Assembly (NCBI GenBank): GCA_913778085.1 | Contig: CAJYXJ010000042.1 | Location: 1-64,000, forward strand | DNA length: 64,000 nt | Direction: 5' to 3' | Source of the DNA: an uncultured Chryseobacterium sp. | Lineage (GTDB): Bacteria > Bacteroidota > Bacteroidia > Flavobacteriales > Weeksellaceae | Part shown: positions 1-64,000 of the stretch, one piece after another | Layout: each line of letters starts with the position of its first letter | Numbering within the stretch: the stretch's first letter is position 1 | Notes under the pieces: model-generated | Seen by the model: only the letters and a program-made list of their open reading frames with translations | Database searches by the model: none | What the model was told of the DNA's origin: nothing | Program-made: the position numbers and the translations under genes

Positions 1-320
1 AATTCAAATTCTATTATATCTTTGTCTAGTACTTCGTACATGGGCTGGGAAGTTTAATTTGTTTTTTGCAACTACAATATCTTAAATCCCAGCCTTTTTT
101 CCAAACAGAAAAGTTTAAATGACTTCAATATAAATCCGTATACCAATTTCATAGTAATGGAAATTAAAGTATGAAGAGCGTAACAAATGAAGAAACTGTC
201 GACATGATGCGGAAAAAGATCAAGAAAACAATGATTCGATTAAAATACTTAACAAGGGGTTAAATATTGATCCTATAATCTCATATTTACCCTTAAAATG
301 GTCCTGTTTCGGCGGAGTTT
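1..320. other. 5' edge, no convincing gene
   Basis: This stretch holds a terminator-like inverted repeat (43-100). It also holds a 30-codon frame at 171-263 on the plus strand, lysine/methionine rich, which I cannot support as a gene. Nothing else is recognisable. Confidence 0.5.
43..100 (+). terminator. terminator-like hairpin with long loop
   Basis: GGCTGGGA at 43-50 pairs perfectly with TCCCAGCC at 87-94 and is followed at once by six T. The 36-nt loop is long for a classical terminator. It probably ends a gene lying left of the window. Confidence 0.4.
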
Positions 321-353
321 TTGATGTTTGTATTCTTGATTAAAACTAAAGAA

Positions 354-845
354 ATGGCTAAGGCAGAAAAAAGTATTTTCGAAAGATTTTCAGATTGGGC
401 ATCCAAATTTACGGGAAGTTCTTACGCGTTTATAGGTGCTACCTTAATTGTTGTTCTTTGGGCAGCTTCAGGACCCATATTCAAATATTCGGAAAACTGG
501 CAGCTTGTCATCAATACCGGGACAACCATCATCACTTTCCTGATGGTATTCCTGATTCAGAAAGCACAGAATAAAGACTCGAAAGCCATCCAGATCAAAC
601 TGAACGAACTCATTGCCGCTAATGAAAAAGCCAGCAATAGGATCGTTGATATCGAGGACCTAACGGAGAAGGAGTTAGACCAGCTGCATTGTTATTATGA
701 AAAACTGGCAGACTTTGCAGAGGAAGACGAAGACATCCATGCTTCCCATTCTATTGATGCCGCGCAACAGAACCAAGACCATAAGGATGAAATGTTCAGA
801 AAAAGACATAAAGAATGGTCACAAAATAGAGATAAGGAAGCATAA
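354..845 (+). CDS. low-affinity iron permease family protein
   Basis: A 163-residue inner-membrane protein. Two hydrophobic segments (about residues 22-43 and 50-68) are followed by a charged stretch beginning AQNKDSKAIQIKLNELI and an acidic, helical C-terminus. This arrangement, with QN-x-D-x-x-A followed by KL-x-ELI, is that of the low affinity iron permease family (PF04120), whose transport role in bacteria is poorly tested. I chose ATG 354 over an upstream TTG/ATG pair at 321/324, because family members begin shortly before the first membrane segment and the 11 extra residues look like translated leader. The gene stands alone, with a possible terminator across its stop codon. Confidence 0.75.
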   Translation: MAKAEKSIFERFSDWASKFTGSSYAFIGATLIVVLWAASGPIFKYSENWQLVINTGTTIITFLMVFLIQKAQNKDSKAIQIKLNELIAANEKASNRIVDIEDLTEKELDQLHCYYEKLADFAEEDEDIHASHSIDAAQQNQDHKDEMFRKRHKEWSQNRDKEA

Positions 846-873
846 CAGATAATCTCTAATCTTTATCTCTTTT
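828..873 (+). terminator. possible terminator across stop codon
   Basis: AGAGATAA (828-835) pairs with TTATCTCT (863-870), followed by T residues. The 3' end of the preceding reading frame lies inside the stem and loop. The loop is long, so confidence is limited. Confidence 0.35.
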
Positions 874-923
874 CAGACAGTTTTGAGTTTTTGTCTTTTT
901 ATTTGCGCGATAAAATTTGAACT

Positions 924-1315
924 ATGAAAAACTATTATCTTTACTATCTGTATTCTATAATTTTTTCTTGCGAAAAAGAAACCGATGTGAATTCTAACAA
1001 TTCTCACATCGAAGTCCTTCAAAAAAATCTTCATCTGGAAACGACGCTTCAAAATCAATGAGTGTTGGCGAGCAGCACAATTTTTATTTAAATGAATTAT
1101 ATATTCATCTTAAAGGTAAAAATGATTTAAGGATTTTTAATATCGATAAGTATTCGCATGATTATTTTTCTACCCTTGAAAATGGTAATGAAGCAAATAA
1201 ACAATACGAATTTGTAAGAACCGGAGGAAGTATGCTTCTCAGTTCAGCACGGAATTCAATTCAGAAATTCACAATAATTAAAGTTGTTGAGACTTTTAAC
1301 TTTTGCTTAATCTAA
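924..1315 (+). pseudogene. broken small lipoprotein gene
   Basis: ATG 924 opens a 45-codon frame with a lipoprotein-like start (hydrophobic run ending in SIIFSCEK) that stops at TGA 1059-1061. A second frame begins at ATG 1058 on the overlapping ATGA and runs 85 codons to 1315. Together they resemble one lipoprotein of about 130 residues split by a frameshift. The second part has no signal sequence of its own, although translational coupling of two genes through ATGA cannot be excluded. No family is recognised. Confidence 0.4.
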
Positions 1316-1445
1316 GAAAAAAGCCAAAAAATGCAGATTACAATTCACAATCGCTAATTTTTCGAATTTTCTTGTAAATACGTTTAAACAACTTCATTGT
1401 AAAAAATGCATATTGGCCAAGACAATAATAATTTTATAAAGTGAT

Positions 1446-1946
1446 TTAAAAATTAATTGCTGTAAGTTTTTTAACTTCCCTTAAAAAATCATTATTATAC
1501 TGAACTGAAAAATATTTATTTAAAGATTTCTTATCGGTTACATAGAATTCTTGAAATTTTAAATTTTGATCATTGCTGTCATTTCCGTAGGTGCCAACTG
1601 TACCATCTCTATATATTCCTACTTCATTGGTATTTTTATGATTATCAAAAAGGATGTTGATTGGCATTCTACTACCTGAAGAATCTACAAAATAATATTC
1701 ATGCTTTATAAAGCCGTATTCAGGTTTGGCTTTTGTTAATAGTATTCCATTTGCAGGGATTCTATAGACCCTTTTTCCCTTTTCATATTTAATATCCTGC
1801 CCTTTTGCCTGATTAAAAATTATATTAACCTTTCCTCTGTAGCTATTCGGTATTAAATAAATCTCTGCCTCAGGTTTCTGTTCTGAACACGAGTTTAATC
1901 CTAATGTAAATAAGATTAAAAGAAATAATGCTTTTATATTTTTCAT
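1446..1946 (-). CDS. DUF6843-like lipoprotein, possible immunity protein
   Basis: A 166-residue lipoprotein. The signal peptide runs to the lipobox LGLNSC with cysteine 20, and the rest is predicted to sit in the periplasm. The first mature segment, IYLIPNSYRGKVNIIFNQ, resembles the DUF6843 family (recalled, function unknown). It follows the gene at 1964-2974 by 17 bp on the same strand and is almost certainly co-transcribed with it. Because that neighbour has a conserved N-terminus and a variable C-terminus, and because the next cassette has the same order of large gene then small lipoprotein, I infer an immunity role. The pairing is the only evidence for that. Confidence 0.6.
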   Translation of the reverse strand: MKNIKALFLLILFTLGLNSCSEQKPEAEIYLIPNSYRGKVNIIFNQAKGQDIKYEKGKRVYRIPANGILLTKAKPEYGFIKHEYYFVDSSGSRMPINILFDNHKNTNEVGIYRDGTVGTYGNDSNDQNLKFQEFYVTDKKSLNKYFSVQYNNDFLREVKKLTAINF

Positions 1947-1963
1947 AAAAATTTAAATTATTT

Positions 1964-2974
1964 TTACCAACGTCCACTTGCTCCTTTTAGTCCAAATGAA
2001 CCTTTTCTTTCTGATTTATTGTGATCTTCAAAGTTTAAGGGTATACTTTGCATCATTTTATTCCATTCTTGGACACTATATATAATATTTCCCATCTTTA
2101 TACCCGTAAATACTCCACGGTTATCAATAGTGACTGTAAAATTTGCAGTCATCATGGGTCTGTTATTGTCTCCCGGTAAACTTGTGAAAGGATTACCATC
2201 ATAAGGGCTAACACCAATAAACAGTGCATTCCCTTTAGTATCTTGTATAAATGTTTCGGCCGCCGGGAATCTATCTCCATATTGTACCGCTAGAATATCT
2301 AACCTGCCGGTTTTGGTATTCTCTGTTATTGAAAATTTAGTTTTGACATCAATATCGGGCGAAAGAAGAACAAGTGGATTATGTCCGGACATTGTTGACA
2401 CCCATGATACTGTATGGCTCCCGTCTTTATTCACTTTATACGTAAAGTCAGAAATATTTCCTCTGTCATCTGGAGCTGTTTTTGTTCCCAATTCAGGGTG
2501 ATGTGACGGGTCTGATTTTGTAACTAAATTCCAATACCGGTGCTTGGAAGGATCCATAGTATAGCTTTGGCTTAGTCTGGAAGTTGCGCTTAAGGAAGTA
2601 GTATATCCTCTGTCAGCACCGTCTCCGTCAAATCCACCCCCAAAAGTTTTAAACGGAGCAAATGCCCTGGTGTAAATAGGATATGGCCAACGCCCGTCTA
2701 AACCGATAAAATCTGGAGATTGTTTATTTGTTATTTCCGACTTCAAATCCTGATAAATACGTATTTGATCGATATTTAACGTCATCAGATACCTTTTTTC
2801 GATATCTTTAGTTTCAGGATGATTGATATTGCCTGTTTTTTCAAGGCTTTCCTGAAGCTTTTGATACAGTATTTCTGCACCTTTGTGGTAAATGTTTTGT
2901 GGATCATGTACAGATAGCCGCTGCATTTGCAGGTGAGGCTTACCGTTTGATTCTACAGGGCTTATTAATTTCAT
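1964..2974 (-). CDS. polymorphic-toxin-like protein, variable C-terminus
   Basis: A 336-residue protein without signal peptide. Residues 1 to about 75 are nearly the same as those of the gene at 3569-4528, with shared runs KPHLQMQRL and LQESLEKTGNINHPET. After that point the two proteins are unrelated. The C-terminal part here is glycine/aspartate rich and beta-strand-like: APFKTFGGGFDGDGADRGY, a serine/threonine-rich run, then a segment around MTANFTVTIDNRGVFTG. It faintly recalls DUF3238-type domains, but I do not assign it. A shared leader domain with swapped tails, followed by a small lipoprotein gene, is how polymorphic toxins are organised, so toxin activity is an inference. Confidence 0.55.
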   Translation of the reverse strand: MKLISPVESNGKPHLQMQRLSVHDPQNIYHKGAEILYQKLQESLEKTGNINHPETKDIEKRYLMTLNIDQIRIYQDLKSEITNKQSPDFIGLDGRWPYPIYTRAFAPFKTFGGGFDGDGADRGYTTSLSATSRLSQSYTMDPSKHRYWNLVTKSDPSHHPELGTKTAPDDRGNISDFTYKVNKDGSHTVSWVSTMSGHNPLVLLSPDIDVKTKFSITENTKTGRLDILAVQYGDRFPAAETFIQDTKGNALFIGVSPYDGNPFTSLPGDNNRPMMTANFTVTIDNRGVFTGIKMGNIIYSVQEWNKMMQSIPLNFEDHNKSERKGSFGLKGASGRW

Positions 2975-3122
2975 GGTTGGTTCTTTTATTTTTCACGTTG
3001 GATTCACTTTTCAAACAGCCCTCTGTTTCTGATAATAACTTCCAGAGGACACCTTCTATGAGCTGTTCATATTAAAAGCGTGATGCTGGAAAAGATATTT
3101 GAATGCTTCGCTTGTTAATCAG

Positions 3123-3548
3123 TTATTCTATTTTTTTAAATATATAATTATATGTATTGAGTTCAATTCTTGAAACATCTTTATCATTTTTGGGCTTTTC
3201 CCAATAACTATTCGTTAGAAGACCAATCTCCGGTTTCGAGAATATCATCTCTGATTCATTATGATCAAAAAACAACAGGAAATCATTAAATGCAATATGC
3301 CTACCGTCTATTTCCATTGTACCCTCCGTTTTATATAATAAAGTGCTCTTATCCTTAGCATAGATTTTATTATTAAATGTAAAGTCTGAATTGATTATCA
3401 GTACCGATGCCTCCCCAGAGGGAAATTTATATAAATATTTACCAGGTAGATATTTTTGTACCTCTTTTTCAGTGTAATAGTTACAGCTGAACACACAGAT
3501 GGAAAATAGGATTATTAAGCCAATCTTGACGAACTTGTTATTTATCAT
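3123..3548 (-). CDS. small lipoprotein, possible immunity protein
   Basis: A 141-residue lipoprotein with signal peptide and lipobox FSICVFSC (cysteine 22), probably periplasmic and membrane anchored. The mature part is beta-rich, with GKYLYKFPSGEASVLIINSD near its start, and resembles the short lipocalin-like lipoproteins common in flavobacteria. I recognise no family. It lies 20 bp downstream of the gene at 3569-4528 on the same strand, repeating the layout of the neighbouring cassette. Its sequence is unrelated to the lipoprotein at 1446-1946, as expected if each is matched to a different toxin tail. Confidence 0.55.
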   Translation of the reverse strand: MINNKFVKIGLIILFSICVFSCNYYTEKEVQKYLPGKYLYKFPSGEASVLIINSDFTFNNKIYAKDKSTLLYKTEGTMEIDGRHIAFNDFLLFFDHNESEMIFSKPEIGLLTNSYWEKPKNDKDVSRIELNTYNYIFKKIE

Positions 3549-3568
3549 CGTATTAATAGTTTATATAT

Positions 3569-4528
3569 TTATCTGAACAAATTTGACACTTGTCTTGAGA
3601 TGGCGGCCTTATGTATCTTGGTCGTTAGATTATAATTAACCTGTATTGTTCTCATATACCCATTTGGCCCGTAATAGTTATTAGGAATGGTGGATTGTCC
3701 GGAATATTTACCTTTCACCGGCGGATTTCTAGTACCCGATGTTGCTCCCATATAATCGGTGCAAGTTATATTCACTGTATAGGTATCTAAAAAATTGCCA
3801 TGATCTACTTTTACAATTTTTGCTTTTGCAATAAAACTTCCGTGAAATGTACTTGTTGGATTGGAAACAATATTGCTCAGGGCATCTGCCATATATGTTT
3901 TATCATCCAGCCATTGATTCCCGGTGTTGAATTTCTTAGGATTATTTCGGCTGACATCGGAAAATCTGGTGCCTGTTTCGATGTAATTGGCGATAAGTTT
4001 TTCTGTCCCGTAATATATTTCTTCAATCTGTAAAAATTGTTTTCCCATTTTGGAATTTTCATCAAAATTTCTCACAGCTTTACCTGTTCCAAACACCCAT
4101 TGATAAAACAATGAATAGGCATCAACGTCTTTATCTGACTTTTCACGAGAAAGTCCACCTCCCGAAACTGCATTGGCCGTCTCGGCAATTTCTTGATATT
4201 TCATCCGATAAGCCTTCTGGTCATCCGATTCTTTTCTGCCACAAGTACCGCATGATCTTTTTTTAGTTGAACCGTCTGGCAGATAAATTTGTGATCTCAA
4301 TTTGTTATACCGCTGAATTTGATCGATGCTTAAAGTCTGCATAAATTTTTTTTCGATTTCTCTAGTTTCGGGATGATTGATATTGCCAGTTTTTTCCAGG
4401 CTTTCCTGAAGCTTTTTATACAGCATTTCTGCACCTTTGTCGTAGATGTTTTGTGAACCATGTACAGCTAAACGCTGCATTTGCAGGTGAGGTTTGTTAT
4501 GCGCCTCTACAGAACTTATTGATTTCAT
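3569..4528 (-). CDS. polymorphic-toxin-like protein, second cassette
   Basis: A 319-residue protein without signal peptide. Residues 1 to about 75 match the gene at 1964-2974 (ISSVEAHNKPHLQMQRLAVH and onward). A linker with CGTCGRK (possible metal-binding Cys pair) and a helical stretch follow, then LFYQWVFGTGKAVRNF and a C-terminal region with a beta-like run VDHGNFLDTYTVNITCTDY. The tail is not similar to its neighbour. I do not recognise the tail family. Context (shared leader, divergent tail, lipoprotein gene 20 bp downstream) suggests a secreted effector. The secretion route is not visible in this window, since no VgrG, Hcp or type IX sorting tail is present. Confidence 0.55.
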   Translation of the reverse strand: MKSISSVEAHNKPHLQMQRLAVHGSQNIYDKGAEMLYKKLQESLEKTGNINHPETREIEKKFMQTLSIDQIQRYNKLRSQIYLPDGSTKKRSCGTCGRKESDDQKAYRMKYQEIAETANAVSGGGLSREKSDKDVDAYSLFYQWVFGTGKAVRNFDENSKMGKQFLQIEEIYYGTEKLIANYIETGTRFSDVSRNNPKKFNTGNQWLDDKTYMADALSNIVSNPTSTFHGSFIAKAKIVKVDHGNFLDTYTVNITCTDYMGATSGTRNPPVKGKYSGQSTIPNNYYGPNGYMRTIQVNYNLTTKIHKAAISRQVSNLFR

Positions 4529-4651
4529 ATTTTATATTTTCAGTGGCCAAATTTCATTCTTTTTTTCGGAAATCCTCTACTTTATCAGCCATGCTTTCCG
4601 TAGTTTCAGCAAAGAGTTTATAAAAAGGTATGACAGTTTATTGTTTTTAAA

Positions 4652-7354
4652 CTACCTCATAAAATATCCAAAATAAGAACAGCTCCCCATCAGTTCCTTT
4701 GCGGTTTCCGTATTGGCGTATTGGTTTTTAAGTACTGCAAAATACGTTCTGTATTTCTGATTTTTAATCTGATCCAGCTGCTTTTGGTAAGCATCGCTTT
4801 TCTCACTGTATTTCGGATCCGAATAATCAATCGTGGAGGGATGTTTTGCTTCGTATTGGTAATATTTGCCTTGTTCCGCACTGGCCATCTGGAAAAGCAT
4901 CCTTGCTTTCTGTTCCCGGTCTGCGGATAAGTCAAAGGCTTTTTTGTAATAACTGATGGCAAGATCAAAATTGTCCGGCTCGATATAGCTTCGGTCCGTA
5001 AAGTTTTTATAATAATACTGATACGGGTTTTTACGTTCTGTGCTCCAGAAATCATATTTTCCGCCATTAGTATTGTCGATGTCCATTACAAAAAGCTGTC
5101 GGTAATAGCCCAAGATCGAAGTATTGTACAGCAGATTTCCGATCAGCTGGTTGGCCGTAGCGGCCTTTACATCTTTTCCTAAACCTATTCTTTTAAGTTG
5201 AAGCAAAGCATCCGCAAGTTCCAGTTTGTTCATCGCGGGTTTAATGAAAGGAAACTGGGAATAATTCTCTTTTTTCATGCTTTCCTCAGGCGTACTCTGG
5301 AAGCTTTCCCAGACATTGTGCCCGAAGACAAGATCAGAGATATTATTGAATCCGTTATATGCCGTAGCCGGGTATTGAATCGGTACCGCTTTTTTTGCGT
5401 CGTAATTCCAGTCAGCTCTTGGGATGCCGTTGAAGCCTTCGGCTTTTGCATAATATGATTTTGCCTTTTCAAAGTCTGCCTGTCTCATCGCACGGTCGCC
5501 ATAGATCACAGCAAAAAAAGCATCGATATTTCCGACATCATCAATGTTTTTAGCGATAATCTGTTCCTCAAATTTTGTTTTATTGGGTTTCTTATAAAAA
5601 TCTTCCACACTTTTTACCAGGCTTGAGTTCGGATTGTACTGAAGGTCCGAAAGCTTATTGTTCATCAGGAAGGACTTTCCGTCTTCGCCCTGAAGGAAAT
5701 AGCGGTTGGCCAGGACATCCTTCAGGAAGTCTTTAGTAGAAGGCACTTCACCGTAATAATCATCTGCAGCGTCCGTGCTGTCTTTTTTAACTTCCGGCTG
5801 ATCCACAAAATATTCAGCATAATCTTTCATTAGGTGATCTTCGTATTCGGCGTCTATCTTCGGCTGGGAAACAATATCGTTCAGGATTTTCATTCTCTTG
5901 ATCTGCTCCTGGTATTCCGGATTCGTTGTTGTTATTTCATTTAAGATTTCAGTACTTGCTTTGTAGTCTTTCTTTAAAAATTTAAGGTACGCATCAGCAA
6001 TCTGCCAGTATTCATCCTTGGATTTCTCTTTGGCTTTGTCGGTAAATTTCTCCAATTCATCCAGAAAGTCCTTTGTTTTGTTATCATACCAATAATTGTT
6101 TTTGCTAAATACCGGAATCCGGTTCGGATTGTCCAGCAGTTCGTCATCACTCTGGTCTGTTTTGCTTTCCGTTGAATTTTTATCTTTTTTACTGCTGAAA
6201 AGATTTTTGAAAAACCGTACAATCTTCTGCCAGAAGGAAAGTTCTTCTTTTTTCGGCTCCTGGGTTACCGCTTTCGGCTGATCCGGTGTTTTGCCTGAAG
6301 CAGCGGTTTGGGCGGAAGAGGATCCATCAGCGTCCTGATAATAATAAATCGGAAGATAGCTTCGCTCCAGTTCATTGATGCTCCGTACGGCCATTACCTT
6401 AAGGATTTCCGAATCCGGATCGATCTCAAACATCTTTTCCATCGTTGGAATAGGATTGTTGAAATCTTCATAGCCCAACAGGAAATAAGCCATGTTTTTC
6501 TCCTGGTTGGTTCCTGCCCTTTTCAGGATATTATTAAAAGAAGCGGTGTCCGAAAGCTTCATTGAGACAAAAGCGGATTCTTTACGGCTTTTGCTGTTCA
6601 TGAACACCTGGAAAAAGTTCCAGTTGGCATCGCTCTTCATTTCGAGGCCGCGCTGTGCACCCGCCAGTTGATCCAGAGCCATAAAATAAGCGGATCCTCT
6701 TAGCCTGATCGGCTCCACATACATTTTAAATGCCTGAAGGGCAGCATCGTAGTTTCTTGTATAATGATTGAACCGTACCAGCTGATACCCGTACCGCTGT
6801 TTGATTTCCGGATTTTTCGCGGCATTGTAAAGGGAAGTGAGTGCAGCAATTGTTTTGCCGTAATCCAGATTGGTAGCGTTCTTGCCGCTTTCATTCTCCC
6901 GATAATAAAAGGAATCCGGTGTTTCAACATAGTTTATTTTCATATAGGGCTCAAGATATTTGGCCTCAATGAGATAGTCTACCGCTTCGCGGTATTTCGG
7001 ATAAAATCCTGCCCCGAGCTTCACTAGCAATGCATTGGAAGGAGTTCCCTTCTTGAGGGCATTCAGATCATTGATGCCCATCTTGTTTATCAGGTAATCC
7101 GTTTCAGCGTAGTTTAATTGGTTGTTAAAGAATTTCTTCCATGCATAAATATTATCATCCGGAATCTGTGACGGCTTGAAATCCGAATAGAACCTGGTGG
7201 AATAAGTGTGTAAAAACGGAAGGTATGATTTATCCCGGATAATGCTCTGGGTAAAAAGGTTGAAATATTCATAATCCGGATCTGACCATGCGCAGGCACT
7301 GGATTCAGTATAGAAAAGCGAAAGAACCGCAAGGGTAAGCAAAGACTTTTTCAT
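4652..7354 (-). CDS. large exported repeat protein, unknown function
   Basis: A 900-residue protein with an N-terminal signal sequence ending in YTESSACAW (cleavage after SSA, or a weak lipobox). The body is helical and rich in Tyr/Lys/Ala with TPR-like pairs, for example FEKAKSYYAKAEGFNG and FDLAISYYKKAFDLSADREQ. A hydrophilic low-complexity linker sits near residues 340-400, with LSFWQKIVRFFKNLFSSKK inside it as a short amphipathic or basic hydrophobic patch. It is probably a periplasmic or outer-membrane-associated TPR-type scaffold. It lies between the toxin cassettes and a glycosidase-like lipoprotein gene, same strand, 57 bp downstream of the latter's stop. I cannot assign a family. Confidence 0.65.
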   Translation of the reverse strand: MKKSLLTLAVLSLFYTESSACAWSDPDYEYFNLFTQSIIRDKSYLPFLHTYSTRFYSDFKPSQIPDDNIYAWKKFFNNQLNYAETDYLINKMGINDLNALKKGTPSNALLVKLGAGFYPKYREAVDYLIEAKYLEPYMKINYVETPDSFYYRENESGKNATNLDYGKTIAALTSLYNAAKNPEIKQRYGYQLVRFNHYTRNYDAALQAFKMYVEPIRLRGSAYFMALDQLAGAQRGLEMKSDANWNFFQVFMNSKSRKESAFVSMKLSDTASFNNILKRAGTNQEKNMAYFLLGYEDFNNPIPTMEKMFEIDPDSEILKVMAVRSINELERSYLPIYYYQDADGSSSAQTAASGKTPDQPKAVTQEPKKEELSFWQKIVRFFKNLFSSKKDKNSTESKTDQSDDELLDNPNRIPVFSKNNYWYDNKTKDFLDELEKFTDKAKEKSKDEYWQIADAYLKFLKKDYKASTEILNEITTTNPEYQEQIKRMKILNDIVSQPKIDAEYEDHLMKDYAEYFVDQPEVKKDSTDAADDYYGEVPSTKDFLKDVLANRYFLQGEDGKSFLMNNKLSDLQYNPNSSLVKSVEDFYKKPNKTKFEEQIIAKNIDDVGNIDAFFAVIYGDRAMRQADFEKAKSYYAKAEGFNGIPRADWNYDAKKAVPIQYPATAYNGFNNISDLVFGHNVWESFQSTPEESMKKENYSQFPFIKPAMNKLELADALLQLKRIGLGKDVKAATANQLIGNLLYNTSILGYYRQLFVMDIDNTNGGKYDFWSTERKNPYQYYYKNFTDRSYIEPDNFDLAISYYKKAFDLSADREQKARMLFQMASAEQGKYYQYEAKHPSTIDYSDPKYSEKSDAYQKQLDQIKNQKYRTYFAVLKNQYANTETAKELMGSCSYFGYFMR

Positions 7355-7431
7355 TTTATGATGGTGTTTTTAGTTTGTAATTCTAATAGGTTTTATTTGA
7401 AGAATCAGCCGCCTGTTAAACGAAACAGTAT

Positions 7432-8412
7432 TTAAAAATCAAACCGCTGTCCTGTAACAAATTTACGGTCTAATTGATAATAAATAATATCGAAAGGCTT
7501 TATTTTTTTCTCCAAGAAATGCACCACATCCTGAAGCTGTTCGTCTGAAATTTCTTCCACTTTAATCCTGAATCCTTTATTCAGATAATGGCCGAAATAG
7601 AATCCGTCTTCCAGGACTTCGGCTTCCGTACCGGAGATTTTTTTAAGAGATGGACTGTCAAGGTCTTTTGTGGACAGGGCATTGATCAGCCGGTGCTTGC
7701 CCAGATGGTTCGTCACGATGCCCCACGAATAAATCGGTAATGCAACTGCAATGTTTTTAGAAGGATAGTCGTCAATATTCGAAAGGTAGTTTTTCAGTGT
7801 GTTTACATCAAGAATCGAATTTCTGTCTGAATTTTCCAGCGGAGAGGAAGTGGAATAGCACATGAGATAAACCTTATCCACAGGCGGAATGCCCATTAGC
7901 TTTTTATCCTTTACCTGATGCAGCCTGAGCGTGCAGGTAACGGATTTTTCTGAAACCGTTCTCAATTCATTTAAAAATTTAAAATAATCGTCCCGGATGC
8001 CGGCGGTCCAGTCACAGTCGATCTGAATTTCACTTCCTGTTTTTAATTGGTACTCCGAAGCTTTCTTCCGGATCAGGGCGTAGATGCTTTCAGCCAGGAA
8101 TTTGGTTTCCTGAGCAGTAATGTTCAGGAACGTGCGGTTGGTTATAAAAACCGTAGGAATGATCTTTTTACCGGTGATGAAACTTTTGTCTTTTGCAATT
8201 ACTCCTACCGGTTGAAATTTTCCGTTGATTTTGTCCACATCAAAAAACCTGGTATATAAATATGGAACGGTAGCTTTCTGCAATGCAATATTTTCAGCAT
8301 TGTTTAAAGCCAGACGGGTTTTCCAATAATAAAAGGTATACCGGTGCGGCGGCTGTTTGCTACAGGAAACAAGCAGCAGAAAAATAGCAATAAAGCGTAG
8401 TGCAGTTTTCAT
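7432..8412 (-). CDS. glycosidase-like lipoprotein, unknown specificity
   Basis: The reading frame opens at 8502, but the only sensible start is ATG 8412. From there a signal peptide MKTALRFIAIFLLLVSC with lipobox cysteine 17 begins; the 30 upstream residues are polar and unlike a leader. The 326-residue product has alternating strand/helix segments with IQIDCDWTAGIRDDYFKFL, VYLMCYSTSSPL and AVALPIYSWG, which recall a TIM-barrel fold of GH18-like or DUF-type putative glycosidases. A DxxDxDxE chitinase motif is not evident, so catalytic activity is doubtful. It is upstream of the 900-residue exported protein gene in the same direction, with a short gap. Confidence 0.6.
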   Translation of the reverse strand: MKTALRFIAIFLLLVSCSKQPPHRYTFYYWKTRLALNNAENIALQKATVPYLYTRFFDVDKINGKFQPVGVIAKDKSFITGKKIIPTVFITNRTFLNITAQETKFLAESIYALIRKKASEYQLKTGSEIQIDCDWTAGIRDDYFKFLNELRTVSEKSVTCTLRLHQVKDKKLMGIPPVDKVYLMCYSTSSPLENSDRNSILDVNTLKNYLSNIDDYPSKNIAVALPIYSWGIVTNHLGKHRLINALSTKDLDSPSLKKISGTEAEVLEDGFYFGHYLNKGFRIKVEEISDEQLQDVVHFLEKKIKPFDIIYYQLDRKFVTGQRFDF

Positions 8413-8918
8413 CAGATCTACAAGGTGCTTCTGAATTGGTAATCTGTTCCGATGATCTCCGGGATCATGCGGGGCGTCTCTTGAACTAAATCTTTCAGTC
8501 ATAGTTATCTTTCAGTATCTGCATGGGCCCGGCAGCCATGAGTCAGGCGGTCAGATTACTTATTAATCAAAAAATAATCAGATCGCAGCAAAAATTACAC
8601 CGTAAAATTACGCTAAATGCCTTTAGGTAATGGTTAGTTTTTTTAAAATATAAATATGCTTTAAACAAAAATCAACTTATTTTTAATTTTTTTAATGTTC
8701 AAAAAACTTTCGGGTGTGATTTACCCCGGATTTCACCAAAAGTTTCTAAATCATTAAAAATCAAAATATTTTGCAGTAAATATTTGCCAGTTATAAAATT
8801 ATTCATAAATTTGCACACTCATTTTCGGGGCGTAGTATGCCTATATCAAACGTAGAAATTGCTTCAGACTTCTGAAAATGGTGATAAATAAAGGATAAAT
8901 TTTATTATAATATAAACA
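8413..8918. other. intergenic region before ribosomal cluster
   Basis: About 500 bp between divergent transcription units. No rpsJ or other gene is found here. It holds the rplC promoter at 8783-8813 and then about 100 nt of untranslated leader. The 8590-8760 part is AT-rich and featureless. Confidence 0.6.
8783..8813 (+). promoter_or_regulatory. Bacteroidetes promoter of the ribosomal cluster
   Basis: TTTG at 8783-8786 and TAAATTTG at 8806-8813 are separated by 19 nt, a perfect match to the Bacteroidetes -33/-7 consensus. Transcription should start near 8820, leaving a leader of about 100 nt before rplC that could carry ribosomal-protein feedback control. Confidence 0.75.
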
Positions 8919-9545
8919 ATGTCAGGTATTATTGGTAAAAAAATCGGTATGACATCTTTGTTTAACGAAGAAGGAAAAAACATTCCTTGTACAGTTATCC
9001 AAGCTGGTCCGTGCTCGGTTTTACAGGTCAGAACCATTGAAAAAGACGGATATAAGTCAGTTCAGTTAGGTTTCGATGACAAGAGTGAGAAGAACGTTGG
9101 TAAAGCGTTAGCTGGCCATTTCAAAAAGGCTGGTTCTGCTCCTAAAGCTAAATTGGTAGAATTCTACAGAGAATTCGTTGATGAAGTAAAAGTAGGAGAA
9201 GAAGTAAAAGTAGACTTGTTCAACGAAGGAGAATTCGTAGACGTAACAGGTACTTCAAAAGGTAAAGGCTTCCAGGGTGTTGTTAAAAGACACGGCTTTG
9301 GAGGTGTAATGCAGGCAACTCATGGTCAGCACAACAGACTTAGAGCTCCAGGTTCTATCGGTGCTGGTTCAGACCCTTCAAGAGTATTCAAAGGGATGAG
9401 AATGGCTGGAAGAATGGGAGGTAAGCAGGTAACTGTACAAAACCTTCAGGTGTTAAAAGTGGATCAAGAACAAAATCTTTTAGTAGTAAAAGGTGCTGTT
9501 CCGGGAGCTAAAAATTCTTATGTAATTATCAGAAAATGGAACTAG
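8919..9545 (+). CDS. rplC: 50S ribosomal protein L3
   Basis: A 208-residue L3 with the typical N-terminus [18 protein letters not shown] and the central loop [16 protein letters not shown] that reaches the peptidyl-transferase centre, followed by [20 protein letters not shown]. It is the first gene of the cluster here: rpsJ, which precedes L3 in many bacteria, is absent upstream. The end overlaps rplD by 10 bp, giving tight coupling. Confidence 0.97.
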
Positions 9546-10165
9546 TAGTATTAAATACATCAGGAAAAGAGACCGGAAGAAAAGTAACTCTAGACGAAAC
9601 AGTATTCGGAATTGAGCCAAATCAGCACGCGGTTTACTTAGAAGTTAAACAGTACCTTGCCGCACAGAGACAAGGAACTCATAAAGCTAAAGAAAGAAGC
9701 GAAATTACGGCTTCTACCAAAAAGCTTAAGAAGCAGAAAGGATCTGGTTCTGCAAGATACGGGGATATCAAATCTCCAACTTTCAGAGGTGGGGGTAGAG
9801 TATTCGGTCCTAAACCAAGAGACTACAGGTTCAAATTGAACAAAGCGCTTAAGAGATTGGCTAAGAAATCTGTTTTATCTCAGAAAATGAGAGACAACAG
9901 CATCAGAGTTTTGGAAGATGTGAGCTTAAATGCTCCTAAAACTAAAGATTTCATTACATTATTGGATGCATTGACATTGAACGGTAAAAAATCTTTGTTC
10001 ATTCTTCCTGAAGCTAACAAGAATGTGTATTTGTCTTCAAGAAACTTACCTAAAACCAAAGTGATGAACTTCAATGAAGTAAGTTCTTACGACTTGGTAA
10101 ATGCTGGTGAGATCGTATTCTTCGAAGGTGCAGTAGAAAAATTCCAGGAAAATTTAAAGAAATAA
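9536..10165 (+). CDS. rplD: 50S ribosomal protein L4
   Basis: A 209-residue L4. The extended loop with [18 protein letters not shown] and [19 protein letters not shown] is the part that lines the exit tunnel. In other bacteria L4 represses its own operon through the leader mRNA; whether that holds here is unknown. Starts 10 bp inside rplC. Confidence 0.97.
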
Positions 10166-10168
10166 ATC

Positions 10169-10459
10169 ATGTCTATTATTATTAAACCAGTTATCTCAGA
10201 AAAGGCTAATTACCTTACGGATTTAAGAGGGTCTTATTCTTTCTTGGTAGATACCAAAGCGAATAAAATCCAGATTAAAAAGGCTGTGGAAGCAGCTTAC
10301 GGTGTAAAAGTAGCAGACGTTAACACAATGATTTATGCTCCGAAGGTTTCTTCGAAATACACTAAAAAAGGTCTTCAGGTTGGAAAGACAAACAAATTGA
10401 AAAAAGCGGTAATCAAACTTGCTGAAGGCGAGGTTATCGATATTTTTGCTGTAAATTAA
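10169..10459 (+). CDS. rplW: 50S ribosomal protein L23
   Basis: A 96-residue L23 (SIIIKPVISEKANYLTD, then KIQIKKAVEAAYGVKVADVN). It sits at the tunnel exit where trigger factor and SRP dock. Only 3 bp separate it from rplD. Confidence 0.97.
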   Translation: MSIIIKPVISEKANYLTDLRGSYSFLVDTKANKIQIKKAVEAAYGVKVADVNTMIYAPKVSSKYTKKGLQVGKTNKLKKAVIKLAEGEVIDIFAVN

Positions 10460-10480
10460 TTATAATTATAAATAATAGTA

Positions 10481-11302
10481 ATGTCTGTTAGAAAATTAAA
10501 ACCTATCACCCCGGGACAGAGATTCAGAATTGTAAACAATTTTGAGGAAATTACTACCAACAAGCCAGAGAAATCTCTAACCGTTGGTATTAAAAAGTCA
10601 GGTGGACGTAACCAAACAGGTAAAATGACCATGCGTTACACCGGAGGTGGACACAAAAAGAAATACAGAATTATTGACTTCAAAAGAAACAAAGCAAACG
10701 TTGAAGCCACTGTAAAATCTGTAGAATACGATCCAAACAGAACTGCATTTATCGCTTTATTGGAATACGCAGACGGAGAGAAGAGATACATCATCGCTCC
10801 AAACGGTATCAAAGTAGATCAGAAAGTAGTTTCAGGTGAAAGCGTAGAACCAAACGTAGGTAACGCAATGAAATTGAAAAACATTCCATTGGGTACTGTA
10901 ATTTCTTGTGTTGAAATGAAACCTGGTCAAGGGGCTATTTTAGCAAGAAGTGCTGGTTCTTCAGCTCAATTAACATCAAGAGACGGAAAATATGCCATCA
11001 TCAAATTACCTTCAGGAGAATCCAGAATGATCCTTACTGAATGTATGGCAATGATCGGTTCAGTTTCCAACTCTGATCACCAATTAACGGTATCAGGTAA
11101 AGCTGGTAGAAGCAGATGGTTAGGTAGAAGACCAAGAACAAGAGCGGTTGTAATGAACCCTGTAGATCACCCGATGGGTGGTGGTGAAGGACGTTCTTCA
11201 GGAGGTCACCCAAGATCTAGAAACGGTATGCCGTCTAAAGGTTACAAAACTAGAAAGAAAAACAAAGTGTCTAACCGTTACATCGTATCTAAAAGAAAAT
11301 AA
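10481..11302 (+). CDS. rplB: 50S ribosomal protein L2
   Basis: A 273-residue L2 with RNA-binding motif [18 protein letters not shown] and the C-terminal [19 protein letters not shown], whose conserved histidine lies near the peptidyl-transferase centre. Full length for the family. Confidence 0.98.
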
Positions 11303-11304
11303 TT

Positions 11305-11583
11305 ATGGCAAGATCACTTAAAAAAGGACCGTTCATTCATCATACTTTAGATAAGAAGGTTCAGGCAAATATAGAGTCTGGTAAGAAGACTGTTATCAAA
11401 ACTTGGTCTAGAGCATCGATGATCTCTCCGGACTTCGTAGGACAGACTATCGCTGTACACAACGGGAAATCTTTTATCCCGGTTTACGTTACAGAGAACA
11501 TGGTAGGTCACAAGTTAGGCGAATTTTCTCCAACAAGATCTTTCAGAGGTCATGGTGGTAACAAAAACAAAGGAAGCAGATAA
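11305..11583 (+). CDS. rpsS: 30S ribosomal protein S19
   Basis: A 92-residue S19 ([18 protein letters not shown], later [18 protein letters not shown]). It binds the head of the small subunit with S13. Two bases after rplB and two before rplV. Confidence 0.98.
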
Positions 11584-11585
11584 TC

Positions 11586-11984
11586 ATGGGATCAAGAAAA
11601 CAAGATAGTTCAATCGCAAGAAAAGAAGCTAACAAAGACGTTGTAAAAGCTTCATTAAATAACTGCCCATCTTCTCCGAGAAAAATGAGATTAGTTGCTG
11701 ATATCATTAGAGGAGAGCAAGTAGATAAAGCTCTTTATATCCTAAAATATTCTAAAAAAGAAGCCTCTAACAAATTGGAGAAATTACTTCTTTCTGCTAT
11801 GGCAAACTGGCAGACGAAAAACGAAGGTGCGGATATCGAAGAAGCAAACCTTATCGTTAAAGAAATCTTCGTGGATAGTGCAAGACAATTGAAGAGACTG
11901 AGACCGGCTCCGCAAGGTAGAGGGTACAGAATCAGAAAAAGATCTAACCACGTTACATTAATCTTAGGTAATAAAGAAAACTAA
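11586..11984 (+). CDS. rplV: 50S ribosomal protein L22
   Basis: A 132-residue L22 with a slightly long N-terminus ([17 protein letters not shown]) before the core [20 protein letters not shown]. The tunnel loop [17 protein letters not shown], where macrolide-resistance changes occur in other bacteria, is wild-type in shape. Confidence 0.97.
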
Positions 11985-11992
11985 ATCAAGGT

Positions 11993-12760
11993 ATGGGACA
12001 GAAGACAAATCCAATTGGTAACAGATTAGGTATCATCAGAGGATGGGATTCTAACTGGTTTGGCGGAAACGATTATGGAGACAGAATCGCGGAAGATTAC
12101 AAAATCAGAAGATACCTTGAGGCTAGATTATCTAAAGGTGGGATTTCAAGAATTTATATTGAAAGAACATTAAAATTAGTAACAGTTACAATTACTACTG
12201 CTAGACCGGGACTTATCATCGGTAAAGGAGGACAGGAAGTTGATAAACTGAAAGAAGAGTTGAAAAAATTGACTAAAAAGGATATTCAGATCAACATCTT
12301 CGAAATCAAAAGACCTGAGCTTGACGCCGTATTGGTGGCAGACAGCATTGCTAAGCAGATCGAAAACAGAATTTCTTACAGAAGAGCTGTTAAGATGGCG
12401 ATGGCAGGTACCATGAGAATGGGTGCAGAAGGTATCAAAGTTCAGATCTCTGGTAGATTGAACGGAGCTGAAATGGCAAGATCAGAATCTTTCAAAGAAG
12501 GAAGAATTCCATTGTCTACTTTCAGAGCAGATATCGATTACCACATCGGTGAAGCATTGACTCAGTACGGAAAACTAGGGGTTAAAGTTTGGATCATGAA
12601 AGGAGAAGTTTACGGTAAAAGAGAACTTTCTCCATTAGTGGGACAGCAGAAAAAAGGAGGTCAGTCTGGAGACAGAGAAAGAAGAGATAACAGAGGAGGA
12701 GATAGAAGAGACAACAGAGGACCTAGAAGAAACAACAACAATAATAACAATAATAATTAA
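11993..12760 (+). CDS. rpsC: 30S ribosomal protein S3
   Basis: A 255-residue S3. The KH domain is marked by GLIIGKGG (residues 74-81) and the C-terminal domain by [18 protein letters not shown]. Beyond the family core, from about residue 217, comes an extra Gly/Arg/Asp/Asn-rich tail ([13 protein letters not shown]) that ends in nine consecutive asparagines (codons 12731-12757, AAC/AAT repeats). The tail is probably disordered and could vary in length between strains. Confidence 0.97.
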
Positions 12761-12817
12761 AAATTTTAGATTAGACCATTTTGAATTTTAAATTACCGTT
12801 ACTTTTTTAAAATAAAA

Positions 12818-12852
12818 AAAATCTAAAATCTAAAATCTAAAATCTAAAATTT
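12818..12852 (+). repeat. 7-bp tandem repeat upstream of rplP
   Basis: Four units of AAAATCT (12818-12845) followed by one AAAATTT (12846-12852), ending 7 nt before the rplP start. The opposite orientation of the motif (AAATTTTAGATT) occurs just after the rpsC stop near 12762, so the gap could fold into a long weak hairpin. Confidence 0.8.
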
Positions 12853-12859
12853 AGAAATT

Positions 12860-13285
12860 ATGTTACAACCAAAAAGAACCAAATTCCGTAGAGTTCATAA
12901 GATGAAAATGAAGGGGAATGCCCAGAGAGGTAGTCAACTTGCTTATGGAACTTTCGGGATTAAGGCGACAGAAGGTGCTTGGATCACTGCAAGACAAATT
13001 GAAGCTGCTCGTATCGCTGCGACAAGATATATGAAGAGAGAAGGTCAACTATGGATCAAAATCTTCCCGGATAAGCCGATTACAAAGAAACCAGCCGAAG
13101 TAAGGATGGGTAAAGGTAAAGGTGCCGTGGAATATTGGGTAGCTGTAGTAAAACCTGGTAAAATTATGTTCGAAATCGGAGGAGTTCCTTACGATGTAGC
13201 CAAAGAAGCTCTTAGGCTTGCTGCACAAAAATTACCGGTAGTTACCAAATTCATCGTTGCTAACGATTTTGTTAAACCTCTTTAA
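12860..13285 (+). CDS. rplP: 50S ribosomal protein L16
   Basis: A 141-residue L16 ([38 protein letters not shown]). It binds near the A site. It is the only gene in the first half of the cluster that is set apart from its upstream neighbour, by 99 bp of repeats. Confidence 0.97.
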
Positions 13286-13297
13286 TCTTTGAATACA

Positions 13298-13483
13298 ATG
13301 AAAAAAGCTGATATTAAAAATTTAAGCGCGGGTGATATTCAAGCTCAATTAACTGAAGCAAAAGCTCAATATTCCAAATTGAAATTGGCTCATGCAATCA
13401 GCCCAATTGAAAACCCGATCCAAATCAGAGATTTGAGAAAAACAATCGCTAGACTAAACACTGAGTTAACTAACAAACAATAA
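13298..13483 (+). CDS. rpmC: 50S ribosomal protein L29
   Basis: A 61-residue L29 (MKKADIKNLSAGDIQAQL; RDLRKTIARLNTEL). ATG 13298 is preferred to a TTG three codons upstream, since L29 proteins begin with the M-K motif. Confidence 0.96.
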   Translation: MKKADIKNLSAGDIQAQLTEAKAQYSKLKLAHAISPIENPIQIRDLRKTIARLNTELTNKQ

Positions 13484-13495
13484 TTTCATTTTACA

Positions 13496-13750
13496 ATGGA
13501 TAGAAATTTAAGAAAAGAAAGAATCGGAGTGGTTTCCAGCAATAAAATGGAAAAAACTATTGTTGTTAGTGAAACTACAAGAGTAAAGCACCCGATGTAC
13601 GGTAAATTCGTTTTGAAAACGAAAAAATATACTGCACACGACGAGAACAACGAATGCACAGAAGGTGATACGGTTCTGATCCAGGAAACAAGACCTTTGA
13701 GCAAGAACAAAAGATGGAGATTAGTAAGAATCATTGAAAAAGCTAAGTAA
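13496..13750 (+). CDS. rpsQ: 30S ribosomal protein S17
   Basis: An 84-residue S17 ([39 protein letters not shown]), an OB-fold primary 16S rRNA binder. Twelve bases after rpmC. Confidence 0.97.
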
Positions 13751-13752
13751 TA

Positions 13753-14121
13753 ATGTTACAAACAGAATCAAGATTAAAAGTTGCTGATAACACAGGTGCT
13801 AAAGAAGTATTGGTTATCAGAGTTCTGGGAGGAACCAGAAGAAGATATGCTTCAGTTGGTGATAAAATCGTTGTTACTATCAAAGATTCTACACCATCAG
13901 GAAACGCTAAGAAAGGTCAGGTATCTAAAGCGGTCGTAGTAAGAACAAAAAAAGCAGTTAGAAGAAAAGATGGTTCGTACATCAAATTTGAAGACAATGC
14001 TTGTGTATTGCTGAACGCAGCGGGAGAAATGAGAGGAACGCGTGTTTTCGGACCGGTTGCTCGTGAGTTGAGAGACAAAGAATATATGAAAATCATTTCA
14101 TTAGCTCCTGAAGTACTTTAA
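13753..14121 (+). CDS. rplN: 50S ribosomal protein L14
   Basis: A 122-residue L14 ([37 protein letters not shown]). Canonical length, two bases after rpsQ. It begins the part corresponding to the spc operon of other bacteria. Confidence 0.98.
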
Positions 14122-14140
14122 TATTTAAAATTGTAAAAAA

Positions 14141-14467
14141 ATGTCAAAGTTAAAAATAAAAAGAGGAGATAACGTAATCGTAACTACAGGTAAGAAAGGT
14201 CTTAAAGGTGGTACCGGTGAAGTTATTGAAGTGATCAAAAAAGAAGGAAAAGACCCTAGAGTAGTTGTTGCAGGACTGAACATCGTTAAAAAACACGTTA
14301 AGCCTTCAGCTTCCAACCCTCAAGGTGGAATTACTGAGAAAGAAGCTTCTATTCATATCTCAAACGTAGCTTTAGTTGGTAAAGACGGAAAAGCGATCAA
14401 AGTAGGTTACAAAACCGAAGGAGATAAGAAAGTAAGAATCAACAAAAAAACGGGTGAAACTTTATAA
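14141..14467 (+). CDS. rplX: 50S ribosomal protein L24
   Basis: A 108-residue L24 with KOW motif near the N-terminus (KIKRGDNVIVTTGKKGLKGG). An assembly-initiating protein. Confidence 0.97.
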   Translation: MSKLKIKRGDNVIVTTGKKGLKGGTGEVIEVIKKEGKDPRVVVAGLNIVKKHVKPSASNPQGGITEKEASIHISNVALVGKDGKAIKVGYKTEGDKKVRINKKTGETL

Positions 14468-14480
14468 TTTTTAAGAACAC

Positions 14481-15032
14481 ATGGAATATATAGCAAGACC
14501 CAAAAAAGCATATAAAGAAACGATTGTTCCTGCAATGATGGAAGAATTCGGATACAAATCTGTAATGCAGGTTCCTAGATTAGAGAAAATCGTATTGTCT
14601 CAAGGTTTAGGAGATGCTACTGCAGATAAGAAAATCATCGATTATGCGGTTGAAGAACTAACGAACATCACTGGTCAGAAGGCTGTTGGTACCATCTCTA
14701 AGAAAGATGAGGCTGCTTTCAAATTAAGAAAAGGAATGCCGGTAGGTGCTAAAGTTACGCTGAGAGCTCATAAAATGTATGAGTTCCTAGACAGATTAAC
14801 TTCTTCTGCATTGCCACGTATCAGAGATTTCTCCGGAATCAAGGCAGACGGTTTCGACGGTAGAGGAAACTACAACTTAGGGATCACTGAGCAGATCATC
14901 TTCCCTGAGATCGTAATCGACAAAGTGAAAAAAATCCAGGGGATGGACATCACTTTCGTTACTACTGCGAAAACAGACAAAGAAGCTAAAGCTTTATTAA
15001 CTCACTTCGGTTTACCATTCAAAAAGAACTAA
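14481..15032 (+). CDS. rplE: 50S ribosomal protein L5
   Basis: A 183-residue L5 ([40 protein letters not shown]), the 5S rRNA binder that also contacts the P-site tRNA. Confidence 0.98.
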
Positions 15033-15035
15033 GAA

Positions 15036-15305
15036 ATGGCTAAAGAATCAATGAAAGCGCGTGAGCGCAAAAGAGAAGCGTTAGTTGCTAAATACGCTGA
15101 TAAAAGAAAAGCTTTAAAAGAAGCTGGTGATTATGAAGGACTTCAGAAATTACCAAAAAATGCTTCTCCTGTAAGATTACACAACAGATGTAAATTAACA
15201 GGAAGACCAAGAGGATACATGAGAACGTTCGGAATTTCCAGAGTAACTTTCAGAGAAATGGCAAACAACGGTCTTATCCCGGGTGTTAAAAAGGCAAGCT
15301 GGTAA
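15036..15305 (+). CDS. rpsN: 30S ribosomal protein S14, zinc-free type
   Basis: An 89-residue S14 ([39 protein letters not shown]). It is the long form with a single cysteine and no CxxC pair, so it needs no zinc. Three bases after rplE. Confidence 0.97.
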
Positions 15306-15358
15306 TTTATTACTAAAAAAAATCGGGACAATTAAGTTGTTCGGAAACTAAAGATAAA

Positions 15359-15400
15359 AATATCAGACCGAGATTTCTGAGGTCTGATATTTTACTCTTT
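15359..15400 (+). terminator. perfect hairpin between rpsN and rpsH
   Basis: AATATCAGACC (15359-15369) pairs perfectly with GGTCTGATATT (15381-15391), loop 11 nt, followed by a T-rich stretch. It sits within an otherwise continuous ribosomal operon, so it may act as a partial terminator, an RNA-processing site or a ribosomal-protein binding structure. Confidence 0.55.
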
Positions 15401-15450
15401 AAGTCTTTACAATACTGATTGTTCTTTAACCAATAATTTATAAAAGAAAA

Positions 15451-15849
15451 ATGGTAACAGATCCAATTTCAGATTTCCTAACAAGAGTAAGGAACGCACA
15501 AAGCGCAGGCCACAAGGTGGTGGAAATTCCTGCATCGAAAATCAAAAAGGAGATTACTAAGATCTTATTCGATCAGGGGTATATCTTAAACTACAAGTTT
15601 GAGGATAACGCTGTTCAGGGTGTGATCAAAATCGCTTTAAAGTACGACAAGCAAACCAACAAGCCGGCGATCAAGTCTATTCAGAGAGCTTCAAGACCAG
15701 GTTTGAGACAGTACAAAGGTTCTACTGAACTTCCAAGAGTACTGAACGGTTTGGGTATTTCTATCATCTCTACTTCTAAAGGAGTAATGACTGACAAGAA
15801 AGCTAGAGAAGAAAAAGTAGGCGGTGAAGTAATCTGCTATGTTTATTAA
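15451..15849 (+). CDS. rpsH: 30S ribosomal protein S8
   Basis: A 132-residue S8 (TDPISDFLTRVRNAQSAGH; ending GGEVICYVY). In E. coli it represses the spc operon by binding mRNA. Here it is preceded by 145 bp carrying a strong hairpin. Confidence 0.98.
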   Translation: MVTDPISDFLTRVRNAQSAGHKVVEIPASKIKKEITKILFDQGYILNYKFEDNAVQGVIKIALKYDKQTNKPAIKSIQRASRPGLRQYKGSTELPRVLNGLGISIISTSKGVMTDKKAREEKVGGEVICYVY

Positions 15850-15866
15850 TTTTTAATCACAGGAAA

Positions 15867-16412
15867 ATGTCAAGAATTGGTAAAGCAATTATAACAGTTC
15901 CGGCAGGAGTTACTGTCACTGAAAACAACGGTGTGGTAACGGTAAAAGGTCCTAAAGGAGAATTATCTCAGGAACTTACAGCAGGAATTACTATAGAACA
16001 GAAAGATGGGGAACTGAACGTAAACAGACCATCTGATGCTAAACAACACAAAGCGCTTCACGGTTTATATAGAGCGCTGATCAACAACATGATTGTTGGT
16101 GTAAACCAAGGTTTCGAAAAGAAACTGGAATTAGTAGGGGTAGGATACAGAGCTTCACACGCAGGTCAGAAACTTGAGTTGGCTTTAGGATTCTCTCACG
16201 GTATCGTATTGGAACTTCCAGGTGAAGTGAAAGTAGATACATTGACTGAAAAAGGTAAAAACCCGATTATTACTTTAACGTCTCACGACAACCAACTTCT
16301 AGGGATGGTAGCTGCAAAGATCCGTTCTTTCAGAAAGCCTGAACCGTACAAAGGAAAAGGAGTAAGATTCGTAGGAGAAATTGTTAGACGTAAAGCTGGT
16401 AAATCTGCTTAA
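15867..16412 (+). CDS. rplF: 50S ribosomal protein L6
   Basis: A 181-residue L6 (MSRIGKAIITVPAGVTVTE; EPYKGKGVRFVGEIVRRKAG). Canonical two-domain length. Confidence 0.98.
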   Translation: MSRIGKAIITVPAGVTVTENNGVVTVKGPKGELSQELTAGITIEQKDGELNVNRPSDAKQHKALHGLYRALINNMIVGVNQGFEKKLELVGVGYRASHAGQKLELALGFSHGIVLELPGEVKVDTLTEKGKNPIITLTSHDNQLLGMVAAKIRSFRKPEPYKGKGVRFVGEIVRRKAGKSA

Positions 16413-16427
16413 TAAATTATAAGTATT

Positions 16428-16781
16428 ATGGCATTAACTAAAGTAGAAAAAAGAATAAGAATCAAAAGAAGAGTAAGAGGGAAAATCTCCGGATCTTCTG
16501 AATTGCCAAGATTATCTGTATACAAAAGTAATAAGGAAATTTACGCTCAGTTAATCGACGATAACAGTGGAAAAACTTTAGCTTCTGCTTCTTCCAGAGA
16601 GAAAGGCGTTGAAGCTAACGGAACAAAGACTGAAGTTTCTGCTGCCGTAGGTAAGGCTATCGCTGCCAAAGCCATCGCTGCAGGAATCGAAAATATTGTA
16701 TTTGATAGAAACGGATTCGTATACCACGGAAGAGTAAAAGCTCTTGCTGACGGTGCGAGAGAAGGTGGACTTAAATTCTAA
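16428..16781 (+). CDS. rplR: 50S ribosomal protein L18
   Basis: A 117-residue L18 ([40 protein letters not shown]), 5S rRNA binder. Confidence 0.97.
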
Positions 16782-16800
16782 TCATTAAATTTCGGAAAAT

Positions 16801-17322
16801 ATGTTAGGACTAGATAATATAGAAAGAGTAAAACCGGGAGGATTAGAACTTAAAGATCGTCTCGTAGCTGTTAACAGAGTAACAAAAGTAACCAAAGGAG
16901 GTAGAGCTTTCGGATTTTCTGCAATCGTAGTTGTAGGAGACGAAGCGGGAACGATCGGTTTCGGTTTGGGAAAATCTAAGGAAGTTGCTTCTGCTATTGC
17001 TAAAGCGGTAGAAGATGCTAAGAAAAACTTAGTGAAAGTTCCTGTAATGAACCACACGATTCCTCACCAGACTTCTGCCAGATATGGTGGTGCTGATATC
17101 TTCTTAAGACCTGCTTCTCACGGTACGGGACTTATCGCCGGTGGTGCGGTAAGAGCGGTATTGGAGTCTGCTGGTGTACACGATATCCTTTCAAAATCTA
17201 AAGGATCTTCTAACCCTCACAACGTGGTGAAAGCTACTTTCAAAGCGTTACTGGATATCAGAAGACCTGAAGAAATCGCTAGAATGAGAGGAGTTTCTCT
17301 AACTAAAGTGTTTAACGGTTAA
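16801..17322 (+). CDS. rpsE: 30S ribosomal protein S5
   Basis: A 173-residue S5 with the double-stranded RNA-binding-like N-terminal domain ([18 protein letters not shown]) and C-terminal domain ([20 protein letters not shown]). Canonical. Confidence 0.98.
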
Positions 17323-17333
17323 TATACAAAACA

Positions 17334-17510
17334 ATGGCAACAATCAAAGTAAAGCAAGTAAGAAGCGCTATTGGAAGAACAAAAACCCAAAAGAGAACGC
17401 TTGAAGCATTAGGATTTAAGAAACTTCACCAAGTTGTAGAACACGAAGCTACGCCTTCTATCTTAGGAATGATAGCTGCAGTTAGTCACTTACTTGAAGT
17501 TCAAAAATAA
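17334..17510 (+). CDS. rpmD: 50S ribosomal protein L30
   Basis: A 58-residue L30: begins MATIKVKQVRSAIGRTKTQK, ends SHLLEVQK. It lies between rpsE and rplO, the conserved place for rpmD, and starts 11 nt after the rpsE stop. It is short enough to be missed by length-filtered gene calling. Confidence 0.95.
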   Translation: MATIKVKQVRSAIGRTKTQKRTLEALGFKKLHQVVEHEATPSILGMIAAVSHLLEVQK

Positions 17511-17529
17511 TTTTTAAAATAATTTTAAA

Positions 17530-17979
17530 ATGAATTTAAACAACATAAAGCCAGCTGCAGGATCTACTTTCAATTCAAAAAGAATCGGTAGAGGACAAGG
17601 TAGCGGAAAAGGAGGTACTTCTACAAAAGGGCATAAAGGACAGAAAGCAAGAGCCGGATATTCTCAGAAAATCGGTTTTGAAGGAGGTCAGATGCCTTTA
17701 CAAAGAAGATTACCTAAATTCGGATTCAAAAACGTAAACAGAAAAGAGTTTAGAGGAATTAACTTGGATACGATCCAGACTTTAATTGAAAATAAATCCA
17801 TCACTGGAGATATTACAAGAGAGGTAATGATCGAAAACGGTTTAATTACGAAAAACGAATTAGTGAAAATTATGGGTAGAGGAGAATTGAAATCTGCGGT
17901 TTCAATCTCTGCTGACAAATTCACTAAATCTGCTGAAGAGTTGATCTCTAAAGCAGGTGGAAAAGCAATTACCTTATAA
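17530..17979 (+). CDS. rplO: 50S ribosomal protein L15
   Basis: A 149-residue L15 (MNLNNIKPAAGSTFNSKRIG; glycine-rich GQGSGKGGTSTKGHKGQKAR; FEGGQMPLQRRLPKFGF). It directly precedes secY, as in most bacteria. Confidence 0.97.
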   Translation: MNLNNIKPAAGSTFNSKRIGRGQGSGKGGTSTKGHKGQKARAGYSQKIGFEGGQMPLQRRLPKFGFKNVNRKEFRGINLDTIQTLIENKSITGDITREVMIENGLITKNELVKIMGRGELKSAVSISADKFTKSAEELISKAGGKAITL

Positions 17980-17987
17980 TATTACTA

Positions 17988-19367
17988 ATGAAAGAATTTA
18001 TACAAACACTCAAAAATATTTGGAGCCTTAAAGAATTACGGGATAAAATTATCTTTACTTTAGGGATTATTCTTGTGTATAGATTCGCATCTTATATCTC
18101 CCTGCCTGCAATTAACCTTGCAGAAGTAGGGGATCTCTTAGAGCATTATAAAAATCAAGGCGGTAACAAGCAAGGAGCAGGTCTCCTTGGCTTGCTTTCG
18201 TCGTTTACGGGGGGAGCTTTCAGCCACGCTTCCGTAATGGCGTTAGGTATCATGCCTTATATATCTGCTTCTATTATTGTTCAGTTGATGGGGATGGCTA
18301 TTCCTTATCTTCAGAAGCTTCAGAAAGATGGAGAGTCCGGTAGAAATACCCTGAACCAGATCACCAGATGGTTAACGATCGGCGTTTGTCTTGTACAGGC
18401 CCCTTCTTATCTAACTTCGATCACTCAGCTGTTTTTACCTTATGCTCAGTTCCAGTCTGCATATTATGTAGAGCCGAATTCCATCATGTTCTGGCTGCCG
18501 AGTATCGTTATTTTGGTGGCCGGTTCAGTGTTCGCAATGTGGTTGGGTGAGAAAATCACCGACAAAGGTATCGGAAACGGTATCTCTATCCTGATTATGG
18601 TGGGGATCCTTTCCAGACTTCCTGAAGCATTCGTACAGGAAATGGCCGTGCAGAACGGAAAAGGAGGAATGGGATCAATCATGATCCTTATTGAAGTAAT
18701 CTTCTGGATGCTGGTGGTTCTTCTGGCAGTGGTACTATCCGTTGCGGTAAGAAAAATCCCGATCCAGTATGTAAGCAGAGCTCAGGCAAGAGGAGGTGTA
18801 AACAGAAATCTCATGCAGGGAGCAAGACAGTGGATCCCATTGAAAGTAAATGCAGCCGGTGTAATGCCGATCATCTTTGCGCAGGCATTGATGTTCGTTC
18901 CGGGGCTATTGACGAAAGTAGATGAGTCCAATACCTTTCTTGCAGGTTTCAAGAATGTTTTTAGCTGGCAGTACAACGTGCTGTTCGCGCTATTGATTAT
19001 TATCTTCTCGTTTTTCTATACTGCAATTACGATTCCGGTAAACCAGATGGCTGATGATTTGAAGAGAAACGGAGGGTTAGTACCTAAAGTAAGACCAGGA
19101 AAAGAGACCGCTGATTATTTAGACGATATTTTATCAAAAATTACCTTGCCGGGTGCAATATTTTTGTCTATCTTTGCAATCCTTCCGGCAATTGTGCATG
19201 GAACCTTTGTTCAGACAGATGCGTTCGCCCTATTTTTCGGGGGAACATCACTATTGATTATGGTGGGAGTAATTTTAGATACCGTTCAACAGATTAATAC
19301 TTATCTGCTGAACCATCATTATGATGGGCTGATGCAGTCTAAATTATCAAGAACGACTGGATATTAA
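17988..19367 (+). CDS. secY: preprotein translocase subunit SecY
   Basis: A 459-residue channel subunit of the SecYEG translocon with ten predicted membrane helices. Hallmarks are FTGGAFSHASVMALGIMPYI near the plug, GIGNGISILIMVGI in the middle and the cytoplasmic loop with PGKETADYLDDILSKITLPG. Lies 8 bp after rplO. Its product inserts membrane proteins and exports the many signal-peptide proteins of this window. Confidence 0.98.
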   Translation: MKEFIQTLKNIWSLKELRDKIIFTLGIILVYRFASYISLPAINLAEVGDLLEHYKNQGGNKQGAGLLGLLSSFTGGAFSHASVMALGIMPYISASIIVQLMGMAIPYLQKLQKDGESGRNTLNQITRWLTIGVCLVQAPSYLTSITQLFLPYAQFQSAYYVEPNSIMFWLPSIVILVAGSVFAMWLGEKITDKGIGNGISILIMVGILSRLPEAFVQEMAVQNGKGGMGSIMILIEVIFWMLVVLLAVVLSVAVRKIPIQYVSRAQARGGVNRNLMQGARQWIPLKVNAAGVMPIIFAQALMFVPGLLTKVDESNTFLAGFKNVFSWQYNVLFALLIIIFSFFYTAITIPVNQMADDLKRNGGLVPKVRPGKETADYLDDILSKITLPGAIFLSIFAILPAIVHGTFVQTDAFALFFGGTSLLIMVGVILDTVQQINTYLLNHHYDGLMQSKLSRTTGY

Positions 19368-19370
19368 TTT

Positions 19371-19586
19371 ATGGCGAAACAAAAACATATTGAACAAGAC
19401 GGCGTTATCACGGAAGCACTTTCCAACGCCCAGTTCCGTGTAGAGCTAGAAAATGGGCATGTTCTCATCGCCCATATTTCCGGTAAAATGCGAATGCATT
19501 ACATTAAACTTTTACCTGGTGATAAGGTGAAACTGGAAATGTCTCCTTATGATCTAACCAAAGGGAGAATTACATTCAGATATTAA
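19371..19586 (+). CDS. infA: translation initiation factor IF-1
   Basis: A 71-residue OB-fold protein ([38 protein letters not shown]). It blocks the A site during initiation. Placed between secY and rpmJ, as is usual in Bacteroidetes. Confidence 0.98.
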
Positions 19587-19627
19587 AACAATGCCAAATG
19601 GAGCCCACGTTCCATTTGGCTATTGTT
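19587..19627 (+). promoter_or_regulatory. long hairpin between infA and rpmJ
   Basis: AACAATGCCAAATGGA (19587-19602) pairs with TCCATTTGGC-T-ATTGTT (19611-19627, one bulged T). No T-run follows on the plus strand (A-run instead), so it is not a standard forward terminator. It could be an RNA control or processing element ahead of rpmJ-rpsM-rpsK-rpsD-rpoA-rplQ. Confidence 0.5.
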
Positions 19628-19652
19628 AAAAAAATAAATACTATCAAACAAA

Positions 19653-19769
19653 ATGAAAGTAAGAGCATCAATTAAAAAAAGAAGCGCTGATTGCAAGATC
19701 GTACGCAGAAAAGGTGTACTGTTCGTAATCAACAAGAAAAACCCAAAATTTAAACAAAGACAAGGCTAA
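19653..19769 (+). CDS. rpmJ: 50S ribosomal protein L36, zinc-free type
   Basis: A 38-residue L36 ([20 protein letters not shown], ends PKFKQRQG). Zinc-binding L36 has three cysteines and a histidine. Here only Cys14 remains; positions 11, 27 and 32 are Ser, Asn and Lys. It is therefore a zinc-independent form. Nine bases before rpsM. Confidence 0.95.
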
Positions 19770-19778
19770 CATTAAATT

Positions 19779-20156
19779 ATGGCGAGAATTTCAGGTATTG
19801 ATTTACCAAAAAACAAAAGAGGCGTTATCGGTTTAACTTACATCTACGGAATCGGAAGAAGTACTTCTTCAGAAATCCTTAAAGCTGCCGGTATCAGCGA
19901 AGACAAGAAAGTCAACGAATGGAATGACGATGAATTGGCTGCCATCAGAACCTACATCTCCGAAAACATTAAAGTAGAAGGAGAACTGAGATCTGAAGTG
20001 CAATTGAACATTAAGCGATTAATGGACATAGGATGCCAACGAGGAATACGTCACAGACTTGGATTACCTTTAAGAGGCCAGAGAACGAAAAACAACTCTA
20101 GAACCCGAAAAGGAAAGAGAAAAACTGTTGCTAACAAGAAAAAAGCTAGTAAATAA
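19779..20156 (+). CDS. rpsM: 30S ribosomal protein S13
   Basis: A 125-residue S13 ([40 protein letters not shown]), with helix-two-turns-helix and basic tail contacting tRNAs at the subunit interface. Confidence 0.98.
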
Positions 20157-20168
20157 TCGTTAGGAATT

Positions 20169-20558
20169 ATGGCAAAACAAACTAAAGTAGTTAAAAAAAG
20201 AAAAGTAAAAGTTGAAGCTATTGGTGAAGCGCATATTCAGGCTTCTTTCAATAACATCATCATTTCTTTAACAAATAAAAACGGAGAGGTTATCTCTTGG
20301 GCTTCTGCCGGTAAAATGGGTTTCAGAGGTTCTAAAAAGAATACTCCATTTGCTGCTCAGATGGCAGCTGAAAATTGCTCTGCTGTAGCTCACGAAGCTG
20401 GTTTAAGAAGAGTAAAGGTGTTCGTAAAAGGTCCGGGTGCAGGTAGAGAATCTGCCATCAGATCTATCCACAATTCAGGAATCGAAGTTAGTGAAATCGT
20501 TGATGTGACGCCTATGCCGCACAACGGATGTAGACCACCAAAAAGAAGAAGAGTTTAA
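20169..20558 (+). CDS. rpsK: 30S ribosomal protein S11
   Basis: A 129-residue S11 ([34 protein letters not shown]), part of the mRNA exit platform. Confidence 0.98.
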
Positions 20559-20577
20559 TTTTTAGAATTTACCCATT

Positions 20578-21186
20578 ATGGCAAGATATATTGGACCTAA
20601 AACTAAGATTGCTAGAAAGTTTGGTGCTGCAATCTACGGAGATGACAAAAACTTCGAGAAAAGAAAAAACCAACCGCCAGGACAACACGGTCCTAACAAA
20701 AGAAGAGGTGCTAAAAAATCTGAATACGCAGTTCAGCTGGCTGAGAAGCAAAAAGCTAAATATACGTACGGTATCCTAGAAAGACAGTTTGCTAACCTAT
20801 TCGAAAAAGCACACAGAAGTAAAGGTGTAACAGGGGAGGTTCTATTGCAGCTTTGCGAATCCAGATTGGATAACGTAGTATACAGATTAGGTTTTGCTAA
20901 AACAAGATCTGCAGCAAGACAGCTGGTTTCTCACAGACACATCACTGTGAACGGAGAAATCCTGAACATTCCTTCATATTTGGTAAAAGCTGGTGATGTA
21001 ATCGCTGTAAGAGAAAAATCCAAGTCTCTTGAAGTAGTTACCAATGCATTGGCTTCCAAAGCAAATTATGAGTGGTTACAATTCAACGATGAGAAAAAAG
21101 AAGGTACTTTCGTATCTGCCCCTGAAAGAATCCAGATTCCGGAGGACATCAAGGAACAGCTTATCGTCGAACTTTACTCTAAATAA
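20578..21186 (+). CDS. rpsD: 30S ribosomal protein S4
   Basis: A 202-residue S4, zinc-free form without the N-terminal cysteine cluster ([21 protein letters not shown]4 RNA-binding domain [17 protein letters not shown]). It initiates 30S assembly and often regulates the alpha operon. Confidence 0.98.
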
Positions 21187-21219
21187 TTTTTTAATCAAAT
21201 TTTTGCTCAACCCAATAAT

Positions 21220-22215
21220 ATGGCAATTTTACAATTCATAAAACCCGATAAAGTAATTTTACTTAACTCTGATGATTTTAGAGGTCAGTTTGAATTCAGA
21301 CCACTAGAACCAGGTTTCGGGCTTACAATCGGTAATGCTTTGAGAAGAGTGTTGCTTTCTTCTCTGGAAGGATACGCTATTTCATCTATCAAAATAGAAG
21401 GTGTAGAGCACGAATTTTCAACCATTCCGGGAGTAATCGAAGATGTTACCGAAATCATTCTTAACCTGAAGCAGGTAAGATTAAAAGCTACGGCAGAAAA
21501 CCAGTCCAATGAGCAGGTTGTTGCCAAAGTATCGGGTCAGACGGTGATTACTGCTGGAGATTTAGGAAGATCGATCAACGGATTTGAGGTATTGAACCCG
21601 GATTTAGTGATTTGTAACCTAAACAATGACGTTACTTTCGAAATTACTTTCAACATAGAAAAAGGAAGAGGGTATGTGCCTTCTGAACAAAATAAGTCAA
21701 ACAATGCACCGGTAGGTACCATTGCCATCGACTCTATTTTCACGCCAATCAAGAAAGTACAGTATAGCATTGAAAATTATCGTGTAGAGCAAAAAACAGA
21801 CTACGAAAAACTTATACTTGATATCGAAACTGACGGATCTATCAGTCCGCAGAACGCTTTGACAGAAGCTTCCAAGATATTAATCTATCATTTCATGCTG
21901 TTCTCCGATGAGAGAATCACGCTTGAAACCGAAGCCGTAAAAGCATCGATCCAATATGACGAGGAGACCCTTCATACAAGACAACTACTGAAGTCTAAAT
22001 TAGCAGACATGGATCTTTCCGTTAGAGCCCTGAACTGTCTGAAAGCAGCTGAAGTGGAAACTCTTGGAGAACTGGTTTCTTACAGTAAGTCTGATTTGAT
22101 GAAATTCAGAAATTTTGGTAAAAAATCTTTGACAGAACTAGAAGAATTAGTGCATTCAAAAGGTCTAAACTTCGGTTTCGACGTTGCAAAATATAAATTA
22201 GACGCTGATAATTAA
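21220..22215 (+). CDS. rpoA: RNA polymerase subunit alpha
   Basis: A 331-residue alpha subunit. N-terminal assembly domain has [20 protein letters not shown] and [18 protein letters not shown]. The C-terminal domain (about residues 265-322; [34 protein letters not shown]) contacts activators and UP elements. Placed between rpsD and rplQ as usual. Confidence 0.98.
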
Positions 22216-22221
22216 TTAATA

Positions 22222-22746
22222 ATGAGACACGGTAAAAAATTCAATCACTTAGGAAGAACGGCTTCTCACAGAAGCGCTTTGCTTTCTAATATGGCTTGTT
22301 CTCTAATTGAGCATAAAAGAATCAACACTACTGTAGCAAAAGCAAAAGCTTTAAGAGTATATGTTGAGCCTCTATTAACAAAAGCAAAAGAAGATACTAC
22401 ACACAACAGAAGAATTGTTTTTTCATATCTTCAGAATAAAGAAGCGGTTGCTGAGTTGTTCAGAACAGTAGCTCCTAAAATCGCTGAGAGAAACGGTGGT
22501 TACACAAGAATCATCAAAACAGGTTTCAGACCGGGTGATGCCGCTGATACTGCTCTTATCGAACTGGTAGACTTCAATGAGCTTTACAATCCGAATGCGG
22601 AAGAGAAAAAAGCGACAAGAAGAAGCAGAAGATCTACGGCTGCTAAAAAAGAAGCTGTAGTTGCTGAAGCACCTGTAGTAGAAGAAAAAGCTGCTGAGCC
22701 AACGGCTGAAGCTGCTGATTCTACAGAGGAAAAAACTGAAGAATAA
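22222..22746 (+). CDS. rplQ: 50S ribosomal protein L17
   Basis: A 174-residue L17. The core of about 120 residues ([40 protein letters not shown]) is followed by an extension of about 50 residues, first Arg/Lys rich then Ala/Glu/Val rich, as is common in Bacteroidetes L17. Last gene of the cluster, followed by a strong terminator. Confidence 0.97.
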
Positions 22747-22765
22747 TATTCGACAGATACATCAT

Positions 22766-22804
22766 AAAACCCCTATCCGTAATACGGATGGGGGTTTTTA
22801 TTTT
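22766..22804 (+). terminator. Rho-independent terminator after rplQ
   Basis: AAACCCCTATCCGT pairs with ACGGATGGGGGTTT around a three-base loop (stem about 22768-22798) and is followed by TTTATTTT. A strong end for the 14-kb ribosomal cluster. Confidence 0.85.
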
Positions 22805-22849
22805 ACACAAAAGGGTAATTGATTGAAATACATCACACGCATAATTTAG
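22803..22849 (+). promoter_or_regulatory. regulatory box A plus -7 element
   Basis: The 20-mer TTACACAAAAGGGTAATTGA (22803-22822) contains the dyad TTAC-N8-GTAA. Exactly 19 nt later is TAATTTAG (22842-22849), close to the Bacteroidetes -7 motif. The box covers the -33 position. The same box with the same spacing occurs at 24143 and 27499. It probably drives the DUF2272 gene at 22880. Confidence 0.65.
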
Positions 22850-22879
22850 CTGAAACAAAAATAGTTAAATCTCAAAATT

Positions 22880-23458
22880 ATGGCAACAACCCTTTTTGCA
22901 AAAAAGCTCGCAGAAACGGCCCAACAGCAGTACCTTCTTTATAAAAGGATGGATGAAGGTGATGAACAACTTTGCCGGCAGATCAGGAAGTATTACCGGG
23001 ATCTCGGATTTCCTTTTGCCAGCTGCGTGGCTGTACCCTGGTCTGCAGTTTTTATCTCCTGGTGCGTCCTGAAGGCAGGGGCGACTTCTGCGGAATTCAG
23101 ATTTTCTGCTTCCCATTCACGGTTTGTATATGCTGCGATTGAAAACGCTGCTGCCGATACAGGAGTATTCAGAGCGAGACAGCTTACTGATTATGCTCCG
23201 AAGATAGGCGATATCATCCAGAACAACAGAGGCGGTTCAGTATTTGATTATGAATATGCCCGTGTACACAAAGATTATCCTTCTCATTCGGCCATTGTAG
23301 TGGAAGTTGGAGAGGATAGCAGCGGTAAATATTTACTGACTATTGGAGGTAATGAAAGTGATTCTGTTCGGATGAAAGAAATCCGGCTGGATCGTAACGG
23401 GCGGATAAAAAACAGAACGGTCAACCCCTTTATTCTGATTATAGAAACATTAAAATAA
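22880..23458 (+). CDS. DUF2272 (NlpC/P60-like) protein
   Basis: A 192-residue protein resembling DUF2272 (PF10030), a family with a papain-like/CHAP-like fold that may act on peptidoglycan or peptides. Seen: VPWSAVFISWCVLKAG with the candidate nucleophile region, SHSRFV, KIGDIIQNNRGG, and HSAIVVEVGEDSSGKYLLTIGGNES, which supplies the conserved histidine and the glycine-asparagine end of the motif. There is no clear signal peptide, so the location is uncertain. It stands alone behind box A, and convergent with the lipoprotein gene 23592-24026 across a shared terminator. Confidence 0.75.
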   Translation: MATTLFAKKLAETAQQQYLLYKRMDEGDEQLCRQIRKYYRDLGFPFASCVAVPWSAVFISWCVLKAGATSAEFRFSASHSRFVYAAIENAAADTGVFRARQLTDYAPKIGDIIQNNRGGSVFDYEYARVHKDYPSHSAIVVEVGEDSSGKYLLTIGGNESDSVRMKEIRLDRNGRIKNRTVNPFILIIETLK

Positions 23459-23554
23459 CAGGAATTCTGATAAGAATCTGGTGTCTGTTTTACTTCTTCA
23501 GATATGATAACCTGATTTCTGATTCGGCCCGATGATCATTAGTTCAAAAAAATA

Positions 23555-23587
23555 AAATTCCGTTTGAAATAGTTTCAAACGGAATTT
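23555..23587. terminator. bidirectional terminator
   Basis: AAATTCCGTTTGAAA (23555-23569) pairs perfectly with TTTCAAACGGAATTT (23573-23587), loop TAG, T-run on both strands. It serves the convergent genes at 22880-23458 and 23592-24026. Confidence 0.85.
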
Positions 23588-23591
23588 TTTA

Positions 23592-24026
23592 TTAAATTTT
23601 TGTCTTTTTAAGTTCAATGATATTATTACCCTGGATAAGATGGATACTGTCCTGCGTTACTCTTGCTGTCATATCATCCTTGGTATAGGTTGTTTCTTTA
23701 CCGCTCGTCCCTGTTTTTTTCAGGATAAACGTTTTGTTATTATTTCTTATCGAAAGCGTACTTTCTTTCGGAGTGGTTTCAAAGATTACCTTTACCAGGG
23801 TGCCGTCCGTTGCTTTGTAAATATTGCTGGTCGTTTCCGTTTTCTGGCCGTTCACTTCCGTCATCGAAGATGATGTGCTTGCAGAATCTATTTTACCGTT
23901 GTTATCCACCACCGAAGTCTCCGAACTTTCCGATTGGATGATCTCTTTATTGCCCCCTTCACTTTTTTTACAGCTTACCATAGAGAGAAAAGCCGCTGAA
24001 ACTGCGACGAGAATTACCTTTTTCAT
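23592..24026 (-). CDS. MliC-like lipoprotein (putative lysozyme inhibitor)
   Basis: A 144-residue lipoprotein with lipobox LSMVSC (cysteine 19). A Ser/Thr/Glu-rich spacer spans residues 20-65. The C-terminal domain, YKATDGTLVKVIFETTP, ESTLSIRNNNKTFILKKT, ARVTQDSIHLIQGNNIIEL, follows the strand order of MliC, the membrane-bound inhibitor of C-type lysozyme. The paired cysteines of classical MliC are missing, as in many Bacteroidetes copies, so the target is uncertain. It is transcribed away from box B. Confidence 0.6.
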   Translation of the reverse strand: MKKVILVAVSAAFLSMVSCKKSEGGNKEIIQSESSETSVVDNNGKIDSASTSSSMTEVNGQKTETTSNIYKATDGTLVKVIFETTPKESTLSIRNNNKTFILKKTGTSGKETTYTKDDMTARVTQDSIHLIQGNNIIELKKTKI

Positions 24027-24142
24027 GACTTTAATTTTTTAATGTATTGATTGTTAAATGTTTTTGTAGTGTAGAATAATTTTTCTTAAATTTAATCAAA
24101 ACAAAAACTAAACCAACCATTATGAAGACAATCTTTCTAAAA

Positions 24143-24189
24143 TTACACAAACGGGTAATTGACCCGCTTCATTAAGATTCTGAACTTTA
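24143..24189 (+). promoter_or_regulatory. regulatory box B plus -7 element
   Basis: TTACACAAACGGGTAATTGA (24143-24162) is the best copy of the 20-bp box, with flanks extending the dyad to AATTAC...GTAATT. GAACTTTA at 24182-24189 follows after 19 nt. It precedes the 62-residue peptide gene at 24250 and possibly, by read-through, the response-regulator operon. Confidence 0.65.
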
Positions 24190-24249
24190 CAGTAATAAAT
24201 CAGGGACGCTGAAAACTGCACAGAGTAGGCTTATTTAAACCTTATTGCT

Positions 24250-24438
24250 ATGTTAACAGAATCAGACATCAAAAATGTATCATTGGAAAAAAGCCCGGAT
24301 AGCGTTAATTTTTGCGCCGTATGGCCTGCTGCGAAAAAAGGACTGGAACTTCTGAAGGAAATTATCAAAAATCCCGTACTGAAAGGAGTGATCGGAACAG
24401 TTATCAGCCTGGGAGACGGATTTTGCCCTTCAAAATAA
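24250..24438 (+). CDS. 62-residue peptide of unknown function
   Basis: Begins MLTESDIKNVSLEKSPDS, then FCAVWPAAKKGLELLKEI, an amphipathic stretch IIKNPVLKGVIGTVISLGDG and a final FCPSK. It has two cysteines, no signal peptide and no double-glycine leader, and the central helix could insert in or lie on a membrane. A box-driven small gene 89 bp upstream of a two-component operon could encode a signal, effector or anti-regulator; none of these can be decided from sequence. Real-gene support comes from its own box B promoter and coding-like composition. Confidence 0.55.
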   Translation: MLTESDIKNVSLEKSPDSVNFCAVWPAAKKGLELLKEIIKNPVLKGVIGTVISLGDGFCPSK

Positions 24439-24527
24439 TGAACAGCAAGGGCTTTCTTTATGACGGAGAAAACCCATTATGAAGAAACCGGAATTCCGAA
24501 TTAGGATATTCACCCAAACCATATGAG

Positions 24528-25160
24528 ATGAAGATAAGAATAGCCATCGTAGAAGATGAGAAAAACTACAACAATGCCTTGAAGAAAGTGATCGATTACC
24601 AGGATGACATGCGAGTGGTTGCCCAGTTTTTTGACGGACGCGAGGCTTTGCAACAGCTCGCCGATCTTTCTCCGGATGTGGTCATGATGGATATCCAGCT
24701 TCAGGATATGCTCGGCATTGAAATCATTGAAAAACTGAAACAGCAGATGCCATCCACTCAGTTTATCATGTGTACGAGTTTTGAAGATGAAGAAAAGATT
24801 TTCAATTCCTTGAAAGCCGGAGCCATGGGCTATCTGGTAAAAGGCGAAAGTATGGATAAGATTCTCTCCTCCATCCGCGATGCCTACAACGGCGGCGCCC
24901 CGATGAGCTTCTCCATCGCGAGGAAAGTCCTTCGCCATTTTGAACGTAAACTTCCCGAAATCCAAGGCTTCAACGAACTCACGGAACGGGAAAAGGAAAT
25001 CCTGGAACTGCTCTCCCAAGGATTATTATACAAAGAAATTGCCGACAAGAAATTCATCAGCATTGATACGGTGAAAAAGCATGTCGGAAATATTTACCGA
25101 AAGCTCCACGTCAACAATAAAGTTGAAGCTATTAATAAATTTAACCATTTTAAAAACTAA
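24528..25160 (+). CDS. NarL/LuxR-family response regulator
   Basis: A 210-residue regulator. The receiver domain has acidic pocket E9-D10, phospho-acceptor D55 in VVMMDIQLQD, T83/S84 and K105 in GYLVKGES, all intact. The GerE/LuxR helix-turn-helix at the C-terminus has LTEREKEILELLSQGLLYKEI and SIDTVKKHVGNIYRKLHV. Its partner is the HisKA_3 kinase at 26655, separated by two AT-rich genes. NarL-type proteins bind inverted heptamers, which fits the TTAC-N8-GTAA dyad of boxes A to C, so I infer it is their regulator. No box lies directly before this gene. Confidence 0.92.
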   Translation: MKIRIAIVEDEKNYNNALKKVIDYQDDMRVVAQFFDGREALQQLADLSPDVVMMDIQLQDMLGIEIIEKLKQQMPSTQFIMCTSFEDEEKIFNSLKAGAMGYLVKGESMDKILSSIRDAYNGGAPMSFSIARKVLRHFERKLPEIQGFNELTEREKEILELLSQGLLYKEIADKKFISIDTVKKHVGNIYRKLHVNNKVEAINKFNHFKN

Positions 25161-25166
25161 GAAATT

Positions 25167-26042
25167 ATGAAAAAAATTAAATTATTCTTACTAATTATTA
25201 TATCAATGTTAGCAATTAATTCTTGTAAAGAAAAAATAAAATTATCAAATAATAGTGAATGTAAGAAGCTTGAGGATGGATATTTGCTAATAAAACAAGG
25301 CAAAAAGAAATCTGCCGAATTTAAAGAGTTTTTGGAATATATAAAAAAAATTGGAATTTTTGAAATTAATATTGAGGATCCAATAAGTGATTCCAGAAAT
25401 AGAATCGGTCAGTCTAGATACACGACATTTTCTAATAATCTAGTTAAAAATATGGAGTTAGACTACAAAGTATTTAAAAAGTTATTAGATGACTATTCTA
25501 AAAATAATGATTTTAATCTTCTAAGGATTCAATATATTTATCTGTCAGAAACTATATTACAAGAATTGCTACAAGATATTCCGTCTAATGATAGAGAAAT
25601 AGTAATTAAGAATTTAGAAAAGAATCAAAATAATTTGTATGCTATATTAACATTTGTAAATAAAATTGATTTGGATAAAAATAATAAATCATATTTAGTT
25701 TTTAATTTAGGATCAAAATATTACGAAATTAAAATTCAAGAAAAAGATTTGTACAGTCAATTTAAAACTAATATAAGTTCACTAATAAATAATCCAACAT
25801 ACATTGCAAAATCTGTTTGTTACAATAAAGAAAAAGTTTTAGATTATATTGCTGAAATCGATAAATATGTAGATACTTGTAGATTACCAGCAATAACAAT
25901 ACTTAAATTTAATTATTGTTATGGTAGAAGTAAATATAATGAAGATAAAGAATCAATTTTCTTAACTTCAATACCTTTGGATTCCACGGGTAATGAATTA
26001 CGGAATTTTCCTTATTATGATCAAGGTAGTTTGGAACCATAA
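25167..26042 (+). CDS. AT-rich lipoprotein in two-component operon
   Basis: A 291-residue lipoprotein with signal peptide and lipobox AINSC (cysteine 20), mature part periplasmic. It is Lys/Asn/Ile rich and mostly helical (residues 55-170), with LLRIQYIYLSETILQELLQD, then a strand-rich part. No family recognised. It starts 6 nt after the response-regulator stop and its stop overlaps the start of the membrane gene at 26042, so all are one operon. Base composition is much more AT-rich than the flanking regulator and kinase core, suggesting separate acquisition. It may be the ligand-sensing partner of the kinase. Confidence 0.6.
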   Translation: MKKIKLFLLIIISMLAINSCKEKIKLSNNSECKKLEDGYLLIKQGKKKSAEFKEFLEYIKKIGIFEINIEDPISDSRNRIGQSRYTTFSNNLVKNMELDYKVFKKLLDDYSKNNDFNLLRIQYIYLSETILQELLQDIPSNDREIVIKNLEKNQNNLYAILTFVNKIDLDKNNKSYLVFNLGSKYYEIKIQEKDLYSQFKTNISSLINNPTYIAKSVCYNKEKVLDYIAEIDKYVDTCRLPAITILKFNYCYGRSKYNEDKESIFLTSIPLDSTGNELRNFPYYDQGSLEP

Positions 26043-26674
26043 TGTTAATTAAAATTTACTATATTGTTTTTTTTATTACAGTTTTAAGATCATCAATTAT
26101 TTTGAGAAAAAATCGTTTTTTTTCTCAAAATAATTTATTTGTTTTTTTACTGATAAACTTTTGTGTTGATTTTTCGTCAGAGATTGATCTTATTGAATTA
26201 AAAGCAATTCAATATAATTATTTAAATATTTTCAACATAACGTTTTTCATTTTCTTCTACTATACACAAATAAGGAATAAATTATTAGTAGTTTTAATTT
26301 CTGTGAGTACTGTTATTTGTCTATATTTTACAAGCCATTACTTCTATTTAGATAAATATAATTTAAGTCTTGGGATTTTATATTGTCTTGCAAATATATC
26401 TTATTCGCTTTATTGGATTAAAGATAAATTGAATAATGTAACTGATGTTAAGATAATAGATGAGCCATTTTTCTGGATCTCTATTTCATTACTTTTCTGG
26501 AGCTGTTTTTTTATGTTCAGAATAATTCCCATGTATCTATTAGATGAAGAAGATAAACATTTTTTAAAGCTGCTAAAAGATATACTTTTATTAGTAAATA
26601 CATTTATTTACATATTATTTTATATAGGAATTTCAAAATATAAATACATAAAAGATGAAATCTCTACCCCCTGA
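26042..26674 (+). CDS. polytopic membrane protein, putative sensor subunit
   Basis: A 210-residue, very hydrophobic protein with about six predicted membrane helices and a short basic C-terminus (GISKYKYIKDEISTP). It overlaps the lipoprotein gene by 1 bp and the kinase gene by 20 bp, the tightest coupling in the island. Kinases of this class often carry such multi-helix sensor domains in the same chain. Here the kinase has only one membrane helix, so this protein may supply the sensing membrane part in trans. That role is an inference. AT-rich like its upstream neighbour. Confidence 0.55.
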   Translation: MLIKIYYIVFFITVLRSSIILRKNRFFSQNNLFVFLLINFCVDFSSEIDLIELKAIQYNYLNIFNITFFIFFYYTQIRNKLLVVLISVSTVICLYFTSHYFYLDKYNLSLGILYCLANISYSLYWIKDKLNNVTDVKIIDEPFFWISISLLFWSCFFMFRIIPMYLLDEEDKHFLKLLKDILLLVNTFIYILFYIGISKYKYIKDEISTP

Positions 26675-27440
26675 AATCAAGTTAACATATATTGTAGCGA
26701 TTTTACTAATAATGCTGCTTATTAGTTTTGTAGTTTTCATTATAATAACATATAATAAAAAACAACTTCTTTTTTTTCAGCAACAACAACTCAAAGAATC
26801 CGAACACCAAAACCAGCTCCTCCAGAAAGAACTCGAAAAACAGAAACTGATCGAAAAAGAACGGGAACGGATTTCTCACGATATGCACGATGATCTCGGA
26901 GCCGGGATCTCAGCCCTAAAACTTCAGGCGGAATTTTTAAAACAGCGTGCTGAAGACGAAGATCTCAAAAGCGACATCGATGAACTCCTGAAAACCTCCG
27001 AAGACATGAATCTCTCCATGCGGGAAATGCTCTGGAGCTTAAATTCCGGGAATGATACCCTCGGAAGCTTTATCGACTACGCTAAATCCTATGCACAAAA
27101 CTTCCTCAAAAAAACAACAATTGTCCTTCACATCGAAAACGAAAGTGTAATTGCTCAGACAACCATCACCACCGAACAGCGGCGCAACCTCTTCCTCTGC
27201 CTGAAGGAAGCCCTTAACAATGCCTACAAGCACAGCCGGTCCAGCAGGCTGATCCTTTCTTTTACCCAGCATGAGAAGGAGTTCATGATGAAAATCTCCG
27301 ATAACGGCATCGGCATCGACACTGTAAAACAGGAAGGGAACGGTCTTCGAAATATGAAACGCCGGATGAAGGAACAGAACGGGCATTGTGAAGTTACCAC
27401 AGAAGACGGAACACACTTGTTTTTCAGAATAGAACTGTAG
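26655..27440 (+). CDS. HisKA_3 sensor histidine kinase
   Basis: A 261-residue kinase. One membrane helix (about residues 10-32), a Gln/Glu/Lys-rich coiled coil (40-70), then the HisKA_3 box ERISHDMHDDLGAGISALKL with phospho-acceptor His78 by alignment to the DLHD motif. The ATPase domain has KEALNNAYKHS (N box), ISDNGIGI (G1) and NGLRNMKRRM (G2), all intact. No periplasmic sensor domain. Base composition changes abruptly inside the gene: up to about 26790 it is AT-rich like the upstream genes, after that it resembles the response regulator. Confidence 0.9.
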   Translation: MKSLPPEIKLTYIVAILLIMLLISFVVFIIITYNKKQLLFFQQQQLKESEHQNQLLQKELEKQKLIEKERERISHDMHDDLGAGISALKLQAEFLKQRAEDEDLKSDIDELLKTSEDMNLSMREMLWSLNSGNDTLGSFIDYAKSYAQNFLKKTTIVLHIENESVIAQTTITTEQRRNLFLCLKEALNNAYKHSRSSRLILSFTQHEKEFMMKISDNGIGIDTVKQEGNGLRNMKRRMKEQNGHCEVTTEDGTHLFFRIEL

Positions 27441-27461
27441 AAAAATTTATAGGTAATTAGA

Positions 27462-27490
27462 AACAGCATCATTTATGGTGCTGTTTTTTT
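27462..27490 (+). terminator. terminator after kinase gene
   Basis: AACAGCATC (27462-27470) pairs with GGTGCTGTT (27477-27485, small mismatch near the loop), followed by a run of T. It separates the two-component operon from box C, which begins 9 nt later. Confidence 0.75.
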
Positions 27491-27498
27491 GTTGTAAA

Positions 27499-27545
27499 TC
27501 ACCCGTTTGTGTAATTGACAGGGATTTGTTTTTGTGGGAACTTTG
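27499..27545 (+). promoter_or_regulatory. regulatory box C plus -7 element
   Basis: TCACCCGTTTGTGTAATTGA (27499-27518) is the 20-bp box with its asymmetric core inverted: the core reads as the reverse complement of box B, while the outer GTAATTGA stays in the same place. GAACTTTG (27538-27545) follows after 19 nt. It precedes the three-gene pYEATS unit. Confidence 0.65.
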
Positions 27546-27571
27546 AAACACAAACTTTAAATTTTATTAGT

Positions 27572-27781
27572 ATGAAAAAAACAGTTATTCACTATTCCCT
27601 AAGCTGGAATTTAGATAGCAATCAGGGTCAGATTATCTTACAATACAGAGATGGAAATGAAAATGTGGAAAAAAAGATTACGGAATTAGATGCTCTTGTA
27701 TTTAATGCATTGGGTACCATCCTGACCAATGGAAAGGCTTTGTTTAATACGGCAGATAATACAATTTTAAACATAGCATAG
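27572..27781 (+). CDS. 69-residue protein, unknown
   Basis: Begins MKKTVIHYSLSWNLDSNQGQ, continues QIILQYRDGNENVEKKI and ends in DNTILNIA; predicted small alpha/beta protein, no signal peptide. The frame opens earlier at 27515, but ATG 27572 is chosen because the box C promoter would place the transcript start near 27550, downstream of the earlier codons. Five bases lie between it and the lipoprotein gene. First gene of the pYEATS unit. No family recognised. Confidence 0.55.
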   Translation: MKKTVIHYSLSWNLDSNQGQIILQYRDGNENVEKKITELDALVFNALGTILTNGKALFNTADNTILNIA

Positions 27782-27786
27782 GCAAA

Positions 27787-28380
27787 ATGAAACAATTATT
27801 ATACACATTAGGAATCATTACCGTATTTAATTCATGCGTGCCTCAACATACTATGACATTCAAGGAACTGAAAAGTATGAATTCTAATTATCAAATGTCG
27901 TATGATGCGATGAGGCGGGGGTCAATGATAAGCATTAATGAAAAAGGGAGAATCGATAAAGTATTATCTGAAGTTCAGCCTGATGCGGCAATTGCCACCA
28001 CAAGAGAAGTAACGACCAGATTAATGGCTAAATTAAAGTCAGGGGATAGTGTATCTGGGGAGAATATCACAAAGATTACCGAAACGTTATCAAAGCTTGG
28101 TGAAAGGACAGCTCCGGTGAATATGCTCAGGGATGCACTGTATAGAATGGAAGAGCACTGTGTTAACTTTCCGGATCATTGTCCTAAAGAATTATACTGG
28201 AAAAGTTTTGACAGTGTCGTGACTTCGGTAACCCGCCTGCAACAACAGATCTCAGAAACAGCACGGAATGAAGCTGAAAAAGCAAAGCAGGAAAAGGCAA
28301 CGGTAGATAAACTTAGCGACCTTACTCAAAATGAAAAAAAAGATTTTAATGAATTATTAAAACTTTTGGATAACAAGTAA
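27787..28380 (+). CDS. helical lipoprotein of the pYEATS unit
   Basis: A 197-residue lipoprotein: signal peptide MKQLLYTLGIITVFNSC with cysteine 17. The mature part is helical, with a Cys/His-containing stretch EEHCVNFPDHCPKELYW and a C-terminal coiled coil (LQQQISETARNEAEKAKQEK). Probably anchored on the periplasmic side and long enough to interact with the YLATT membrane protein encoded 11 nt downstream. Family not recognised. Confidence 0.6.
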   Translation: MKQLLYTLGIITVFNSCVPQHTMTFKELKSMNSNYQMSYDAMRRGSMISINEKGRIDKVLSEVQPDAAIATTREVTTRLMAKLKSGDSVSGENITKITETLSKLGERTAPVNMLRDALYRMEEHCVNFPDHCPKELYWKSFDSVVTSVTRLQQQISETARNEAEKAKQEKATVDKLSDLTQNEKKDFNELLKLLDNK

Positions 28381-28391
28381 AACGAACAAAT

Positions 28392-29465
28392 ATGCAAGTA
28401 TCTTATATTTTGTTAATAATGCTCTCAACGGGAATTTTAGGAGGCACTGTCAATTTTTTTTCTGATTCCAATAAAGATGTAGAGAATCAGACCAAAAAAG
28501 TTCGGAACTGGATGGTGTGCATCTTTCTCGGTATTGCGGCAACGATTATTATACCTTTGTTTTTAAAACTGGCAGATAGTCAATTGGTGGTAAATATTGA
28601 AAATGATATTTTTATTAATCATAAAAACGATTCTAAAAAACAATCAAAAGATAAAGTTTATCAAATGCCTACAGATGAGTACAAATCAAATGCTCAGACA
28701 AGTATAAATTCTGATATATTTGGAAATCCTAATCAAAATTTTCACAAGTCAGACAATAAATCTGTCGCATCAGATTATCTTTTATGGGCAGCCTATTGTT
28801 TGTTAGCCGCGGCGGCTGGAATGAGATTTATTGATTTGCTGGTAAATAAACTGCTTACGCAATCCCAGGTCATAGAACTGCAAAAGCGTGTAGAAAAGAA
28901 AAAGGAGGAAAATAAAGAACTGGCAAAAGAAAAAGAAACCCTGGAAGGAGAAGTGGAAAAAATTGCAAAGACTGAAGAAAAAAGAATAAAAAATTATGAA
29001 GTAAGCGAGCAGAATTTTATTCAGCAATTAAATAGTATTCCTTCAAATATTCAGGAAGCCGGTCTAAAGACGTCTTTTAATGAGGAAAAATTACCGGATC
29101 TGCCACCTGTCAAATTTAAGGATGACCCGCAAAAAGGAAGATTTGGAGGGCAAAGCAATTTTAATGGAAGAACACTTAGCGTCAGCTATAAAAAATATTT
29201 TCTACCGGGCTTTTTAAAACTTACAATTAAGGTGAGTGCAGATCATGAAAATAACCTTTTAAAAGGAAACGTATATCTTTTTTTACATGATTCATTTGCC
29301 GATTCTGTCGTAATGTATGCTGCTGACGGAAAAAAAGAGATTGTACATGAAGTAATCTCCTATGGAGCATTTACGATTGGAGCAGTGACAGATGCAGGAA
29401 ATACAATGTTGGAACTTGATATTGCAGAACAAAAAGATTTTCCTGAAGACTTCAGAAAGAGATAA
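28392..29465 (+). CDS. YLATT-pYEATS membrane protein
   Basis: A 357-residue protein. Three membrane helices (about residues 1-20, 40-62 and 130-150) match the YLATT pattern, the three-helix domain named for its association with YEATS-like domains. A Lys/Glu coiled coil (about 160-215) follows. The C-terminal domain resembles the prokaryotic YEATS family: FGGQSNFNGRTLSVSYK, then LKGNVYLFLHDSFADSVV, SYGAFTIGAVTDAG and TMLELDIAEQ. Families are recalled, not searched. Such proteins are predicted parts of NTP-regulated conflict or stress systems, where the YEATS-like domain would bind a modified ligand. Last gene of the box C unit. Confidence 0.7.
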   Translation: MQVSYILLIMLSTGILGGTVNFFSDSNKDVENQTKKVRNWMVCIFLGIAATIIIPLFLKLADSQLVVNIENDIFINHKNDSKKQSKDKVYQMPTDEYKSNAQTSINSDIFGNPNQNFHKSDNKSVASDYLLWAAYCLLAAAAGMRFIDLLVNKLLTQSQVIELQKRVEKKKEENKELAKEKETLEGEVEKIAKTEEKRIKNYEVSEQNFIQQLNSIPSNIQEAGLKTSFNEEKLPDLPPVKFKDDPQKGRFGGQSNFNGRTLSVSYKKYFLPGFLKLTIKVSADHENNLLKGNVYLFLHDSFADSVVMYAADGKKEIVHEVISYGAFTIGAVTDAGNTMLELDIAEQKDFPEDFRKR

Positions 29466-29489
29466 TATTAATAAAATGGATATAATTAA

Positions 29490-29527
29490 TTCTCCAACAT
29501 TTCAAATATGTGGAGAATTTTTATTTT
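29490..29527 (+). terminator. terminator of the pYEATS unit
   Basis: TTCTCCA (29490-29496) pairs with TGGAGAA (29511-29517), with a T-rich tract after it. It closes the accessory island before enolase. Confidence 0.75.
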
Positions 29528-29595
29528 TTGTGAAAATCTATAATCTCAAAATTAACTAAAATTTAACTCTGAATAAACGTATAAATTACACCCCA

Positions 29596-29629
29596 TTTGC
29601 TTCATAACGTTAAAAATTGATTAAATTTG
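29596..29629 (+). promoter_or_regulatory. enolase promoter
   Basis: TTTG at 29596-29599 and TAAATTTG at 29622-29629, spacing 22 nt. Both elements match the Bacteroidetes consensus although the spacing is at the long end. The start codon follows 23 nt later. Confidence 0.6.
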
Positions 29630-29634
29630 TCTGA

Positions 29635-30945
<1,311 letters not shown>

Positions 30946-30963
30946 TCAATCGAATTTATAAAT

Positions 30964-30993
30964 TACGGCAAGCGAAATTTTTAGTTTGCCGTA
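30964..30993 (+). terminator. hairpin after enolase
   Basis: TACGGCAA (30964-30971) pairs with TTGCCGTA (30986-30993); weak T-run after it. The right arm also supplies the -33 element of the next promoter, so it may regulate both. Confidence 0.55.
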
Positions 30994-31016
30994 TTTTATA
31001 ATTAATAGTATATTTA
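30985..31016 (+). promoter_or_regulatory. citrate synthase promoter
   Basis: TTTG (30985-30988), 20 nt, TATATTTA (31009-31016), one mismatch to the -7 consensus. The -33 element lies inside the right arm of the enolase hairpin. Confidence 0.5.
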
Positions 31017-31031
31017 GAAAAAAAATAAATA

Positions 31032-32318
31032 ATGTCAGACAACAAAGTAATATTGAATTACGACGGTAATTCGTATGAATATCCAATTGTGGATAGTACT
31101 ATCGGAGACAGAGGAATCGATATTTCAAAATTAAGAGACCAGACAGGTTTAATCACACTTGATTTAGGGTATAAGAATACCGGGGCTACACTTAGTGACA
31201 TCACTTACTTAGACGGAGATAAAGGGGAATTATTCTACAGAGGATATCCGATCGAGCAGATCGCCGATAAATCCAACTTCACGGAAGTGATGTACCTTTT
31301 ATTACACGGTGAATTGCCAACTCAGGATCAGTACACTTCTTTCGAATCAAACATTAAAAAATATAATTTCGTAGCAGAGGAGATGAAGAAGATCATCGAT
31401 GCTTTCCCTCGTTCTGCTCACCCTATGGGCGTTTTATCTTCTTTAACTTCCGCTCTAACGGCTTTTAATCCTAAAGCGGTTAACGTAAACTCAAAAGAAG
31501 AAATGGACCTTGCAGCAGAGCTGATGATTGCCAAATTCTCTCACCTTTGCGCATGGACGTACAGAAAAACTCAGGGATTACCGCTTAACCACGGAGATAA
31601 CAGCCTGAACTATGTAGAGAACTTCTACAAAATGACATTCAGAATGCCAAACCAGGAATTCGAAATCGATCCTGTGGTTGTTCAGGCATTGGATAAATTA
31701 CTGATCCTTCACGCAGACCACGAACAAAACTGTTCGACTTCTACCGTAAGAATGGTAGGATCTGCCCACACTGGTCTTTTTGCTTCCGTTTCTGCAGGGG
31801 TTTCCGCACTTTGGGGGCCGCTTCACGGAGGGGCAAACCAAGCCGTAATCGAAATGCTTGAGCTGATCGAAAAAGACGGAGGAGACGTAAACAAATGGGT
31901 CGCTAAAGCTAAAGATAAAAACGACAGCTTCCGTTTAATGGGCTTCGGACACAGAGTATACAAAAACTTCGATCCTAGAGCGAAAATCATTAAAAAAGCA
32001 GCGGATGACATCCTGAACGCATTGGGCATTCAGGACAAAGCTCTGGATATTGCCATGCAGTTGGAGAAAGTAGCTTTGGAAGACGAGTACTTCGTAGAAA
32101 GAAAACTGTATCCGAACGTAGATTTCTATTCAGGAATTATTTACCGTGCATTGGGAATTCCTACGGAAATGTTCACCGTAATGTTTGCGTTGGGAAGACT
32201 TCCGGGATGGATCTCCCAGTGGAAAGAAATGAGAATGAAAGGAGACCCGATCGGAAGACCGAGACAGGTATACCAGGGTGCTCAGAAAAGAGATTACATC
32301 GATATGGTAAACAGATAA
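31032..32318 (+). CDS. gltA: citrate synthase
   Basis: A 428-residue type II citrate synthase (oxaloacetate plus acetyl-CoA to citrate, TCA cycle). Motifs include NYVENFYKMTFR, ILHADHEQNCSTSTVRMVGS (first catalytic histidine region), GPLHGGANQAVIEMLELI, MGFGHRVYKNFDPRAKIIKK (second histidine) and the aspartate region YPNVDFYSGIIYRALGIP. Full length. Confidence 0.97.
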   Translation: MSDNKVILNYDGNSYEYPIVDSTIGDRGIDISKLRDQTGLITLDLGYKNTGATLSDITYLDGDKGELFYRGYPIEQIADKSNFTEVMYLLLHGELPTQDQYTSFESNIKKYNFVAEEMKKIIDAFPRSAHPMGVLSSLTSALTAFNPKAVNVNSKEEMDLAAELMIAKFSHLCAWTYRKTQGLPLNHGDNSLNYVENFYKMTFRMPNQEFEIDPVVVQALDKLLILHADHEQNCSTSTVRMVGSAHTGLFASVSAGVSALWGPLHGGANQAVIEMLELIEKDGGDVNKWVAKAKDKNDSFRLMGFGHRVYKNFDPRAKIIKKAADDILNALGIQDKALDIAMQLEKVALEDEYFVERKLYPNVDFYSGIIYRALGIPTEMFTVMFALGRLPGWISQWKEMRMKGDPIGRPRQVYQGAQKRDYIDMVNR

Positions 32319-32340
32319 TCAATATCTTAACTTATACAAG

Positions 32341-32371
32341 AAATCCCGGAGTCCTGCTCCGGGATTTTTTT
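32341..32371 (+). terminator. terminator after citrate synthase
   Basis: AAATCCCGGAG pairs with CTCCGGGATTT around TCCTG; seven T follow directly. Confidence 0.9.
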
Positions 32372-32399
32372 ATATGCAGGAATTTTCATACTTTGAAGG

Positions 32400-32876
32400 A
32401 TGGAAAATACACCGCAATACCTGGCAAAAAATACGATACGAATTGTTATTGTCCTGTATATTCTTTACGGACTGATTTTTCTGATCGAAACCTTCGATTT
32501 CCTGGAAATGCTCCACACTAAACCAAAGGATTATCACCCAACCTACGATTTGGTAAATGTCATTTTTTATCAGATGGAAATGATCATCTGTTTTGTCTGT
32601 GCGTTCAGTTTTATCATTCTTATTTCTACGAAACAGGCGGTTTCCACAATCTTATGGGTCTCTGTAATCCTTTTTGTATTCAGAGTATCCACTGTATATT
32701 ATCTGTATTCATACGAAACCGAAGAACGGCGGGTACCATTCATCTACAAGGAAGCCAATGATTTCAGTATGTTGTTCCGGCGGACCTTTGTTCCTGCCCA
32801 GCTGATTTGTAATCTGGCTGCAATAATTGCTTTATCAAAAAGATATTTCAAAGACCGGAAAAATGACAAAAAATAA
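32400..32876 (+). CDS. DUF2975-like membrane protein
   Basis: A 158-residue protein with four predicted membrane helices (roughly residues 13-35, 50-75, 82-102, 128-148). Size and helix pattern fit DUF2975-type four-helix membrane proteins, but no sequence motif secures it. No regulator follows, unlike typical DUF2975-XRE pairs. Shares a bidirectional terminator with the convergent peptide gene. Confidence 0.5.
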   Translation: MENTPQYLAKNTIRIVIVLYILYGLIFLIETFDFLEMLHTKPKDYHPTYDLVNVIFYQMEMIICFVCAFSFIILISTKQAVSTILWVSVILFVFRVSTVYYLYSYETEERRVPFIYKEANDFSMLFRRTFVPAQLICNLAAIIALSKRYFKDRKNDKK

Positions 32877-32906
32877 CCTGCCGTAAATAGCAGGTTTAAT
32901 TTTTTT
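32875..32906. terminator. bidirectional terminator
   Basis: AACCTGC (32875-32881) pairs with GCAGGTT (32890-32896). T-runs on both strands; on the plus strand TAATTTTTTT follows. It begins within the last codons of the gene at 32400 and ends at the stop of the peptide gene. Confidence 0.7.
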
Positions 32907-33063
32907 AAGGACATTGGCAACGGTCACAAGCCCATAATGTACAGGCTCCTGCCTCATTCCACTCACAGCAGCGTCTTGCTGCCGACGCTCCTCCGATAAT
33001 TGTCTTTTGCTGATCCCTTCCGAGTTTTTGTGCATTTTTAAGCACTGGATTCTTTGTTTTCAT
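32905..33063 (-). CDS. GG-leader, six-cysteine bacteriocin-like peptide
   Basis: A 52-residue peptide. The first 25 residues, MKTKNPVLKNAQKLGRDQQK then TIIGG, form a double-glycine leader of the type annotated bacteriocin-like in Chryseobacterium (leader with KNAQKL, basic/Gln residues, then IxGG). The 27-residue mature part SAARRCCEWNEAGACTLWAC then DRCQCP has six cysteines, enough for three disulfides, and two tryptophans. Cleavage and export would need a peptidase-containing ABC transporter, not present in this window. Its function may be antimicrobial or signalling. A dyad 30-54 nt upstream may control it. Confidence 0.7.
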   Translation of the reverse strand: MKTKNPVLKNAQKLGRDQQKTIIGGASAARRCCEWNEAGACTLWACDRCQCP

Positions 33064-33091
33064 AATAAATGGTTTTAATGATTGATGTTGA

Positions 33092-33117
33092 GTGATTTAA
33101 CATGATTAATATATCAC
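33092..33117. promoter_or_regulatory. operator-like dyad before GG-leader peptide
   Basis: GTGATTTA (33092-33099) and TATATCAC (33110-33117) form an inverted repeat with one mismatch and 10-nt centre, 30-54 nt upstream of the minus-strand peptide start at 33063. Confidence 0.35.
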
Positions 33118-33305
33118 TAATGTATGAATTTAAATTGAATTTGATTTAAAAATTAATAAAAAAAACTGCATTAAAAAAATATCTGCAAAAACCTTATCCT
33201 ACAGAGATAAAACATAAGGATGTTTTATATGGCATTAATAAAGAACTGGCAATATTCATAAAGATAGAATTATATGTCTGTATCCCTCTAAAACACGGCT
33301 GAAAG

Positions 33306-33336
33306 TTTCCCAGATTCAGCTCTTTACTTATATTTG
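33306..33336 (+). promoter_or_regulatory. promoter of the amidinohydrolase gene
   Basis: TTTC (33306-33309), 19 nt, TATATTTG (33329-33336). A perfect -7 element and a near-perfect -33 element, 19 nt before ATG 33356. Confidence 0.6.
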
Positions 33337-33355
33337 CAGCATTGCATAAATCTTT

Positions 33356-34270
33356 ATGAAATTAAATATAAAAAACGAAACAGGAAGGCTGAAATCAGTG
33401 GTTTTAGGACAGCCCAAGTCCATGGGGCCGGTTCCGACACTGTTGGAAAGCTATGATGCAAAATCATATCATTCCATTGAAAACAATTTGTATCCGCAGG
33501 AAGCGGAGATCATCAATGAAATGAACGCTTTTGAGGCAGTTTTAAAAGAATATGATGTTGAAGTACTCCGTCCGGACATTATCGAGGATTACAATCAGGT
33601 TTTTGCAAGGGATGTGGCTTTCGTGATCGATGATAAAATGATCATTTCCAACGTTATTGCAGACCGGGCGGATGAGCAGGAAGCTTACAAAACCGTTTTT
33701 GAAAAGGTAGCCTGGAGGAAGATTATCAACCTCCCGGAAACGGCCCACATTGAAGGGGGCGATGTTATTGTATGGAATGATTTTTTATTTATCGGAACCT
33801 GTTTCAGCGAAGATTACCGGAACTATAAAACGGCCAGGACCAACGAATACGCGATTGAAATCCTGAAAGAATATTTTCCCAAGAAAAGAATTATCGACCT
33901 GGAACTGAAGAAAAATGATAAGATTCCGTATGAAGGCATCCTGCATCTGGACTGCACATTCAACCCGGTAGGAACAGACAAATGCATCATCTACAAAGAC
34001 GGATTTGTGGATGAAAGCGACTACCGTCTTATTATCGATATTTTCGGCGAAGAGAACTGCTTCCATGTAACACCGCAGGAAATGTTTGAAATGAACCCGA
34101 ATATTTTCTCCATCTCCCCGGAAATTGTGGTTTCAGACAAGACTTTTACCAGAATGAACGACCACATGAGAAATGAATGGGGCATTACTGTAGAAGAAAT
34201 CCCATACCGCGAAATCTCTAAAATGGGAGGACTGCTGAGGTGTTCTACCATGCCGTTGGTGAGAGAATAA
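33356..34270 (+). CDS. dimethylargininase/arginine-deiminase-fold hydrolase
   Basis: A 304-residue enzyme of the guanidino-group-modifying superfamily. The active-site set is visible: FARD (83-86), HIEGGD (131-136), His197 in LHLD, and the nucleophile Cys296 in LLRCSTMP. These enzymes hydrolyse guanidines (arginine, agmatine or methylarginine) to citrulline-type products. Overall length and GTCFSED suggest the dimethylarginine dimethylaminohydrolase or amidinotransferase branch; the substrate cannot be fixed from sequence. It lies near ctlX, which acts on citrulline, so a guanidino catabolic role is plausible. Confidence 0.85.
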   Translation: MKLNIKNETGRLKSVVLGQPKSMGPVPTLLESYDAKSYHSIENNLYPQEAEIINEMNAFEAVLKEYDVEVLRPDIIEDYNQVFARDVAFVIDDKMIISNVIADRADEQEAYKTVFEKVAWRKIINLPETAHIEGGDVIVWNDFLFIGTCFSEDYRNYKTARTNEYAIEILKEYFPKKRIIDLELKKNDKIPYEGILHLDCTFNPVGTDKCIIYKDGFVDESDYRLIIDIFGEENCFHVTPQEMFEMNPNIFSISPEIVVSDKTFTRMNDHMRNEWGITVEEIPYREISKMGGLLRCSTMPLVRE

Positions 34271-34340
34271 GCAGATTGGAGGGTTTTAGAGTGGGAGAGG
34301 AAAGTGTTTTGGGATTAGAAGATTAGCCGAGTGGGGTATT

Positions 34341-34395
34341 GATATTTTTTTTATTTTAGTTAAAAATACAGAGATGTCAACAATTAAATTTCACC
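34341..34395 (+). repeat. direct repeat, copy 1
   Basis: GATATTTTTTTT...AGTTAAAAATACA followed by the start of the four-helix bundle gene. A diverged copy lies at 34856-34913; together they mark a duplication of the gene's upstream region and first codons. Confidence 0.6.
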
Positions 34396-34755
34396 AGGAT
34401 CTGAAAGTCTGTCAACAGTCTTTTGACGCTGCAATGGAAATCTATAAGCTTTCAAAAACCTTTCCCAAAGAAGAAATCTACTCTCTTACAGACCAGATCA
34501 GAAGATCTTCCGGATCCGTATCTGCCAACATTAGTGAGGCCTTGTGCAAAAGAAAATAGGAAAGATCTTTTATCGCCAGGCTTACAGATTCTGAACGTGA
34601 AGCAAGGAGAAACCCAGACTTTGCTGCAATTTGCGCTAGCCTGTAAATATATTAACGAAGAACAATTTGGAATATTGAATAAGCAGTACAGCCAAATAAT
34701 TGGAATGCTGGCCCATATGATGATTCAATCAAAAAATTGGTGCACATTTCATTAA
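34374..34755 (+). pseudogene. four-helix bundle protein (S23/IVS type), disrupted
   Basis: The frame from ATG 34374 reads as a four-helix bundle protein of the 23S rRNA intervening-sequence type (IYKLSKTFPKEEIYSLTDQI, RRSSGSVSANISEALCKRK). It hits TAG at 34557-34559, continues in frame as ERSFIARLTDSEREA, and then shifts by one base near 34608 into ETQTLLQFALACKYINEEQF, ending at 34755. So it has one nonsense change and one frameshift. These genes usually lie inside 23S rRNA or as scattered repeats; here there is no rRNA, and a decayed second copy of the 5' region follows at 34856. Confidence 0.75.
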
Positions 34756-34855
34756 TAAAACTAAAAATACATTTTCAATAAACATTGGAAGCTTATGAAT
34801 AGAAGTGTTTGAGAGTTTGAGAGTGAGAATTATAGAGTGAATTGAGAAGATGATT

Positions 34856-34913
34856 GATATTTTTTTTCTCATTTCAGTTAAAAATACAAACAGTTCAAAA
34901 ATTAAATTTTATC
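34856..34913 (+). repeat. direct repeat, copy 2 (decayed)
   Basis: GATATTTTTTTTCTCATTTC then AGTTAAAAATACAAACAGTTC and AAAATTAAATTTTATCAG, matching copy 1 at 34341-34395 but with the start codon lost. A remnant of a second four-helix bundle gene, the rest of which is deleted. Confidence 0.6.
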
Positions 34914-34928
34914 AGTTTTCATAGAAAG

Positions 34929-34936
34929 TAAATTTG
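34929..34936 (+). promoter_or_regulatory. -7 element before ctlX
   Basis: TAAATTTG is a perfect -7 element, but the -33 position holds TTTT rather than TTTG. Transcription would start inside the tandem repeat that follows. Confidence 0.45.
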
Positions 34937-34976
34937 CACTAAAACACTAAAACACTAAAACACTAAAACACTAAAA
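34937..34976 (+). repeat. five perfect 8-bp tandem repeats
   Basis: CACTAAAA repeated five times without a mismatch, starting at the base after the -7 element and ending 24 nt before the ctlX start. It forms most of the predicted 5' untranslated region and can change copy number by slippage. Confidence 0.9.
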
Positions 34977-35000
34977 CCCATTAACCCTTCTACCCAAACT

Positions 35001-35924
35001 ATGCAGACAACAGATACCGTACTCATGATAGAGCCTATCGCATTCGGCTTTAATGAAGAAACCGCAAAAAATAACTATTTTCAGACTGAGCAGAAAGGCT
35101 TCGATATCCAGTTCAGGGCTTTGTCGGAATTTAAAATGTTTGTCGAAAAGCTGAGGAGCAAAGGCATCAACGTCATTACGATAAAAGATACCCTGGACCC
35201 GCATACGCCGGATTCTATTTTCCCGAATAATTGGGTAAGCTTTCACCGGGACGGAAAAGTCGTGCTTTATCCGATGTTTGCCTCCAACAGGAGGGTCGAA
35301 AGGAGAGATGACATTATTGAAACCATCAAAGAACAGGGATACGAAGTTGCTGAAATCGACGACTGGTCTTTCCCGGAAACCCAGGGGCATTTCCTGGAAG
35401 GGACCGGAAGCATGATTTTCGACCACGATAACAAGATTGCTTATGGCTCGGTCTCCCTGAGGCTGGATGAAAACCTTTTCAGAGAATTCTGTGAAAAATA
35501 CGGTTTCACGCCGGTTGTATTTCATTCTTTTCAGACGGTGGGAGAAGAAAGACTGCCGATTTACCACACCAATGTGATGATGTGCGTGGCGGATCAGTTT
35601 GTCGTAATCTGCCTGGATTGTATCGACAATGAACTGGAGAGAAGCAAAGTCATTGAGACCATTAAGAATTCCGGAAAAGAGATCATTGAAATCTCGGAAG
35701 ACCAGATGCAGCAGTTTGCCGGAAACATGCTTCAGGTACAGAACAAAGAAGGACAGAAGTTTTTGGTCATGAGCGAAACCGCATACCAATCATTGCATGA
35801 CGACCAGGTTTCGGCGATCGAGAAACACTGCGAAATCATCTACTCGGATCTGAATACCATTGAAGTGAACGGCGGCGGAAGTGCACGCTGTATGCTGGCT
35901 GAGGTTTTCCTGCCGAAAAAATAA
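35001..35924 (+). CDS. ctlX: citrulline utilization hydrolase CtlX
   Basis: A 307-residue amidinotransferase-fold enzyme matching the CtlX family, which is thought to open citrulline for catabolism. Conserved parts: DPHTPDSIFPNNWVSFHRDG, FLEGTGSMIFD, LPIYHTNVMMCVADQFVVIC, and the nucleophile Cys297 in VNGGGSARCMLAEVFLP. Length is typical. It is preceded by an 8-bp tandem repeat in its leader and followed closely by the SpeD-like gene, which has its own -7 element. Confidence 0.9.
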   Translation: MQTTDTVLMIEPIAFGFNEETAKNNYFQTEQKGFDIQFRALSEFKMFVEKLRSKGINVITIKDTLDPHTPDSIFPNNWVSFHRDGKVVLYPMFASNRRVERRDDIIETIKEQGYEVAEIDDWSFPETQGHFLEGTGSMIFDHDNKIAYGSVSLRLDENLFREFCEKYGFTPVVFHSFQTVGEERLPIYHTNVMMCVADQFVVICLDCIDNELERSKVIETIKNSGKEIIEISEDQMQQFAGNMLQVQNKEGQKFLVMSETAYQSLHDDQVSAIEKHCEIIYSDLNTIEVNGGGSARCMLAEVFLPKK

Positions 35925-35932
35925 TATATTTG
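35925..35932 (+). promoter_or_regulatory. -7 element before the SpeD-like gene
   Basis: TATATTTG, a perfect -7 match, begins at the last base of the ctlX stop codon. A T-run (35905-35908) lies 16 nt upstream, short for a -33 spacing. Confidence 0.4.
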
Positions 35933-35948
35933 CTGAAAATAAAATGAA

Positions 35949-36308
35949 TTGGAATCATTAACCAGCAAAGGTTTACATATTCTTCTGACTTTGGAAACGG
36001 AGTCAGAAGCTTTGTTAATAGACAGTGAAGGATTTCTGGAATTTACCGGAAGGATGCTTGCAACAAAAGATGTGGAAATTGTAGGAAGTACGAACCATAT
36101 TTTTGAGAACCTGAGCTTCACTTCTGCTTTCTGTCTAAAAGAATCTCATCTCTGTATTCATACCTGGCCGGAGTTCAGACAGCTTACGGTCGATATCTTT
36201 CTTTGTAACTATTTGCAGGATAATACCGGCAAGGTTGAAAAGATTGCGGATGAAATAACGGAATATTTTAAAGCTAAAACCATTCAGAAACACAAAATCA
36301 ACAGATAA
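35949..36308 (+). CDS. S-adenosylmethionine decarboxylase-like proenzyme
   Basis: A 119-residue SpeD-type protein. The self-cleavage site and catalytic residues are in place: ESH with Ser66 (pyruvoyl precursor), His71 in IHTWPE and Cys86 in VDIFLC, with the same spacing as in the Thermotoga enzyme. The product would be decarboxylated AdoMet, the aminopropyl donor for spermidine synthesis, and a spermidine-synthase-like gene lies in the same operon. The frame is open only from 35943 and has no ATG, so the start is TTG 35949. An ATG at 35944 is out of frame, which means either a rare start or a one-base error. Confidence 0.85.
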   Translation: MESLTSKGLHILLTLETESEALLIDSEGFLEFTGRMLATKDVEIVGSTNHIFENLSFTSAFCLKESHLCIHTWPEFRQLTVDIFLCNYLQDNTGKVEKIADEITEYFKAKTIQKHKINR

Positions 36309-36311
36309 AGA

Positions 36312-37787
36312 ATGCATTACGTTTGTCCCTTATGCAAAACCGAAAATAAAATTGATCACGATTTTCGTATTGCAGAATACATTTGCAGGTCCTGTTCCAA
36401 TATTATTGATATTCAAAAGAATACTTCTACGAAAGTGGTTAAAAAGCCGATCGAGAGTGTAGTGCTGAATGTTGGGCAGCAGGGAATGATCGATAATGTA
36501 GAATACACCGTAACCGGAATTGTTATCCGGAAATATGGAAACAGTATTTTCTGGAGGGAGTATTATTTAAAAGACAAAAAAGGAGAAGATGCTTTTCTGA
36601 GCGAAAGCGACGGGCATTGGGTCTTGCTGCATCCCATTAATAAGTTGGATATAAAAAGAAAATCATGGAACAGTATTATTCTGGAATTCGGTATGAGGAG
36701 CTTCAGAAAATATGAAACCACAGAATGCCATATTCATGCAGCAGCAGGCTTTTTTGAGGACAGGCTGGATCTCGGGCTTTCTACTTATAAAGAGTATGTA
36801 AATGGCACCCGTATGATTTCAGAAGAAAAAACAAAGGATACGGCACAGTTCTTTTTCGGTCAGCATATCTCTAAATACAAAATTAAAAAGGCTTTTAATA
36901 TTCCAAATCTTCCCAATTATTCAGGAATCGGGATTGTACAGCCATTTTATATAAATTTCAGCCAAACCCTTAACATTATGGCTGTTACCGCTTTACTGAT
37001 TTCCCTGATCCAACTCTATGTAGTGGTTACAAGGACCAACAAAACTGTTTTTAATCAGGAAATAAATTTTACAGATGTCCGCGATAAGGAAATGGTAAGC
37101 AAGAGCTTCAGCTTGTCAGGTGGTTCTGCCCCTTTGAATGTTGAGGTTTATTCCAATGTAGATAATTCCTGGGCAAATGTAGGTTTGGGTCTGGTGAATG
37201 AAAAAACCAATGAAGTTGTTTTTGCTTCAAAAGATATTGAACAATATCATGGCTATGAAGATGGCGAAAGCTGGAGCGAAGGTCGGCAGCAGGAAACATT
37301 TAATTTTTGCGGCGTTGCGCCCGGAAAATACCACTTTATCATTTCAGCAGAAAAACAGGAATCTCCACAGTCGGTGGCGACAGCATATTATGCCACGCCT
37401 GACGGAAGCCTTACTTTATCCAGAGATAATTACGGAACCATTAACGTTACCAATAACAATACCCGGGAAACAACGGCTTTTGGGGATTCAAAATTGATCA
37501 GGCAGGATACGATAAGCTCACTTGGCCAATTTGTTCATCAGACCTTAGGAAAAGCGGATATCGATTCTCTTCTGAATATAAACCAGGGATCCGGAACTAC
37601 TGTTGCTACCATGTATGATAACACATCCGTTAAAATTAAAGCGGAGTGGCTGCCGGTTTCTTTCCGGAATTTTGTAATGATCCTTTTGCTGATGATCGTA
37701 TTGGTAATTTCCATTTGGTTCGGGAAAAGGCTGTTCGAAAGATCAAAATGGTTCAACAGCTCGAATTCACCTTATACCTACTCTTAA
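36312..37787 (+). CDS. DUF4178 protein with zinc ribbon
   Basis: A 491-residue protein. An N-terminal zinc ribbon (Cys5, Cys8, Cys25, Cys28) precedes DUF4178 (about residues 50-200; GMIDNVEYTVTGIVIRKYGN, FWREYYLKD, DGHWVLLHP). One membrane helix lies near 224-242 and another near 448-470 with an extracytoplasmic beta-rich domain between. DUF4178 proteins occur beside speD, speE and DUF350 genes in many bacteria (recalled) and are linked to membrane stress. Starts 3 bp after the SpeD-like gene. Confidence 0.8.
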   Translation: MHYVCPLCKTENKIDHDFRIAEYICRSCSNIIDIQKNTSTKVVKKPIESVVLNVGQQGMIDNVEYTVTGIVIRKYGNSIFWREYYLKDKKGEDAFLSESDGHWVLLHPINKLDIKRKSWNSIILEFGMRSFRKYETTECHIHAAAGFFEDRLDLGLSTYKEYVNGTRMISEEKTKDTAQFFFGQHISKYKIKKAFNIPNLPNYSGIGIVQPFYINFSQTLNIMAVTALLISLIQLYVVVTRTNKTVFNQEINFTDVRDKEMVSKSFSLSGGSAPLNVEVYSNVDNSWANVGLGLVNEKTNEVVFASKDIEQYHGYEDGESWSEGRQQETFNFCGVAPGKYHFIISAEKQESPQSVATAYYATPDGSLTLSRDNYGTINVTNNNTRETTAFGDSKLIRQDTISSLGQFVHQTLGKADIDSLLNINQGSGTTVATMYDNTSVKIKAEWLPVSFRNFVMILLLMIVLVISIWFGKRLFERSKWFNSSNSPYTYS

Positions 37788-37790
37788 GCG

Positions 37791-37988
37791 ATGAAAAATA
37801 TAATAAATTATATAAAGGAAAACTGGATTCTCTTCCTGTCCGGGGCTTTTTTCCTGAGTTTGTTCATTTATCTTACTTTTGATGGAAATCAGTTCTGCGA
37901 TTGTGAAAAAACAGAGACTTACCGGGACGGAACTACGGCAAGGCATCATTCTTCGGGAGTAGGCTACTACAGATACTATCACAAATAA
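37791..37988 (+). CDS. small membrane protein
   Basis: A 65-residue protein with one membrane helix (about 12-30), a CDCEK motif at residues 36-40 and a His/Tyr/Arg-rich end. Three bases after the DUF4178 stop and 9 before the DUF350 gene, so part of the operon. Not recognised. Confidence 0.6.
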   Translation: MKNIINYIKENWILFLSGAFFLSLFIYLTFDGNQFCDCEKTETYRDGTTARHHSSGVGYYRYYHK

Positions 37989-37997
37989 ATAAAAACT

Positions 37998-38213
37998 ATG
38001 GATCAGATCAACTTTTTACCGGTTGTTAATTCGGTGATTTATTCTTTTTTAGGCATTGCCATATTGCTGGTGTGCTATGTCATCATCGAGAAGCTGACAC
38101 CTGAAAAGACATGGCATGAAATCGCCCATAATAAAAATACGGCATTGGCCATTATTTTCGGAGCTTTCATTATCGGGATTTCAATCATTATAAGCGCGGC
38201 AATTCATGGATAA
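37998..38213 (+). CDS. DUF350 membrane protein
   Basis: A 71-residue protein with two membrane helices (11-31 and 47-68) and KLTPEKTWHEIAHNKNTALA between them, the pattern of DUF350 (PF03994), a small channel-like or regulatory membrane protein. It overlaps the next gene by 8 bp. Neighbouring SpeD, SpeE and DUF4178 genes are its usual company. Confidence 0.85.
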   Translation: MDQINFLPVVNSVIYSFLGIAILLVCYVIIEKLTPEKTWHEIAHNKNTALAIIFGAFIIGISIIISAAIHG

Positions 38214-39720
38214 AAAGAGGATTCCTCTTGAGCTGCTGCTGATGTTCTCGGTATTTGTCATCGCAACCTGTGGGCTGATTTACGAATTGGTGGCAGGCGC
38301 GTTGGCAAGCTATCTTTTAGGTGACTCCGTGAAACAGTTCTCCTTCATTATTGGGGTTTATCTGTTTTCAATGGGGGTCGGATCATATTTCGCGAAATTC
38401 ATTAAAGGAAATCTGATTGATAAATTCATAGAAATAGAAATCCTGGTCGGTATAATCGGCGGAATCAGTTCGGTCGTCTTATTTATCCTCTTTAATACAT
38501 TCGCCCATTTTGAAACGGTATTGTACCTTATTGTTTTTTTTACAGGGTGTCTTGTCGGTGTGGAAATTCCGCTTTTGATGAACATTTTGAAAGACCGGGT
38601 CCAATTTAAAGATTTGGTGTCCAATGTTTTTGCTTTCGATTATATCGGGGCGTTATTGGCTTCCATTTTATTTCCTCTGGTGCTGATTCCGAATCTGGGA
38701 ATTGTGAAAACACCTTTGTTTTTCGGATTGATCAATATTTCGATTGCTATATTTCTATGTTTTTACCTGAAAAAAGAACTCTCGAAGCCATTTTCCTTAA
38801 GGATAAAATCAATAGGAGCTTTTATTCTGCTTGTTGTGCTGTTTGTCTTTTCGGATAAAATCTTATCGTTTTCCGAAGAAAAATTATACGGTGAAAATGT
38901 AGTATATACGAAAAGCTCGCCTTACCAGCGGATCGTACTCACCAGAAACAGCCGCGAATTCAGATTATATCTCAACAATAACCTACAGTTTTCTTCAGTT
39001 GACGAATACCGTTACCACGAAGCATTGGTACATCCTGCCATGTCGATGGCTAAAAACATCAATCATATTTTAATTTTGGGCGGAGGCGACGGTTTTGCCG
39101 TTCGTGAAGTATTGAAATATAAAGAAGTTAAAGATATTACGCTGGTAGATCTGGACGGAGAAATGACGGATTTCTTTAAGCATAACGAAACTATGCGGCA
39201 ACTGAACCAAAGCGCTTTATCCAGCTCAAAGCTTAAAATAATAAATAAAGATGCATACATCTGGGTAAAAGAAAGTAAGAAAAAGTATGATGTTGTTATT
39301 ATCGATTTTCCGGATCCTTCCAATTACAGTTTAGGAAAATTATATTCCCTGCAATTTTACAGAGAGCTTGAAAAGCTGGCCACTTTAGATACCAAAATTG
39401 TGGTACAGACTACTTCGCCGTACTTTGCTCCCAAATCCTTCTGGTGCATAGAAAAAACGCTCCATCAGGTCTTTCCTTTTACTTCCGCCTATCATACATA
39501 TGTGCCTTCATTTGGAGAATGGGGATTTTCGATGGCCTCTTTTGAGCCGGTCGGCAATAGGGTTTACCGGAAAATTCCGGATTTAAAATTTTACGATTAT
39601 AATTTTAAACAGCTTTCTTATTTTACAAAAGATATGAAAACCGGGGATATTGAGGTCAATCGGTTGGATAACCAAGTTTTAGTTAGATATTTCGATGAAG
39701 AGTGGGGGAAAGTACAGTAG
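38206..39720 (+). CDS. membrane-fused spermidine-synthase-like protein
   Basis: A 504-residue protein. The first 215 residues form about seven membrane helices. Residues 225-504 are a spermidine-synthase-type domain with SPYQRIVLTR (238-247), DEYRYHEALVHPAM (266-279), nucleotide-binding LGGGDGF (291-297), acidic VDLD (314-317) and DFPDP (367-371). The fold transfers an aminopropyl group from decarboxylated AdoMet, which the SpeD-like protein could supply. Membrane-fused forms may act on a membrane-linked acceptor rather than free putrescine; that is inference. Its 3' end overlaps the oxidoreductase gene by 26 bp. Confidence 0.87.
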   Translation: MDKKRIPLELLLMFSVFVIATCGLIYELVAGALASYLLGDSVKQFSFIIGVYLFSMGVGSYFAKFIKGNLIDKFIEIEILVGIIGGISSVVLFILFNTFAHFETVLYLIVFFTGCLVGVEIPLLMNILKDRVQFKDLVSNVFAFDYIGALLASILFPLVLIPNLGIVKTPLFFGLINISIAIFLCFYLKKELSKPFSLRIKSIGAFILLVVLFVFSDKILSFSEEKLYGENVVYTKSSPYQRIVLTRNSREFRLYLNNNLQFSSVDEYRYHEALVHPAMSMAKNINHILILGGGDGFAVREVLKYKEVKDITLVDLDGEMTDFFKHNETMRQLNQSALSSSKLKIINKDAYIWVKESKKKYDVVIIDFPDPSNYSLGKLYSLQFYRELEKLATLDTKIVVQTTSPYFAPKSFWCIEKTLHQVFPFTSAYHTYVPSFGEWGFSMASFEPVGNRVYRKIPDLKFYDYNFKQLSYFTKDMKTGDIEVNRLDNQVLVRYFDEEWGKVQ

Positions 39721-41284
39721 AAAAGACTTCCTTAAAACCTTGTTTTTAGGCAGCCTGATGATTCCTTTTTTACAGTATTGCAGTAAGAAAGGCAAATCGC
39801 TTTTGCTTAAAATTACCGGGACGGATTATGTGCTCGGCCACAAGCTCTGGGCAAAAGATTTTCCGGAGGTTTCCGAAGAAATCAGTACCCAATATTTGAT
39901 TGTCGGCGGAGGTATTTCAGGGCTTTCGGCATGCCGGTTTTTCAGTCAGAATAATGAAAATGATTATCTGCTGGTGGAAATGGAAAACCATCTTGGCGGA
40001 AATTCTTCCAGCGGTCAGAACAAATTCTCCAAGTTTCCGCTGGGTGCCCACTATCTCCCGTTGCCGAACCGGGAAAATACTGAAGTTATTGAATTTCTGA
40101 AAGAATGCGGAATATATCAGGGGGATGATGAAGATGGAGATCCTGTCCTGGATGAATATCAAATGACTTTTCCACAGCAGGAACGGTTGTTTTTTAAAAA
40201 TTCATGGCAGAATGACATCGTTCCGCAAAATAGTGTTTCAGCAGAGACAAAAGCGGAGCTGGACCGGTTTTTTAAAATGATGAACCATTTTCGGGATAAA
40301 AAAGATGCGCAGGGAAACTATTGGTTTGCCATACCTGTTCATGACTCCAGCCGTGAAGATGAGGTTCTGCAACTGGAAAAAATGATCTTCAGAAACTGGC
40401 TTGAAAGTGAAAATTTTAATTCGGAAGAACTGCTTTGGCTGATGGATTATTCCTGCCGGGATGATTACGGCCTGGGAATAGATTATGTTTCGGCCTGGGC
40501 GGGGATTCATTATTTTGCAGGAAGAAAGAACAACTGGAGCAAAAAATATAAAGATCAGGTGTTTACCTGGCCGGAAGGAAACGCAAGACTGGCGAAACAC
40601 TTTTCAAAATATACCGAAAGAAAATCTTTGTCTGATCATTTGGTTTTTGATGTGAAGATAAGGGATCATTACGTTGAAGTTTTCAGCTTCGATAACCTTC
40701 ACAAAAAGACCAGGAAAATTATCGCTCAAAAAGTGCTGTTCGCAACACCGAAATTCGTTAACGAAAGAATATTCGACAGTAAAAAGGCAGGAAAATTTAA
40801 TTATGTTCCATGGCTTTTAACAACGATTACCCTGCAGAACGATTTCGGAGGGGACGAAGAACTGGCCTGGGATAATGTTATTTATGGATCGGACGGTTTG
40901 GGGTACATCTACGATCAGCACCAGAACGTAGAGCAGATTATGGGCGAGAAAGTAATTACCTATTACAGAAGCTTTTCAACGAATGATTGTAAGCGGGCAA
41001 GGAAGAAACTTTATCATTTAAAAGAAGATCAGCTAAAAAAGATGGTATTGGAAGACCTGAAAAAAGCGCATCCACTGATTGAAGATTTTATAATCGATAT
41101 GCAGTTTCACAAAATCGGCCATGCGATGATTGCGCCGGTTCCCCATCAGATTTTTGAAACTTCAGAGAAAGCGAAGACGCCTGTTGGCGGAAGGATCTTC
41201 TTTGCGCATTCCGATCTCTCCGGAATTTCAATTTTCGAGGAAGCTTTTTATCAGGGACTGAGAACGGCAAAAGAAATGTTATGA
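39695..41284 (+). CDS. exported FAD-dependent oxidoreductase
   Basis: A 529-residue flavoprotein. The N-terminus SRKDFLKTLFLG resembles a twin-arginine signal (RK variant) and ends in a possible lipobox FLQYC (Cys29), so a folded, FAD-loaded, lipid-anchored enzyme outside the inner membrane is likely. Dinucleotide motif LIVGGGISGLSACRFF (68-83), E95, and GGNSSSG (101-107) follow, like amine oxidases. The C-terminus has GRIFFAHSDLSGISIFEEAF, the second FAD-contact motif. In an operon with aminopropyl-transfer genes, oxidation of a polyamine product is attractive but unproven. Confidence 0.8.
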   Translation: MKSGGKYSRKDFLKTLFLGSLMIPFLQYCSKKGKSLLLKITGTDYVLGHKLWAKDFPEVSEEISTQYLIVGGGISGLSACRFFSQNNENDYLLVEMENHLGGNSSSGQNKFSKFPLGAHYLPLPNRENTEVIEFLKECGIYQGDDEDGDPVLDEYQMTFPQQERLFFKNSWQNDIVPQNSVSAETKAELDRFFKMMNHFRDKKDAQGNYWFAIPVHDSSREDEVLQLEKMIFRNWLESENFNSEELLWLMDYSCRDDYGLGIDYVSAWAGIHYFAGRKNNWSKKYKDQVFTWPEGNARLAKHFSKYTERKSLSDHLVFDVKIRDHYVEVFSFDNLHKKTRKIIAQKVLFATPKFVNERIFDSKKAGKFNYVPWLLTTITLQNDFGGDEELAWDNVIYGSDGLGYIYDQHQNVEQIMGEKVITYYRSFSTNDCKRARKKLYHLKEDQLKKMVLEDLKKAHPLIEDFIIDMQFHKIGHAMIAPVPHQIFETSEKAKTPVGGRIFFAHSDLSGISIFEEAFYQGLRTAKEML

Positions 41285-42312
41285 AGCAGCCCTGGATCCA
41301 TAATGCAAAAACAGACGGGTGGTTTATTTTATCGCCGCCTTTTATTATTTTGTTGGTTATCTTTCTTTTTCAAAAACAGATTCAGGAGCTGGAAAATAAA
41401 TATTCCTTTTACACCTGGCTCTTTCTGATCGTTTTTGTAGATGTAGCACATGTGTATTCTACTTTGTTTAAAACCTATTTCGTAAAAGAAGAAATCCGGA
41501 GAAGAAAATTTTTATATTACGGAATTCCTCTTTTGAGCTGGCTTTTAGGGCTCATCCTGTATCAGTTCGGCAGCCTTACCTTCTGGTCGGTCCTGGCTTT
41601 GATTGCGGTCTTTCACTTCATCAGGCAGCAGTATGGCTTTACGAGAATTTACGCGAGGTTTGAGCCGGATCACTGGAACAAGAAGCTCGATGAAATCGCA
41701 GTTTATTCAGCTGCTATTTTCCCAATGCTGTACTGGTTTAAAACGCCGCGGGCCTTTACCTGGTTTATCGAAAATGAATTCCGATGGCTTCATCAGGTGC
41801 CGGATTATATACCGGCTATCACTTTTATGTATTTCGGAATTTTAATACTTTGGCTGTCGAAAACCATGTATGATATTTTAAAGACGAAACAGGTTAATAT
41901 TCCTAAAATTGCCCTGATTTCAGGCACTTATGTTTCGTGGTATTTTGGAATCGTTTATTTTAACAACGATTTGGTTTTTACTTTCCTCAACGTTATTTCA
42001 CACGGAATTCCTTACATTTCCCTGATTTACATCAGGGAAATAGAACAGAAAGATACCCCACAGCTGAAAGCACTTTACTTATTTAAATCTTCTTTCGGAA
42101 TTTTCCTATTTATTCTCATCATCATAGGATTTGCGTTTTTTGAGGAATTTTTGTGGGAAATCCTGGTTTGGAACGAACATTTTTCCCTGAACCTGAATGT
42201 TTCCAAAAACTGGTTTCAGTTTTTGATTCCTTTACTAATTGTTCCTCAGCTTACGCATTATTTGCTGGATGGTTTTATCTGGAGAAGTCCGAAAAGGGGA
42301 GGTGGAATTTAG
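41281..42312 (+). CDS. polytopic membrane protein of polyamine-like operon
   Basis: A 343-residue protein with about eight to nine membrane helices. Histidines lie in membrane-proximal places (VDVAHVYSTLFKTY, AVFHFIRQQYGFTRIY, NVISHGIPYISLIYI, QLTHYLLDGFIW), a pattern suggestive of metal or haem binding. It begins on the ATGA overlap with the oxidoreductase stop, so the two are likely partners, perhaps electron acceptor and donor. Family not recognised. Confidence 0.6.
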   Translation: MKQPWIHNAKTDGWFILSPPFIILLVIFLFQKQIQELENKYSFYTWLFLIVFVDVAHVYSTLFKTYFVKEEIRRRKFLYYGIPLLSWLLGLILYQFGSLTFWSVLALIAVFHFIRQQYGFTRIYARFEPDHWNKKLDEIAVYSAAIFPMLYWFKTPRAFTWFIENEFRWLHQVPDYIPAITFMYFGILILWLSKTMYDILKTKQVNIPKIALISGTYVSWYFGIVYFNNDLVFTFLNVISHGIPYISLIYIREIEQKDTPQLKALYLFKSSFGIFLFILIIIGFAFFEEFLWEILVWNEHFSLNLNVSKNWFQFLIPLLIVPQLTHYLLDGFIWRSPKRGGGI

Positions 42313-42394
42313 TTGTAGAATATTCTCAGCATGTAGCATTCATTAACAAACATACAGACTGGATTTTAATTGATATACCTAAAGACTGGAGATA

Positions 42395-42736
42395 ATGAGA
42401 AGTAATAGAATTTTAATAGTTGTAATACTTATTATTGCAATGATATTTTTGTACGATCGTATATTTTCATTAAAAGATGGAGGTGGTTTTTTAGATGAAA
42501 TGAGAGAAAAGGAAATCAAATCATTAATTACTAGAAAATACATAAACCACGATAATCACAATATACCATTTTTGATTTACGGAAACAAGGATAGCATAAT
42601 TATTTACAGAGACTGGTGGGATAAGATTTTTGTTGGAGATTCAATAATAAAACCGAAAGGTTCTCTAGAAGTAATTATAGAAAGTTCCGATAAAATTGAA
42701 AAATTTAACTACGAAGATAAATTAAGTTTAGAATAA
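42395..42736 (+). CDS. small membrane-anchored protein, paralogue 1
   Basis: A 113-residue protein with one N-terminal membrane helix (6-22), rest extracytoplasmic. The run KIFVGDSIIKPKGSLEVII is shared with the next gene (KIQIGDSIIKSKGSLKLVI), as is the preceding SLITRKYINHDNHNI / SVVTKKRIDYTNHGA. No family known. Starts on a TAATG overlap with an upstream frame and is AT-rich. Confidence 0.55.
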   Translation: MRSNRILIVVILIIAMIFLYDRIFSLKDGGGFLDEMREKEIKSLITRKYINHDNHNIPFLIYGNKDSIIIYRDWWDKIFVGDSIIKPKGSLEVIIESSDKIEKFNYEDKLSLE

Positions 42737-42812
42737 AATATGACATTTGCTGCTCTAACGGATTAGATGTTGGCATCACTTTGACAGAATCAAATACAAT
42801 ACTTGAACAGTA

Positions 42813-43199
42813 ATGCCTCTTAATAAAAAATATCCGCGAATAATGTTCACTCTAGTGTTTATAATATTAAGCATTTTTATTCTCATTTTTATTTTTTTTA
42901 AAAATAACCCAGTAAGTGATGACGATATGAATGTTCTGCTTTTTAAAAAAATTAGAAATAAATCTGTTAGATCTGTTGTAACTAAAAAAAGGATAGACTA
43001 TACGAATCATGGAGCTACCTATGTAGTTTATGAAAGAGACAGTTTACCCACTCATACAGGATGGGATGAAAAGATACAAATCGGAGATTCAATTATTAAA
43101 TCAAAGGGATCTTTGAAACTTGTAATAAAAAACGACTTTAAAAATGACACATTAGATTATGAATCAAATCTGGATGAAGTATTAACGACTCATTTTTAA
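42813..43199 (+). CDS. small membrane-anchored protein, paralogue 2
   Basis: A 128-residue paralogue of the gene at 42395-42736, with one membrane helix (about 10-30) and the IGDSIIKSKGS motif. ATG 42813 is used; ATG 42843 is also possible. The pair looks like a recent tandem duplication. Proteins of this size with a single helix could be immunity-like or sensor fragments; no evidence decides. Confidence 0.55.
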   Translation: MPLNKKYPRIMFTLVFIILSIFILIFIFFKNNPVSDDDMNVLLFKKIRNKSVRSVVTKKRIDYTNHGATYVVYERDSLPTHTGWDEKIQIGDSIIKSKGSLKLVIKNDFKNDTLDYESNLDEVLTTHF

Positions 43200-43242
43200 T
43201 GATCCTGTTTTTTAGGGAAGACTACAATTAAAAAAACTTACC

Positions 43243-43250
43243 TATTTTTG
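43243..43250 (+). promoter_or_regulatory. -7 element before GH43 gene
   Basis: TATTTTTG, a perfect -7 match, 21 nt before ATG 43272. No clear -33 element. Confidence 0.4.
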
Positions 43251-43271
43251 TGAAATAAGAAACCATAGATT

Positions 43272-45029
43272 ATGAAGAAGTACTTCCTGATGTTCATAGT
43301 GCTGTTCGGGACATTGGGCCTGAAAGCCCAGCAGAAAACATTCTGTAACCCGATTAATATTGATTACGGATACACCCCTTTTGAGGTTTTTTCCAAACAG
43401 GGGAAACACCGGGCGACAGCCGATCCGGTGATCGTTAATTTTAAAAACAAGCTTTTCCTTTTTTCAACCAACCAGGAAGGCTACTGGTACAGTGATGATA
43501 TGCTCGACTGGAAATTCGTAAAAAGGAAATTCCTGAGGGATAACAAATATATTCATGATCTTAACGCTCCGGCAGTCTGGGCTATGAAAGATACGCTATA
43601 CGTCTTCGGGTCTACCTGGGAACAGGATTTCCCGATCTGGAAAAGTACGAATCCCACTAAAGACGACTGGAAAATTGCGGTCGATACGCTGAAAGTGGGA
43701 GCGTGGGACCCGGCTTTCCATTACGATGAAGACAAGAACAAATTATACCTGTATTGGGGATCCAGCAACGAATGGCCTTTGCTGGGAACAGAAGTGAAAG
43801 TCAATACCCTTCAGTCGGAAGGTTTTGTGAAACCAATTGTGAAATTAAAGCCTGAAGACCATGGTTGGGAAAGATTTGGGGAATACAACGACAACGTTTT
43901 CCTGCAGCCCTTTGTGGAAGGAGCCTGGATGACAAAGCATAACGGAAAATACTATATGCAGTACGGTGCACCGGCTACCGAATTTAGCGGATATTCCGAC
44001 GGGGTCTATGTCAGCAACAAGCCTTTGGAAGGTTTTGAATACCAACAGCACAATCCGTTTTCCTACAAACCGGGAGGTTTTGCCAGGGGAGCAGGGCACG
44101 GAGCAACTTTTGAGGATAACTATAAAAACTGGTGGCATATTTCAACCATTTTTATTTCCACCAAAAATAATTTTGAAAGAAGGCTCGGCATCTGGCCGGC
44201 AGGATTCGATAAGGATGATGTGATGTACTGCAACACGGCATACGGAGATTATCCGACCTATCTTCCGCAATATGCACAGGGAAAAGATTTTTCTAAAGGA
44301 CTTTTCGCAGGTTGGATGCTGCTGAATTATAATAAGCCGGTTCAGGTATCATCAACTTTGGGCGGATACCATTCCAACTACGCGGTGGATGAAGACATTA
44401 AAACGTATTGGAGTGCCAGGACAGGCGATAAAGGGGAGTGGTTCCAGACGGATTTGGGCGGAGTTTCCACCATCAACGCCATCCAGATCAACTATGCAGA
44501 CCAGGATGTAGAATTTATGGGCAAGACGCTAGGTAAAATGCACCAGTACAAAATTTACGGATCCAACGACGGTAAAAAGTGGAACGTAATGGTGGATAAA
44601 AGTAAGAATACGAAAGATGTCCCTCATGATTATGTAGAACTGGAAAAGCCTGCCCAAGCCAGATTCCTGAAAATGGAGAACCTGAAAATGCCGACGGGTA
44701 AATTTGCACTGAGCGGTTTCAGGGTGTTCGGAAAAGGATCCGGTGCGGTTCCTGGGAAGGTTCAGAATTTTGTCCCGCTGCGAGCCGATCCTAAAAAGTA
44801 CGGCGAAAGAAGAAGCATCTGGATGAAATGGCAGCAGAATTCCGAAGCCGACGGATACGTAATCTACTGGGGAAAATCGCCCGACAAATTGTATGGAAGC
44901 ATCATGGTTTATGGCAAAAATGAATATTTCTTCACAGGAGCCGACCGTACCGATTCGTATTATTTCCAGATCGAAGCCTTCAACGCCAACGGCGTTTCAG
45001 AGAAATCGGAAATTTTTAAATCAGAATAA
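43272..45029 (+). CDS. family 43 glycoside hydrolase with CBM32-like and FN3-like domains
   Basis: A 585-residue secreted enzyme. Signal peptide to about residue 20 (GTLGLKAQ). The five-bladed GH43 domain (about 22-330) carries Asp51 in ATADP, Asp146 in GAWDPAF and Glu216 in FVEGAWM, the usual base, pKa-modulator and acid. Residues about 345-475 are a discoidin/F5-8C (CBM32-like) domain (GYHSNYAVDEDIKTYWSAR, GEWFQTDLGG). The last 100 residues resemble a fibronectin type III domain. Probable substrate is an arabinose-, xylose- or galactose-containing glycan. No SusC/D pair is nearby. Confidence 0.88.
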   Translation: MKKYFLMFIVLFGTLGLKAQQKTFCNPINIDYGYTPFEVFSKQGKHRATADPVIVNFKNKLFLFSTNQEGYWYSDDMLDWKFVKRKFLRDNKYIHDLNAPAVWAMKDTLYVFGSTWEQDFPIWKSTNPTKDDWKIAVDTLKVGAWDPAFHYDEDKNKLYLYWGSSNEWPLLGTEVKVNTLQSEGFVKPIVKLKPEDHGWERFGEYNDNVFLQPFVEGAWMTKHNGKYYMQYGAPATEFSGYSDGVYVSNKPLEGFEYQQHNPFSYKPGGFARGAGHGATFEDNYKNWWHISTIFISTKNNFERRLGIWPAGFDKDDVMYCNTAYGDYPTYLPQYAQGKDFSKGLFAGWMLLNYNKPVQVSSTLGGYHSNYAVDEDIKTYWSARTGDKGEWFQTDLGGVSTINAIQINYADQDVEFMGKTLGKMHQYKIYGSNDGKKWNVMVDKSKNTKDVPHDYVELEKPAQARFLKMENLKMPTGKFALSGFRVFGKGSGAVPGKVQNFVPLRADPKKYGERRSIWMKWQQNSEADGYVIYWGKSPDKLYGSIMVYGKNEYFFTGADRTDSYYFQIEAFNANGVSEKSEIFKSE

Positions 45030-45192
45030 AAAAGTTAGGATAGCCTCTTATCAGCCTAAGCAAAATTCGTGAGGAAAGCCTCTGTGTCCTTTGTTAAGTT
45101 TACGCCTTTGTGAGACTTAAGAAAACATTTAAGCTTCAAAAAAATTTTGCGGACTTCGTGTTAAAATAGTTTTAAGATAAAAACTAACAATA

Positions 45193-45226
45193 AAACGCTT
45201 TGAAATTTTCAGAGCGTTTATTTTTT
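45193..45226. terminator. bidirectional terminator
   Basis: AAACGCT (45193-45199) pairs with AGCGTTT (45213-45219), A-run before and T-run after. It lies between the convergent GH43 and hydrolase genes and includes the stop codon of the latter. Confidence 0.75.
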
Positions 45227-46069
45227 ATCCAAATTTTTCAGGAAATCATTAATCTTCTCCACTAAAAACGATGCATGAGGTTGTTGCTCCCATCCCACAT
45301 GGTCTCCGTTAAATTCATACGATTGATGGTACACCTTATTTCTGGCCAAAACCGAATCCAGAATTCTTTTTTGGGAAACCGGGACCACATGATCAGCGGT
45401 ACCGTAATATGACAGGGTGGGAGCAGAGATTGGCGTAATCCAGTGAACCGGGCTTCCGAAATCCATCAACGAAATTTTCCTGTCAACAAGTTTAGGATCG
45501 ATGAGGTGCTTTTCCACAAAAGCATAATCGTCGTAATTTTTGAATCCAGGATCATTTAAGTCTGCTGGACCGACAATATTTACAACGGCCCTTACTTTCT
45601 TTTCCTTATCGTAATGATAAGCATAAAACATTGAAAGATGGCCGCCTGCGCTGTTTCCGAGAAGAATATATTTCGGTTTGATATTTAATTTCTTTTCCAC
45701 AAAATTCATAGCCGCTTTTATATCATCGGTCTGATCGGGAAGCGCAAAACGGGTCGTTGAAGCAAGCCGGTATTCCATATTCACGAAAGCCATACTGGGA
45801 AATTTCTTCATCAGATCGAAGGTAAAGCTGTTGAACTGCGATTTTCTTCCGCCGCGCCATCCTCCACCATGAATGATAATGAACACCTCTTTTGCATTCA
45901 TCTCTTTTTTCGGAACGTAGAGATCCATTTTTTGTTCAGCATCGTTGCCATAGGAAATGTCCTGTTCTGCTTTGAACGAAATATTGTTTCCCAGATCAAT
46001 GGTTTTCTGCCTGCAAGCTGAAAGCATAAGTACGATGACGCTTACAAAAATGAACAATCGGTTTTTCAT
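45218..46069 (-). CDS. alpha/beta hydrolase lipoprotein (esterase-like)
   Basis: A 283-residue lipoprotein esterase: lipobox LMLSAC (Cys19), oxyanion motif HGGGW (67-71), nucleophile Ser140 in GNSAGG, Asp226 in TADHVVP and His257 in GDHVGW. This is the BD-FAE/HSL-like branch that includes acetyl-xylan and feruloyl esterases. Facing a GH43 gene, it may deacylate the same glycan. Periplasmic or surface location follows from the signal. Confidence 0.87.
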   Translation of the reverse strand: MKNRLFIFVSVIVLMLSACRQKTIDLGNNISFKAEQDISYGNDAEQKMDLYVPKKEMNAKEVFIIIHGGGWRGGRKSQFNSFTFDLMKKFPSMAFVNMEYRLASTTRFALPDQTDDIKAAMNFVEKKLNIKPKYILLGNSAGGHLSMFYAYHYDKEKKVRAVVNIVGPADLNDPGFKNYDDYAFVEKHLIDPKLVDRKISLMDFGSPVHWITPISAPTLSYYGTADHVVPVSQKRILDSVLARNKVYHQSYEFNGDHVGWEQQPHASFLVEKINDFLKNLDKK

Positions 46070-46107
46070 CAGATTTATTTTAGATTAATACATTTTAAAA
46101 ATAAAAA

Positions 46108-46133
46108 AAACTCACCGATTTCTCAGCGAGTTT
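46108..46133 (-). terminator. terminator of the TonB-type barrel gene
   Basis: On the minus strand AAACTC pairs with GAGTTT and eight T follow; positions 46108-46133. Confidence 0.7.
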
Positions 46134-46170
46134 ACCACAAAAAATAATTAGTTATATGAAGAAATGATTG

Positions 46171-48456
46171 TTATCTTGTTCTGTTTTTAATAGCATCTGA
46201 AGCACTTTCGATTTCCCTTACTTTTTTCACTTTTTTGTTCCCGAAATTATAGGTAAGGCTTACTGTAATGTTTCTTCTGTACATATCGTTTTTAATGTAA
46301 TTGTAGTTTCCGTTGCTTTGATAATCCTCAATTTCTACAACATTCGTTCTCAGGACGTCATTCATATTTACCGCAAAAGTCCAGTCGTTCCAGTTCTTTT
46401 TGATGCTCAGGTCGAGGCTCATTAAATTTTTCAGAACACCCAGTTCGATCTGCTGCTTGTCTACGTAGAAGAAGTTAACGCCCAAAAACCAGGTTTTGTT
46501 TTTATCGAGGCGCAGGGTATTGTTACTGTTAATAACCAGACTGGTAGATTTTCTGTTGTTGATATACGTATCGAAAACCTGCCCTGTCGTAGGATCTGTG
46601 TTTAAAGTTCCGTTGTTGATGTTATGCTGAACCCCTGCATTAAAGTTCAGCGTCAGATATTGTTTGAACAGCGATTTCTGAATTCCAAGCATTGCTGACA
46701 TTTCCTGTTTGTCCCCGAAATTGGTGCGGATATAAGCCAGCCTTACCCGTTCCATACCATTATTATCCACATACTTTTTCTGTAAAGGAACCTGGGTGAT
46801 CTGGTCTTTTTCATAGGTATGGTTCAGGATAAGAAAATAAGAATTCTTGTACATATAGGTCAGCTCCTGATTGTAGTTGGAAGAGGCCTTTACAAAGGGG
46901 TTGTTCTGGGTATAATTGTCTTCGGTAATAATATTCCGTACCGGATTCAGCTCCCAGAAGCTTGGTCTGCCCATCCTGCTGGAAAATGAATAGGAAATAT
47001 TATTCTTGTCGTTAATAGCATAATTAAAGCTTACATAAGGCAGGAGATTATTGTAATTTCTTTCAATCCTTTGGTGTTGCTGCTCGGCGATGCTATTGGT
47101 CGGGCTGTCTGCAGTTCCGAGGCTATTGGTAATTTCATACCGTGCGCCCACTTTTCCGGAGAATTTATCAGAAAATTTCTTTTCAAAAGTAACGTAAATC
47201 CCATAGATATTTTCATCGTAGATAAAATGATTAAAATCCGGTTTGGTATCGATACCGGTTAGGGTACCGGTTGCATCGTCGTAATTGTAAGCGAAATTAT
47301 AGTTTTTGGTGTCGTTATCGGTTTTGGTTTTATTGAAATTACCTCCGGCAGAAAAGGTAAAGTCGTTTTTAAACTTTTGAATGTAGTCGACCGTCCCTGA
47401 GAAGTTATTTACAATTTGCGGAATATTCTGGATAATCTTCCTTCCCGTTCTTGAAAAGCCGGATGTGCTGCCCTTAACATCGGAAATCATCGTATTATTA
47501 TCGGAATACTGAAATCTTTTGTAAATAAGATAAGCCGCATTGGCATTGAATTTACTGCCCAGGGAATCAAGTTTTATTTCATAGTTCAAATTCACCGAGT
47601 TGTTATAATTCCTTGCATCTTCCTTATTTTTAGTCTTGGTGTAGCTGGTTTCAAGAATACCTTTGCTATTGGGCATAGTTAAGGTATTCAGTAAATCGAT
47701 GGTGGAATTATAGCTTTTATTGGCCCATGAATTCCATGAAAGGGCGAGATTACTTTTTTCAGTTAGCTGATAATCGATATTCAGGTAACCTCCGAGGTTT
47801 TTATTAGGATCATCTATGTTTCCTACTGATTCGTTTCGTACTTGGCCGATACCGTTTTTTAAAACATAGGACTGCGGGTTGATATTTTCACCTCCGCTCA
47901 GGTTAGCATTAATTCCAAGCTTGTCTTTTCTATAGTTTACGGAGAAGCTTGCGTTGCTGGCATTGTATTTATTCTGTGTATTAGACATTCTCATGTTTCC
48001 GCTGGTTCCGTTGCTCATTTTTTTCTTCAGTACAATGTTGATGATTCCGTCTGAAGATTCTACCTGATACTCGCTTCCCGGAACCGTGATCACTTCTATT
48101 TTCTGGATGTTCTCAGCCGGCGTGTTTTTCAGGAACTGGGTAAGGGATTCCGCGTCCATATTGCTTTTTCTGCCGTTAATGTAGATCAGCACATTGTTCT
48201 TTCCTACAATTTTAAAGGTCTTGTCATCGGTGGTTGAGAGTAGGGGCGTCTGCTTCAGAAGGTCGAAGGTCGTATTCCCTTTGGCTACCGGAGACGATGC
48301 TACATCATACACAAAACGGTCGCTCTGCTTTTTAAAAACCTGTTTCGTAAGCGTTACTGCTTCTATGCTCTTTGTTTTTACGGTATCCTGTTTCTTTTCC
48401 TGGGCAAAAGTGAATCCACTGAAAAATATGGCGGCAATAAGAATTTGAGTTTTCAT
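46171..48456 (-). CDS. TonB-dependent receptor-like outer-membrane barrel
   Basis: A 761-residue outer-membrane protein. Start ATG 48456 gives a clean signal peptide (MKTQILIAAIFFSGFTFAQ); the longer frame to 48546 adds 30 leader residues. No carboxypeptidase-like domain is visible. A plug domain (about 20-140; FDLLKQTPLLSTTDDKTF, VLIYINGRKSNMDAESL, VPGSEYQVESSDGIINIVLK) is followed by a 22-strand-type barrel of the OMP_b-brl_3 group, ending in NITVSLTYNFG. There is no TonB box evidence and no SusD partner, so the ligand is open. Siderophore or peptide uptake are possible. Confidence 0.88.
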   Translation of the reverse strand: MKTQILIAAIFFSGFTFAQEKKQDTVKTKSIEAVTLTKQVFKKQSDRFVYDVASSPVAKGNTTFDLLKQTPLLSTTDDKTFKIVGKNNVLIYINGRKSNMDAESLTQFLKNTPAENIQKIEVITVPGSEYQVESSDGIINIVLKKKMSNGTSGNMRMSNTQNKYNASNASFSVNYRKDKLGINANLSGGENINPQSYVLKNGIGQVRNESVGNIDDPNKNLGGYLNIDYQLTEKSNLALSWNSWANKSYNSTIDLLNTLTMPNSKGILETSYTKTKNKEDARNYNNSVNLNYEIKLDSLGSKFNANAAYLIYKRFQYSDNNTMISDVKGSTSGFSRTGRKIIQNIPQIVNNFSGTVDYIQKFKNDFTFSAGGNFNKTKTDNDTKNYNFAYNYDDATGTLTGIDTKPDFNHFIYDENIYGIYVTFEKKFSDKFSGKVGARYEITNSLGTADSPTNSIAEQQHQRIERNYNNLLPYVSFNYAINDKNNISYSFSSRMGRPSFWELNPVRNIITEDNYTQNNPFVKASSNYNQELTYMYKNSYFLILNHTYEKDQITQVPLQKKYVDNNGMERVRLAYIRTNFGDKQEMSAMLGIQKSLFKQYLTLNFNAGVQHNINNGTLNTDPTTGQVFDTYINNRKSTSLVINSNNTLRLDKNKTWFLGVNFFYVDKQQIELGVLKNLMSLDLSIKKNWNDWTFAVNMNDVLRTNVVEIEDYQSNGNYNYIKNDMYRRNITVSLTYNFGNKKVKKVREIESASDAIKNRTR

Positions 48457-49311
48457 GACTTTATCTTTTAGAGAGTTTAATAGCTTGTATTTGTTATTAT
48501 TTAACATTGCAAAGATATATAATAAATTTAGTATCATGCAATACAAAGTACTTAAAATGTTTTTAAGTTTAAATTAAGTGATTGATTTTCACTGATTAAA
48601 ATTTAAATCGGATTTCTTACTCAGATCCTTTTTCTATCTATTAGACAGTTATAATTAAAATTGTGTTACATGCTATCTTAAAATTTCAGTAGTTATTGAC
48701 ATTTTTTATCAGAGAAAAGTAAAAATGATAAATAACATTTTGAATGCATTCTAAGTTCGGTAAGAATCTTTGAAATAATCAGTAACCATTGAAAAGCCAG
48801 AGTTATTTAAAATTGATAAACTTAAATAACCAAATTATAGATAGAAATGAATTTACCCTATTTTTATAATAAAAATATTCTTGATTTAAGCAGAGATGTG
48901 AAGATGCGAAATAAAGTATTACCAAGGCCCTTTAAAATAACGTGAATTCGGCCATATCAAAATCATATTCAGGCATTTACTTAATTCACAATAAAATTAA
49001 GGCTGATTCAGTCAGGATTATAAATAGAGTTCCTCCGGGTAAAATGAGTAAACGGTTTACGCTTCTGATAGGATTTTATCCTATCCTTTAGTAAGCCGTC
49101 CTTCCGGGACTTTAAAACAATATAAATCAGACCTTGGTATAAGGCTATTTATTCAGCATTAAATAAGAATTTTCTCTGATAGAACAACAAAATATTTGTT
49201 TGATTATCAAGACCTCCGGATCTATTTTTGACGGGAAAGACTTCTGGCATCCGGCATCCCTCTTCCACCCTGTTAACTCCTGTTCTTCTTCGAGTTCACG
49301 TTAAAATATAT
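48457..49311. other. 855-bp intergenic region without genes
   Basis: No reading frame here looks coding. Two small palindromes stand out: GTAAACGGTTTAC (49048-49060) and GATAGGA-TTTTA-TCCTATC (49067-49085), adjacent to each other and possibly operator or RNA hairpin elements. The rest is AT-rich and may be decayed DNA. Confidence 0.55.
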
Positions 49312-49650
49312 TTATTCCCGGTCGAAACGGGCAAGTTTTTTATCAATCCAGATGGTAGCAAAGGGGAAAAATGCGGCAATCAGTGCAAAAACGCTGTCTT
49401 CGTCATCCCAGGCAAATATTTTTCTTACGGCAGGCAGAAAGATAAGATAAAGCGTAAAAAATAAACCGTGGATGCTGCCGATCGTACTGATGTAAACAAT
49501 CGGGAAAATATCGTGGGGATTGGTCCGGATCCAGATCATCGCCGTAAACAGGAAGAACCAGGAAACCGCTTCCGCCAGGCAAATATTTTTAAACCATTTA
49601 ATTACTTTTTCCTGCGGATATTTTGAGAATAATTGTTCTAAGAAATTCAT
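49312..49650 (-). CDS. DUF3817 integral membrane protein
   Basis: A 112-residue protein with three membrane helices. LAEAVSWFFLFTAMIW, GSIHGLFFTLYLIFLP and a third helix with AAFFPFATIWIDKK give the DUF3817 pattern (conserved AEA, IHG, and PF near the end). Function unknown. Followed on the minus strand only by intergenic DNA. Confidence 0.85.
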   Translation of the reverse strand: MNFLEQLFSKYPQEKVIKWFKNICLAEAVSWFFLFTAMIWIRTNPHDIFPIVYISTIGSIHGLFFTLYLIFLPAVRKIFAWDDEDSVFALIAAFFPFATIWIDKKLARFDRE

Positions 49651-49748
49651 AATTGTTCAGCTGATAGTTTTACAGCAATTTCAGAATTGGTATTCAGAAA
49701 ACTTCCATCGTCCATCTTCCATCATCCGGCCTGAAAATACCGGCAAAT

Positions 49749-50333
49749 TTACTTATAAAAACTGCTTCCGTCCAAATATTCGAAAACTTCCGGCGGGAGC
49801 ATCGGCCGTACATTTTTTCCGGTCCGGATCATATCTCTTATTTCGGTTGCGGAAAGTTCAATCACTGGCGCTTCAATGAGAGAAATATTCTCATGCTGCA
49901 AAAGTTCTGAATCTTTTTTCTCTCCTTCAAAAATCCTCGGATATACAATGATATGATGATTTTTAATTAAAGTCTCTGCATTTTTCCACTTATGTAACCC
50001 CGCCAGGTTATCTTCGCCCATGATCAGGCTGAAAGAATGATCGGGATATTTTTCATGGAGATAGGTGAGGGTATCGATTGTATAGCTGGGCTGCGGCAAT
50101 GAAAACTCGACATTGGATGCCCGCATGTTGGGATAATTCTTCACTGCAAGCTGTACCATGTCCAGACGGTTATGATCTTTCAGCAGCGATTTTTTTTCTT
50201 TGAAAGGATTTTGAGGGCTTACCACAAACCATAATTCATCCATATCCGAATGTTCCAGGATATAGTTTGCCAGGATGAGATGCCCGATATGAATAGGATT
50301 AAATGAACCGAAAAAAAGGCCGATCTTTTTCAT
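49749..50333 (-). CDS. nadD: nicotinate-nucleotide adenylyltransferase
   Basis: A 194-residue nucleotidyltransferase: GLFFGSFNPIHIGHLILA with the GxFxPxHxGH motif and SLIEAPVIELSATEIRDMI with the ISxTxIR-type motif. Converts nicotinate mononucleotide and ATP to deamido-NAD in NAD synthesis. Lies 18 bp after recJ on the same strand. Confidence 0.95.
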   Translation of the reverse strand: MKKIGLFFGSFNPIHIGHLILANYILEHSDMDELWFVVSPQNPFKEKKSLLKDHNRLDMVQLAVKNYPNMRASNVEFSLPQPSYTIDTLTYLHEKYPDHSFSLIMGEDNLAGLHKWKNAETLIKNHHIIVYPRIFEGEKKDSELLQHENISLIEAPVIELSATEIRDMIRTGKNVRPMLPPEVFEYLDGSSFYK

Positions 50334-50351
50334 TGCTAACAGATTGCAGGA

Positions 50352-52064
50352 TTAATCTCTGAATTTTACATCTTTGATATTCAGGTAATGCGTTACATTG
50401 CCCTTCCAGTGGTTTTCTTCCAGCGTGAAGGCCAGGTCAAAATATTTATTCCTGAAATCATCCGCAAACTGTCCTAGCTTAAAGCCGACACATTCGATAT
50501 TTCTGCCGGTAGATTCCTGTCTGATATAAAACTTAAGGTGATTGTTGTCTTTCCCCATCGTTTTGATATAACCCGAAACTTTCTGGTTCGTCAGGGTAAG
50601 GATCGGCTTCATATTGTGTGGACCGAAAGGTGCCAGCTTTCTGTGAAAATTAATAAATTCCCGGTTGATTTCGTCGATATGGATTTCAGAATCAATGGTA
50701 ATGGAAGGTTCTTTCTGATGGTCTTTGATCTTCTCGGAAACCACTCTTTCAAACTTCTCCTTGAAGGCATCAAATTTTACTTTCTCCATCGAAAGTCCTG
50801 CCGCCGCATGGTGTCCTCCGAATTTTAAGAAATATTCCGAACACATATCCAGTGCTTCATGAACGTCAAAATCTGCTACGGATCTTGCTGAAGCTACCAT
50901 TTCACCATTATTACCGTCAGTAAAAACGAGAGTTGGTTTATAATAGGTTTCGATTAACCTTGAGGCCACAATTCCGATCACGCCTTTGTTCCATTCGGGA
51001 TGATAGACGATGGTGGTGTATTTGGTTTCCTGCTGGGATTCAATAATTTGGTTTAGGGCCGATAAAGTAGAATTCATATCCAGCTCCCGCCTTTCATCAT
51101 TGAGATTCATAATATCGCTTACGATCTGGTGCGCATGCTTCAGATTATCAGAAACCATAAGCTCAACCGCTGCTTTTCCGTGGGAAATTCTTCCCGCAGC
51201 ATTAATTTTCGGGGCAATTTCAAAAACGATATTTGAAATTTCAAAATGAGAAAGCTTGTCTTCCGGAATTAATAGTCTTAAACCTAGATTTCTCGTTTTA
51301 CGGAGCGTTTTAAGTCCCATTTTAGCCAAAACACGGTTTTCCCCGGTCATTGATACGATATCAGCGGCAATGGAAATGGCAAGAAGATCGGTTAATTCAA
51401 ATAATTCCGGCTCAGGAAGCTTGTAAATGGTATTCAATCCCTGACATAATTTAAATCCGACACCACATCCGGAAAGTTCCTTAAACGGGTATCGGCAGTC
51501 GCTTCTCTTCGGATCCAGCACAGCCACCGCATTCGGAATTTCTTCGCCGGGAAGGTGATGATCGCAAATGATAAAATCGATGCCTAAATTATGGGCATAA
51601 TTGATCATATCAAGTGCTTTGATTCCGCAGTCCAATGCAATAATCAGAGAAAAGCCGTTTTCTTTCGCAAAATCAATACCTTCTGTAGAGATTCCGTAAC
51701 CTTCGGAATTCCGGTCGGGGATATAATAATCTAAATATTTTTTCTGAACAATTTTGCTTAGGTACAGGTACATCAGGGCAACAGCTGTCGTTCCGTCTAC
51801 GTCGTAATCTCCGTACACCAGTATTTTTTCTCCGTTTTCGATGGCTGTAGCAATGCGTTCTACCGCTTTCTGCATATCTGCCATTAAAAAGGGGTTGTGG
51901 ATATCGGTAAGGTTCGGTTTAAAAAATTCTCTGGCCTTTTGATAATTGTCAATTCCTCTAAGAACGAGAAGTTTAGATTCAAAAGTTCCAAAACCAAGTG
52001 ACGAACTTAATCCGTCCACGATTTCCTCATCGGGTTCAGGCTTGTAAATCCATTTTTGACTCAT
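50352..52064 (-). CDS. recJ: single-strand DNA exonuclease RecJ
   Basis: A 570-residue DHH-family 5'-3' exonuclease. Metal motifs DYDVDGTT (86-93), DCG (145-147), DHHLPGE (168-174), then GGHHAAAGLS in the DHHA1 domain and a C-terminal OB-like domain. It resects DNA ends for recombination and mismatch repair. A -7-like TATTTTTG (minus strand, 52069-52076) sits only 5 nt before the start, suggesting a very short or absent leader. Confidence 0.96.
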   Translation of the reverse strand: MSQKWIYKPEPDEEIVDGLSSSLGFGTFESKLLVLRGIDNYQKAREFFKPNLTDIHNPFLMADMQKAVERIATAIENGEKILVYGDYDVDGTTAVALMYLYLSKIVQKKYLDYYIPDRNSEGYGISTEGIDFAKENGFSLIIALDCGIKALDMINYAHNLGIDFIICDHHLPGEEIPNAVAVLDPKRSDCRYPFKELSGCGVGFKLCQGLNTIYKLPEPELFELTDLLAISIAADIVSMTGENRVLAKMGLKTLRKTRNLGLRLLIPEDKLSHFEISNIVFEIAPKINAAGRISHGKAAVELMVSDNLKHAHQIVSDIMNLNDERRELDMNSTLSALNQIIESQQETKYTTIVYHPEWNKGVIGIVASRLIETYYKPTLVFTDGNNGEMVASARSVADFDVHEALDMCSEYFLKFGGHHAAAGLSMEKVKFDAFKEKFERVVSEKIKDHQKEPSITIDSEIHIDEINREFINFHRKLAPFGPHNMKPILTLTNQKVSGYIKTMGKDNNHLKFYIRQESTGRNIECVGFKLGQFADDFRNKYFDLAFTLEENHWKGNVTHYLNIKDVKFRD

Positions 52065-52130
52065 TTCACAAAAATAGGGAAAATTTTTTTAGAATCTGTT
52101 TAAAATACGGAAGGCCTGCGAGGATAAAAT

Positions 52131-53504
52131 TTATTTATTCCTTACAAAAACCCTGTAATCCCAGCCTTTAAGTTTCAATGAGGTTTTATCGAGAGAAATA
52201 ATAAAAGGACTTCCTGAAAATAGCTCCGTATAGCTACTTTTAAGATATTTTGAATCAAGCATTACTGCCGCTTCCTGATCGGAAAAATTAATGATGGTGA
52301 GAACGGCATCCCCGTTTTTTTCCCTGTAAAAAGACAGGATCTTATTCATATTGTCATTCGTCACCCTCTCCATTTCGCCGCCCCATTTTCCATTCCACAA
52401 TGCCTGGTTGTTATGTTTGAGTGTAAATAGTTTTTCATACATTGAGGCAAACTTATGGTCTTTCCACACGATCGGATCTTTTTCAAAAAATGCGAGGCTT
52501 CTGTCCAGTCCGGCTTCCTGACCGCTATACACCAAAGGCATTCCGTTGACGGTACTGCAAAGAACCATGGCCGCTTCAAGCCCTGGCCCGAAATTGGAAA
52601 ACTGGTTTCCCTCCCAAGAATTTTTATCATGATTATCCGTAAAGGTCATCCGGTAAGAATTGAAAGGAAAGCTGTTCACATCATGCGCCATGTATTCAAA
52701 AAGTGCTGGTGCGCCTTTTTTTTCTACGGTTGCCCGTTTTAGTTTATCCCAAAGCGTCCAGGAATAGGTCATATCAAAAGACTTTTTATACAGATCCCGG
52801 GATTCCCATTCCGCGAGCATGAACACGGGTTTTATCTGGTCCAGCTCCGCCCTTGCATTTTCCCAAAAATCGACCGGGATAAAACCTGCTACATCACAGC
52901 GGTAGCCGTCAATATTTGTTTGAGAAACCCAGTATTTCAGCGCACCGGTCATATATTCTCTGAAATCAGCGTTGTTATAATCAAAATCAATCACATCATC
53001 CCAGTCGTACCACGGCGTCGGCTGAAATTTTCCTTCCCGCGTTTTGGTGTACCAATCCGGGTGCTGATTGGCAAGAGGGTTGTCCCAGGCCGAGTGGTTT
53101 CCCACCCAATCAATAATCACATACATTCCCATGCTGTGGATTTTATTCACAAGACTTTTAAAATCGGCTAAAGAACCGAAATCTGGATTTATACCTTTAA
53201 AATCTTTCACCGAATAATAACTTCCCAGCGTACCCTTTCGATGAAGCTCTCCAATAGGATGGATGGGCATCAGCCAGATAATATCCACGCCCATTTTTTT
53301 CAGCCGGGGAAGATGTTTCTCAAATGCTTTAAAAGTGCCTTCCGGAGTATACTGCCTGATGTTGACTTCATAAATTGTTGCGTTTTTCGTCCATTCCGGA
53401 TGCTTGATTTCCACATAAGGCTTCGGCTGATACCGGGGATCTCCGGGTTGAGCATGAGCCGTAAAAAAGAACAGCAGGATCATCAGGTAAGATAACTTTT
53501 TCAT
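52131..53504 (-). CDS. secreted alpha-amylase family (GH13) enzyme
   Basis: A 457-residue enzyme with signal peptide (to about residue 18, FFFTAHAQ). The (beta/alpha)8 domain shows the four GH13 regions: DWVGNH (132-137), GYRCDVAG with nucleophile Asp204, MLAEWE with acid/base Glu232, FTDNHD with Asp289. A C-terminal beta domain ends the protein. It probably cleaves alpha-1,4-glucans in the periplasm or outside; a C-terminal sorting domain is not seen. Confidence 0.92.
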   Translation of the reverse strand: MKKLSYLMILLFFFTAHAQPGDPRYQPKPYVEIKHPEWTKNATIYEVNIRQYTPEGTFKAFEKHLPRLKKMGVDIIWLMPIHPIGELHRKGTLGSYYSVKDFKGINPDFGSLADFKSLVNKIHSMGMYVIIDWVGNHSAWDNPLANQHPDWYTKTREGKFQPTPWYDWDDVIDFDYNNADFREYMTGALKYWVSQTNIDGYRCDVAGFIPVDFWENARAELDQIKPVFMLAEWESRDLYKKSFDMTYSWTLWDKLKRATVEKKGAPALFEYMAHDVNSFPFNSYRMTFTDNHDKNSWEGNQFSNFGPGLEAAMVLCSTVNGMPLVYSGQEAGLDRSLAFFEKDPIVWKDHKFASMYEKLFTLKHNNQALWNGKWGGEMERVTNDNMNKILSFYREKNGDAVLTIINFSDQEAAVMLDSKYLKSSYTELFSGSPFIISLDKTSLKLKGWDYRVFVRNK

Positions 53505-53586
53505 AAGATGAGCAATTATTTACCCTAAGATATAAATAAAAAAGCGTTCCCGGTGGAAACGCTTTAAAATTCTATGTAGATGGATG

Positions 53587-55281
<1,695 letters not shown>

Positions 55282-55401
55282 TTAAATATGGGATATTTTT
55301 TATATATTCCATCGTATAAATAACCTGGCAGTGAGAAGTCCCGCACGGATTGGCCGGAAAAATGCATTCTTTTGCATGTATTCTAAATACAACAACTTAA
55401 A

Positions 55402-55860
55402 ATGAAGATTGAAAAGACAGTAAATATATTAAACAGAAGAGCCAGATTTGAGTATGAAATCCTCGAAGAATTTGAAGCCGGAATGGTTTTAACGGGTACG
55501 GAAATAAAATCTTTGCGTTCTTCAAAAGCATCTATTGCAGAATCCTTCTGTCAGTTTATTGATGGGGAATTGTACATTATCAACATGATGATTGACGAGT
55601 ATAAACTGGGAACTTTTTATAACCATAAAACAAAAAGGGAACGGAAATTGCTCTTGCACAAAAAAGAATTGCAAAAACTTGAAAAAAAGTTAAAGGATGC
55701 AGGCAATACGATTATTCCTTTGAAATTATATATCAATGACAGGGGAAAAGCAAAGGTCCTGATTGCGCTTGGTAGAGGTAAAAAACTCTTTGATAAAAGG
55801 GAAAGCATTAAAGATAGAGAAAATAAAAGAAACCTCGACAGAATATTAAAGAAAAGTTAA
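55402..55860 (+). CDS. smpB: SsrA-binding protein SmpB
   Basis: A 152-residue SmpB (NRRARFEYEILEEFEAGMVL, TGTEIKSLR, KLYINDRGKAKVLIALGRGK, basic C-terminal tail). Guides tmRNA to stalled ribosomes. tmRNA itself is not found in the window. Confidence 0.97.
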   Translation: MKIEKTVNILNRRARFEYEILEEFEAGMVLTGTEIKSLRSSKASIAESFCQFIDGELYIINMMIDEYKLGTFYNHKTKRERKLLLHKKELQKLEKKLKDAGNTIIPLKLYINDRGKAKVLIALGRGKKLFDKRESIKDRENKRNLDRILKKS

Positions 55861-55876
55861 AAATCACCGTAAAAAC

Positions 55877-55908
55877 TTTGTATATAAAGAAAAATTATAT
55901 TTATTTTG
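55877..55908 (+). promoter_or_regulatory. promoter of the OmpA/TSP3 gene
   Basis: TTTG (55877-55880), 20 nt, TTATTTTG (55901-55908), one mismatch in the -7 element. Start codon 30 nt later. Confidence 0.5.
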
Positions 55909-55937
55909 CATTATCAATTATTTAATCATTTAATTCT

Positions 55938-57425
55938 ATGAAAAATCTAAAATTAGGAATTTCAGCATTGGCACTTACTGTTGCTTCTACTGTGTTCGCT
56001 CAGACTACCAACAATCCGTGGTTGATCGGAGTTGGTGCTCACGCGGAAAATCACCTGGCACAGGGAAGTAACTTTAGTAATACATTCTCTGCTAGAAACT
56101 TGACAAAAACAATGTTCAATGTGAACAATTTCTCTATTACTCCACCATTATCAAAACTTACTGTAGCTAGGAACATCGGTAAAGGTTTGGTAATTGACTG
56201 GCAGACAACTGTTGGGAATGTTGAAAACAAAAGATTCAACATGGGGAAAGAGTTCATGTTAATGACAGGTCTTGGTTTCCAGGCTAAAGCTGCAGGGCTT
56301 ATCTGGAATGAAGAATCTTGGTTCGACCCATATTTAAGAGTTGGTGCTAACTACCTGAGACATGATTACACTTCACTTACATTCCCAAGAATGGATGCTA
56401 ACGGTGTAATGGTAAGCAATGGTGAGAACGGTAACGAAAATGGTAAAGCTAACTTCTTTGCTGTAGCTGCAGGTGCTGGTGTTAACTTCTGGTTAACCAA
56501 GAACTTCGGTTTAGGCGTACAGGGAGATTACGTAGCAACTCCTGGAGATAAATCAAACGTTGCTAATTTCTGGCAAGCTTCCGCATCTCTTAACTTCAGA
56601 TTCGGAAACAGAGACAGAGATAAGGATGGTATCTTAGATAAAGACGATTTATGTCCTGATACACCAGGTTTACCAGAATTCCAGGGATGTCCTGATACAG
56701 ATGGTGACGGTGTTCCAGATAAAGACGATCAATGTCCAGATGTGGCTGGTCCGGTTGAAAACAACGGATGCCCTTGGCCAGATACAGACGGTGACGGTGT
56801 AATCGATAAAGATGATGCTTGTCCTACAGTTGCAGGTCCGGCTGAAAACAATGGATGTCCTTGGCCAGATACTGACGGAGATGGTATCCTAGATAAAGAC
56901 GATGCTTGTCCTACAGTTCCAGGTCTTCCAGAATACAACGGATGTCCTAAGCCTAAAAAAGTTACTGCAACTGAATTAGAGACAAAAATCGGAAGTGTAT
57001 TCTTTGATTTCAACAAAGCTACGATCAGACCAGAATCTAAACCAGCTTTAGATGAGGCTGCTGACTTAATTAAGAAAGACGGAGGTAACTACCTATTAGA
57101 AGGTAGAACTGATGCTAAGGGATCTGAAGCTTACAACTTGAAATTATCCAGAGAAAGAGCTGCTGCTGTAGTTGCTGCTTTGGATGCAAGAGGGGTAGAT
57201 GCTAACGCTCTTAAATCTATCGGTGTTGGTAAAGCGAAAGCTACTGTACCAGCTACAGCTTCTGATGCTGAAAGACAAGTAGACAGAAAAGTAGTGGTAA
57301 CAGCTATCGAAGATGCGGCTCAGTGGGAAGCTCTTAAGAAAAGAGACTACGAAGATCCGACTCCGGTAAAAGTTAAAAAAGCTCCGGCTAAGAAAAAAGC
57401 TCCGGCTAAAAAAAGAAGAAAATAA
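55938..57425 (+). CDS. OmpA family protein with TSP3 repeats
   Basis: A 495-residue outer-membrane protein. Signal peptide to residue 21 (ALTVASTVFAQ); an N-terminal eight-strand-like barrel (about 22-220). Thrombospondin type 3 calcium-binding repeats (about 225-340; DRDKDGILDKDDLCPD, DTDGDGVPDKDDQCPD and two more), and a C-terminal OmpA peptidoglycan-binding domain (SVFFDFNKATIRPESKPALD, LSRERAAAVVAAL). The end is a Lys/Ala tail, KAPAKKKAPAKKRRK. Likely one of the most abundant outer-membrane proteins. Two neighbouring TSP3 units repeat at 87-bp spacing in the DNA. Confidence 0.95.
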   Translation: MKNLKLGISALALTVASTVFAQTTNNPWLIGVGAHAENHLAQGSNFSNTFSARNLTKTMFNVNNFSITPPLSKLTVARNIGKGLVIDWQTTVGNVENKRFNMGKEFMLMTGLGFQAKAAGLIWNEESWFDPYLRVGANYLRHDYTSLTFPRMDANGVMVSNGENGNENGKANFFAVAAGAGVNFWLTKNFGLGVQGDYVATPGDKSNVANFWQASASLNFRFGNRDRDKDGILDKDDLCPDTPGLPEFQGCPDTDGDGVPDKDDQCPDVAGPVENNGCPWPDTDGDGVIDKDDACPTVAGPAENNGCPWPDTDGDGILDKDDACPTVPGLPEYNGCPKPKKVTATELETKIGSVFFDFNKATIRPESKPALDEAADLIKKDGGNYLLEGRTDAKGSEAYNLKLSRERAAAVVAALDARGVDANALKSIGVGKAKATVPATASDAERQVDRKVVVTAIEDAAQWEALKKRDYEDPTPVKVKKAPAKKKAPAKKRRK

Positions 57426-57444
57426 TTAAATTTTTCTAAATATA

Positions 57445-57478
57445 AATACCTCCAGTGTTCTGGGGGTATTTTTTTTTC
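57445..57478 (+). terminator. terminator after the OmpA gene
   Basis: AATACCTCCAG pairs with CTGGGGGTATT (one mismatch/bulge) around TGTT, followed by a run of nine T. Confidence 0.88.
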
Positions 57479-57491
57479 GTTGACTTTTAAT

Positions 57492-57499
57492 TAATTTTG
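57492..57499 (+). promoter_or_regulatory. -7 element before the YebC-family gene
   Basis: TAATTTTG is a perfect -7 match, 20 nt before ATG 57520. No TTTG at the -33 position (T-run of the terminator instead). Confidence 0.4.
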
Positions 57500-57519
57500 T
57501 TAAAAATTTAAAAATTAAA

Positions 57520-58260
57520 ATGGGAAGAGCATTTGAATATAGAAAAGCTTCTAAAATGGCCCGGTGGGACAAGATGGCCAAAACTTTCTCCAAAATAGGT
57601 AAGGACATCGCATTGGCTGTAAAGGCCGGCGGTACAGATCCCGAATCCAATCCTGCATTGCGAAGATGCATCCAGAATGCAAAAGGAGCCAACATGCCGA
57701 AAGACAATGTCGAAAGAGCGATTAAGAAGGCAAGTGGTGCCGATGCGGAAAATTATGAAGAAATTACCTATGAAGGATATGGTCAGGGTGGCGTTGCTTT
57801 CTTTGTGGAATGTACCACAAACAATACAACAAGAACCGTTGCCAATGTAAGGGCGATTTTCAATAAATTTGACGGCAATCTTGGGAAGAATGGCGAGCTG
57901 GCCTTCATCTTCGACAGAAAAGGGATTTTTACCATTGATCTGGCTCAAATTAAGATGGATTGGGATGATTTCGAGATGGAAATGATCGACGGCGGTGCGG
58001 AAGATGTGGAGAAGGATGAGGAAGAAGTAATGATTACCACTGCGTTTGAAGATTTCGGTTCTCTGTCGCACAAACTGGATGAACTGGGAATTGAAGCAAA
58101 AAGCGCGGAACTGCAGAGGATTCCTAACAATACCAAAGAAGTGAACGAAGAGCAGTTCAAGGCAAATATGAAAATGCTGGAACGTTTTGAGGACGATGAT
58201 GATGTACAGAACGTGTATCACAACATGGAAATCACCGAAGAGCTGATGGAAACCATATAA
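57520..58260 (+). CDS. YebC/PmpR-family protein
   Basis: A 246-residue YebC-family protein (MGRAFEYRKASKMARWDKM; GGTDPESNPALRRCIQNAK; NMPKDNVERAIKKASG; YEGYGQGGVAFFVECTTNN). Members are described as transcription regulators and more recently as translation factors relieving ribosome stalls at proline stretches. Acidic C-terminal third. Canonical length. Confidence 0.95.
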   Translation: MGRAFEYRKASKMARWDKMAKTFSKIGKDIALAVKAGGTDPESNPALRRCIQNAKGANMPKDNVERAIKKASGADAENYEEITYEGYGQGGVAFFVECTTNNTTRTVANVRAIFNKFDGNLGKNGELAFIFDRKGIFTIDLAQIKMDWDDFEMEMIDGGAEDVEKDEEEVMITTAFEDFGSLSHKLDELGIEAKSAELQRIPNNTKEVNEEQFKANMKMLERFEDDDDVQNVYHNMEITEELMETI

Positions 58261-58318
58261 AAAAATAATATAGCATTCATATACAGTTAATTTTCAAGTA
58301 CTTTCTTTGCATAAAACT

Positions 58319-59143
58319 ATGAAAAGAAACGTTGAATTAGTTGTTATATCGGATGTTCATTTGGGAACTTACGGATGTAAGGCTAAAGAACTATTAAGAT
58401 ATCTTAATTCCATTCAACCTAAAACGCTGGTGCTGAACGGAGATATTATCGATATCTGGCAGTTCAAAAAGTCTTACTTCCCTAAACCCCACCTGAAAGT
58501 GATCAAAAAAATCCTTTCATTGGCTACAAAAAATACCGATGTGTTCTACATCACCGGAAATCACGACGAGATGTTCCGCAAGTTTACTGACTTCGAATTG
58601 GGTAAACTTAAAGTCTGCAATAAAATCTGCCTGAATATTAACGATAAGAAAACCTGGATTTTTCACGGGGATGTCTTCGACGCATCCGTACAGCATTCCA
58701 AATGGATTGCCAAATTAGGAGGGAAAGGTTATGATCTCCTGATTGTCATCAATAATATTGTCAACTGGTTTTTAGAAAAAATGGGAAAAGAGAAATACTC
58801 TTTTTCAAAAAAAATTAAGAACAATGTAAAAAAAGCGGTTAAATATATCGGCGATTTCGAACTTACCGCTTCCGAATTGGCGATCGATAACCATTATGAT
58901 TATGTCATCTGCGGCCATATCCATCAGCCCCAGATTCGTGAAGTTGTTAATAAAAAAGGTTCATGTACGTATATGAATTCGGGAGACTGGATTGAAAACC
59001 TTTCTGCACTGGAATACAATGAAAACGAATGGAAGATTTTTTATTATGATGACCACAAGCATATGCTGAAAGACGATATTGAAGAAATTAAAGAGATTGA
59101 CAGCACGGAACTTTTAAAAATAGTAACCAGTTTCACCAAATGA
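58319..59143 (+). CDS. LpxH-like metallophosphoesterase
   Basis: A 274-residue enzyme with the metallophosphatase motifs SDVHLGTYG (11-19), NGDIIDIW (40-47), GNHDEMF (80-86) and GHIHQPQ. The arrangement, with helical insert, resembles UDP-2,3-diacylglucosamine hydrolases (lipid A synthesis) but the branch is that of two-domain flavobacterial homologues, so the substrate is uncertain. ATG 58319 is used; the longer frame from TTG 58307 adds four residues. Coupled to the glycosyltransferase by ATGA. Confidence 0.82.
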   Translation: MKRNVELVVISDVHLGTYGCKAKELLRYLNSIQPKTLVLNGDIIDIWQFKKSYFPKPHLKVIKKILSLATKNTDVFYITGNHDEMFRKFTDFELGKLKVCNKICLNINDKKTWIFHGDVFDASVQHSKWIAKLGGKGYDLLIVINNIVNWFLEKMGKEKYSFSKKIKNNVKKAVKYIGDFELTASELAIDNHYDYVICGHIHQPQIREVVNKKGSCTYMNSGDWIENLSALEYNENEWKIFYYDDHKHMLKDDIEEIKEIDSTELLKIVTSFTK

Positions 59144-60111
59144 AAATTCTATATGCTTTCCAGGGAACCGGTAACGGTCATGTAGCACGTGCGCAGGAAA
59201 TTGTTCCGATCCTGAAAAAATATGCCTCGGTTGACACTTTAATCAGTGGTCATCAGTCGCAGTTAAAGGCCGGTTTCGACATTAACTTTCAATATAATGG
59301 GATTTCTCTGCTGTATAACAAAACAGGAGGATTATCCTATCGCAAAACATTTACAGAAAATAAATTTCTGGAAGCGGTCAGAAATATACAGGAGATAGAT
59401 CTCTCAAAATACCATTTAATTATCAACGATTACGAGCCGCTGACAGGTTGGGCATGTAAACTGAAAAAACTGCCGATGATCGAGCTGAGTCATCAGGCTT
59501 CCATGCTGTTTAAAGAAACTCCACGACCGGAGAAGAGAGATTTCTTCGGAGATCTGGTCCTTCAATATTATGTTCCAAGCAAAAGACGGATCGGTTTTCA
59601 TTTTGAAAATTACCATCCGCAGATTAAAAAACCGGTAATCAGACGGAAAATCAGAAATCTCTATCCGGAAAAGAAAGGATTCTATCTGGTGTATCTGCCA
59701 AGTTTTTCAGATGAAAATATCATAAAGGTTTTAAAACAGATTCCGGTACAATGGAAGGTTTTTTCCAAGTATTCAAATCTTTATTTTAAAGAGGGAAATA
59801 TTGAAGTTTTTCCGATTGATGAAACCGAATATTTAAAAGCTTTTGAGAATTGTGAAGGCATTCTTTGTAATGCAGGATTTGAAAGCCCTGCCGAGGCACT
59901 TTTCATGGATAAGAAATTATTCGTCATTCCGATTCACAATCAGTATGAGCAGGAATGCAATGCCTGTGCTCTGGATAAGATGGGAATTCCTAATTCCACG
60001 GTTTTAAAGCTGGAAGAAATACAGCATTGGGTAGCTTCAGATCAGCACCTGAGAGTAGATTATCCGGATGATATTGAAGAAATATTAATCAATGAAGTAT
60101 TAACGCTCTGA
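59140..60111 (+). CDS. MJ1255-type glycosyltransferase
   Basis: A 323-residue GT-B glycosyltransferase. N-terminal YAFQGTGNGHVARAQEIV, middle LIINDYEPLTGWACKL and C-terminal CEGILCNAGFESPAEALFMD, with donor-binding GFESPAEAL. This is the MJ1255/VC2487 group (recalled). With the upstream phosphoesterase it may work in glycolipid synthesis. Its 3' end overlaps the convergent GNAT gene by 12 bp. Confidence 0.82.
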   Translation: MKILYAFQGTGNGHVARAQEIVPILKKYASVDTLISGHQSQLKAGFDINFQYNGISLLYNKTGGLSYRKTFTENKFLEAVRNIQEIDLSKYHLIINDYEPLTGWACKLKKLPMIELSHQASMLFKETPRPEKRDFFGDLVLQYYVPSKRRIGFHFENYHPQIKKPVIRRKIRNLYPEKKGFYLVYLPSFSDENIIKVLKQIPVQWKVFSKYSNLYFKEGNIEVFPIDETEYLKAFENCEGILCNAGFESPAEALFMDKKLFVIPIHNQYEQECNACALDKMGIPNSTVLKLEEIQHWVASDQHLRVDYPDDIEEILINEVLTL

Positions 60112-60390
60112 GAATACATCTTCCACGTCGTTCATCCTTCTCATTACTGCTCTGGCATAAGAACAATGCGGATAAACTTTCCAGTTGTTTTCCCGGGCAA
60201 ATTTTACAGCTTCTTCCACCAGGTATTTTCCCATTCCCCGGCCTTCAAATTCCCGGTGTACGAGAACAAACGATATGACCAATTTATTATCCTGCGGAAA
60301 AATGGTGTACGTAAGTCTCCCAACCTCTTTGACATCATTATTAAGAGTAATGACCCCGCCGTTTCCTGATTTGTTATTCTCGAACCGCAT
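60100..60390 (-). CDS. small GNAT-family N-acetyltransferase
   Basis: A 96-residue minimal GNAT domain (YjdJ type): LVISFVLVHREFEGRGMGKY with the acetyl-CoA pyrophosphate loop RGxG, LVEEAVKFARENNWKVYPHC and a C-terminal YARAVMRR. Substrate unknown. Convergent overlap with the glycosyltransferase gene. Confidence 0.88.
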   Translation of the reverse strand: MRFENNKSGNGGVITLNNDVKEVGRLTYTIFPQDNKLVISFVLVHREFEGRGMGKYLVEEAVKFARENNWKVYPHCSYARAVMRRMNDVEDVFSER

Positions 60391-60441
60391 AGCTTAAAAT
60401 TTTATAAAGCGTAAAATACAAAAACTGCACCGCGAAAGGTT

Positions 60442-60797
60442 TTATTTGTATTTGGCGATTTCTGCTTTTAGTGATTCGATCTCTGCTTCCAATTTGTTGA
60501 TATATTTTTTCTGGGATTCCCAAACCGAAAGTGGAATATTATAATTGTTATTATTAATAATGTTTCCTGTTGCGTGTTCATTATCATTAAAAATGAAAAC
60601 CATATTTTCATCCGCCTCGTAAATTTCTTCGATAGGAACATCTAAAGTATCTGCTATTTTTTTCCACTCTTGCATAGAAATTTTTGCGGTTTCTCTCTTC
60701 TGTTGTAGTTGAAAACATCCATACAAAGGATGTCTGCCATTCTTTCTTGACTGATGTTTCTTCTTTTGCGGGCTTCAACGAGTTTTGTTTTTTCCAT
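60442..60797 (-). pseudogene. XRE-family regulator, frameshifted
   Basis: ATG 60797 starts a helix-turn-helix domain (MEKTKLVEARKRRNISQERM, ADILCMDVFNYNRREK) that leaves frame near 60690. The remainder, AKISMQEWKKIADTLDVPIE, EIYEADENMVFIF and a C-terminal coiled coil (INKLEAEIESLKAEIAKYK), continues in another frame to 60442. One base is missing relative to a continuous gene. The regulator would bind DNA as a dimer; three operator-like half-sites lie just upstream. Nanopore-like error or true inactivation cannot be told apart. Confidence 0.75.
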
Positions 60798-60826
60798 TTT
60801 GTAAAGTTTAGTGTAAAGATAATTTT

Positions 60827-60855
60827 ATTGCGAAAAATCGCAATAAAATCGCAAT
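60827..60855. promoter_or_regulatory. three operator half-sites at 11-bp spacing
   Basis: ATTGCGA (60827-60833), TCGCAAT (60838-60844) and TCGCAAT (60849-60855). The first two form a perfect dyad; all are 11 bp apart, one helical turn. They lie between the divergent XRE gene and the secreted-peptide gene and are the likely binding site of that regulator. Confidence 0.65.
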
Positions 60856-60886
60856 AAGAAAATTATATTTGATTGTACTAAATTTT

Positions 60887-60894
60887 TATTTTTG
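60887..60894 (+). promoter_or_regulatory. -7 element before secreted-peptide gene
   Basis: TATTTTTG, a perfect match, 13 nt before ATG 60908. A TTTG at 60868-60871 is only 15 nt upstream. Confidence 0.4.
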
Positions 60895-60907
60895 ATCTGT
60901 TTAACAA

Positions 60908-61131
60908 ATGAAAAAAACGATTATGAAAAAAGCAATTTTATTAGGTGCTTTCTTAGTGGCAGGCGTAGTTTCTGCTTTCCCTTTCAGAACTTCATGTGGA
61001 AAAGTTCTTCAAGTTAGTCAAACTATCCAGATCACATGACATTAGATCAACTGGCAAACTATTTAGGTGACGTTAATAGCGAAGTTTGCCCAAATGCTGG
61101 TACAGTGGTGATTCATATTTATTACCATTAA
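60908..61131 (+). pseudogene. small secreted peptide gene, frameshifted
   Basis: ATG 60908 begins a signal peptide (MKKAILLGAFLVAGVVSA after a short MKKTI lead) and mature start FPFRTSCGKVLQVSQ, then stops at TGA after 43 codons. Another frame takes over near 61021 with NYPDHMTLDQLANYLGDVNS, EVCPNAGTVVIHIYYH and stop at 61131. The two halves together resemble the small two-cysteine exported proteins common in Chryseobacterium. One base has been gained or lost. Confidence 0.7.
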
Positions 61132-61149
61132 GAATTATTAAAAATGGAT

Positions 61150-61180
61150 GACCGCCATAAAAAGTGTCGGTCTTTTATTT
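61150..61180 (+). terminator. terminator after secreted-peptide gene
   Basis: GACCG (61150-61154) pairs with CGGTC (61168-61172), then TTTTATTT. Confidence 0.55.
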
Positions 61181-61196
61181 AAAAAGGAGTATTAAA

Positions 61197-61976
61197 ATGA
61201 AAAAGATTGTATCATTATTTCACTTATTAATTGTTATAGTTGTTTTTTCTCAGAAAAAATTTAATGTTGTTTATGAAGCAAATTATAAGTTAAATTATAA
61301 GCTTTCAAATGCGAATAGTTTCAAAAAAGAAACTACTTTCGCTCTTCTAATTAATGAGAATTCTTCCTTTTTTAAAGATTTACACAGATATATTTCAGAT
61401 TCTCTTATAGTAGAGAAAAAACTCAACACACTCGACGAAGCAATGAAATATAATACGGATTTCAGAGGGTATATTGGAACAACATCTGCAAAATTATATG
61501 TTACTGATGAAATTAATTATTCTTATTTTGAATATGAGGAACCAAACAATATAAATTGGAAGATTAAAAACGAATTTAAGACTGTTGCAGGGTATAGATG
61601 TCAAAGGGCAGAAGTTACTAAATATGGCAGAACTTGGATCGCTTGGTTTACTGCAGATATTCCGTTTCAATTTGGACCATATAAATTTAACGGATTACCA
61701 GGTTTAATTACTGAAGTATACGATTCTAAAGATGATTATCATTATACTCTTTATGCTTTCAGAAAAAGAAAATACACTTGTAAATCCGCTAATATTGCAA
61801 CCAATATAAAAAGAATGCCTAAAGAAAAAGTAGCCGAAGTCTTTAAAAATAGGCTTGCTGGAAAATTAAAATTAAATGAGCAATTTATAGAAAATCCTGA
61901 AGATCGCGAATATATTAGAAAAAATGCGGAAGAAGCTCTAAAAAAATATAATCCTATTGAATTGAATTTATATTAG
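61197..61976 (+). CDS. GLPGLI family protein
   Basis: A 259-residue exported protein of the Bacteroidetes GLPGLI family. Signal peptide MKKIVSLFHLLIVIVVFSQ; family signature in YKFNGLPGLITEVYDSKDDY preceded by the TWIAWFTADIPFQFGP stretch. Function unknown; members often lie near regulators or TonB receptors. ATG 61197 is preferred over the frame opening at 61164, which adds 11 non-signal residues. AT-rich compared with neighbours. Confidence 0.9.
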   Translation: MKKIVSLFHLLIVIVVFSQKKFNVVYEANYKLNYKLSNANSFKKETTFALLINENSSFFKDLHRYISDSLIVEKKLNTLDEAMKYNTDFRGYIGTTSAKLYVTDEINYSYFEYEEPNNINWKIKNEFKTVAGYRCQRAEVTKYGRTWIAWFTADIPFQFGPYKFNGLPGLITEVYDSKDDYHYTLYAFRKRKYTCKSANIATNIKRMPKEKVAEVFKNRLAGKLKLNEQFIENPEDREYIRKNAEEALKKYNPIELNLY

Positions 61977-62083
61977 AAAATTTTTCAAAATGACACCATC
62001 CCATTAAGTGCGAAAGTTAAAAGTTAGGCTTAGATTATAATCTGAGCCCAATTTTTAAAATAAATATAAACCACTCGCCATCC

Positions 62084-62250
62084 AGTCTTTTTATCTGATG
62101 ATGAGTCTTTGAGCCTCAAAATTCAGTCTTTTTACATGGTTGTTGAGTCTTTTTGATTCGTTAAAGAATCTTTTTACCTGAACATTGACTCTTTTATACT
62201 CAAAAACCACTCTTTTATACTCAATGTCGAGTGTAAAAGAGTGGTTTTTA
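62084..62250. repeat. degenerate 21-bp periodic array
   Basis: Eight units start at 62084, 62104, 62125, 62146, 62167, 62188, 62209 and 62230, so spacing is 21 bp apart from the first (20). Consensus A(G/C)TCTTTTTA plus 11 variable bases; the last unit is its complement-like GTAAAAGAGT. It fills the gap between the convergent GLPGLI and RDD genes. Too degenerate and short-spaced for CRISPR. Confidence 0.75.
62207..62248. terminator. bidirectional terminator at the array end
   Basis: CCACTCTTTTATACTC (62207-62222) pairs with GAGTGTAAAAGAGTGG (62229-62244), one mismatch, loop of 6, A-run before and T-run after. It serves both convergent genes. Confidence 0.85.
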
Positions 62251-62270
62251 AATATTTTAAATTTATTTTC

Positions 62271-63020
62271 CTAACTGTCCTTCCCCGTATAATAATTATA
62301 ATCCTTAATTACTATCCCGATAAACTGCCTTTCCGTCATTTTGGTGGCGTCCACTTCAAGCTTAAGGATGGTTTTGATTTTGTCGGAAAGCCTGCTGATA
62401 ATCTGCCGGTCGTCCACGCGGATGGCTTTCAGGTAATTGTCTTTGATAATCCTCATGTCATTGTCACTCAGAGCGATGACCTGCGGAAAAGTGGGAAGGT
62501 AATCTTCTTTGATGTTTTCTAAAATCGTGTGCGAAATAGTAATGCTGTTCTTTAAGGAGATTACCGCTGTTCCGGCGGCGATATCGCCCAAACGTTGATT
62601 GTTTTTGGAGACGATCATGGAGATCAGCCCCACAACGCCCATGAAAGTCGTATCAATAATCCTGAACACCCAGCGGATCATATAATCCCCGAATCCTGCC
62701 TGATAGCCGTCAATTTTAACGACCCTGATTTTCATGATTTTTTTACCGGGTGTCTGGCCTTCCATAAGGCTTTCCAAGACTAAAGGATAAATGAAAGTCG
62801 GGAAAAGCAGGATGACATAAATTGCCCGGATGGACCATGGATCAAGACCATTCAGAAGGTATCCCAAATCCAGGATATTGAAAAAAACGTAAAAAATAGC
62901 AATCGTATAGGCCGCCTGGATCAGGAGGTCGAGAATAAACGCAATCATGCGGTCTCCCACACTGGCCGTATTAAAATTAATATTTACATTTTGTGAAGTA
63001 TTAATGGCGATTTGAGACAT
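62271..63020 (-). CDS. RDD family membrane protein
   Basis: A 249-residue protein with the RDD domain: VGDRMIAFILDLLIQ (R-D-D positions), then MEGQTPGKKIMKIRVVKIDG and the following membrane helices (three in total) with NNQRLGDIAAGTAVI. A cytoplasmic C-terminal helical extension of about 90 residues ends the protein. Start ATG 63020; the longer frame to 63074 adds an 18-residue polar lead. Divergent from the SpoIIM gene with a 27-bp gap. Confidence 0.9.
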   Translation of the reverse strand: MSQIAINTSQNVNINFNTASVGDRMIAFILDLLIQAAYTIAIFYVFFNILDLGYLLNGLDPWSIRAIYVILLFPTFIYPLVLESLMEGQTPGKKIMKIRVVKIDGYQAGFGDYMIRWVFRIIDTTFMGVVGLISMIVSKNNQRLGDIAAGTAVISLKNSITISHTILENIKEDYLPTFPQVIALSDNDMRIIKDNYLKAIRVDDRQIISRLSDKIKTILKLEVDATKMTERQFIGIVIKDYNYYTGKDS

Positions 63021-63047
63021 AATTTTTATTATTTTAGCCTTACAATT

Positions 63048-64000
63048 ATGAGAGAAGTTTATTTCATTAAACAAAATAAAGAAAAATGGTTGGGAATCGA
63101 ACAGGTTATCCAGGGGAAAATTAAAAAAAATCCCGATGACCTCTCTTCACTGTATATCAATCTCGTGAACGATCTTTCTTTTGCCCAGACGTATTACCCG
63201 AAAAGCAATACGACGGTTTATCTTAACCACCTTTCGGCGCAGATCTTCCAGAAGATTTATAAAACAAAAAGGGTAGAGGAGAACCGGCTGGTATACTTCT
63301 TTAAAACGGAAGTGCCACTGCTGGTCTTTCAGTACAGGCGGTATCTCGGGTATGCATTTCTCTTTTTTACCCTGTTTACGCTAATCGGAATGCTTTCGGC
63401 GGTTTATGATAAGGAATTTACCAAAATTATTTTAGGAGAAGATTACGTTAATCAGACCATTGAAAATATAAAGAGCGGAAACGCTGTAGGGGTTTACCAG
63501 AGCGGTTCGACCTGGGGAAGTACGATCGGGATTATTTTCAACAATATCGGAGTTGGTGCCAAGCTCTATATTTACGGCGTAACAGGAGGAGTAGGAACTT
63601 TATATGCCTTACTTACCAACAGCGTTATGCTCGGTTCCTTCCAATACTTTTTTTATGATTACGGCGCATTGAAAGACAGCGCCCGTGGCATATGGCTTCA
63701 TGGGGTATTTGAAATTTTCGCGATGGTGGTGGAAGCAATGTGCGGTCTGATCCTGGGAGCATCCATTTTATTTCCTAGAACATATTCCCGGTTCAACTCA
63801 TTCAAAAACGGGTTCAAAGATTCATTTAAGATATTCTTGAGCACCGTTCCTTTTACGGTCTGTGCCGGAATTATTGAAGGATATGTGACACGGCACGCAC
63901 TGACGATGCCTTTGTTCTTAAATTTAATCATTATCTTCGGCTCACTGGCGGTAATCGGATTTTATTATTTCGTATATCCTTCCATAGTCAACAAAAAAAC
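63048..64000 (+). CDS. SpoIIM (stage II sporulation M) family protein, partial
   Basis: The frame runs from ATG 63048 past the window end (317 codons visible). N-terminal cytoplasmic part with REVYFIKQNKEKWLGIEQVI and LSFAQTYYPKSNTTVYLNHL, then the membrane domain with FNNIGVGAKLYIYGVTGGVG and GIWLHGVFEIFAMVVEAMCG, the conserved part of the SpoIIM/DUF95 family. In Bacteroidetes these genes sit beside RDD, MoxR-ATPase and DUF4129 genes (recalled). The 3' end lies outside. Confidence 0.88.
   Translation, partial: MREVYFIKQNKEKWLGIEQVIQGKIKKNPDDLSSLYINLVNDLSFAQTYYPKSNTTVYLNHLSAQIFQKIYKTKRVEENRLVYFFKTEVPLLVFQYRRYLGYAFLFFTLFTLIGMLSAVYDKEFTKIILGEDYVNQTIENIKSGNAVGVYQSGSTWGSTIGIIFNNIGVGAKLYIYGVTGGVGTLYALLTNSVMLGSFQYFFYDYGALKDSARGIWLHGVFEIFAMVVEAMCGLILGASILFPRTYSRFNSFKNGFKDSFKIFLSTVPFTVCAGIIEGYVTRHALTMPLFLNLIIIFGSLAVIGFYYFVYPSIVNKK

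Follow-up and report, generated by a model that had tools for sequence, protein, structure and literature searches.

A dyad promoter box with fixed -7 spacing as a candidate operator for a two-component regulon with exchangeable cargo

We propose that three copies of a dyad box in this DNA of a Chryseobacterium-like bacterium (the window, a stretch of 64,000 nucleotides) are candidate operators of one small regulon. On the sequence evidence we consider it likely that a NarL-type response regulator activates its own operon together with exchangeable cargo genes next to it. The motif, its exact spacing, its co-occurrence with the operon, and its conservation are directly established parts of this explanation.

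The boxes and the genes of the window

The promoters and genes are as follows.

22803..22849, + strand: promoter 1, with dyad box TTACACAAAAGGGTAA, -33-like TTG at 22819-22821, and -7 element TAATTTAG at 22842-22849; in front of the DUF2272 gene
22880..23458, + strand: DUF2272 protein, 192 aa, the upstream cargo
23592..24026, - strand: lipoprotein-like gene, 144 aa, a fixed neighbour
24143..24189, + strand: promoter 2, with dyad TTACACAAACGGGTAA, TTG at 24159-24161, and -7 element GAACTTTA at 24182-24189; in front of the 62-aa ORF and the operon of the regulator
24250..24438, + strand: 62-aa ORF between promoter 2 and the regulator, present in a small subgroup of loci
24528..25160, + strand: NarL-type response regulator (Response_reg and GerE), the proposed box-binding activator
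25167..26042, + strand: gene 2, whose product is hypervariable but conserved in its C-terminal tail (YDxGxLxP), a proposed signal-input subunit
26042..26674, + strand: third operon protein, called a membrane protein from its hydrophobic sequence
26655..27440, + strand: HisKA_3 histidine kinase, from domain matches
27499..27545, + strand: promoter 3, with dyad TCACCCGTTTGTGTAA, TTG at 27515-27517, and -7 element GAACTTTG at 27538-27545; in front of the downstream cargo
27572..27781, + strand: 69-aa cargo protein of cluster K8, which occurs in 12 loci
27787..28380, + strand: lipoprotein-like cargo of cluster K4, assigned by clustering
28392..29465, + strand: YLATT membrane protein of cluster K9, from a YLATT match and a sub-threshold pYEATS match

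A pattern scan of the window found the box at 22803, 24143, and 27499, with one outer mismatch in the third copy. The sequence-only reading had placed boxes at 22803-22822, 24143-24162, and 27499-27518 with a fixed spacing of 19 nt, and indeed an eight-base -7-like element begins exactly 19 nt past all three. The dyad, TTACMC-N4-GKGTAA, is joined to a -33 TTG, and the -7 element follows at one exact spacing; as composite promoters, promoter 1 has one mismatch and promoters 2 and 3 have none. Its specificity is carried by the core ACAAAnGG, in either orientation. The core had been described as inverted at the third copy. This is correct for a dyad such as this box, in which orientation is fixed only for the promoter-side TTGA.

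The consensus that had been suggested for genome searches (TTAC-N8-GTAATTGA, with a free N8) turned out to be too loose to be specific. It has 11 matches in the window at 2 mismatches (9.45 expected), and at 1 mismatch it has 24 matches genome-wide, including the three sites, versus 12 in controls. The pattern WTTACACAAACGGGTRATTKA at up to 3 mismatches has four matches in the 4.63-Mb host genome, namely the three window sites (0-1 mismatches) and one site with 3 mismatches (controls, 0). The composite promoter at up to 3 mismatches has seven matches, of which the window sites account for three (0, 0, and 1 mismatches) and sites with 3 mismatches for four (controls, 6). Strong copies scattered over unrelated places, which had been named as evidence against a local regulon, are absent from the host genome, and this search saw no repeat-like spread of the box.

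The regulator has the NarL/FixJ domain layout (Response_reg, 87.0 bits; GerE, 63.0 bits). It is well conserved, with 87% mean column identity across 25 loci, and E9, D10, D55, T83, and K105 are invariant in the 25 rows; we take these to be the phospho-acceptor aspartate and the accompanying acidic, threonine, and lysine residues. The kinase matches HisKA_3 (48.1 bits) and HATPase_c (34.5 bits), both above cut-off, as expected for a HisKA_3 kinase. The product of gene 2 has just 18% mean column identity (50 rows); its predicted structure model has a pLDDT of 82.3. We found no Pfam family for the third operon protein (26042..26674).

Co-occurrence and spacing in relatives

The two-component operon is present in 122 of 149 genomes from the same genus; this count includes three genomes (G038, G063, and G075) with partial regulator matches only. 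The composite promoter (at most 1 mismatch) was found in all 122 of these genomes versus 0 of the 26 genomes without the operon (Fisher p = 1.6e-29, uncorrected for kinship), and part of this co-occurrence is inherited kinship. The remaining genome (G060) has the promoter, and its regulator gene has decayed to a remnant that contains stop codons. A control pattern had 3 matches across the 149 genomes. At the level of the order (296 genomes), the promoter is present in 32 of 33 operon-positive genomes versus 3 of 263 others. One genome (G222) has the operon without the promoter, and two (G393 and G489) have a single promoter match without the operon. Because the box and the operon co-occur almost perfectly in both sets, the NarL-type regulator at 24528, which had been named as the natural candidate from the sequence alone, is the strongest candidate to bind the box.

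We examined 107 loci from the 122 operon-positive genomes of the genus. The composite promoter (at most 1 mismatch) precedes the response regulator in 106 of the 107. Between the kinase and enolase, it was found (at most 2 mismatches) in 85 of the 90 loci that have genes there, versus none of the 17 loci that do not; the five cargo loci whose post-kinase composite has more than 2 mismatches are L110, L120, L140, L157, and L173. At the upstream position, a box with at most 2 mismatches precedes DUF2272 genes (3/3), Amidase_2 genes (7/14), and the CHAP gene (1/1). It was not found there before GH35-like genes (0/27), testable K14 genes (0/3), or K12 genes (0/6), nor in testable empty intervals (0/60); sequence to test was missing for a single K14 gene and a single empty interval. 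It was also absent before the single genes of clusters K42, K45, K46, and K50. So, the box tracks cargo and not place. In 20 loci from the 27 operon-free genomes, the operon and the full hub cargo are absent, with remnants in L231 and L214. It had been suggested that the box and its spacing be sought in relatives that carry the same genes, and both are conserved along with the operon.

In six of the 107 loci, a leader of about 350-370 nt separates the box from the regulator. An ORF similar to the 62-aa ORF is readable in the window, L060, L148, and L153, and L149 has a version with a changed end; the members of cluster K16 are from the window, L149, and L168.

The pattern [GT]ANNTTT[AG] lies at one offset in 105 of 106 regulator promoters and 84 of 87 cargo promoters of the relatives, and the remaining offsets from 8 to 33 have three strict matches in total. 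(The 106 sites exclude L082, where a CHAP gene with its own box sits between the box and the regulator, and L050 was placed in register by hand.) At sites unlinked to the operon, 7 of 14 have the -7 pattern at that same offset, with the reading direction chosen by eye; these are 14 of 15 sites, with L065 left out.

The regulator-box pair is also kept in other genera and in another family, at other chromosomal sites. In 18 loci from other genera (18 of 19 regulator matches, leaving out G231), the promoter lies before the regulator in 11 and after the kinase in 10. In the other family, it was found in all four loci with the regulator in view. We found no composite match at up to 3 mismatches in the four distant loci L248-L251, whose regulators are 56-60% identical, and none before the regulator in L246 or L247; no clear change in the recognition helix accompanies the divergent boxes. 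Among 34 unlinked loci retrieved, 9 have a box ahead of relatives of hub cargo K1, K4, K19, or K23. Two (L064 and L067) have no composite at up to 2 mismatches, and a third (L278) lacks any gene within 2.3 kb. The description of the boxes as a local regulon thus holds for the host genome, but not for relatives, which have further unlinked targets.

Proposed mechanism and its alternatives

We infer the binding by the regulator, the sign of its effect, the phosphorelay, and the signal. A dimer of the response regulator would bind TTACMC-N4-GKGTAA with the dyad centred near -43.5, so that its promoter-side arm enters the -33 TTG, and the dimer would recruit RNA polymerase there. Input would come from the histidine kinase (26655), probably via the membrane protein (26042) and the fast-evolving gene 2 product. 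The output would be positive autoregulation of the operon and expression of the adjacent exchangeable cargo, and in some relatives also of unlinked genes. As gene 2 and the cargo vary around an unchanging regulator and box, a gene that arrives behind the box would be wired to the same signal.

In class II activator promoters, the activator's dyad is centred near -41.5 and overlaps the upstream core element. A centre near -43.5 is close to a typical activator position. The response regulator or another protein might instead repress by covering the -33 region, where dyad and TTG (-35 to -33) overlap, with induction being derepression; we think this unlikely. Fixed spacing cannot separate an activator from a repressor, as the -33 and -7 elements are themselves fixed. 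The position of the dyad centre, near -43.5, would argue against repression; this value comes from sequence and assumes that the -7 element spans -12 to -5. The sigma-A consensus -7 element of Bacteroidota is TAnnTTTG, with T at -12 (PMC9723704). The hub promoters keep the A, the TTT, and mostly the final G, but have G at -12 (106/106 regulator promoters and 94% of 85 post-kinase cargo promoters). This departure suggests that hub promoters are weak and need help, which also speaks against repression. On the other side, window promoter 1 (TAATTTAG) has T at -12 (it departs from the same consensus at -6), and T, A, or C stands there in most unlinked promoters, so that G at -12 characterizes hub promoters only. 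The activator that had been expected from the sequence alone is plausible.

A different, unlinked regulator might bind the boxes, with the two-component operon merely another target. Many candidates turned up in a first look with regulator profiles in the genus genomes, and a PAS-LuxR pair lies behind one of the unlinked boxes (L068). The co-occurrence with the operon (122/122 versus 0/26) and the retention of the pair at other chromosomal sites in other genera and another family make this improbable. Or, the boxes might mark cassette junctions as a mobile or recombination repeat: they flank the operon with their cores in opposite orientation, and the set of genes next to them changes. We consider this highly improbable, given the single rigid offset to the -7 element, the absence of the box where no cargo follows (0/17), and the unlinked copies, which stand before genes, along with the lack of repeat-like spread in the host genome. 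We return to activation by the NarL-type regulator as our preferred explanation.

Cargo, related systems, and significance

Our best reading of the exchangeable cargo is that it comprises peptidoglycan hydrolases, YLATT proteins, and beta-barrels. The 192-aa DUF2272 protein matches DUF2272 (89.7 bits) and has a CHAP match below cut-off (19.1 bits versus 26); a crude test found no N-terminal hydrophobic stretch in it. The 144-aa lipoprotein-like gene also occurs in genomes without the operon. Wherever K8 occurs in the 107 loci, it is followed by K4. The window's K9 protein has the three-TM YLATT domain (73.0 bits, cut-off 26.7); its pYEATS match is under cut-off (24.2 bits versus 26.9), and pYEATS was below cut-off in both scanned K9 proteins. 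A PADLOC search of 10 proteins against anti-phage defence models gave weak partial matches only.

On a FastTree tree of the three genes bordering the hotspot, cargo type (taken as the forward ORFs 60 aa or longer) switches at least 72 times, although missed or broken ORFs would add to the changes counted. Operon presence changes at least 15 times, with L231 unlabelled. We tentatively suggest that the cargo is a lytic or antagonistic arsenal. To a similarly tentative degree, it might be an envelope-stress or self-remodelling set, with cell-wall hydrolases, barrels, and proteases produced upon envelope damage. Cluster K1 is a predicted outer-membrane barrel (from a structure model), and K3, K4, and K11 proteins have hydrophobic N-termini, which would suit envelope stress. 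The fast turnover of cargo fits conflict better than housekeeping, as do the Amidase_2, DUF2272, CHAP, trypsin-like, and DyP proteins, which lack a hydrophobic stretch at the N-terminus.

NarL/FixJ two-component systems with class II-type activation share the receiver-GerE regulator, the HisKA_3 kinase, and a dyad operator beside the core promoter and ahead of the regulator's own operon. Here, in contrast, the core promoter is of the Bacteroidota type, gene 2 is hypervariable, and exchangeable cargo lies beside a constant regulator. Polysaccharide-utilisation loci of Bacteroidota also have a regulator adjoining a variable operon, its presumed target, but here one well-conserved regulator lies beside many cargoes at the same chromosomal site, and the ten window proteins scanned had no hybrid two-component or SusC/SusD domains. 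YLATT/pYEATS membrane proteins (Pfam PF20303 and PF20305) have a role in conflict systems. As in those systems, YLATT proteins occur here, both in the window cargo and in cargo of K9 and K17, and a trypsin-like protein occurs in K13-K9 cargo. Unlike in those systems, pYEATS is below cut-off in the two K9 proteins scanned, most scanned cargo clusters have no such domain, and the cargo is under the candidate control of a two-component box.

More broadly, the system might be a plug-in regulatory socket in several genera and two families of the order, an idea to which we give somewhat less than an even chance. A near-frozen regulator and box would be joined to a fast-diversifying gene-2 input and effector cargo, and new antagonistic effectors would be recruited by landing behind a box or evolving one, in a fixed hotspot bounded by the ribosomal-protein/RNA-polymerase operon and enolase, as well as in unlinked satellites.

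These results define a candidate operator precisely enough to test, and they name a likely regulator, for a two-component system of most sampled genomes of the genus (122/149). The box is also a low-background handle (3 control matches in 149 genomes) for finding the genes presumed to be under its control, which encode peptidoglycan hydrolases, protease-like proteins, patatins, YLATT proteins, and uncharacterised proteins that match no Pfam family convincingly. This design, with a constant switch and changing cargo, offers a direct way to ask how bacteria wire acquired genes into an existing circuit.

Promoter anatomy and rarity in the host genome

Each of the three boxes, with its -7-like element, lies where the sequence-only reading had located it. 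The features in this part of the window, in order, are:

rplQ
22803: box of promoter 1
DUF2272 gene
Lipoprotein-like gene (reverse)
24143: box of promoter 2
24250-24438: 62-aa ORF
24528: NarL-type response regulator
25167-26042: gene 2
26042: membrane protein
26655: HisKA_3 kinase
27499: box of promoter 3
69-aa protein
Lipoprotein-like protein
YLATT protein
eno
gltA

The names rplQ, rpoA, eno and gltA are presumed from the sequences.

The box is the dyad TTACMC-N4-GKGTAA with an additional TTGA on the gene side, for which the best reading is a -33 element of the Bacteroidota type. In the 4.63-Mb host genome, the motif with its core (up to 3 mismatches) identified all three sites in the window plus a single further match, at 3 mismatches, and the control gave 0. 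The composite promoter (dyad, TTG and -7 element at fixed spacing) matched the window sites at 0, 0 and 1 mismatch and four more sites at 3, with six control matches. The looser consensus of the sequence-only reading did not prove to be specific.

The -7 element is at a single offset in the promoters of the regulator (105/106) and of the cargo, the exchangeable genes next to the operon (84/87); strict -7 matches at the remaining offsets from 8 to 33 numbered three. Among promoters away from the operon ("unlinked"), 7/14 have it at the same offset, or 11/14 with a looser pattern, the direction being chosen by eye. In work on Flavobacterium psychrophilum, TAnnTTTG spans -12 to -5 (PMC9723704). 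Numbered accordingly, the dyad is centred at -43.5 and TTG occupies -35 to -33. The -12 position is G in all 106 regulator promoters and in 94% of the 85 promoters of cargo, a sign that these core promoters may be weak and require help. Because -12 is T in window promoter 1, and T, A or C in most unlinked promoters, the case that the regulator acts as an activator here is moderate.

Conserved operon and changing cargo

We compared 107 same-genus loci, one per genome, from 107 of 122 operon-positive genomes, with the window among them. Mean column identity is 87% for the regulator and 42% for the membrane protein (25 loci each), and 18% for gene 2 (50 loci), whose tail YDxGxLxP is nonetheless conserved. 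Gene 2 is extremely variable in the window and other loci but mostly keeps a conserved tail, YDxGxLxP or LCPPxC. In the cargo, proteins of clusters K21 and K25 share this type of ending, which would fit a duplication of gene 2 into the cargo. The 62-aa ORF, whose C-terminus (GDGFCPSK) slightly resembles gene-2 tails, is present in only a few loci, which have a long leader.

The kinase-enolase gap is at least 604 nt in 90 of the 107 loci (cargo-bearing) and at most 344 nt in 17 (cargo-free). It contains the composite promoter (up to 2 mismatches) in 85/90 cargo-bearing loci and 0/17 cargo-free loci, where the best match has 4 mismatches. On a FastTree phylogeny of eno, rpoA and rplQ, which adjoin the hotspot and so may share its history, the minimum is 16 changes for the presence of cargo and 72 for its type (34 types plus "none") among 107 loci. 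Upstream of the operon, the promoter (up to 2 mismatches) precedes DUF2272 genes (3/3), Amidase_2 genes (7/14) and a CHAP gene (1/1); it was not found for genes that we take to be GH35-like (0/27), for K14 (0/3 testable) or K12 (0/6), or in empty intervals (0/60 testable). The promoter therefore follows the gene class, not the place.

In L045, L055, L141, L138 and similar loci, small proteins of clusters K6, K10, K20, K28 and K48 precede the barrel-like K1, K7 precedes K3, and K8 precedes K4. The representatives scanned, from clusters other than K28 and K48, matched no Pfam family.

Co-occurrence of promoter and operon

With the membrane protein as marker, 122 of 149 same-genus genomes contain the operon; among these, G038, G063 and G075 have only partial regulator matches. 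The composite promoter (up to 1 mismatch) is in 123 genomes, namely all 122 operon-positive genomes and G060, and the remaining 26 have neither. A reversed control pattern gave 3 matches across all 149 genomes. Fisher p for the association is 1.6e-29, a statistic that ignores kinship; operon presence changes at least 15 times on the tree of hotspot-adjoining genes (126 loci), so evolution has put the link to the test several times. In G060 the regulator survives as a remnant with three stops; at this locus (L231) the regulator gene has decayed and the promoter is still recognisable, a snapshot of module loss.

In the 20 loci fetched from the 27 operon-free genomes, eno lies close to the lipoprotein gene with the operon missing between them (L222 is broken off by a contig end). 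These include L231, with its decayed regulator and boxes; L214, with a 53-residue match to cargo K4; and L230, with a GH35-like gene between the lipoprotein gene and eno. On the rplQ side, five loci carry K12 or K14. G123 has a second enolase-like gene, which is 52% identical to that of the window.

Among 296 genomes from across the order, the operon is present in 33, the promoter in 35 and both in 32 (exceptions: G222, operon without promoter; G060, G393 and G489, promoter without operon). Seven other genera of the family have regulators that are 56-68% identical; 18 of 19 matches were fetched as loci. The promoter (up to 2 mismatches) is before the regulator in 11/18 and after the kinase in 10/18 (L237 and L249 are shortened by contig ends), and L248-L251 have no composite match at up to 3 mismatches. 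These 18 stretches gave no match to rplQ, rpoA, eno or gltA. In another family, all 4 loci that show the regulator have the promoter 64-65 nt upstream of it, at 1 mismatch, and K11 or K24 relatives adjoin in 3/5 loci.

The 34 unlinked loci were selected by the pattern, so its presence there is no evidence in itself; L064 and L067 have no composite match at up to 2 mismatches. Within the genus, unlinked promoters precede subtilase, patatin (two genomes), thermolysin-like, matrixin-like, PhoD-like and other proteins; one is 463 nt from an L,D-transpeptidase, and L278 has no gene near its promoter. Relatives of cargo from the operon's site follow the promoter in 9/34 loci. In five genomes (L259-L263), an unlinked box is ahead of the same kind of 417-428-aa protein (no convincing Pfam match in the one scanned). 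In L072, two boxes with almost the same flanks lie 1.1 kb from each other; they precede a gene whose protein matches fascin and ricin-lectin below threshold, and a second gene.

Possible roles of the cargo

The cargo includes peptidoglycan hydrolases, trypsin-like and DyP-like proteins, and YLATT and other membrane proteins; the K1 family, a predicted outer-membrane barrel, sits behind small proteins. A crude hydropathy test found no N-terminal hydrophobic stretch in the Amidase_2, DUF2272, CHAP, trypsin-like or DyP proteins. Because cargo turns over rapidly and these proteins lack such a stretch, the data point to a possible role in conflict or antagonism. On present evidence, a role in envelope repair is equally likely.

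The sequence-only reading had proposed a local regulon. Its observation is correct, and so is its interpretation as far as sequence can tell. The system is larger than was claimed: instead of a single local regulon, the regulator and its box would form a conserved module with changing cargo.
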